Part shown: positions 1-25,396 of the stretch, one piece after another | How the letters are laid out: each line of letters starts with the position of its first letter | Numbering within the stretch: the first letter of the stretch is position 1 | Virus record (IMG/VR): IMGVR_UViG_3300003323_000304 | Coordinates: 1 to 25,396 of that record | Source of the DNA: a virus | Reading direction: 5' to 3' (one strand) | Length of the DNA stretch: 25,396 nucleotides | The notes under the pieces: model-generated | What the model was told of the DNA's origin: nothing | Databases searched by the model: none | Seen by the model: only the letters and a program-made list of their open reading frames with translations | Translations under genes and position numbers: made by a program

Positions 1-1296
1 ATCTGGAACAACGCCTGGCAGGAGAACGAACTCGACACCCGCCAGTCGCTCGTCTTCCGGTCGCTGATGGTCCACGGCCGCGGCATCCTGTCGGTGTTCC
101 CGAACGTCGACGACCGCGAGCGGCCGATCATCCGGCCCGAGTCGGTGGAGCGCGTGTGGATCGAGCCCGACCCGGAGGACCCGTTCTCGACCGAGTGGTC
201 CGTGAAGCGGTTCTCGATCGAGACGGGCGCGACGAACGCGTTCGTGCTGCCCGAGGGCATGTCCCGCTCGAAGACCGTCGTCGTCGTCTACGACGACACC
301 TCGTGGATGCGCTTCGAGCACGACGGCGCCATCGGGACCGCGTCGGCCGAAATGCTGCAGTTCGGCGGCTGGGAAATGACGAAGGAGGGCGAGCACAACC
401 TCGGCGGGAACCCGATGGTCGCCATCGACTTCCTGCCCGACCTCGACGGCCGTCCGTGGTCCCCGATCGACGCGCTCATGGCGCAGCAGGACGCGATCAA
501 CACGATCCGGTTCAACACGCTGCTGGCGATGCAGTTCGCGGCGTTCCGGCAGCGCATCGTGACCGGCTTCGATCCGCGCATCACGGACCGCGACGGGAAC
601 GTGCTCTACAAGACCGACGAGCACGGCGTCCCGCTGCTCGACGCGAACGGGAATCAAATCCCGATGATCTCGTCGCCCGGGTCCGTCGGCGTCGACCGGC
701 TGCTCGCGTTCCCCGGCGACGCGACGAAGGTCTTCGACCTGCAGGAGTCGAACCTCGCGAACTACATCACGGTCCTGGACTCGTTCCTGACGACGTTCTT
801 CGCGACCGCGCAGATCCCGCCGCAGTACCTGCTCTCGAAGATGGCGAACCTCTCCGGCGACGCCCTCGCCGCCGCGGAGTCGACCCTCGCTTCGCTCGTC
901 AAGCAACTGCAGCTCGCGTGCGGCGAGGGCGTCGAGAAGGCGCTCCGGCTCGCGTGGAAGGGCATGGGGAAGTCCGAGCGGTTCGCGCCGTCGGCAGAGG
1001 TGAACTGGGGCGACCGCGAGGCGCGCTCGTTCTCCGCCACGGCCGACGCGATCACGAAGCTGATCTCGGTCGGGTTCCCGCACCGCGAGGCGTTCCAGAT
1101 GCTGCCCGGCATGACGGCGCAGCGGCTGAACGGCGTCATGGTCGGCTACCAGGAAGAGCAGGACGAGAAGAACCTCGTCGCGCTCTCGCTGCGCAACTTC
1201 AACGACACGACCGATCTCCCGCCCGCGGGGTCGTCGTCGGAGACGCGCGCGATCGAGCCGGCGCCGGCCCCTGACGCCGGCGCGACGGGCGCCTGA
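1..1296 (+). CDS. Phage portal protein (5' truncated by window edge)
   Basis: Portal proteins form the dodecameric ring at the capsid vertex through which DNA is packaged and to which the neck attaches. The frame is open from base 1 and reads IWNNAWQENELDTRQSLVF before the first internal Met at 67, so that Met is not the true start and the N-terminus lies outside the window. The 431 visible residues show the SPP1 gp6-like portal pattern: an early strand segment (GRGILSVFPN), a central PWSPIDALMAQQDAINTIR helix, and the stretch DSFLTTFFATAQIPPQYLL followed by SGDALAAAESTLASLVKQ, which is typical of the stem and crown helices. The C-terminal tail is acidic and Ala/Pro-rich. The next gene, a MuF-like protein, starts 2 nt downstream, which is the classical portal-MuF-scaffold-capsid order. 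Family assignment is from motif memory and is confident; the exact subfamily is not. Confidence 0.92.
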   Translation: MWNNAWQENELDTRQSLVFRSLMVHGRGILSVFPNVDDRERPIIRPESVERVWIEPDPEDPFSTEWSVKRFSIETGATNAFVLPEGMSRSKTVVVVYDDTSWMRFEHDGAIGTASAEMLQFGGWEMTKEGEHNLGGNPMVAIDFLPDLDGRPWSPIDALMAQQDAINTIRFNTLLAMQFAAFRQRIVTGFDPRITDRDGNVLYKTDEHGVPLLDANGNQIPMISSPGSVGVDRLLAFPGDATKVFDLQESNLANYITVLDSFLTTFFATAQIPPQYLLSKMANLSGDALAAAESTLASLVKQLQLACGEGVEKALRLAWKGMGKSERFAPSAEVNWGDREARSFSATADAITKLISVGFPHREAFQMLPGMTAQRLNGVMVGYQEEQDEKNLVALSLRNFNDTTDLPPAGSSSETRAIEPAPAPDAGATGA

Positions 1297-1298
1297 CC

Positions 1299-2597
1299 GT
1301 GGCGCTGCCGCAGGCCGCGGTCGCGCACTACCAGCAGCAGCAGCTCATCACGGCCGCGGCAGCCGCCGACGCCGGCGCGATGTGGTCGACCGTCGGGGAG
1401 GACTTCGACGAGGGCTACGCGATGATCGCGGCGGACCTGTTCGCGCGCGTCACGACGGCGCAGACGATGGCGGCGAGCTCGGGGGTGCGGGACTTCCCCG
1501 AGATCCTCGACGAGCAGGGGATCGACGCGACGCAGACGATGACGATCAACCCGGCCCGGTTCGCCGGCGGCACGCCGGACTCGCGGCCGCTCGAAGGGCT
1601 GCTGCGGGGCACGGTCGTGCAGGCAAAGGACGCCGTGCTCGTCGGCGCCACGGTCGCGGAGGCCCTGAAGACCTCCCGCACGTGGCTGCAGCGTCGCGTC
1701 ATGGACGTTGTACGGGACGCGGACCGGCAGGCGATGCAGGGGTCCTTCGCGACGACGAAGGTCGTCACAACGTGGACTCGGATGCTCAACCCGCCCTCGT
1801 GCAAGTTCTGCGCCATGCTGGCCGGGAAGGTGTTCCGCTGGAACGAGGGGTTCCGGGCGCACACCGGCTGCGACTGCCGGCACGTGCCGACGGCAGAGGT
1901 CGTCGGTCGCGATCTCACCACCGACCCCTATCGCTACTTCGAGAGCCTCGCCCCCGCCGAGCAGGACCGGGTCTTCGGGAAGAACGACGCGCAGGCGCTC
2001 CGCGACGGCGGCGACGTCTACCGGATCGTGAACACCCGGTTCCGGGGCCTGTCCGACGACGCCGTGAAGCTGAACGGCTCCCGCCGCGGCTGGCAGTCGC
2101 GCAGGTGGGACGCCCCCTCGAAGATGACCGTCGACGCGGTCTACGAAGCCGCCGGCGCCGACCGGGCGCTCGCGCGGAAGCTGCTCGACGAGAACGGGTT
2201 CGTGACCGGCCCGCAGCTTGGGGGCGGCAACCTCGCCGGCAACACCCCGGGCGGCATGTTCGGCGACCTCGCCGCCGGCGCGATGGGTCGCGGCGGCACC
2301 CGGCGCGGCGCCACCGAGGCGTACCGCCGCGCGGTCCGCACCGGCGAGCGAGACGTTACCGACCCGGCGACGCAGACCGCGGCCGAGCGGCGGCTACAGC
2401 AGTCCGTCCTGCGGAAGCGGGCAGCCGACGCGGGCCGGAACCCGTTCACCCCGAACCGTCCCCTGACGCCGGCGCAGAAGGCGCTCGTCGACCGGGACTA
2501 CGCGAGGCAGCTCGACCGCATCGACGACGCCTCGAACGACAACCGCGAGCGGGCCATGCTCGCGGAGCTGGCGCGACGCCTCGGCGTCCGCCGCTGA
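1299..2597 (+). CDS. MuF-like minor head / capsid morphogenesis protein
   Basis: This is a 432-aa protein with a GTG start 2 nt after the portal stop, so it is probably translationally coupled. The centre carries a Cys/His signature: C168-x2-C171 followed by AMLAGKVF, then H188-x2-C191-x-C193-x-H195 (AHTGCDCRHVP). This pattern is the core of SPP1 gp7/Mu F-type minor head proteins, in which the Cys/His cluster probably binds metal. In actinophages such proteins are often annotated as capsid maturation protease or MuF-like fusion, but I see no protease triad that I could assign. The N-terminal half is helical and Ala/Gln-rich. The C-terminal part (about residues 300-432) is Gly/Arg-rich and then helical, with no recognisable toxin domain. 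Its role is inferred to be in head assembly or DNA injection, attached to the portal. Confidence 0.82.
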   Translation: MALPQAAVAHYQQQQLITAAAAADAGAMWSTVGEDFDEGYAMIAADLFARVTTAQTMAASSGVRDFPEILDEQGIDATQTMTINPARFAGGTPDSRPLEGLLRGTVVQAKDAVLVGATVAEALKTSRTWLQRRVMDVVRDADRQAMQGSFATTKVVTTWTRMLNPPSCKFCAMLAGKVFRWNEGFRAHTGCDCRHVPTAEVVGRDLTTDPYRYFESLAPAEQDRVFGKNDAQALRDGGDVYRIVNTRFRGLSDDAVKLNGSRRGWQSRRWDAPSKMTVDAVYEAAGADRALARKLLDENGFVTGPQLGGGNLAGNTPGGMFGDLAAGAMGRGGTRRGATEAYRRAVRTGERDVTDPATQTAAERRLQQSVLRKRAADAGRNPFTPNRPLTPAQKALVDRDYARQLDRIDDASNDNRERAMLAELARRLGVRR

Positions 2598-2604
2598 CCA
2601 GACC

Positions 2605-2627
2605 CCCGCCGGCACCCTGCCGGCGGG
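2605..2627 (+). other. Perfect 10-bp stem, 3-nt loop hairpin before scaffold gene
   Basis: CCCGCCGGCA and TGCCGGCGGG pair perfectly around a CCC loop, only 8 nt after the MuF stop. A second 6-bp hairpin (CCCGGC/GCCGGG, 2636-2650) follows and ends right at the scaffold ribosome binding site (GGAAGGA, 2651-2657). There is no T-run, so this is not a standard intrinsic terminator. An RNA processing or mRNA-stabilising element, or an attenuator separating portal from scaffold/capsid expression, is more likely. Confidence 0.6.
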
Positions 2628-2664
2628 TCACCGATCCCGGCCGTGCCGGGGGAAGGACACCACC

Positions 2665-3441
2665 ATGTCGAAGAACAGCACGCAGGCGACCACCTTCGGG
2701 CGCATCCCGTTCTCGGCCGACCCGTTCGGCCTGACCCTGGGGCAGCAGCCCTCGCTCGGCTTCCGGCCGCGCCTCCGCTTCGAGGGCGAGCCCGGCGCCG
2801 GCGCAGGTGCCGGCGGATCCGGCGGGGCCGGCGGAGAGGGCGGCGCGGGCGGTGCCGGCGCGGGCGCGGGCGGCGCGGCCGCGGGCGCCGGCGAGGGCGG
2901 CGAGGGCGGCGAGCAGCTCGGCGCCGCCGGCGTCCGAGCGATGGAGCGGGCGAAGACCGAGCGCAACGAGGCCCGCGCCTCGCTGAAGGAGTTCACCGAC
3001 CTGGGGCTGACCCCGGCGGAGGTCCGCGCGCTCGTCGAGAAGAACGACCCGAAGAACCCGGAGCGCGTCGCCCGCGAGGCGACCCGCGCCGCTGAGGCAG
3101 CCGCGAACGAGCGCGTCTCGACCGTGCTCCGCACTTCGGCGCTGACCAGCGCCGCCGCCGCCGCGAACTTCGCGAACCCGGACGACGCGCTCCGGTTCCT
3201 GGACGCCGACGCCGTGAAGGGCCTCGACGTCGACCTGGAGAAGCTCGCCGCCGACCCGGCGAAGGCGAAGGCGCTCGTCGAGGGGCTGGCGAAGGATCGC
3301 CCGTACCTCGTCAAGAACTCGACTGGCAGTGCCCGCGACGCGGGCATCGGCAGCCGGGGCTCGGGCAGCACGCCCGAGCCGACCCCGGGCCTCGGACGGC
3401 TCTCCGCGGCGTACGCCGCGCGGAACCCCGAGAACCGGTAG
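2665..3441 (+). CDS. Capsid scaffolding protein
   Basis: This 258-aa protein lies directly upstream of the major capsid gene and has the layout of a phage scaffold, which assembles inside the procapsid and is later lost. Its N-terminus (residues 1-40) is followed by a long Gly/Ala/Glu low-complexity linker (about 42-90). A charged helical segment (about 91-215) then contains AMERAKTERNEARASLKEF and repeated Ala/Glu helices suited to coiled-coil dimers. The C-terminus is basic and Gly/Ser/Pro-rich (GSRGSGSTPEP), and such tails in scaffolds usually bind the capsid protein. The ATG has a good ribosome binding site, GGAAGGA, 7 nt upstream. The call rests on position and composition rather than on a sequence signature, because scaffolds diverge quickly. 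Confidence 0.78.
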   Translation: MSKNSTQATTFGRIPFSADPFGLTLGQQPSLGFRPRLRFEGEPGAGAGAGGSGGAGGEGGAGGAGAGAGGAAAGAGEGGEGGEQLGAAGVRAMERAKTERNEARASLKEFTDLGLTPAEVRALVEKNDPKNPERVAREATRAAEAAANERVSTVLRTSALTSAAAAANFANPDDALRFLDADAVKGLDVDLEKLAADPAKAKALVEGLAKDRPYLVKNSTGSARDAGIGSRGSGSTPEPTPGLGRLSAAYAARNPENR

Positions 3442-3507
3442 CACCACCCCCAACACACGCGCCGTCCGGCAGATCGCCGGCGGCACCTCACAGAAGGGCC
3501 ATCTCAC

Positions 3508-4464
3508 ATGGCAGTCACTCTCGCGCAGGCAGCCGTTCTGTCGAACGACGACCTGCAGCGCGGCGTCCTGGAGACGTTCGTGCAGGAGTCCTCGATCCTC
3601 GACCGCATCCCCCTGATGCCGATCGAGGGCAACGCGTACGCGTACAACAAGGAGGCCACGCTCCCGGGCGTCGCGTTCCGTGCTGTGAACGAGGCGTACA
3701 CCGAGAGCACGGGCACGGTCGTGCAGGCGACCGAGTCGCTCGTGATCCTCGGTGGCGACGCCGACGTCGACCGGTTCCTCGTGCAGACGCGCGGCAACCT
3801 GAACGACCAGCGCGCGATCCAGACCCGCATGAAGGTGAAGGCCGCGTCCTACAAGTTCCAGGACGCGTTCTTCAACGGCGACGTGACCGTCGACCCGAAG
3901 GGGTTCGACGGCCTGAAGAAGCGCCTCGTCGGCTCGCAGGTGATCGACGCCGGCGAGAACGGGATCCCGATCGTCGGCAACGGCGGCACCGACACGCACA
4001 CGTTCTTTGACCGCCTCGACGACCTGACCGCGGCCGTGCCCGGTGTCAGCGCGTCGAACGCGGTCTACTACGCGAACGCCGGCGTGCTCGCGAAGATCCG
4101 CTCGGCGGGTCGTCGCATCGGCGGCGCCGAGACGGTCCGCGAGGACACCACGCAGAAGCGCGTGCTGACCTGGAACGGCATCCCGGTGCTGGACCCGGGC
4201 AACGACGCGGCCGGGAACCCGATCCTGCCCGCCACCGAGACGCAGGGCTCGGGCACGAACACCAGCTCGATCTACCTCGTGAAGTGGGGTCAGGACGAGT
4301 CCGACGGCGGCGTCACCGGCCTGACGAACGGCGGCGTGTCCGTCCGTGACCTCGGCGAGATCGACGCGAAGCCGGTGTTCCGCACCCGCCTGGAGTTCTA
4401 CTGCGGCCTGGCGACCTTCGGCGGCAAGGCCGCAGCTCGCCTCCGCGGCGTCGCCGCCGCCTGA
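3508..4464 (+). CDS. Major capsid protein (HK97 fold)
   Basis: This 318-aa protein matches the size and pattern of HK97-fold major capsid proteins without a large delta domain. The N-terminal helix reads SNDDLQRGVLETFVQESSI, followed by DRIPLMPIEGNAYAYNKEA. The E-loop region follows, then a spine-helix-like segment with DVDRFLVQTRGN and KFQDAFFNGD. The A-domain follows, with YYANAGVLAKIRSAGRRIG and the strand TWNGIPVLDPGND. The C-terminus (FRTRLEFYCGLATFGGKAA) is the usual P-loop/strand ending. The ATG has an AGAAGGG site about 9 nt upstream. The gene follows the scaffold and precedes head-completion genes. High expression is expected, and the gap in front is short (66 nt) without an obvious promoter. 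Confidence 0.93.
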   Translation: MAVTLAQAAVLSNDDLQRGVLETFVQESSILDRIPLMPIEGNAYAYNKEATLPGVAFRAVNEAYTESTGTVVQATESLVILGGDADVDRFLVQTRGNLNDQRAIQTRMKVKAASYKFQDAFFNGDVTVDPKGFDGLKKRLVGSQVIDAGENGIPIVGNGGTDTHTFFDRLDDLTAAVPGVSASNAVYYANAGVLAKIRSAGRRIGGAETVREDTTQKRVLTWNGIPVLDPGNDAAGNPILPATETQGSGTNTSSIYLVKWGQDESDGGVTGLTNGGVSVRDLGEIDAKPVFRTRLEFYCGLATFGGKAAARLRGVAAA

Positions 4465-4508
4465 TCGTCAACCACCGAGCAACGAACCCAGACAAGGAGA
4501 ACCCGCTC

Positions 4509-4982
4509 ATGGCAGACACGAAGAGCACCACCGACGCCGGCGCGAGCAACGACGGCGCAACGAACGAGGACCAGACGGCGACCGCTCCGGCGACCGCCGA
4601 GAAGGCCCCCGTCGTCGGCGCCGCCGACGCCCCCGTGGCGGTCGCGACCGTCGACACCTCGAAGGCCGGGCGCAAGGCGTCCGACACGAAGGGGACGACC
4701 CTCGACTCGGACGTGACGAAGCCCGCCACGACGAAGCCGGGTGACGGCCCCGCCGACACCACGAACCCGAACGAGGTCGCGTCGACCGTCATCGGGCAGC
4801 CGTCCGACGAGGCCCTCGCGGCCGGGACCGTGAACGCCGTCCGCAAGGTCGGCGAGATCGTCCCCCCGAAGGTCGAGTCCGGCCGGACCGAGCAGTACGA
4901 CGTGCGCGGCCCCGACGGGAAGCTCGTCACGGTGAAGCGCAACATCGACACGGGCGCGACCGAGCTCGTCTCGAAGAACTGA
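4509..4982 (+). CDS. Low-complexity protein next to capsid; possible head decoration
   Basis: This 157-aa hydrophilic protein sits between the major capsid and head-tail adaptor genes. Residues 1-105 are dominated by Thr, Ala, Asp, Lys and Pro with no hydrophobic core, so they are probably disordered. Residues 106-157 look foldable, with a small strand-rich segment (QYDVRGPDGKLVTVKRNID). A strong ribosome binding site (AAGGAG) lies 8 nt before the ATG, consistent with structural-level expression. The position is where many siphoviruses carry decoration or head-fibre proteins, but no family signature is seen, so that role is inference only. An alternative is an unstructured assembly factor. 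Confidence 0.8.
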   Translation: MADTKSTTDAGASNDGATNEDQTATAPATAEKAPVVGAADAPVAVATVDTSKAGRKASDTKGTTLDSDVTKPATTKPGDGPADTTNPNEVASTVIGQPSDEALAAGTVNAVRKVGEIVPPKVESGRTEQYDVRGPDGKLVTVKRNIDTGATELVSKN

Positions 4983-4998
4983 CAGGGAGGGCACGCTC

Positions 4999-5394
4999 AT
5001 GGAGAACCCCGCAGACGTCAACGCCGTGCGTGCCGTCGTCGAGCGTGCTCTCACTGCGGACGAAGCGCGTGTGTTGACCGGGTGGCTGGAGGTGGCGTGG
5101 CAGAAGCTGCTCCACGCCCTTCCGGCCATCCCGGCCCGCGTCGAGCTGCCGGACGAGCACCCGGCGCACCTGTCGGCCGAGATCGTCAAGATCGCCGTCG
5201 TCGCGATGGTCGAGCGCAAGCTCCGGAACCCCGACATGCTCCGATCGTGGAACGGCGACACGTCCGGCTTCACGATCGACTCGTCGGCATCGTCGGGGAC
5301 GATCTACGTCTCGCAGGCGGAACTCGACCTGCTGGCGGTCCGGGCCGTGCCCGGCGCCTCCGGCATGTACTCGATCCCTCTCGGGCGCCCCTGA
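4999..5394 (+). CDS. Head-tail adaptor (Gp19/Gp15/HK97 gp6-like connector)
   Basis: This 131-aa, largely helical protein has the N-terminal helix pair RAVVERALTADEARVLTGWL and then the pattern VERKLRNPDMLRSWNGDTS-GFTIDSS. That pattern is characteristic of the Gp19/Gp15/Gp42-type head-to-tail adaptors that dock under the portal ring and extend the DNA channel. A GGGAGGG site precedes the ATG by 8 nt. The stop codon overlaps the next start (TGATG, 5392-5396), giving translational coupling to the head closure gene. The gene order capsid, adaptor, closure, gp10-like, tail terminator supports the call. Confidence 0.85.
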   Translation: MENPADVNAVRAVVERALTADEARVLTGWLEVAWQKLLHALPAIPARVELPDEHPAHLSAEIVKIAVVAMVERKLRNPDMLRSWNGDTSGFTIDSSASSGTIYVSQAELDLLAVRAVPGASGMYSIPLGRP

Positions 5395-5801
5395 TGGTGT
5401 CCCCGACCTATGCCGCGATCGCACGTCGACGCGAAGAGGCCGGGATGATCGACACCTGCACGATCCGAGCCGTCGCCCGTGGCGTCGACCCGGACCCCGC
5501 GACCGGCCTCCCGCCGGCCTCGGCAGGTGTGATCTACGACGGACCCTGCGAGTTCGTCGCCGCGAACACGCAGGCGCGCAGCGTCGACTCTGCAGGGCGC
5601 GACGTCGTCGAGCAGGGCGCGGTGCTGAAGCTCCCGGTCGACGCTCCCGGATCGGACGCCGTGCGTGCCGGTCACATCGCGACCGTCCGCGTCGCAGCGC
5701 TCGACCATCGCACGATCGACGTCCGCGTCGTCGGCGACCACACGCAGACCTACGCGGCCTCGCGCCGCCTACCCGTGGAGGTGACCAGCCGTGTCCGATG
5801 A
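5394..5801 (+). CDS. Head closure / head-tail stopper protein (DUF6093-like)
   Basis: This is a 135-aa protein starting at the ATG that overlaps the adaptor stop codon. The frame is open farther upstream, but the overlap start is preferred because it fits the operon and removes an arginine-rich nonsense N-terminus. It begins VSPTYAAIARRREEAGMIDT, then CTIRAVARGVDPDPATGLPP, then a beta-rich body with GPCEFVA and TIDVRVVGDHT. The pattern of a short N-terminal helix and then a small barrel resembles DUF6093 proteins of actinophages, which sit where the SPP1 gp16-type stopper sits. Function as the stopper that closes the DNA channel is inferred from position and size. The start of the following gene lies inside its last codons. 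Confidence 0.8.
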   Translation: MVSPTYAAIARRREEAGMIDTCTIRAVARGVDPDPATGLPPASAGVIYDGPCEFVAANTQARSVDSAGRDVVEQGAVLKLPVDAPGSDAVRAGHIATVRVAALDHRTIDVRVVGDHTQTYAASRRLPVEVTSRVR

Positions 5802-6201
5802 CTTCCGGATCGATCTCTCCGAGTTCGACAAGGCGATCGTGCAGATGCGGCGCATCCCCGCCACGGCGAAGCCGCTCGTGCGGTCCGCCGTGCAGTTCAA
5901 CCTGCAACTGGTCAAGGCCGCTTGGCGGTCGAAGCTGGAAGGCGACCCGATGGCGCCGCGCTCGCCGTACTCGATCAGCTACGACACCACCGTGTCGGGG
6001 AACGAGATCCGCGGCGAGGTCGGCGCGAACAAGGGCACCGGGCAGCAGGGCGGCGTCGTGCTGCTGAAGGAGTACGGCGCCCCGCGTCGCTCGCTCGGCG
6101 CACGAGGCTACGGGCTCGCGTCCCTGCAGGAGAACATCGACGACCTGGAGAACGGCATCGCGAAGGCGCTCGTGCAGGCTGCGAGCGTGAACGGATGGTG
6201 A
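5791..6201 (+). CDS. HK97 gp10-like neck / tail completion protein
   Basis: This 136-aa protein uses a GTG start overlapping the preceding stop by 11 nt, with GGAGG 9 nt upstream. It has the usual layout of gp10-like proteins: an N-terminal region with FDKAIVQMRRIPATAKPLV, a helix (VQFNLQLVKAAWRSKL), a small strand section DTTVSGNEIRGEVGANKG, and a C-terminal helix (SLQENIDDLENGIAKAL). These proteins act at the head-tail interface during tail completion. The last codons overlap the start of the tail terminator gene (ATGGTGA), so the two are probably coupled. Confidence 0.82.
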   Translation: MSDDFRIDLSEFDKAIVQMRRIPATAKPLVRSAVQFNLQLVKAAWRSKLEGDPMAPRSPYSISYDTTVSGNEIRGEVGANKGTGQQGGVVLLKEYGAPRRSLGARGYGLASLQENIDDLENGIAKALVQAASVNGW

Positions 6202-6659
6202 CCCCCGACCTGGAGGCTGCCGCCGAGCACCTCGAAGCCGTCGCGCTCCGCGAGCTGATCGGCTCCGACCCCCGACTGACCGGCCGTGTCGGCATCGGGA
6301 AGGCGCCGGAGCCGGTCGACGGAGACGCGATGCTCGCGCCGCCGTACGTCGTCATCTTCCGGTCCTACGACGACGACACCGCCGATCGGCTGACCGCCCC
6401 CGCTGTGAAGCGGCGACCCTCGTTCAACGTGCACGCGACCTCGACGACCGCTCTCGGCGCCGACGACGTGCTCGGGTGGGTCGACGCGCTGCTGCGCCCC
6501 GGATCCATGAAGCGAGGCGTGACCCTGGCCGTGCCGGGTCGCCGCTGCAAGCCGATCCGGCGCCTGGAGCGCCCGGGCACCGAAGAGGACGACACCGTCC
6601 GCCCGTCCGTGTGGACCGCGATCGCGGTCTACGCGTTCGAGTCCTACCCCCTGACCTGA
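6195..6659 (+). CDS. Tail terminator protein
   Basis: This 154-aa protein starts at an ATG overlapping the gp10-like stop codon; the adjacent GTG at 6198 is an alternative start. Size, alpha/beta pattern and position between the gp10-like and major tail genes match lambda gpU/SPP1 gp17-type tail terminators, which form the ring that caps the tail tube and joins it to the head. Visible features are an N-terminal helix (LEAAAEHLEAVALRELI), a central beta strand (PYVVIFRSYDD), a helix (DDVLGWVDALLRPGS) and a final strand (WTAIAVYAFESYPLT). The call rests mainly on synteny, because these proteins are poorly conserved. Confidence 0.75.
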   Translation: MVTPDLEAAAEHLEAVALRELIGSDPRLTGRVGIGKAPEPVDGDAMLAPPYVVIFRSYDDDTADRLTAPAVKRRPSFNVHATSTTALGADDVLGWVDALLRPGSMKRGVTLAVPGRRCKPIRRLERPGTEEDDTVRPSVWTAIAVYAFESYPLT

Positions 6660-6677
6660 TCCGAAGGAGATCACACC

Positions 6678-7022
6678 ATGCAGCAGAAGGACGACCTCGT
6701 GTCAGTCACGGTCGCCGGCGAAGACCGGCTGATCGAGATCCCCCGCGTCACCGCCGAACGGTGGCCCGAGAGGTACGTCGCCGCGACGACGGAGGCCGGG
6801 AACCCGACCGCCGCCGCGCGCCGCGCAGCAGCCGCCACCGACGAGTCGTCGGTCGCGAAGGCCGCGCGGAAGAACTCGCGGAAGTCGACCTCGACGTCCG
6901 CGAAGACCCCGGCCGAGCTGCCGAGCTCGGGCGGAACGACGACCGGCACCGCCGGCGCCGAGAACACCCCCACGGACGCCGGGACCCCGGCGCCGACCTC
7001 CACTGAAGGGAACGGCGCATGA
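6678..7022 (+). CDS. Small protein with disordered tail before major tail gene
   Basis: This 114-aa protein has a strong ribosome binding site (GAAGGAG) before its ATG. The first 40 residues could fold (SVTVAGEDRLIEIPRVTAER then WPERYVAA). From about residue 41 it is Ala/Lys/Ser-rich and then a Thr/Gly/Pro/Ser tail. The stop overlaps the major tail protein start by 4 nt (ATGA), so translation of the two is coupled. I do not recognise the family. A neck or tail-tube accessory role is possible from position, but nothing in the sequence proves it. Its composition resembles the low-complexity protein beside the capsid gene, although I see no clear homology. Confidence 0.75.
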   Translation: MQQKDDLVSVTVAGEDRLIEIPRVTAERWPERYVAATTEAGNPTAAARRAAAATDESSVAKAARKNSRKSTSTSAKTPAELPSSGGTTTGTAGAENTPTDAGTPAPTSTEGNGA

Positions 7023-7519
7023 CGCGCGAACTGATCCTCCCGGACAACGTCGACACCGACGGCAACCTGACGCTGCTCGCGGCGCCGAAGGCGCTGCTGA
7101 CGACGTGGCCCCCGACGCTCGCGGACCTGTCGAAGTTCGAGGACGTCACCTACTCGCTGACGACCGACGGCTGGAACCACACGAAGTCGCAGGAGGACAC
7201 CACCGACGAGCGCCTGACGCTGCGCCAGGTGCTCGGCGGCTTCGGCAAGGTCACGCACACGATCGAGATCACGTACTTTTACGGGACCGAGGACGACGTC
7301 GTCGACCCGCTGGTGATCGAGGGGCAGGAGATCGTCATCCTGGCGCGCTACGCGACGCCGTGGGAGAAGGACTTCAGCGCTACCGACCTGTGGGACGTGT
7401 TCTCGATGGTCGCCGGCACGAAGCGCCGCTCGGCGCCGGCAGCGAACGGCAAGTTCACGAAGGTGCAGGCGCTGAAGCCGCGTCGCGAGGTGCTCGAAGA
7501 CCTCGCGCTCGCGGCCTGA
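7019..7519 (+). CDS. Major tail (tube) protein
   Basis: This 166-aa protein is in the expected place between the tail terminator and the tail assembly chaperones. The N-terminus (ELILPDNVDTDGNLTLLAAP then TTWPPTLADLSKFEDVTYSL) and the strand-helix-strand pattern with VTHTIEITYFYG and EGQEIVILARYATPW fit the small tail tube protein fold of actinobacterial siphoviruses. A C-terminal strand (GKFTKVQALKPRREVLEDLA) is typical of the subunit edge. The ATG overlaps the previous stop. A strong hairpin without a T-run follows the stop. The protein lacks an added Ig-like domain, so the tail surface would be plain. Confidence 0.85.
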   Translation: MTRELILPDNVDTDGNLTLLAAPKALLTTWPPTLADLSKFEDVTYSLTTDGWNHTKSQEDTTDERLTLRQVLGGFGKVTHTIEITYFYGTEDDVVDPLVIEGQEIVILARYATPWEKDFSATDLWDVFSMVAGTKRRSAPAANGKFTKVQALKPRREVLEDLALAA

Positions 7520-7537
7520 CGCCGTACGATCGTGCAC

Positions 7538-7574
7538 GTGCGGGCGGCAGTCCCCCCGGAGCTGCCGCCCGCAC
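7538..7574 (+). other. Perfect 13-bp stem-loop after the major tail gene
   Basis: GTGCGGGCGGCAG (7538-7550) pairs with CTGCCGCCCGCAC (7562-7574) around an 11-nt loop, 18 nt after the tail tube stop codon. No T-run follows. It fills most of the 92-nt gap before the chaperone gene. I infer a transcript-processing, stabilising or partial termination element that would favour high tube protein levels over downstream products. Confidence 0.68.
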
Positions 7575-7611
7575 CCCACAGAATCCGGGACGATCCGGGG
7601 AGGATCACAGC

Positions 7612-8193
7612 ATGGGCAACATCGCACGAGCACGAGCGGCGACGTCGAAGCCGATCGGCGGGACCCTGAAGGTCTGGCTGAACACCGACGTGTCGAAGGA
7701 ACGGTCCGACGTCTTCCGCGAGCTGCAGGCCGAAGAGGCGAAGCTCGAAGGGCGCCCGGCGCTCCCGAAGAGCGCGACGACGAAGGTCACGAAGCTGCGC
7801 GAGCGGCTGCACGAGATCGAAGAGCGCGAGTCCGAGCACGCGCACCTGCTCTACTTCGAGAAGCTCCCGGGCCTCGACTTCGCCAACCTCGGCGACGAGT
7901 TCCCGCCGCGCGCCGGCAACCCGACCGACATGGAGCTGGGGTTCAACACCCGGTCGACGACCCTCGCCGCGGCGCGCCGCAACGGCTGCGAGCTGATCGA
8001 GGACCCCGACGGCGACTTCCGCACGCCGACGCAGCCGGACAAGGTCTTCCGGAAGGTCCCGCTCGACGACGACGACTGGTCCGCGATCCTGGAGATCGGG
8101 TCGGCCTACGACGTGAACGGGCTCGAAGGTCTGATCCTGAACCTGAACGTCTACTACTCGTCGCAGATGGTGGCCCGCTGGAAAAAAGGCTGA
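7612..8193 (+). CDS. Tail assembly chaperone, short form (gpG-like)
   Basis: This 193-aa protein has its ATG preceded by GGGGAGGA (7597-7604). Tail assembly chaperones bind the tape measure protein and guide tube polymerisation; the short form is made by normal translation. N-terminal residues 1-25 are basic; the centre has the charged helix KVTKLRERLHEIEERESEHA. The end contains a helical GLEGLILNLNVYY segment and then WKKG-stop. The slippery run GAAAAAA (8181-8187) lies just before the stop, as in lambda gpG/gpGT systems. An upstream ATG-less extension of the frame overlaps the tube gene and is rejected because the ribosome binding site marks this start. Confidence 0.85.
   Translation: MGNIARARAATSKPIGGTLKVWLNTDVSKERSDVFRELQAEEAKLEGRPALPKSATTKVTKLRERLHEIEERESEHAHLLYFEKLPGLDFANLGDEFPPRAGNPTDMELGFNTRSTTLAAARRNGCELIEDPDGDFRTPTQPDKVFRKVPLDDDDWSAILEIGSAYDVNGLEGLILNLNVYYSSQMVARWKKG
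8181..8187 (+). promoter_or_regulatory. -1 programmed frameshift slippery site
   Basis: The 0-frame reads TGG AAA AAA GGC TGA, giving heptamer G-AAA-AAA. Slipping back one base reads GAA AAA AGG CTG ATC, avoids the TGA at 8191-8193 and enters the downstream frame with no stop until 8697. Direction and location match the conserved tail assembly chaperone frameshift of long-tailed phages. I see no convincing downstream pseudoknot. Confidence 0.8.
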
Positions 8194-8699
8194 TCGGGGA
8201 CCCTCTGCTGATGCGGACCGTCCGAACCGCCCGTGACCTCGGGCGCTCGGTTCGCAGGCTGCAAGGGTGGGAGCCGTCCGTGCGGACGTCGTACATGTAC
8301 GACGCCGACGGGCGGCTCTCGTCGTCTCTCTCGACACCCGAACCCGAGTTCGACGCTGAAGACCTCTACGCCTTCGAGGCGCTCCGCGAGGTGGAGGGCG
8401 AGTTCGGCCCCCACGGCTTCCACATGTCCGAGGCCACCGACCCCGCCGCGGATCCGAACGACCCCGAGGCGCTCTGGCGGTTCGTCGCCGGGACGCCCGT
8501 CGTCGACCCCGAGACGAAGGAAGTCGTCTACGCCGGGACCTTCGACTGGGCCGAGAAGGTCCGGCTCGACGCGCTCGACAAGCTCCGCGGGCAGAAGCCC
8601 GACCCCCTGAACGGCATCGTCATGCCGGTGTTCCGCGTCCGGCACACGCCGCGGCCGCGACGCCGGCGAGCCCGCAGACCGCAGGGTCCGCCGGCCTAA
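8187..8699 (+). CDS. Tail assembly chaperone frameshift extension (gpT-like)
   Basis: This frame supplies the C-terminal part of the long chaperone (192 + 170 = 362 aa) after a -1 shift at 8181-8187. It begins RLIGDPLLMRTVRTARDLG, continues through an acidic helical part (FDAEDLYAFEALREVEGEFG and then WRFVAGTPVVDPE), and ends with a very basic tail (RHTPRPRRRRARRPQ). In lambda the T domain contacts the tail tube protein while the G domain contacts the tape measure. A separate start at ATG 8211 (GGGGA 10 nt upstream) is possible but less likely, given the well-placed slippery site. The long basic C-terminus is a notable detail. Confidence 0.78.
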   Translation, partial: RLIGDPLLMRTVRTARDLGRSVRRLQGWEPSVRTSYMYDADGRLSSSLSTPEPEFDAEDLYAFEALREVEGEFGPHGFHMSEATDPAADPNDPEALWRFVAGTPVVDPETKEVVYAGTFDWAEKVRLDALDKLRGQKPDPLNGIVMPVFRVRHTPRPRRRRARRPQGPPA

Positions 8700-8701
8700 C
8701 C

Positions 8702-8733
8702 GTCCCCCGCCCGGGGACAGAGAGCAGGTCCCC
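8702..8733 (+). promoter_or_regulatory. Two mutually exclusive hairpins before tape measure gene
   Basis: The element GTCCCC occurs at 8702-8707 and again at 8728-8733, flanking one complementary GGGGAC at 8713-8718. The centre can pair with either side: a 5-nt loop upstream hairpin, or a 9-nt loop downstream hairpin that ends directly at the GTG start (8734). Only one can form at a time. This could modulate tape measure translation. The pairing is seen directly; the regulatory role is inferred. Confidence 0.5.
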
Positions 8734-11700
8734 GTGAACGACCGTTCCGTGAAGCTCACCGTCGCCGCGACGATGGACGGCTTCGTGCGCGAGCTGGACA
8801 AGGGCGACACCGCCTACCAGCGGTTCAAGCGGTCGGTCGTCTCCGGGGCGAAGGACGTCGCGCGCGGCCTGCACGAGCAGGAAGCGGCCGCGCGCGAGGT
8901 CGCGACGCCGCTGCTCGCCATCGGTGCCGCGGCGACGCTCGGCTTCGGCTACGCCGTGAAGAGCGCCGCCGACTTCGAGCAGCGCATGTCCTCGGTCCAG
9001 TCGCTGTCGCACGCGACGTCGGACGAGATGCAGGATCTCCGGCAGTCCGCGCTGACCGCCGGCGCCGCGATCGGCTACTCGGCGATCGAGGCTGCCGACG
9101 CGCAGATCGAGCTCGTGAAGGCGGGCGTGCAGGCGAGCGACATTGTCGGCGGCGCTCTGACCGGATCCCTGAAGCTCGCCGCGGCCGGACAGATCGACGT
9201 CGCGGAGGCGACCGAGATCGCGTCGTCGACCATGACGCAGTTCGGCAAGACCGGCGCCGACGTGACGCACATCGCGGACCTGCTCGCCGCCGGCGCCGAC
9301 AAGGCGCTTGGCGGGGTCGACGATCTCGGGCAGGGGCTGAAGTACCTCGGTCCGGTCGCCGCAGCGAACAACATCTCGTTGGAAGAGACCGTCGGCACGA
9401 TGGCTCTGCTCGCGCAGAACGCGATCCTGGGGGACCAGGCGGGCACCTCGCTGCGCGGCGTGCTCTCGTCGCTCACGTCCCCGTCCGCGCTCGCCGCGAA
9501 GACGATGCAGCAGTACGGGATCGAGGTCTACGACACCGCCGGGAACTTCCGCGGGTTCTCCGGCGTCGCGGAAGAACTGCGGACGAAGCTCGGCGGGCTC
9601 GACCTCGCGACCCGGAATCAGGCGCTCGGGCAGATCTTCGGGAACGAGCAGATCACCGCCGCGACCGTGCTGATGAAGGGCGGCGCGAAGGAAGTCGATC
9701 ACTGGACGAAGGCGGTCGACGAGCAGGGGTTCGCCACCGAGCAGGCAGTCGGCAAGCTCGACAACCTGAACGGCGACCTGACGAAGTTCCACGCGGCCAT
9801 GCAGACCGCGGCGATCGTCACCGGCGAGGCGGCGCAGGGTCCCTTCCGCGCGATCGTGCAGGCCGGGACCGACATGCTGCAGACCTACTCGCAGGCGCCC
9901 GCGGGGATCCAGACGACGGTTCTCGTGCTCACCGGCCTGACCGCCGCTGTCGCGCTGTCGACGGGGGCGATGCTGATCGGCGTCCCGAAGATCGTCGCGT
10001 TCTCGGTGGCACTCGACACCCTCGCGACGTCGAAGATCCCCGGGGTGTCCCGAGCTGCCGGCGGGCTGCAGCGGGCCGGGCGCGGCATCGGATCTGCCTT
10101 CGGCGCCGTCGGCGGCTTCCTGGCCGGACCGTGGGGCGTCGCGCTCGGGCTCGGCGCCGCGGCCCTGACCTCGTTCAACCTGGCCGTGGAGTCGGGGAAG
10201 GCGTCGCAGCAGGAACTGCAGAAGGAGATCACCCGCTCGGCCGACGCCGCGACGCTGCTCGAAACCGCCGCCCGCCGCAGCGACCTGTCGAAGTTCCTCG
10301 TCGGCGACGCGAACAACGACCTGAAGGAACTCGGCAAGCTGCTGAACGACGTCTCGAACGACGGCGCGAACGACTGGCTGCACCTGTCGCTCCGGCAGCA
10401 GGAAGCGAAGAAGTCGCTCGTCGACCTCGGGGACTCGCTCGCCGAAGTCGCCGCGGCCGACGCGCCGGCAGCCTCGAAGGCGTTCAAGAACCTGTCCGAC
10501 TCGCAGTCTCTGTCGATCGAGCAGCAGGGGAAGCTGCTCGACACCATGTCGTCGTACAAGGCCGAGCTGCGCGACCAGGCGTCCGCGCTCGGCATCGCCG
10601 ACTCGCAGCAGAACCTGCTGCTGCTGGCGATGGGCGACTACCAGCAGGCCGCGAAGGGGGCCGTGCAGCCGACCGCCGAGAACAAGGCGGCGCTGCAGGA
10701 ACTCGAATCGCAGGCGAAGGACAGCTCGGACGCAATCGACGATCTCGCGAAGACGATCGAGGGGTTCGGGAAGACGCAGCTCGACGCGAACGCCGCGCAG
10801 CGGTCCTTCGAGCAGGCGGTCGCCGACAGCACCGACAAGCTGAAGGAGAACGCCGGCGCCGTCACGGACAACGCCTCGAAGTTCGACCTGACCACGCAGA
10901 AGGGGCGCGACGCGTCGGCAGCGCTCGACGGCGTCGCCCGGGCGGCGCTGGAGAACAGCGCGGCCCTGCTCCGCAACGGCGAGTCGAACGACGTCGCCCG
11001 AGCGGCCGTGCAGCGCGGCCGGGACGCGGTCGTGCAGCAGGCGCAGAAGCTCGGCCTGTCGAAGACCGCAGCCGAGCTCTACGCGACCTCGCTCGGCCTG
11101 ATCCCGGAGAACGTCAACACGAACGTGTCGGCGAACACCGGGGCGGCGAACGCGAACGTGGACGCCTACATCTCGAAGGTGAAGGGCGTCCCGAACCTCG
11201 TCACGACGCTGTTCCAGGTCCAGGGCGACAGCCGCGCGGTCGACTCGATCCTCGCGAAGATCCGCCAGGCCCGCTCCGAAATGTCGGACCTGAACGGGGC
11301 GGCGTCGGGCAACGGCCGGATGGGGACGTTCGCGACGGGCGGCGCGGTCTACGGGCCGGGCACCGGGACGAGCGACTCGATCCGCGCGCTGCTGTCGAAC
11401 GGCGAGCACGTCATCACGGCCGCGGAGGTGATCGCCGCCGGCGGGCACTCGGCGGTCTACGCCTGGCGCCGGTCGCTGATGGAGAACCGCCAGGGGTTCG
11501 CGCAGGGCGGCGCGGTCGTCGCGCCGCGCTACTCGTCGGCCCCGCCAACGGTCGTCATCGCGGCGGGCGGCGGCGACAGCGGTCCCGCGCTGAACATCGA
11601 GAAGCTGGAAGTCGGCGTGCCGCAGGGTGCGAGCCCGCGGGGCTACGCCGACGAGATCGTGTGGAGCCTCCGCACGCTGCAGAAGGGTGCAATCGGATGA
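8734..11700 (+). CDS. Tape measure protein
   Basis: This 988-aa protein is the longest helical tail gene and is placed right after the chaperones. It uses a GTG start. Residues about 60-300 match the TP901-type tape measure core: hydrophobic LLAIGAAATLGFGYAVKSA, then ADFEQRMSSVQSLSHATSDE, and NISLEETVGTMALLAQNAIL. Hydrophobic segments at about 395-425 and 461-485 are the membrane-active stretches expected for the DNA-injection channel. Long Ala/Gln/Lys-rich helices (about 490-790) form the ruler. Near the C-terminus is FATGGAVYGPGTGTSDSIRA with LLSNGEHVITAAEV, a hallmark of many tape measures. Tail length scales with protein length in this family. The stop overlaps the next ATG by 4 nt. Confidence 0.95.
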   Translation: MNDRSVKLTVAATMDGFVRELDKGDTAYQRFKRSVVSGAKDVARGLHEQEAAAREVATPLLAIGAAATLGFGYAVKSAADFEQRMSSVQSLSHATSDEMQDLRQSALTAGAAIGYSAIEAADAQIELVKAGVQASDIVGGALTGSLKLAAAGQIDVAEATEIASSTMTQFGKTGADVTHIADLLAAGADKALGGVDDLGQGLKYLGPVAAANNISLEETVGTMALLAQNAILGDQAGTSLRGVLSSLTSPSALAAKTMQQYGIEVYDTAGNFRGFSGVAEELRTKLGGLDLATRNQALGQIFGNEQITAATVLMKGGAKEVDHWTKAVDEQGFATEQAVGKLDNLNGDLTKFHAAMQTAAIVTGEAAQGPFRAIVQAGTDMLQTYSQAPAGIQTTVLVLTGLTAAVALSTGAMLIGVPKIVAFSVALDTLATSKIPGVSRAAGGLQRAGRGIGSAFGAVGGFLAGPWGVALGLGAAALTSFNLAVESGKASQQELQKEITRSADAATLLETAARRSDLSKFLVGDANNDLKELGKLLNDVSNDGANDWLHLSLRQQEAKKSLVDLGDSLAEVAAADAPAASKAFKNLSDSQSLSIEQQGKLLDTMSSYKAELRDQASALGIADSQQNLLLLAMGDYQQAAKGAVQPTAENKAALQELESQAKDSSDAIDDLAKTIEGFGKTQLDANAAQRSFEQAVADSTDKLKENAGAVTDNASKFDLTTQKGRDASAALDGVARAALENSAALLRNGESNDVARAAVQRGRDAVVQQAQKLGLSKTAAELYATSLGLIPENVNTNVSANTGAANANVDAYISKVKGVPNLVTTLFQVQGDSRAVDSILAKIRQARSEMSDLNGAASGNGRMGTFATGGAVYGPGTGTSDSIRALLSNGEHVITAAEVIAAGGHSAVYAWRRSLMENRQGFAQGGAVVAPRYSSAPPTVVIAAGGGDSGPALNIEKLEVGVPQGASPRGYADEIVWSLRTLQKGAIG

Positions 11701-12569
11701 CCGGAGCATGGAAGCTCGCCTACTCGGGTGTCTCGCAGACGTTCGGGGACGGCGGGATCTACTTCCGCGAGTTCCCCCTCCCGGGTACGCCCGAGACGGA
11801 GGACCAGGACGGGACCTACCCGTCCGACGACGGCGGGACGGTCGGCGAGGATCTGCACGGGTCCGTGACGATCGCCTGCCAGCTCGGGGTCGACGGGTGG
11901 TCCGAGCTGGAGACGCGCGACAACTGGGACCGGCTGCGCGGCGTCTGGTCCGGCGACGAGATCCGTCGCCGGACCGGCGCCGTCGCCGAGCTGACGTCCG
12001 ACCGCGGTCGCTCCGCGATCGGACGCCCGCGGAAGATCGCGCCGACGCGGTCCTACCTGCACGAGACGCCGCCACGGATGGATCTCGAAGCGGAGTACCT
12101 CGCGGTCGACGAACTCTGGTACGGCCCTTGGCAGTCGCAGCGTGTCGGGCTCGGCGCGCGGGGCAGCTCCGGGATCCGGTTCCCGATCGTGTTCCCGATG
12201 GTGTCGACGCCGCCCTCGCAGCGGGACGACCTCTTCGTCGTCGGCGGCACCAAGCCGACGTGGTTCGTCGGCGTCATCGAGGGGCCGATCTCGTCGCCGG
12301 ACCTCCGGGTCGACAACCGGCTGCGCTTCGCGTTCCCCGGCCTGACGCTCGCGTTCGACCAGAGCGTGACGATCGACACCCGCCCGTGGGCGCGCTCGGT
12401 GCTCCGGAACGACGGGGTCAGCCTCGCCGGCGTCATGGACCCGACCTCGACCCTGCTCTCGCAGGGCCGCATCACCCCCGGGCAGCACCTGCTCACCATC
12501 CGAGGCGTGTCCGCCACCGGATCCGCTCACGGCGTCGCCCGCTGGCGCGACGCCTTCGCCACCCCCTGA
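11697..12569 (+). CDS. Distal tail protein (Dit-like minor tail protein)
   Basis: This 290-aa protein has an ATGA overlap with the tape measure stop. Dit proteins form the hexameric ring at the tail tip onto which hub and fibres assemble. The N-terminal segment (WKLAYSGVSQTFGDGGIYFR) and the pattern of a beta-barrel with a bounded helix (WSELETRDNWDRLRGVWSG) fit this role. Later strands include FVVGGTKPTWFVGVIEGPIS and RLRFAFPGLTLAFDQSVTID, a galectin-like C-terminal domain arrangement typical of siphophage Dit. No enzyme motif is seen. The call is supported by being the first gene after the tape measure; sequence conservation in this family is low. Confidence 0.8.
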   Translation: MTGAWKLAYSGVSQTFGDGGIYFREFPLPGTPETEDQDGTYPSDDGGTVGEDLHGSVTIACQLGVDGWSELETRDNWDRLRGVWSGDEIRRRTGAVAELTSDRGRSAIGRPRKIAPTRSYLHETPPRMDLEAEYLAVDELWYGPWQSQRVGLGARGSSGIRFPIVFPMVSTPPSQRDDLFVVGGTKPTWFVGVIEGPISSPDLRVDNRLRFAFPGLTLAFDQSVTIDTRPWARSVLRNDGVSLAGVMDPTSTLLSQGRITPGQHLLTIRGVSATGSAHGVARWRDAFATP

Positions 12570-12582
12570 AGGGAACACGATC

Positions 12583-13599
12583 ATGGTCTACAGCTCGCAG
12601 TGGGACAAGACGCCTTGGGCGATCGACGGCGCCCCGAACGGAGTCAAGGCGGCACGCGTCCAGACGTGGGCCTCGACGAACGGCGCGGAGGGCATCATCG
12701 GGGTCAGCGACCTGAAGGTCCGCCAGCTCGACACCCCCGGCGCCGGCGTGCAGGTCGCGCCCGGCGGCGCGCTCGTGCTGAACCGGGCGCCGTCCGGTCC
12801 GAACGAGACGTACGTCCCGCGCCTCGGCGTGCGGGACCTCCCCGAGATTGCGAAGACCGGCACGTCCGGCGGTCGCAACGACCTGATCTACGTCTCGGTG
12901 GAGGACCCCTACGAGTCGAACGCCGGCCTGACGCAGCCCGCCGACCCGGAGAACGCGCAGTTCGTCTTCACCCGCGTGCTGTCGAACGTGCCGGCGAGCA
13001 CGAAGCGGCTCTCGGACGTCCTGCCGAACGCGTCCGGGTACGCCCTCGCGCTCGTCAAGATCCCCGCGAACACGGCGACGATCACCGACGCGATGATCGT
13101 CGATCTGCGACAGGTCGCCCGCCCCCGCCGTGACCCGCAGCAGCTCGCGAAGGCGATGACGGGCGGCGGCGAGCGGATCACCGCGAAGACGCAGGCCGGG
13201 GAGGTCTGGCCGAACAGCGGCGTGTTCACCGCGGAGGTCCCGACGTGGGCCACGCGCGTGCAGGTGCTCGGGATCTGGGGGCAGGCGCAGGCGCCGGCGG
13301 ACGGCAACGGCACGGCCTACGGCCGGATCTGGGTCAAGCTCGGCGGCGGCACCGGTCAGCCCGCCGCGATCCTGACGCAAGAGAACTCGTGGGACACCCC
13401 CGACGTGTCGAAGGGCACCTCGCGACAGACGCTCATGGTCGCGGACGACCTCTACGTCCCCGCCGCGATGCGCGGGCAGTCGATCACCGTCTCGATGATG
13501 GCGCGACGAGCGGACGCCGGCGCCGCGTCCGAGGCCCTGGCGATGGACGCCGTCTCGGGCGTCATCCTGCAGCTCAACTTCCTGGAGCGCGCGGAATGA
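12583..13599 (+). CDS. Minor tail / baseplate protein
   Basis: This 338-aa protein has its ATG 13 nt after the Dit-like stop, with AGGGAA upstream. Residues about 40-150 contain VQVAPGGALVLNRAPSGPNE-TYVPR and the strand GGRNDLIYVSVEDPYE. This assembly is common in actinophage minor tail proteins of the tail-tip region; I read it as a beta-rich trimerisation/attachment domain. Residues about 195-338 form a second beta-rich domain (WATRVQVLGIWGQAQ and SITVSMMARRADAG) that could be a carbohydrate-binding-like or jelly-roll module. A role in baseplate structure or host-surface contact is inferred. The stop overlaps the start of the next gene (ATGA). Confidence 0.78.
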   Translation: MVYSSQWDKTPWAIDGAPNGVKAARVQTWASTNGAEGIIGVSDLKVRQLDTPGAGVQVAPGGALVLNRAPSGPNETYVPRLGVRDLPEIAKTGTSGGRNDLIYVSVEDPYESNAGLTQPADPENAQFVFTRVLSNVPASTKRLSDVLPNASGYALALVKIPANTATITDAMIVDLRQVARPRRDPQQLAKAMTGGGERITAKTQAGEVWPNSGVFTAEVPTWATRVQVLGIWGQAQAPADGNGTAYGRIWVKLGGGTGQPAAILTQENSWDTPDVSKGTSRQTLMVADDLYVPAAMRGQSITVSMMARRADAGAASEALAMDAVSGVILQLNFLERAE

Positions 13600-15125
13600 G
13601 CTGGCGCTACATGGCGCAGCGGGCGACGACCGGCGAGTGGCTCGATCGGCAGATCCCGTTCCTTCGACGCGACACCGCCAGCACCTCCCTGAACGCCGGC
13701 GGGCGGTTCCGCGGCATCGTCTCGCCGGACTACGGCGTGAAGCGCGCCGCCGACGGGATGCTGCTGTTCGAGCGCGACGCAACGATCCTGTGGGCGCTGA
13801 ACGGGTCGAAGCACTACGCGTACCTGCTGGAGAAGTCCGAGTGGGTCGACCGGGAGTGGCAGATCGAGGGCTCGTCGATCGCGACCTACCCGAACGGTCT
13901 GATCTTCGATGACGAGTACCGCGGCGTGCGCGTCGACCCCGCGGCCGTCTTCCGCGCGATCTGGGACCACGTGCAGTCATACCCCGACGGCGACTTCGGC
14001 GTGCGCGTCGTCGGCTCCACGCCGGTGCGGGTCGGCACCGACTCGGACCTGAAGGCCGCGGCCGCGAAGAACGTCTACGACAACGCGAACCGGGCCTACG
14101 AAGCCGAGAAGAAGGAACTCGACCAGCTCCGCAACATCGTGAAGGCCACCCGCGCCGGAACCCTGAAGGACAAGACCGCGGCGCGCTCGGCGGCGTCGAA
14201 GAACCTGTCCGGCAAGAAGAGGGCGCTCACGGTCCAGAAGGCCGAGCTCACCGCCGCGAAGCGGGCGAAGGACCCGGCCCGGATCGCTCGTGCGCAGCAG
14301 CTCGTCGCGACGGCGACGCGCGACGTCGCGACCGCGACCGAGCAGCTCCGCGTCGCGAACGCCGAGCTGGGACAGACGAACGTCGTCGTGAAGCAACGGC
14401 AGGCGGCGGTCGACGCGCAGGAGAAGGTCGTCGAAGCCGCGCGGAACGTGAAGGACAAGGCGCAGGACGCGAAGTCGGCCGCGGACCAGAAGGCGCAGGA
14501 CGACGGCGGCGCGTACAAGATCCTGTGGACCGACAACCCGGACTGCGGGAACGAGATCGACACGCTCACCGAGGCGACCCCGTTCGACTGGACGGAAGAG
14601 TCTCACGTGAACGGCGACGCGACGTCGCACACGATCACGATCCACTACCCCCGGGCCGGTCGCTACCGCGACGACCTCCGCTTCGTGCAGGGCGAGAACA
14701 TCATGCAGCGCGCCGAGCCGGTCGACTCGTCCGGCGACGGCTTCGCGAACGCATGGGTCGGGCTCGGCGCCGGCGAAGGCACGGGGGCGATCCACCGCAC
14801 CGCCGCCGTCCGCGACGGGCACGTCCGCCGGACCCGCGTCCTGCAGGCGAAGGAAGTCAAGACGAACGCGACGATGGACCGGAAGCTCGCCGCCCGACTG
14901 CGGGCCTCCCTGCACGTGCTCGTGATCCCCGAGATCGTCGTCCGCGACCACCCCAACGCGAGAATCGCCTCGTGGGACGTCGGCGACGACATTCTCGTGC
15001 AGGTCACGGTCCCGTTCCTGGGGACCCTGAAGATCCGGCACCGCATCGTCTCGTGGTCACCGATCACCGACACCACCGCTCGGCTCTCGCTGAAGCGGTC
15101 CGACTCATACCTGTACGGAGGCTAG
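13596..15125 (+). CDS. Tail hub / minor tail protein with inserted coiled coil
   Basis: This 509-aa protein starts at the ATG overlapping the previous stop, with GGAG 8 nt upstream. The N-terminal part (1-148) begins MSWRYMAQRATTGEWLDRQI and carries WALNGSKHYAYLLEKSEWV and SSIATYPNGLIFDDEYRG. The C-terminal part (about 305-509) includes SHTITIHYPRAGRYRDDLRF and ends in a strand-rich segment (LGTLKIRHRIVSWSPITDTT). Together these resemble the siphophage gp37-like or Tal-type hub proteins that bridge Dit and the fibres. Between them, residues about 150-303 form one long Ala/Lys/Glu/Gln helix (DLKAAAAKNVYDNANRAYEA onward), probably a coiled-coil insertion. Catalytic residues of a peptidoglycan hydrolase are not seen. 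Family assignment is moderate. Confidence 0.78.
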   Translation: MSWRYMAQRATTGEWLDRQIPFLRRDTASTSLNAGGRFRGIVSPDYGVKRAADGMLLFERDATILWALNGSKHYAYLLEKSEWVDREWQIEGSSIATYPNGLIFDDEYRGVRVDPAAVFRAIWDHVQSYPDGDFGVRVVGSTPVRVGTDSDLKAAAAKNVYDNANRAYEAEKKELDQLRNIVKATRAGTLKDKTAARSAASKNLSGKKRALTVQKAELTAAKRAKDPARIARAQQLVATATRDVATATEQLRVANAELGQTNVVVKQRQAAVDAQEKVVEAARNVKDKAQDAKSAADQKAQDDGGAYKILWTDNPDCGNEIDTLTEATPFDWTEESHVNGDATSHTITIHYPRAGRYRDDLRFVQGENIMQRAEPVDSSGDGFANAWVGLGAGEGTGAIHRTAAVRDGHVRRTRVLQAKEVKTNATMDRKLAARLRASLHVLVIPEIVVRDHPNARIASWDVGDDILVQVTVPFLGTLKIRHRIVSWSPITDTTARLSLKRSDSYLYGG

Positions 15126-15131
15126 GCGCAC

Positions 15132-18100
15132 ATGGCGACTGAGAACGAGAGAGTGCTCGCGGAAGCGGTCTACGAACTGCAGCGGCAGATGATCGCTCTC
15201 GGTGGCGCGCGGCAGCTCCCCTCGTCCACGTTCGACACCGGCGACGGCGTGCTCGGCATCATCGACGCCGCCGCCGCCGGTGCCGGCGCTGCCGCCGCGC
15301 TGCCGGCGATCGAGGAAGGCGTCGAGTACGGCGCCGGCTCGGTCGACGTCCTGCGGACCGAGATCGACGACCAGATGGACGGGCTCGACGACGTCCTGGA
15401 GGACGCCGCCTCGTCGCTCGCCGACGCCCGCGCCGACCTGGACGACGCGCAGGCCCTGATCGACGACAACTTCGAGCAGATGGGCGGCGACGTGCAGGCC
15501 GCGATCGTCGCCGCCGGCACCGCGGAGCAGTCCGCGGAGTACGCCCGCGACCTCGCCGAGCAGGCGGGCACCGACGCGTCGAACGCGAAGAGCCTCGCGC
15601 AGACCGCGCAGTCCGCCGCCGACGACGCGAACAGCGCCGCGCTCGCCGCGTCCGGGCTCGCGGCCGCGAAGGGCGAAGTCATCGTGCAGGTGTCGGCGCC
15701 GACCGGCTCCCGCGCGAACCCGGCGAACCTGTGGATCGACGTCACCCTCGACGCGAACGGGAAGCCGAAGAACACCCCGAACCGGTACAACACGACGACG
15801 TCGAAGTGGGAGCCGATCACCGACCAGAAGGTGATCGACGCCGCAGCGGTCGCCGCTGCAGCGCAATCCGCGGCCGCGACCGCGAAGAGCGCGGCCGACA
15901 CCGCCGACGCGAAGGCTGTCGCCGCGCAGGGGTCGGCGGACACCGCGCAGCAGACCGCGAACAACGCCGGACAGGCAGCCGCGGCCGCGCAGACCGCCGC
16001 TGACCAGGCGCGCACTGCCGCCGCTGTCGCTGCCGCGAAGGCCGTCTCGGTCGCCGCCGGTGTGCTCGTGAACGGCAGCGCGGAGTTCGACTTCGACTCG
16101 TGGGAAGCTGCCGGGAAGGGCACGATCGCCGTCCAGTCGACGAAGCGTCGCAGCGGCTCGAAGGCATGGCAGGTCGACCAGAACGGCGAGATCGTCCAGG
16201 GTTACTTCCCCGTGAAGGCCGGGGACACCTGGCGGTTCCGCGGGTGGTTCGCGGTCGACAACGCCGGCAACGTGTCCGGTCAGAACGGCGGGTTGCGCCT
16301 GCAGAAGTACAACGCCGCCGCCTCGTCTCCCGCGTGGTCCGACGCTGGGTCCTACAACCCGGGTAGCACCCCACGCGCCGACTTCACGATGGGCGAGGTG
16401 CTCTACACCGTGCCCGCGGACGTGACGCACCTCCGCGCACGCCTGGCGTTTGCGAACCCGGCCGGGATCCGGGTCTACTTCGACGACGTCGAGCTCGTGA
16501 ACGTCACCGACGCGAAGGCCGCGGCCGACGCCGCGGACACTGCGAAGGCAGCCGCGCAAGCCGCGCAGACGACAGCGGACCAGGCGAAGACCGCCGCGTC
16601 GAGCGCGCAGGGCGCCGCGGACGCCGCGCAGCGCACGGCCGACACTGCGAAGGCGAACGCGGCGACGGCGCAGACCGCGGCGGACAACGCGAACTCGCAG
16701 GCGCTCGCCGCTGCCGGCATCGCCAACGGCAAGGGGAAGGTGATCGTGCAGGTGTCGGCCCCGACCGGGGCGAATGCCGCGGCCGAGAACCTGTGGATCG
16801 ACATTTCGACGAACGCGTCCGGGGTGCCGAAGAACACCCCGAACCGCTGGAACTCGTCGACGTCGAAGTGGGAAGTCATCACCGACCAGAAGGTCGTCGA
16901 TGCTGCGGCCGCTGCGGCGACCGCGCAGAGCACGGCCGACACTGCGAAGGCGAACGCGGCGACCGCGCAGAGCACCGCGGACACGGCGAAGTCGAACGCG
17001 GCAGCGGCGCAGACCACGGCCGACCAGGCGAAGTCGGCGGCGGCGACCGCGCAGACCGCGGCCGACAACGCGAACTCGCAGGCGCTCACGGCGACGGGCC
17101 TCGCGAACGGCAAGGGGCGCGTGATCTACCAGGCGAGCGCACCCACGGGCACGAACGCGAACGCACAGAACCTGTGGATCCGGACGACCGATAACACGCC
17201 GTGGACGTACAACGGCAGCACGTGGGTGCAGGTCACGGACAAGACGGCGACCGACGCGGCGGCTGCGGCTGCTGCGGCGAACACCGCGGCGCAGAACGCG
17301 AAGGCGGCAGCCGACGCGGCGCAGGCCACGGCGAACGGTCGGCCGCTGATCCTGTTCTCGACGTCGGGTCCGTCCGGGAACGCGCCGACCGGGTCGACGT
17401 GGTTCCAGGTGAACACCGCGCAGTCGGTCGTCGGGCAGTGGCAGCAGACGGGCTCGGCGACGTCGCCCGTGTGGACGGCCCGGCCGATCACGTCCGAGGT
17501 GATCGCGAACCTGGACGTCGGGAAGCTCACCGCCGGGACGGCGGCGATCGCGACCGTCGTCGCGCAGAAGATCGCAGCGAGCACTGCCTCGTTCCAGACC
17601 GTGAACGTCGCGAACCTGTTCGTGACCTCGGGCGCGACGATGCAGCAGGCCGTGATCGACTACCTCTTCGCGAACGTCGTCATGGCGAAGAAGATCACCG
17701 CGGACATGATCGACGTCAACTCGCTGAACGGCGTCACGCTGACGGGGACCGTGATCCGGTCGGCGGCGTCCGGCCGACGGCTGGAGATCTTGCAGACCGA
17801 GGTCGTGTTCTACAACGACAACACCAGGGCCGGATCGATCCGAGGTGACTTCGGTCCGACCGGGTACGGCGGTCTGGTGCTCCGCATCGGCGATTGGTTG
17901 AGCGCCGGCCCGCTGGAGGCGCAGGGATCGAACACCGACCCGGCGTTCTACCAGACGACGCTGCTCAATCAGGGCGACTTCAACAACACCGGGACGATCC
18001 GAGCGAGCCGCGGCGGATCGAAGCCGAACGGCAAGGTGTCGCAGATGATCTCCGACGAGTTCGTTCTCGAATGGGGGAGTCCGCTCGACAACACCGGCGA

Positions 18101-18521
18101 GGGCCGGCGCCGGCGGGTCTTCGCGACCATCGACATGACGAACGGCATCGCGAAGGTCGACGCGGACGACTTCACAGTGAGAGGGACGTCGATCACCGCG
18201 GACACCGGGTGGAAGGACATTCCGGGCGTCCCGTCGACGATCAACTCGTTCGCGTACTACCGCGTGATCGGGAACCGGGTCTACCTCCGAGGTAGCTTCC
18301 AGCGTCCGAATCAAGCGCAGTTCGTGAACGGCTACACCCCCGTGGGGACCCTCCCCGCCGGCGCCCGCCCGTCGCAGTACATGCGCGTCGCGATCTCGAT
18401 GTACAACGGCATCACGGCGAACCTCATCATCGGCACCGACGGCTACATGCAGGTGGGCGCTTCGACCGGCGCCACCGCGGACACGGTCTACGTCGGCGGC
18501 GTCAACTTCCTGAACAACTAG
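15132..18521 (+). CDS. Large modular tail fibre / receptor-binding protein
   Basis: This 1129-aa protein has GGAGG upstream of the ATG. Domains in order: an attachment region (1-110) beginning MATENERVLAEAVYELQRQM; Ala-rich helical stalks; module A at about 178-238 (VQVSAPTG, NLWID, SKWEPITDQKV); a beta-sandwich about 311-461 resembling a carbohydrate-binding module (VNGSAEFDFDSWEAAGKG to VYFDDVELVNV); more stalk; module A copies at about 533-592 and 660-709, with a degenerate fourth at 736-783. The region about 784-930 (KKITADMIDVNSLNGVTLTG) is typical of siphophage tail-tip fibres. The final domain (about 1024-1129) reads FAYYRVIGNRVYLRGSF to LPAGARPSQY and resembles receptor-binding tips. 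It probably recognises a cell-wall glycan. Repeats inside it are listed separately. Confidence 0.88.
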   Translation: MATENERVLAEAVYELQRQMIALGGARQLPSSTFDTGDGVLGIIDAAAAGAGAAAALPAIEEGVEYGAGSVDVLRTEIDDQMDGLDDVLEDAASSLADARADLDDAQALIDDNFEQMGGDVQAAIVAAGTAEQSAEYARDLAEQAGTDASNAKSLAQTAQSAADDANSAALAASGLAAAKGEVIVQVSAPTGSRANPANLWIDVTLDANGKPKNTPNRYNTTTSKWEPITDQKVIDAAAVAAAAQSAAATAKSAADTADAKAVAAQGSADTAQQTANNAGQAAAAAQTAADQARTAAAVAAAKAVSVAAGVLVNGSAEFDFDSWEAAGKGTIAVQSTKRRSGSKAWQVDQNGEIVQGYFPVKAGDTWRFRGWFAVDNAGNVSGQNGGLRLQKYNAAASSPAWSDAGSYNPGSTPRADFTMGEVLYTVPADVTHLRARLAFANPAGIRVYFDDVELVNVTDAKAAADAADTAKAAAQAAQTTADQAKTAASSAQGAADAAQRTADTAKANAATAQTAADNANSQALAAAGIANGKGKVIVQVSAPTGANAAAENLWIDISTNASGVPKNTPNRWNSSTSKWEVITDQKVVDAAAAAATAQSTADTAKANAATAQSTADTAKSNAAAAQTTADQAKSAAATAQTAADNANSQALTATGLANGKGRVIYQASAPTGTNANAQNLWIRTTDNTPWTYNGSTWVQVTDKTATDAAAAAAAANTAAQNAKAAADAAQATANGRPLILFSTSGPSGNAPTGSTWFQVNTAQSVVGQWQQTGSATSPVWTARPITSEVIANLDVGKLTAGTAAIATVVAQKIAASTASFQTVNVANLFVTSGATMQQAVIDYLFANVVMAKKITADMIDVNSLNGVTLTGTVIRSAASGRRLEILQTEVVFYNDNTRAGSIRGDFGPTGYGGLVLRIGDWLSAGPLEAQGSNTDPAFYQTTLLNQGDFNNTGTIRASRGGSKPNGKVSQMISDEFVLEWGSPLDNTGEGRRRRVFATIDMTNGIAKVDADDFTVRGTSITADTGWKDIPGVPSTINSFAYYRVIGNRVYLRGSFQRPNQAQFVNGYTPVGTLPAGARPSQYMRVAISMYNGITANLIIGTDGYMQVGASTGATADTVYVGGVNFLNN
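16633..16666 (+). repeat. 34-bp perfect direct repeat in fibre gene, copy 1
   Basis: The 34 bases starting GCACGGCCGACACTGCGAAG recur identically at 16930-16963, 297 nt (99 codons) apart and in the same frame. They encode the stalk sequence TADTAKANAAT. Confidence 0.8.
16930..16963 (+). repeat. 34-bp perfect direct repeat in fibre gene, copy 2
   Basis: Second copy of the 34-bp stalk repeat at 16633-16666, identical throughout. A further 36-nt near-repeat with one mismatch links 16671-16706 to 17052-17087 (381 nt, 127 codons apart), also in frame. Confidence 0.8.
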
Positions 18522-18536
18522 CAGAAGGGCAACACC

Positions 18537-18917
18537 ATGACGGAGTTCCAGAAGCGCCCCGAGAAGGTCGAGGCGCTGCAGACCACCGACGAGAACCTCG
18601 ACGAAGCCGCGGCACTCGCCGGCGGGTGGGTCGGCGAGGACGGCACGCTGATGCTCCCGCTCTACGGCGAGGGCAGCGAGGTGCCGATCGAGACGGGGTG
18701 GTTCGTGTGGCACGACGCCTCCGGGCCGCGCGCGTGCGAGCCCGCGCAGTTCCTGGACGAGTGGGCGGAGGTCACCGACGGCCCGACGACCCGGCAGCGC
18801 GTCGAGTCGCTCGAAGCTCGCATCGAGGCGGTCGCCGAGCAGGCAGCCGCCGCGGAGCGAACCGCGGTCGAAGCGGCGGGGGCCGCGGCCGCGGCGGCGG
18901 CGGGAGCTACCTCGTGA
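18537..18917 (+). CDS. Small conserved phage protein preceding endolysin
   Basis: This 126-aa protein begins MTEFQKRPEKVEALQTTDEN and continues GGWVGEDGTLMLP, then ETGWFVWHDASGPRACEPAQ followed by FLDEWAEV. This is the layout of a widespread small phage protein with an N-terminal RP-x-x-VEA strand, a central GDW-like strand and a final KPDIF-x-x-TYEPV-like strand. Here the usual lysine-proline motif has become CEPAQF. It has an added C-terminal helix (about 88-126) that is Glu/Ala-rich and coiled-coil-like. The function of the family is not established as far as I know. An AGAAGGG site lies upstream, and the stop overlaps the endolysin start (GTGA), so the two are translationally coupled. Confidence 0.8.
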   Translation: MTEFQKRPEKVEALQTTDENLDEAAALAGGWVGEDGTLMLPLYGEGSEVPIETGWFVWHDASGPRACEPAQFLDEWAEVTDGPTTRQRVESLEARIEAVAEQAAAAERTAVEAAGAAAAAAAGATS

Positions 18918-19774
18918 GCCTCGCGCGGAAGACCGCGCAGGCCGCGCTGAACTACGCGCTCTCGCTCGTCGGCCGGTCCCGGAAGCTCGGGAACGCCGTG
19001 TGGACGAACTCGGCAGTGATCGACGACTGCGCGAGGTTCTGCTCGCACGTGCTCTTCGGGGGGAACCCCGGCCCGATCTCGTGGGTCGACACGTTCAAGA
19101 CCGCCGGCGACGGTAGCTACCACCGCGGGAAGGCGGGCCTGCAGCCGGGCGACGTCGTCCTGTTCGACTGGGAGGGGAACGGCGTCGGGAACCACGTCGA
19201 GTTCTGTCTCACCTCGCCGAGCTCGACCGGCGCGTTCACGACCGTGGGCGCGAACGGATCCGACACGGTCGCCGTGAAGGTCCGGAACCGGAACGGCTAC
19301 GTGCTCGGCTACTTCCGCCCCGCCTGGGGATCCGCATCACCGACCCCGGGGCAGCCGCAGCCGGGAACCGACAAGGAAGGCACCACCGTGACCGCGAACA
19401 TGTACAAGCGTCCCGACGGGACCGTGAACCTGATCGACCCGAACGGCGTCCAGGACTGGCACGTCCCGAACACCGATTACGTGAACCTGATCGGGTCGCT
19501 CGGGATCACCGCGCAGAAGACCCCGAAGAGCGTCCCGGCGAACGTGTTCTCGTTCCTGCAGACGCTCGCCGGGCAGAACCGCGCGGCGATCGCCGCCGCG
19601 GTCTGGGACCGGTCGCTCTCCGGGAGCAACGGCTCGCACAAGGCGGGCGAGCGCCTCGTCGGCGCCGACACGAAGGCGGGCACCGCGAAGGTGACCATCG
19701 ACGCGAAGGCGACCGACACCATCGCGGCGGGCGTGTTCTCGCGCATCGCCGCCCTGTTCACCTCGAAGAAGTAG
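18914..19774 (+). CDS. Endolysin with CHAP domain
   Basis: This 286-aa protein uses a GTG start overlapping the preceding stop, with GGGAG 7 nt upstream. CHAP domains are cysteine amidases/endopeptidases that cut peptidoglycan at lysis. Catalytic residues are visible: Cys39 in IDDCARFCSHVLFG and His94 in VGNHVEFCL, with Glu96 as possible third residue; the LQPGDVVLFDWEG strand between them is typical. A Pro/Gly linker (about 139-158) leads to a C-terminal region (159-286) with VNLIDPNGVQDWHVPNTDYV and then AVWDRSLSGSNGSHKAGERL, presumably cell-wall binding or multimerising. It lacks a signal peptide, so release depends on a holin, and membrane-protein genes follow. An in-frame internal start at the linker is annotated separately. 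Confidence 0.9.
   Translation: MSLARKTAQAALNYALSLVGRSRKLGNAVWTNSAVIDDCARFCSHVLFGGNPGPISWVDTFKTAGDGSYHRGKAGLQPGDVVLFDWEGNGVGNHVEFCLTSPSSTGAFTTVGANGSDTVAVKVRNRNGYVLGYFRPAWGSASPTPGQPQPGTDKEGTTVTANMYKRPDGTVNLIDPNGVQDWHVPNTDYVNLIGSLGITAQKTPKSVPANVFSFLQTLAGQNRAAIAAAVWDRSLSGSNGSHKAGERLVGADTKAGTAKVTIDAKATDTIAAGVFSRIAALFTSKK
19373..19390 (+). promoter_or_regulatory. Candidate internal ribosome binding site and start in endolysin
   Basis: AAGGAAGG (19373-19380) precedes an in-frame GTG at 19388 by 7 nt, exactly at the linker between the CHAP domain and the C-terminal region. Initiation here would give a free 128-aa C-terminal domain (19388-19774) beginning M-TANMYKRPDGT. The site is stronger than the one in front of the full-length start. 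Confidence 0.55.
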
Positions 19775-19787
19775 GGAAGGTCCAGAC

Positions 19788-20234
19788 ATGGCCGAGCAGA
19801 ACACCACCGCCTACCAGCTCGGGCGGATCCGGAAGGCGATCGTCGCCGGCGCTGCCGCGGGCGCCGCAGCCGTGTGGGCGCTCGTCGCGCCGCCGTTCAC
19901 CGGCGGCACGAGCGTGACGGGCATCCTCGCCGACGGCAAGATCGACGCGAACGAGGTCGGGACGTGCATCGGGACGTTCTTCGTCGTCGGCGTCCCCGCC
20001 GGCTACCTCGCGTGGCAGACGCCGAACAAGCCGGCGCGACACGAGTCCCCGGACGTCGCGACCGCCGCCGCGCAGGTCGAGGTGCAGAACCTCGCGCTGC
20101 CGGAGATCACCGCCGCCGACGTCGAGCTCGTGTCCGAGGACGCGCCGACCGACGCCTTCCTGCCTGACCCCGGCGAGTCCGCCGCGGGCGTGCCGACGAA
20201 GGACGGCGACGGGCGCGGACGGCACGAGGCATGA
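19788..20234 (+). CDS. Holin-like membrane protein (two TM)
   Basis: This 148-aa protein follows the endolysin by 13 nt, with GGGAAGG before the ATG. Residues 17-37 (AIVAGAAAGAAAVWALVAPP) and 57-76 (VGTCIGTFFVVGVPAGYLAW) are hydrophobic spans; the loop between carries Asp and Lys. The C-terminal half is hydrophilic and acidic (AADVELVSEDAPTDAFLPD), probably cytoplasmic. Size, two spans and position beside the endolysin fit a class II-type holin, which opens the membrane for endolysin release. The sequence alone cannot separate holin from other small membrane proteins. The stop overlaps the next ATG (ATGA). Confidence 0.75.
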   Translation: MAEQNTTAYQLGRIRKAIVAGAAAGAAAVWALVAPPFTGGTSVTGILADGKIDANEVGTCIGTFFVVGVPAGYLAWQTPNKPARHESPDVATAAAQVEVQNLALPEITAADVELVSEDAPTDAFLPDPGESAAGVPTKDGDGRGRHEA

Positions 20235-20704
20235 AGCGGATCCGGCGCCAGATCGCACGCGTGATCGCCGCGTCGATCTGGCGACCGGACGCCGTCGGGG
20301 CGAAGGACAAGCGCCTGTCGTCGATGCTGCAGGGCTACCTGCCGCGGTTCTACTTCGCGTGCGTGCTCTTCGGTCTGCTCGGCGCGATCGGGGGGATCCC
20401 GGCGCTGCGCGACACCTTCGGCGAGGACTTCGCGACGACGCTCGGGCTCGCGATCGCGATCACCGCGGCAGCCGCTGGCGCCGGCGAAGCGTTCCCCGAA
20501 CGTCTCTGGCGGTTCGAGTTCTTCGGCGCCGCCACGCTGTCCGGCCTGATCGTGCTCTACGCGGCCGCGGTCGTGCTCGCCGGGCTGTTCGCCGGCGACC
20601 CGGGCCGGGCGGCGGTCGGCGCGGCGATCTACGCGATGCAGATCCTCCCGCAGTGGCGCTTCCGCGACGTGCGAGCAGACCGGGAGGTGAACGGCTGGCG
20701 ATGA
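20231..20704 (+). CDS. Membrane protein (about four TM), holin candidate
   Basis: This 157-aa protein is coupled to the previous gene through an ATGA overlap. A basic N-terminus (MKRIRRQIARVIAASIWRPD) precedes hydrophobic segments at about residues 40-59 (FYFACVLFGLLGAIGGIPAL), 68-88, 96-120 (GAATLSGLIVLYAAAVVLAG) and 125-141. Charged residues at the ends suggest a compact four-span bundle. It could be a second holin or an antiholin, or a lysis accessory protein. I do not recognise the family precisely. Position within the lysis cassette is the main evidence. Confidence 0.7.
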   Translation: MKRIRRQIARVIAASIWRPDAVGAKDKRLSSMLQGYLPRFYFACVLFGLLGAIGGIPALRDTFGEDFATTLGLAIAITAAAAGAGEAFPERLWRFEFFGAATLSGLIVLYAAAVVLAGLFAGDPGRAAVGAAIYAMQILPQWRFRDVRADREVNGWR

Positions 20705-21213
20705 TCTTCGAGAACGGGATCGATCAGGGCACGGCGTCCGTGATCGGCGCGATCCTCGTCTTCGCGGGGGTCGTCGTCACCACCCGGCGCGCAAGCCGGG
20801 AGAGCAAGGACAAGGCCGAAGAGCAGAAGGAGGCGCAGGCGCAGGTCGTCGCAGAGGCGCTCCCGTTCGCGGAGAACCTCGACCTGACGAAGTACATCCG
20901 AGACGAGGTCCGAGAGGGGGTCCGGGTCGAGACAGAGCAGCTCCGGGCCGATCGCGATCAGGATCGTGCCGAACTCAACGACATGAAGAAGATCCTCGTC
21001 AACGCGTACGACCGGGTGGACCGGCTGCGGCACGGGTTCCTGCAGCACGTCGACAACGTGCGGCGGCAGTGGGGCCGGGCGGAACAGCCGCCGCCCGTCG
21101 CGCCGCACATGATGGAGCTACTAGAGGACTCGGACGGGGACACCTGGACTCGGATCCGGATCCAGCAGCTCCGCGAGAGCGTGCCCGACGACGACAACGA
21201 GAGCTACGGCTGA
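20701..21213 (+). CDS. Single-TM coiled-coil membrane protein in lysis cassette
   Basis: This 170-aa protein starts at the ATG overlapping the previous stop. Residues about 11-29 (SVIGAILVFAGVVVTTRRAS) form one membrane span near the N-terminus. Residues 30-125 are highly charged and helical (KAEEQKEAQAQVVAEA, VETEQLRADRDQDRAEL), and the C-terminus is acidic. This layout resembles the i-spanin-like or accessory membrane proteins found at the end of lysis cassettes in actinophages, but no outer-membrane partner is visible and the topology is unproven. It is the last gene before the strong terminator at 21221. Confidence 0.72.
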   Translation: MIFENGIDQGTASVIGAILVFAGVVVTTRRASRESKDKAEEQKEAQAQVVAEALPFAENLDLTKYIRDEVREGVRVETEQLRADRDQDRAELNDMKKILVNAYDRVDRLRHGFLQHVDNVRRQWGRAEQPPPVAPHMMELLEDSDGDTWTRIRIQQLRESVPDDDNESYG

Positions 21214-21220
21214 ACACGAG

Positions 21221-21263
21221 AACGCCCCCCGGGGATCCGCTTGGATCCTCGGGGGGCGTTTTT
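21221..21263 (+). terminator. Strong intrinsic terminator of late operon
   Basis: An 18-bp stem with one G-T wobble pairs 21221-21238 (AACGCCCCCCGGGGATCC) with 21243-21260, around a GCTT loop. A run of five T's (21259-21263) follows on the + strand. It begins 8 nt after the last lysis-cassette stop codon. The reverse direction lacks a good T-run, so it mainly ends + strand transcription, although it may slow transcription from the converging minus-strand genes. Confidence 0.92.
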
Positions 21264-21287
21264 CGTCGTCTGCGGGCCTAACAGGTG

Positions 21288-21313
21288 CCCGGACGGATCA
21301 TCGGCCGTCCGGG
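21288..21313 (-). terminator. Hairpin over the 3' end of the surface protein gene
   Basis: CCCGGACGG (21288-21296) and CCGTCCGGG (21305-21313) form a perfect 9-bp stem with an 8-nt loop that spans the stop codon of the minus-strand gene. There is no T-run beyond it in the minus direction, so it may be only a 3' end stabiliser or weak terminator. Confidence 0.4.
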
Positions 21314-22335
21314 GTGCTGTTCGCCCGGGAGCGGGCCGCACGGCGCCGCACGAGCACGATCCCGCCGGACGCCATGAGTGCGAGCGCGATCAGAGCGGGC
21401 CAGAGCAGGTCGTCGGCGCCCGTGAAGGCGAGTTCACGGCTGCCGTTCGAGGTGTCGGCCGCGACCGGCGCCTTGGAACTGGGGCCGGAGGGCGTATTCG
21501 TAGCAGGCGTGTCCGTGGGCGACGGGACCGTCGGGGTCGACGCCGAGGGCGCGGGCGTAGAGGACGCGGGCGGCGTCGTCCCGGCCGTCGGGCTCGGCGA
21601 ACCCGGCGCGGGGGTCGTCGGAGCGTCGGACGGTTCGGGGGTGGTCGGCTCGCCAGAGGGCGGCGTCGTGCTCGGCTCGTCGGTGGGTGTCGGCGTCGAT
21701 GGGGTGCCTCCCGGGGTGGGCTCGTCGGTCGGGGTCGGGGTGGTCGGCTCGTCGGTGGGCGTCGGCGTCGGCTCGCAGCTCGCGCGCTCCGCGTCGGTCA
21801 GCGGCCGCGTCGAGTAGACGAAGGTCAGCGCCGGGTTGTTCTCGTCCACGAAGTCCCACGAGTTCGTCTCGGCGTTGTAGTAGCTGGTCCACAGGTAGTG
21901 GACGGTCGACACCTTGACGACGCCCGCCGAGCACTGCGGGTCGCCCTCGTGCACGACGACCTTCGTCCGGTCGGCAGGCTTCGGCGGCTTGACCGGCGTC
22001 GTCGGCTCCGGCTCCGGTGCCGGCGTCTCGACAGGGGTCGTCGGCTCCGGCTCGGGCGCGGGCGTCTCGACCGGCGTCGTCGGCTCGGGCTCCGGGGTGA
22101 CGACGGGCGTCGTCGGCTCCGGCTTCGGCGCGCACTCGCCGAGCTTGTCGCCGTGCTTCACGTGCGCCTTCGCCGCCGCGGCGTCGACCGTGATCGTGTG
22201 GCCGTTGTGGCAGAGCGTCACGGGCGTGTGCCCGTGGCCGTGTCCGCCCGTCGCGTACGCGGGTCCGGTGACCCCGCCGCTGACGACGAGCGCGAGGCCG
22301 AGCCCCGCGATCGTCGCGATCGTCCGCTTTCGCAT
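21298..22335 (-). CDS. Secreted LAxTG sortase-anchored surface protein
   Basis: This 345-aa protein has a signal peptide (basic MRKR, hydrophobic TIATIAGLGLALVVSGGVTG, likely cut after PAYA) and a C-terminal sorting signal: LAFTG at residues 302-306, a hydrophobic span (LLWPALIALALMASGGIVLV) and a basic RRRAARSR tail. LAxTG is the recognition motif of class E sortases of high-GC Actinobacteria. After the signal peptide is a Cys-containing domain (VTLCHNGHTITVDAAAAKAH ending GECAP), then PEPTTPVETPA repeats, then a second Cys domain (QCSAGVVKVSTVHYLWTSYY to ERASC), then Pro/Thr/Ser/Asp-rich wall-spanning repeats. It is a host-type surface protein on the strand opposite to the structural genes. 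The SD AAGGGAA lies 5 nt before the ATG. Function is unknown; receptor masking, adhesion or lysogenic conversion are inferences. Confidence 0.88.
   Translation of the reverse strand: MRKRTIATIAGLGLALVVSGGVTGPAYATGGHGHGHTPVTLCHNGHTITVDAAAAKAHVKHGDKLGECAPKPEPTTPVVTPEPEPTTPVETPAPEPEPTTPVETPAPEPEPTTPVKPPKPADRTKVVVHEGDPQCSAGVVKVSTVHYLWTSYYNAETNSWDFVDENNPALTFVYSTRPLTDAERASCEPTPTPTDEPTTPTPTDEPTPGGTPSTPTPTDEPSTTPPSGEPTTPEPSDAPTTPAPGSPSPTAGTTPPASSTPAPSASTPTVPSPTDTPATNTPSGPSSKAPVAADTSNGSRELAFTGADDLLWPALIALALMASGGIVLVRRRAARSRANSTPDGR
21998..22120 (-). repeat. Tandem repeats in surface protein gene (PEPEPTTPVETPA-like)
   Basis: GTCGTCGGCTCCGGCT-like units recur at 21998, 22037, 22076 and 22109 (periods 39, 39 and 33 nt, all multiples of three). 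They encode 13-residue and 11-residue Pro/Glu/Thr units between the two cysteine-containing domains. A further TPTDEP-rich repeat region lies at about 21640-21780. Confidence 0.75.
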
Positions 22336-22365
22336 GGAAGTTCCCTTCGGTGTGTCGAGCCGTGC

Positions 22366-22371
22366 AGGATA
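22366..22371 (-). promoter_or_regulatory. Possible -10 element of surface protein gene
   Basis: On the minus strand TATCCT (TAnnnT, the actinobacterial -10 pattern) lies about 30 nt before the ATG at 22335. No good -35 hexamer is found at 16-19 nt spacing. The 93-nt gap between the gene and its upstream neighbour gives room for an independent promoter. Confidence 0.35.
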
Positions 22372-22428
22372 GAACGGCTGTCCGGTCCACCCTCGTTCGG
22401 GTCGGGGATGGGCCGGGCAGCGGCGCTA

Positions 22429-22845
22429 TCAGACGTGAGCAGCGAGCGCTTCGATCGTCGACACGATCTCTCGGGGGCCGAGGTGCGCGGCGAAGTAGTC
22501 CCCGTCGGCGTTCGAGATCTGCAGCCGCGTCCGGTTCGCGTCGATCTGGTAGACGTCGATCACGTCCGAGTCCTCGTCGAGCGGGATCGTGAGCTGGTCC
22601 GCGCCGACGTCGGGCTGGCGCCAGTCGGACACGACGCGGGTGTCGAGCCGCACGTCGTGCTCGAACCCGTAGACCTTCGTGCGCATCCCGTCGGCGTGCT
22701 CCAGGGCGGCAGCTTCGGAGGTGAACGCGACGCCCGGGCGAAGGACGACGTGCTCGCGAACGAAGTCGGGGTCGTCACTGTAGGCGCGCAGGCAGCGCGA
22801 GCCGTCGCGGCAGAGCAGGACCGGCCGGTACTCGATGTGCGCCAC
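22429..22845 (-). CDS. Hypothetical protein, minus-strand cluster
   Basis: This is a 138-aa protein if it starts at the GTG with GGAGG 7 nt upstream; an alternative GTG at 22851 overlaps the preceding stop but sits only 1 nt after the GGAGG. The frame is open much farther upstream, but that is a shadow of other genes. The N-terminus (AHIEYRPVLLCRDGSRCLRA) has two cysteines; the body is acidic and strand-rich (DVRLDTRVVSDWRQPDVGAD), ending in a helix (PREIVSTIEALAAHV). I do not recognise a family. It follows the neighbouring 159-aa gene with a near-zero gap, so the two are probably co-transcribed. Confidence 0.72.
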   Translation of the reverse strand: MAHIEYRPVLLCRDGSRCLRAYSDDPDFVREHVVLRPGVAFTSEAAALEHADGMRTKVYGFEHDVRLDTRVVSDWRQPDVGADQLTIPLDEDSDVIDVYQIDANRTRLQISNADGDYFAAHLGPREIVSTIEALAAHV

Positions 22846-22847
22846 GG

Positions 22848-23327
22848 TCACGCCTCCACGACGAGGTCGGCGGTCCGGACGACCGCGCGGTTCCCGTTGC
22901 CGGTGTCGAGCACGAGCTGCTCGTCGCGGACCTCGACGATGACGCCGGCGCGGTCGCCGTGGGTCTTCACCGGCAGGCCGACGATCCACGGGGTCAGCTC
23001 GTCGGAGAAGTAGTCGCCGCCGCCGAGTAGCAGCAGCTCGCCGTCCACCTCGACGTACTCGCCGACGCTGTCGAAGAGCACGCGGTGCTCGCCGACGCCG
23101 AAGTCCTGCCACATGTCTTCGGCGAACTCGCCGGGACGGTTCGCCACGAGCCACGACCGGTCGAAGCGCTCGGGCACCAGGGTGCGGCGGAAGTAGGGGT
23201 GCCCGTTGTGGTAGCAGACGAGCACGTCGTCGCCATCTTCGGCGGCGGGGGCGAGGTAGTTCGTCCAGCGCCCGGCGCCGTCGGTGTAGTCGGCGATCGG
23301 CTGCAGGGGCTCGATGTTGGTCGGCAT
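22848..23327 (-). CDS. Hypothetical protein with C-terminal SH3/KOW-like segment
   Basis: This is a 159-aa acidic protein. The N-terminal two thirds carry GRWTNYLAPAAEDGDDVLVC followed by YHNGHPYFRRTLVPERFDRS and an acidic helix (GEFAEDMWQDFGVG). The last 45 residues (GLPVKTHGDRAGVIVEVRDE to RAVVRTADLVVEA) have the short-strand pattern of small SH3-like or KOW-type barrels, often seen in nucleic-acid-associated proteins. AGGAA precedes the ATG at a good distance. No family is assigned; the barrel call is a pattern impression. It sits between two other minus-strand unknowns in one operon. Confidence 0.72.
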   Translation of the reverse strand: MPTNIEPLQPIADYTDGAGRWTNYLAPAAEDGDDVLVCYHNGHPYFRRTLVPERFDRSWLVANRPGEFAEDMWQDFGVGEHRVLFDSVGEYVEVDGELLLLGGGDYFSDELTPWIVGLPVKTHGDRAGVIVEVRDEQLVLDTGNGNRAVVRTADLVVEA

Positions 23328-23351
23328 GATCGGTTCCTGTCTCGTGTGGGG

Positions 23352-23558
23352 TCAGTCGAAGGCGATGTGACGCAGGCGGGAGGTCGCGCGGATCTCGCGC
23401 GTCGACCGGGCCTCCGCCGGCAGGTCGACGATCGCCGTCGCGCCGCTCACAGTCGTGAGCATGTACGACAGGCGTCCCGTCCGGCCGTAGCCGAGGAAGA
23501 GCGGGGCGAAGAAGTGGCCCCCGCGGACCTCGTGGATGACCTGCAGTCGCTTGTCCAT
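23352..23558 (-). CDS. Small hypothetical protein, first of minus-strand operon
   Basis: This 68-aa protein begins MDKRLQVIHEVRGGHFFAPL, followed by FLGYGRTGRLSYMLTTVSGA, and ends EARSTREIRATSRLRHIAFD. The ATG has AAGGG about 9 nt upstream, which decides the start; the longer open frame into the intergenic region is rejected. It is the promoter-proximal gene of the minus-strand cluster, diverging from the HTH gene. The strand-rich, basic character suggests a small folded protein. No family is recognised. Confidence 0.66.
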   Translation of the reverse strand: MDKRLQVIHEVRGGHFFAPLFLGYGRTGRLSYMLTTVSGATAIVDLPAEARSTREIRATSRLRHIAFD

Positions 23559-23673
23559 GATCTGAACCCTTCGATGTGTGGTGACAACGGACAGTGAACC
23601 ACACGACAGAACGTTGCGCAACACGTAACGAAAGTTTGACGAGAGCGCACAACCGTGTGTTAGGTTCTCCGGC
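23559..23673. promoter_or_regulatory. Divergent regulatory region with inverted repeats
   Basis: This 115-bp gap separates the minus-strand operon from the HTH gene. It holds a GTTGCGCAAC palindrome (23613-23622) within a wider imperfect dyad CGTT..CG..CG..AACG (23612-23630). An inverted repeat GTGTGGT (23576-23582) / ACCACAC (23598-23604) lies nearer the minus-strand gene. A related ACCGTGTGTT at 23652-23661 is in the + orientation. Together there are three GTGTGKT-like half-sites. These are candidate operators for the HTH protein; no binding has been shown. Confidence 0.55.
23636..23666 (+). promoter_or_regulatory. Promoter for HTH gene, probable leaderless transcript
   Basis: TTGACG (23636-23641) resembles a -35 box and TAGGTT (23661-23666) matches the TAnnnT -10 pattern, with a 19-nt spacer; TGTTAG (23658-23663, 16-nt spacer) is an alternative. 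The start codon at 23674 lies just 7 nt after the -10 element and no ribosome binding site precedes it, as expected when transcription begins at the ATG itself. Confidence 0.5.
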
Positions 23674-23958
23674 ATGGAAGCACCGAACCTCACCGACCAG
23701 CCGCCGGCCTCCCCGCCGGCCCGGGACGACGACTCGCTCGTCGTGTCCGTCTCCCGCCAGATCCGCGTCGAGCTCGCGGTCGCCGACCGCAGCATGAGCG
23801 ACCTCTCGCGAACCGTCGGGTACTCGCCCGCGACCCTCTCCCGCAAGCTCGCCGGGAACGCCCCGTTCGGCCTCGATGACGTCGACCAGATCGCCGCCGC
23901 GCTCGGCATGACCGGTCAGCAGCTCGTCGCGGCCGCACTCGCTCGGAGCGCGTCGTGA
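23674..23958 (+). CDS. Small HTH DNA-binding protein (repressor/Cro-like candidate)
   Basis: This is a 94-aa protein. Residues about 30-80 read RQIRVELAVADRSMSDLSRT followed by VGYSPATLSRKLAGNAPFGL and DDVDQIAAALGM, a typical five-helix HTH_3 (Xre/lambda repressor-like) domain with the recognition helix SPATLSRKLAG. The first 25 residues are Pro/Ala-rich and disordered. It lacks a C-terminal peptidase or multimerisation domain, so it resembles Cro or a small immunity repressor. It sits at the divergent switch region and overlaps the following gene by 4 nt (GTGA). Probable role: regulation of this early/minus-strand region. Whether it is a true immunity repressor cannot be told from the sequence. 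Confidence 0.8.
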   Translation: MEAPNLTDQPPASPPARDDDSLVVSVSRQIRVELAVADRSMSDLSRTVGYSPATLSRKLAGNAPFGLDDVDQIAAALGMTGQQLVAAALARSAS

Positions 23959-24320
23959 ACCGCCGCCGCATCGCCTACCCGCTCGGCTTCGTGCTGCTCG
24001 GCGTCGCGATCGGGATCTCGTGGACGTGGGGCGCTCCCGGCACCCTGAACGGCGCGACGCTGATCGGGATCGGCATCGTCGCTCTCGCGCTGCTCGTGAT
24101 CGCCGGCGCCCGCCGCGACGACGAGGCCCCCGCGGAGCCCGCTCCGAAGCGCGGCGCCGTCGTGCACTACCTCGCGACCGACCCGGTCAGCGCGAAGTGC
24201 ATCGGGTACGACGGCGACGTCGCGATCGTCTCCGACGCGCAGACGCACCTCGTTACCGAGACGTGGCGGCACACCGGCCGCGGCTGGAAGCGCGAGAACC
24301 CCGCCGAGTTCACGTTCTGA
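23955..24320 (+). CDS. Two-TM membrane protein coupled to regulator
   Basis: This 121-aa protein uses a GTG start overlapping the HTH stop by 4 nt. Residues about 7-27 (AYPLGFVLLGVAIGISWTWG) and 33-51 (GATLIGIGIVALALLVIAGA) are membrane spans. The hydrophilic remainder (KRGAVVHYLATDPVSAKCIG to RGWKRENPAEFTF) is strand-rich and faces the cytoplasm by positive-inside reasoning. The stop overlaps the resolvase start (TGATG). I do not recognise the family; a membrane protein next to a phage regulator raises the possibility of superinfection exclusion, which is inference only. Confidence 0.75.
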   Translation: MNRRRIAYPLGFVLLGVAIGISWTWGAPGTLNGATLIGIGIVALALLVIAGARRDDEAPAEPAPKRGAVVHYLATDPVSAKCIGYDGDVAIVSDAQTHLVTETWRHTGRGWKRENPAEFTF

Positions 24321-24970
24321 TGCAGTGGCACGTGATCGGGATCGACCCGTCCATGACCGGAACCGGTGTCGCCGTGCTCCGACCCGGCGCTCCCTTCCGG
24401 CCGATCCTGGAGCTGGTGAAGACCGACCCCGTGAAGGTCCCGAAGGGCGTCGATGCGACGATCCCGCAGCTCTACCGGCTGCGCCGCATCGTGAGCACGG
24501 TCAAGCGGATCGCGCTCACCGGGCGCGAGCCGGGCGACCATACGTGCGTCGTCATCGAGGGCACGGCGTACGTCCACGAGCAGCAGCAGCACCAGGACAC
24601 CAGGGCGATGCTCCGCGGGATCCTGCTCGACGTCATGGAGCGCCAGGGGCGCCCGGACCAGGAGGCCGGGACGCTCGGCGCGACGATCATCGTCCCGCCC
24701 AAGTCCCTGAAGCGCTACGTCGCCCGCGACGGCAGCGCCTCGAAGGAGTACATGAAGCAGCGCGCCCGGGACTACGCCTTCCCCGGGATCGACTTCACCC
24801 CCACAGCTCGCAGTACCGCGATGGACGACAACCTCGTGGACGCGTACGGACTCGCGGCGATGGCCTGCCGCGTGCTCGGGTCCCCCGTGGAGCCGAGTCC
24901 CCAACGGGTCGACCCTGGCGCCCTTACGGGCGTCTGGTGGCCCCCCTACATGAGAGAGAGCACGACATGA
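24320..24970 (+). CDS. RuvC-like Holliday junction resolvase
   Basis: This 216-aa protein has its ATG overlapping the preceding stop (TGATG). It shows the RuvC/RNase H-like acidic residues in order: Asp9 in VIGIDPSMTGTGVAVL, Glu80 in CVVIEGTAYVHEQ, and Asp170/Asp174 in the terminal MDDNLVDAYGLAAMA. The segment IVPPKSLKRYVARDGSASKE matches the substrate-binding loop of this family. Phage members cut branched DNA and help resolve concatemers before packaging. Length is close to the usual 150-200 aa with a short C-terminal tail (VWWPPYMRESTT). The next gene overlaps its stop (ATGA). Confidence 0.87.
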   Translation: MQWHVIGIDPSMTGTGVAVLRPGAPFRPILELVKTDPVKVPKGVDATIPQLYRLRRIVSTVKRIALTGREPGDHTCVVIEGTAYVHEQQQHQDTRAMLRGILLDVMERQGRPDQEAGTLGATIIVPPKSLKRYVARDGSASKEYMKQRARDYAFPGIDFTPTARSTAMDDNLVDAYGLAAMACRVLGSPVEPSPQRVDPGALTGVWWPPYMRESTT

Positions 24971-25356
24971 GCAAGAAGCCCGCACTCACCGCCGGCACCC
25001 CCGACGACGAGAAGCGCAACAGCCTGATCGACGAGCACGACTACCTGACGAAGCTCTTCAACGACGCCGACCAGAAGTCGTCGGTGCTCGCGATCGTCGA
25101 GCTGGGGATCGTCGAGGCCGGAGGCCGGAACGTGAAGGGCGACCGGGTGACGAAGCTCGGCGTGCTGCACGTCGAGCACGCCCCCGACGCGGCGACCGCG
25201 GATCAGGTCGAGAAGCTGTTCACGAAGATGTACAAGGCCCGCACGGGCGACACGACGCGCCCCGCGCACGAGCCGGAGCCGCAGACCGCGCTCGACGGCA
25301 TGTCTCAGGCCGAGATCGAAGCCGGATCCGGTGACGACCTCGGGAACGACGACTGA
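24967..25356 (+). CDS. Conserved hypothetical phage protein downstream of resolvase
   Basis: This 129-aa protein starts in an ATGA overlap with the resolvase stop. The first 95 residues (DEKRNSLIDEHDYLTKLFND, SVLAIVELGIVEAGGRNVKG, DRVTKLGVLHVEHA) look like a compact alpha/beta domain. The remainder is acidic and Pro/Glu-rich (PAHEPEPQTALDGMSQAEIE) and probably disordered. I do not recognise the family. The tight coupling to the resolvase suggests a role in DNA metabolism, which is inference from position. Confidence 0.75.
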   Translation: MSKKPALTAGTPDDEKRNSLIDEHDYLTKLFNDADQKSSVLAIVELGIVEAGGRNVKGDRVTKLGVLHVEHAPDAATADQVEKLFTKMYKARTGDTTRPAHEPEPQTALDGMSQAEIEAGSGDDLGNDD

Positions 25357-25360
25357 CCAC

Positions 25361-25396
25361 ATGAAGCGCGGCGGGCCGAGCGCCTCGTCCCCGGCC
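25361..25396 (+). CDS. Start of a further gene, truncated at window end
   Basis: The ATG 4 nt after the previous stop opens a frame (MKRGGPSASSPA) that stays open to the window end. No strong ribosome binding site is visible. Too little is present for a function. Confidence 0.4.
   Translation, partial: MKRGGPSASSPA

Follow-up and report, generated by a model that had tools for sequence, protein, structure and literature searches.

An endolysin gene in the virus record that we analyzed (from IMG/VR, 25,396 bases long, referred to throughout as ‘the window’) contains a second, in-frame ribosome binding site and start codon at the junction between its catalytic domain and its C-terminal domain (CTD). 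This internal site is conserved beyond codon-level chance across the clade of CHAP lysins to which the gene belongs. From its sequence, the gene very probably encodes a two-polypeptide endolysin, that is, a CHAP–CTD enzyme together with a free, 128-aa CTD translated from the internal start, the two likely assembling with one another. We infer that the short product is made, in excess, and that it assembles and binds the cell wall.

The endolysin gene (18914–19774, + strand) has a GTG start, which is aligned also in its closest relative, L002; its full-length product (‘FLP’) is 286 aa long and ends at the TAG at 19772–19774. The CHAP catalytic domain occupies about residues 1–140 (18914–19333), as judged by AlphaFold2 and VIA-align. 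Block-mean pLDDT in this region is 79–94 up to approximately residue 140, and falls below 50 in residues 142–183. In VIA-align, the enterococcal lysin LysIME-EF1 (6ist_C) ranked first (Z 14.6, 128 residues, rmsd 2.6); no other solved structure matches the CHAP model as well, and the likeness to enterococcal lysins drawn in the sequence-only reading was apt. The Pfam CHAP match to the endolysin lies below the family cut-off, and a PDB sequence search with the endolysin profile gave no match. Cys39 and His94, which we take to be the CHAP catalytic pair, are invariant in all 15 aligned rows.

The catalytic domain is followed by a linker rich in Pro and Gln (19334–19387, + strand; SPTPGQPQPGTDKEG), recognizable from the sequence and from its low pLDDT, and within it lies the internal ribosome binding site. 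Because the CHAP model ends at about residue 140 and the linker comes next, the internal start can be placed at the domain junction, where the sequence-only reading had put it. The site consists of the Shine–Dalgarno sequence (SD) AAGGAAGG (19373–19380), a 7-nt spacer, CACCACC (19381–19387), and an internal in-frame GTG (iTSS; 19388–19390), all on the + strand; every coordinate proposed for it earlier proved right on direct reading. Counted in the 286-aa frame, the GTG is codon 159, and from it 128 codons are open to the stop at 19774, so the length of 128 aa claimed for the product stands. In the window the SD core, taken as an exact match, is 5 nt long (AAGGA), with a duplex energy of −7.4 kcal/mol—good, if not maximal. 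The gene's own GTG, at 18914, overlaps the stop codon TGA that ends the preceding gene (GTGA, 18914–18917), a 126-aa reading frame of unknown function (phrog_1810; 18537–18917, + strand). Since that stop overlaps the endolysin start, translation of the full-length protein may be coupled to the preceding gene, and we think that it probably is. The RNA around the endolysin start is predicted to be very stable.

On the reading we prefer, some ribosomes would start at 18914, probably by coupling to the preceding gene, and make the CHAP–CTD enzyme. Others would start at AAGGAAGG-N7-GTG (19388) and make the 128-aa CTD alone, probably in excess. The free CTDs would most likely assemble with the CTD of the full-length enzyme, to give one catalytic domain carried on several wall-binding domains. 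Two-polypeptide endolysins are a known kind, with stoichiometries of 1:3, 2:2 and 1:5 described (PMC9430671). In LysIME-EF1, a CHAP lysin of Enterococcus phage IME-EF1, translation from an internal AAGGAGA and ATG, at M168, is proven to yield free binding domains; the complex comprises one full-length chain and three such domains, and activity is nearly lost once the domain contacts are broken (PMC7098653). The window's gene resembles that of LysIME-EF1 in joining CHAP and a small CTD in a single gene, and in having an in-frame internal SD and start, the latter at the first residue of the CTD in LysIME-EF1. It differs in the size of the CTD (128 aa versus 70), in using GTG rather than ATG, and in a host that is probably actinobacterial. 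Lys170 is reported to form a similar 1 + 3 complex (PMC7098653, PMC9430671). In the clostridial lysins CTP1L, CD27L and CS74L, the secondary translation product is the wall-binding domain, and associates with the full-length form (PMC4777826, PMC9430671); by this description they are like our gene, whose would-be short product is also the C-terminal domain. LysA (Gp2) of mycobacteriophage Ms6, an actinobacterial phage, likewise has an in-frame internal start. That start sits between two catalytic domains (PMC9430671), so the short product is still catalytic, whereas the internal start in the window precedes a C-terminal domain rather than a second catalytic one.

Rather unlikely, but to be taken seriously, is that the short domain is made and acts alone, perhaps by competing for binding to wall debris or by timing lysis. 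The products of LysJavan488 were not seen to associate, and Ms6 needs both of its products for proper timing of lysis; the same source, however, places the non-associating cases among lysins with two catalytic domains, and describes heteromers only for lysins with one, as here (PMC9430671). Assembly with the full-length enzyme is the reading that we retain.

For the present group of phages, two-polypeptide endolysins are apparently unreported. The PhaLP survey predicted in-frame internal starts in 51.5% of 3,780 endolysins of Gram-positive and mycobacterial phages, and in 15.2% of portal proteins, its yardstick for false positives; neither ‘Curtobacterium’ nor ‘Microbacterium’ occurs in its main text (PMC9430671). 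Curtobacterium prophages are described as including two-domain CHAP lysins, and two peptidase-type clusters as having CTDs structurally like those of enterococcal phage lysins, in one case IMEEF1; the main text of that paper contains none of the terms ‘internal start’, ‘alternative start’, ‘isoform’ and ‘Shine’ (PMC9862828). A literature search confined to the main text of freely available journal papers found none linking Curtobacterium phage endolysins with internal starts.

The relatives of the gene came from viral contigs, genomes and Curtobacterium phage Barebow. After removal of duplicates of the same gene, 20 distinct CHAP-clade genes remained: the window's, L002–L011, L015, L017, L018, L019, L030, L031, L073, L074 and L077, of which L004 and L005 are nearly identical. 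We left out matches weaker than E 1e-39 (L032–L065), which end at CHAP, have other long tails, or are short (L038, among these, is cut). L012, a short match in repetitive sequence, was not used either. Named hosts among the 20 are mainly Curtobacterium, and the host lineage of the window, judged by these relatives, is probably actinobacterial. L002 is the only close, full-length relative: its best segment is 73% identical over residues 1–285, with 93% identity in CHAP and 55% in the CTD. Its linker differs, yet AAGGAG, 6 nt and GTG occur at the same place.

The presence of the ribosome binding site and start in related phages had been named beforehand as a check on the idea, and both are found at the junction in 20 of the 20 genes: an SD core no shorter than 4 nt, with an in-frame start (ATG in 13, GTG in seven) 5–11 nt downstream. 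The core is at least 5 nt long in 16 of them, and at least 6 nt in 10. Among the 131 other internal in-frame starts in the same genes, only 10 have an SD that reaches 4 nt, and a single one reaches 5 nt, although this contrast (20/20 versus 10/131) is biased because the junction start had been chosen for being the best. What is conserved is a nucleotide site and not a peptide, since the SD occupies all three codon phases and encodes different peptides in them. The GG core falls in phases 0, 1 and 2 in three, seven and 10 genes, respectively, and the encoded peptides are KEG, RRH, EDD and VGD (in context, KEGTT, NRRHP, TLEDD and PVGDI). Where the SD spells Arg–Arg (CTD groups B and D, and L019), a hand count gives AGG or AGA every time (20 of 20); outside the junction, these two codons account for four of the 295 Arg codons in the same genes. 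Within group D, the junction start codon of L010 and L015 is GTG, and that of L007, L017, L018 and L077 is ATG; the SD of L077 lies in a different stretch of codons than in the rest of the group.

Conservation of the site persists across a wide variety of CTDs. Grouped by BLASTP linkage (E 1e-3, 28 sequences), the CTDs of the CHAP clade fall into nine groups with no detectable sequence relation to one another. The window's C-terminal product (‘CTP’; 19388–19774, + strand), a putative wall-binding or oligomerizing domain, belongs to group A by tblastn, identity and grouping. Group A occurs also on lysins of another catalytic type, the M15 peptidases, and the window's CTD is related to CTDs on M15 endolysins from Curtobacterium phages (E 9e-4 by tblastn, to AddiRose). 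It matches no Pfam family, and PHROGs gave only weak matches, of unknown function. Its AlphaFold2 model, built on two informative rows, has a pLDDT of about 29–49 and is not interpretable; at this low confidence it shows a long, mostly helical tail. PDB sequence searches with the CTD profile, and with one M15 CTD, gave chance-level matches only, and the CTD profile found nothing at E 1e-5 in 66 Curtobacterium genomes (the genus of G001).

Against the enterococcal binding domain, the group-A profile aligns in register around a P-T/N-x-x-Y-V motif at an hhalign probability of 4–6%, a score reached by one of 300 column-shuffled decoys for the group-A profile and by 10 of 300 for window + L002; a sequence relation between the CTDs of the window and of LysIME-EF1 is thus only suggestive. 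Profile comparison, PDB searches and Foldseek revealed no significant link, in sequence or in fold, between the CTDs and known multimerizing binding domains. A group-D CTD, that of L007, modeled at a mean pLDDT of 78, has three strands and two helices; Foldseek found no significant match for it in the PDB (best E 0.44), and profile comparison found no relation between groups A and D. PHROGs gave nothing significant for nine further proteins, namely eight other CTDs and one from an M15 lysin, and none of the nine small CTD types has a significant match in the families searched.

Of the M15 lysins with small CTDs, 11 were examined, all from Curtobacterium phages: AddiRose, Serenabean, Pize, Prophecy, Ellison17, Ayka, Brave, Reje, Trapezoid, Teagster and Shayna. 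Together with Olliecat, Buldak and Elener, they make up 14 of the 25 records found. A PDB sequence search with the M15 lysin profile returned carboxypeptidases. Six of the 11 have a junction SD of at least 5 nt (AddiRose, Serenabean, Pize, Prophecy, Ellison17 and Teagster). Four have a weak, 4-nt match (GGTG in Brave, Reje and Trapezoid; AAGG in Shayna), and Ayka has an ATG at the junction but no SD. In L089 and L090, yet another catalytic domain is joined to a group-D-like CTD, with an ATG at the first residue of the CTD and AAAGGGAG upstream. The short CTDs of L030 (2996–3151; CHAP) and L082 (1966–2124; M15) both begin with MTP(E/Q)Q after an acidic stretch; they possibly represent a shared cassette, going by this resemblance, although BLASTP does not link them. 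More generally, the unit of exchange might, as a tentative proposal, be a cistron-like cassette, comprising a small CTD with its own ribosome binding site and start, that can be swapped under CHAP or M15. A swap of such a cassette would yield a new, two-polypeptide enzyme at once, so that the internal start would serve both as an assembly signal and as a recombination joint. Were this so, at least nine unrelated small domains would be independent solutions to one self-assembling wall-binding platform.

The exchange of CTDs between CHAP and M15 lysins would also fit a site that is a relic of fusion or recombination: the CTD would once have been a gene in its own right, and its ribosome binding site and start would have outlasted the fusion but be irrelevant now. 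The site does resemble ordinary gene starts of the window, such as that at 18537. This reading is improbable. An irrelevant signal is hard to reconcile with a site kept in 20 of 20 CHAP-clade genes, in three codon phases and by way of the rare codons AGG and AGA, or with the Val-to-Met changes at the site in group D, which remain start codons. Nor did scans with the CTDs of groups D and B, and of group A from M15 lysins, find any stand-alone CTD gene. One candidate, L104, the fourth group-B match, was rejected as a CTD gene, being an unrelated protein.

It is very improbable that the site arose by chance, from Lys–Glu or acidic linker residues followed by Val or Met that happen to spell an SD and a start. 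For the window alone, chance would be adequate: an equal or better site appears in 28% of 5000 synonymous recodings of the linker (P = 0.28), because Lys–Glu–Gly tends to spell AAGGAAGG. That the site is more than chance follows from its conservation in the 20 distinct genes and from their summed SD length. In the latter test, fairer than the comparison with other internal starts, the real sequences are set against 5000 synonymous recodings by the best site that each holds in one and the same zone of the linker. Over the 20 genes—which are related, and so not independent—the summed SD length is 107, versus 45.4 ± 6.9 after recoding; with one gene per CTD type it is 50, versus 28.7 ± 5.0. Neither total was reached in any of the 5000 recodings. 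Gene by gene, P is below 0.01 for L003, L007, L010, L015, L017, L018, L019, L073, L074 and L077, moderate (0.02–0.08) for L004, L005 and L009, and unremarkable for the window (0.28), L002 (0.23), L006 (0.28) and L031 (0.34). In three relatives, L008, L011 and L030, the SD falls short of what the encoded amino acids would yield by chance (P 0.91–0.99), which on the face of the sequences looks as if initiation had been tuned down. L008 and L011 have GAA instead of GAG in the junction SD.

Ten endolysins with other tails—L039, L040, L043, L045, L046, L052 and L053, whose tails are long, and Olliecat, Buldak and Elener—served as controls. In the same zone, just one of the 10 has a 5-nt match (GGTGA, in L045), which again argues against chance; a match of at least 4 nt occurs in four. 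Olliecat, Buldak and Elener, whose tails are peptidoglycan-binding-like as judged from their repeats, have no junction site. That the SD-like sequence serves only to slow elongating ribosomes at the boundary between the catalytic domain and the CTD, and so to aid folding without initiation, fits its location but is the least credible explanation, as pausing needs no start codon and yet an in-frame ATG or GTG lies 5–11 nt downstream in every one of the 20 genes.

The strength of initiation was gauged with a simplified score of our own, which combines SD duplex, spacing, start codon and local folding; it is not the RBS Calculator, and it ignores translational coupling. In all 22 genes scored (13 of the 20 in the CHAP clade and nine of the 11 M15 lysins), the junction start came first among the internal starts. 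As a positive control, the score also puts the proven start of LysIME-EF1, at codon 168, first of seven. Scores at the 22 junctions range from −7.9 to 7.7, versus 9.9–19.8 for the best internal start in nine controls (all but L052), the tails of which are mostly peptidoglycan-binding-like. Within the window, the 16 ORFs taken as genes hold 199 in-frame internal starts, among which GTG 19388 ranks first by this rough measure; its score lies within the range of those ORFs' own starts. Compared with the gene's own start in the 21 genes for which that start was scored, the junction scores better in 16, ties in one, and falls behind in four (L003 and L004, barely; L006; and Shayna). In the window the junction scores 7.4 versus 35.9 for the gene's own start, which is probably coupled, something that the score ignores. 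For this reason, an excess of the short form is something that we infer, and do not read from the score.

If confirmed, two things would be new: that an internal start is kept, lineage-wide, through replacement of the CTD by at least nine unrelated types, and that it is kept, less strictly, on two catalytic families, CHAP and M15. One predicted internal start thereby becomes a testable, lineage-wide rule for Curtobacterium-type phages, namely that uncharacterized small CTDs are joined to different catalytic domains via a conserved ribosome binding site and start codon, and that endolysins with peptidoglycan-binding-like tails, among those examined, have no such junction site. Should the short forms be made, the CTDs become candidate self-assembling wall binders, of at least nine unannotated domain types. 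In that event, too, endolysin annotations in this group would miss a product, and recombinant enzymes without the internal start would misrepresent the native enzyme.

Other features of the window lie close to the endolysin gene. Downstream of it, at 19788–21213, are small ORFs with hydrophobic segments, as judged by eye, and 20231–20704 matches the membrane protein family phrog_21352 (E 9e-17); this is the probable holin, or lysis, region. Upstream of the lysis genes, a very large, Ala-rich ORF with alanine-zipper-like segments (15132–18521) is probably a tail protein. Just downstream of the lysis genes, and antisense to them, is a 345-aa ORF (21298–22335, − strand) with a signal-like N-terminus, repeats rich in Pro, Thr and Glu, and a C-terminal LAFTG followed by a hydrophobic stretch and RRR. 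By eye, this C-terminus resembles an LPXTG-like wall anchor; the only Pfam match is a weak one, to the repeats.

Follow-up and report, generated by a model that had tools for sequence, protein, structure and literature searches.

Why would a phage carry a gene for a wall-anchored surface protein, and what could it gain from displaying one? The question is raised by a viral contig in IMG/VR, whose entire 25,396 bases make up the window analysed here. On the − strand of this window lies an open reading frame that a preliminary description, made from the sequence, had read as encoding a wall-anchored protein. The anatomy claimed for it was confirmed, and its parts are as follows.

21298..22335, − strand: LAxTG surface-protein gene, 345 aa, ATG start (open reading frame, sorting-signal HMMs and a relative in a second contig)
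22252..22335, − strand: signal peptide, residues 1–28, with AxA site AYA|T (AHA|T in the relative), from sequence, hydropathy and alignment
22132..22251, − strand: module 1, residues 29–68, HGHGHTPVTLCHNGHTITVD..AHVKHGDKLGEC, conserved in the relative and recurring in exported-type proteins
21970..22131, − strand: EPTTPV repeats, residues 69–122, with a 39-nt and a 33-nt period (repeat analysis)
21772..21969, − strand: exchangeable middle domain, residues 123–188, two Cys, dissimilar to its counterpart in the relative
21436..21771, − strand: Pro/Thr/Ser-rich stalk, residues 189–300, about 110 residues (alignment and composition)
21301..21435, − strand: cell-wall sorting signal, comprising LAFTG, a hydrophobic span and an RRRAARSR tail (alignment, HMMs and motif rule)

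The predicted export signal has a basic start, a hydrophobic core and an AxA site, as judged by sequence and hydropathy, and is present in the relative too. No lipobox Cys was found at the cleavage site (region GPAYATGG), and the first Cys does not occur before residue 42. At the other end of the protein, LAFTG (residues 302–306) is followed by one hydrophobic span and then by RRRAARSRANSTPDGR. The most hydrophobic 18-residue stretch starts at residue 312 (mean KD 2.09), and the second (1.92) falls within the signal peptide. Module 1 is a 40-residue Cys/His module and the middle domain is about 65 residues long. GC3 of the gene is 0.93, matching the confident phage genes, and its GC2 is unusually high because of the Pro, Thr and Ala content.

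A sortase-motif search, which the preliminary description had suggested as a check, found a sorting signal of the LAFTG type. The NCBIfam LPXTG_anchor model TIGR01167 was passed at 16.4 bits against a cut-off of 15.9, although six-frame searches with this model exceed the cut-off in 9 of the 14 control genomes too. The match to NF058582 (Microco_LAVTG) is borderline, scoring 22.8 bits by hmmscan and 27.5 by six-frame search against a cut-off of 27, which none of the 14 control genomes exceeded in six-frame search. When a sorting signal was defined as the motif plus a hydrophobic span plus a basic tail, the surface-protein gene was the sole match among 124 open reading frames of the window, and no match occurred among 19,433 open reading frames in 100 third-order Markov copies of it. 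The reading of the product as a predicted phage-borne, exported, sortase-type surface protein holds on these sequence features.

Next, we considered whether the gene belongs to the phage. On the + strand the window runs, from left to right, through portal, head and tail genes, tape-measure, tail proteins, a CHAP-like lysin and small membrane-type genes, ending at 21213. One long tail protein (15132–18521) contains many Ala-rich coiled-coil-like repeats alternating with short W-containing stretches, a make-up not the same in the second contig. A hairpin terminator follows this late operon at its 3′ end and then comes the − strand surface-protein gene, convergent to the terminator as had been described. 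Three further − strand genes lie upstream of it, and the next + strand operon starts with genes for an HTH regulator and a RuvC-like protein. The features of this region, with identities to the second contig (L002, IMGVR_UViG_3300045407_000006), are listed below.

21221..21260, no strand assigned: terminator hairpin between the late operon and the surface-protein gene, 18-bp stem followed by TTTTT, also in L002
22356..22431, − strand: conserved non-coding control region (a likely assignment), containing TTCTATCCTGCA, 96% identical to L002
22432..22848, − strand: upstream cassette gene, 75% identical in L002
22848..23327, − strand: cassette gene, 79% identical in L002
23352..23561, − strand: first cassette gene in the window, small, absent from L002
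23674..23958, + strand: HTH regulator, divergent from the cassette (PHROG 4583, transcriptional repressor, E 8.6e-14)
24320–24970, + strand: RuvC-like resolvase gene (PHROG 159, E 1.9e-22)

Because late genes lie on one side of the surface-protein gene and the HTH and RuvC-like phage genes on the other, it is internal to the phage rather than located at the edge of a prophage. Its protein class is typical of hosts, and the preliminary description had named host chromosome flanking a prophage end as the outcome that would overturn its view; but phage genes follow the locus and the same order recurs in an independent viral contig. The DNA at 21298–22335 is phage DNA: synteny with L002 ruled out the host-flank reading, which we consider scarcely credible.

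L002 carries the only other copy of the gene that we found, and the comparison between the two genomes proved informative about the protein. Common to both is the order of two cassette genes, the surface-protein gene, the terminator and the gene at the end of the late operon, the last being 78% identical between them. The L002 product (P0002, 320 aa) retains the signal peptide, module 1, repeats, stalk, LAFTG and tail, with 74% identity to the window protein over residues 1–99 and 63% over residues 180–345. The middle domains, by comparison, are unrelated (BLASTP E 3.4). Over 53 aligned codons, 37 differ non-synonymously, and changes are about equally frequent at all three codon positions. Each middle domain has one Cys near each end, and structure models of the two were of low confidence (pLDDT 48 and 38), too low to serve for a fold search. 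A swapped middle domain in a conserved frame would fit a part that faces a variable partner, on a protein that we infer to be surface-exposed; the swap itself does not discriminate among receptor masking, adhesion and exclusion.

The same comparison bears on the idea that the gene is mere cargo, captured from a host surface-protein gene and functionless for the phage. The protein is built like the surface proteins of hosts, and the sorting signal is closest to the LAVTG model, apparently named for Micrococcales or for relatives of Micrococcus. But the gene is intact and in frame in two phages that differ by about 15–20% in DNA, the DNA upstream of it is conserved above the neighbouring genes, and a scan of 84,980 species genomes, within its sensitivity, returned no close relative of the whole protein. 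We therefore regard cargo as highly unlikely.

The 76 bp 5′ of the surface-protein gene are 96% identical between the window and L002, while the genes around it reach 81–87%; a conserved control region of its own is therefore probable for this gene. A second non-coding stretch, in the intergenic region by the HTH gene (23586–23673), is 94% identical to L002, again above the surrounding genes, and both stretches are likely control regions. A promoter scan found no sigma-70 consensus promoter; TTCTATCCTGCA in the conserved block contains an actinobacterial-type TAnnnT element, offered here as no more than a suggestion. An exact match to the core of the upstream block was found in no IMG/VR contig besides L002. 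In both phages the surface-protein gene is the last of a conserved leftward cassette oriented against the late and early genes, and the cassette itself varies, gaining and losing genes, as 23352–23561 is missing from L002. The label 'moron' given to the gene in the preliminary description thus stands only in part: the conserved private upstream region agrees with it, but the gene is the last of a conserved cassette in both phages, and no empty site or relative lacking the gene was found.

This arrangement could also be taken to indicate a surface factor of the lytic cycle, displayed late, that prevents loss of virions on debris or changes lysis of the wall. The gene does face the late operon tail to tail (3′ to 3′) at its lysis end, and no Phage_integrase match was found in the 25 kb of the window or in the L002 contig, both of which are genome fragments. 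It is, however, encoded on the strand opposite the late genes behind its own conserved upstream region, and its cassette partners have no link to lysis (22432–22848 and 22848–23327 match no family in Pfam, PHROGs or NCBIfam). A late lytic role is in our judgement decidedly unlikely.

A homolog search, another check proposed at the outset, yielded the L002 relative but no homolog of known function. By tblastn, no close relatives were found in isolate phages or plasmids. In a local control the low-complexity filter hid even the L002 protein at one tblastn limit and not at another, so these negatives rule out only near relatives. The scan of 84,980 species genomes returned only a Flavobacteriales lipoprotein sharing module 1. 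Scans with the 22848–23327 gene, the gene that ends the late operon and the DNA 5′ of the surface-protein gene each gave at most one contig, L002. A PDB sequence search gave no meaningful match, and weak Pfam matches to Trypan_PARP and Cutinase were dismissed as composition or chance.

Module 1, by contrast with the whole protein, recurs elsewhere. It was found in the Flavobacteriales lipoprotein (L009, 4211–5059), in a lipoprotein on another viral contig (L006, 5689–6114) and at four places in other Bacteroidota genomes (L028–L031), where it forms part of large exported-type proteins; in two of these four, the frames have a C-terminal tail resembling a secretion-sorting tail. The recurrent pattern spans 35–40 residues (CHNGHT...AH..HGD..G.C) and corresponds to no Pfam family. 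Its Cys and His residues might bind metal.

The affinities of the phage itself are mixed. Its capsid protein is 66–68% identical to those of Gordonia nyceiraeviruses and Streptomyces abbeymikolonvirus-type phages, whereas for the lysin the closest match is in Curtobacterium phage Barebow (57% across half of the length), with small viral contigs of 16–17 kb also among the nearest. The first half of the lysin gene (18893–19774) is common to small phages of 16–18 kb, including Barebow and several viral contigs. With half a lysin as in Barebow-type small phages and a capsid gene of the Gordonia/Streptomyces phage type, the genome is a mosaic. The host is probably a member of the Microbacteriaceae, among soil-type actinobacteria. 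Gordonia phages Ewald and Meyran, whose capsid gene is related, carry an integrase and a repressor as their leftward genes at a comparable place, and by analogy this layout hints that the cassette side is the lysogeny side of the genome.

These features allow us to propose how the protein might act. Either in the course of infection or in a carrier cell, leftward transcription of the gene would start in the conserved block 5′ of it. Its product would leave the cell by the general secretory route and be cleaved at AYA|T. LAFTG would then be joined to peptidoglycan by a sortase of the class E type accepting LAXTG; in actinobacteria of soil and fresh water, class E sortases do accept this motif (PMC5148588), and since no sortase gene is encoded within the window, a host enzyme would be needed. 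Once anchored, the protein would present module 1 at the outer tip of the Pro/Thr stalk, with about 110 residues separating the exchangeable middle domain from the anchor, and would change the surface of the infected cell in a way from which the phage benefits, possibly keeping out other phages through a receptor that it masks or occupies. Our preferred interpretation, adopted tentatively, is accordingly worded: a phage-encoded, wall-anchored protein of the host surface that alters the infected cell to the benefit of the phage, with exclusion as its likeliest use.

Exclusion of other phages appears the single likeliest use because the cassette runs leftward, opposed to the lytic genes, as does ltp of TP-J34, and because exchange of a domain would be apt where the partner changes. 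The next likeliest use, close behind, would be adhesion by carrier cells. In its own right, a fitness or conversion gene by which carrier cells attach to surfaces or to one another, with no relation to other phages, is possible but doubtful. Its model is SasX, a sortase-anchored protein on phiSPbeta-like prophages with roles in colonization and aggregation (PMC10232760), and the recurrence of module 1 in large exported-type proteins of Bacteroidota is consistent with it; but no lysogeny gene was seen in either fragment, and no known adhesin domain was found in the protein.

The proposed surface-altering protein can be set beside four known systems. SasX of phiSPbeta-like staphylococcal prophages likewise places a complete sortase-anchored protein of the host's type in a phage genome (PMC10232760), a likeness drawn from description. 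It comes from another phylum and carries LPXTG instead of LAFTG. SasX is borne by a prophage; in the two genomes here, both incomplete, no Phage_integrase match was found. The phage described here is known only from metagenome fragments, and the middle domain of its protein is exchanged between relatives. Ltp, the superinfection-exclusion lipoprotein of Streptococcus phage TP-J34, is also phage-made, exported and held at the surface, and is produced from a leftward lysogeny module that runs counter to the remainder of the genome (PMC3952083). Ltp, however, is a lipoprotein with HTH repeats, whereas the protein described here has a wall-sorting signal, no lipobox Cys after its signal peptide and no Pfam or PHROG match to such repeat domains. 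Gp41 of Cutibacterium acnes phage Aquarius is an exported surface protein of an actinobacterial phage for which superinfection resistance has been proposed (PMC11480721); its anchor is an N-terminal membrane segment instead of a sortase signal, and its function is also unproven. The chaplins of Streptomyces, substrates of class E sortase with LAXTG, share the LAxTG motif, hydrophobic span, basic tail and export signal (PMC5148588), but they are chromosomal morphogenesis genes of the host and their domains differ.

A phage-borne sortase-anchored protein (SasX) and an exported exclusion candidate in an actinobacterial phage (Aquarius gp41) are therefore already known, and we found no sortase-type proteins of actinobacteriophages in the open-access literature. 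New here are the LAxTG signal, its presence in an actinobacterial phage, and the exchange of one domain in an otherwise constant frame. A broader generalization, on balance unlikely, is that a family of actinobacterial phages uses a modular, sortase-displayed exclusion protein whose middle domain is swapped from phage to phage within a constant outer module and anchor. If this were true, each phage would dress its host in a different coat, shutting out different competitors. The locus would offer a simple experimental system for how phages alter the coat of the cells they occupy, and it opens the question of whether swapping the middle domain changes which other phages enter.
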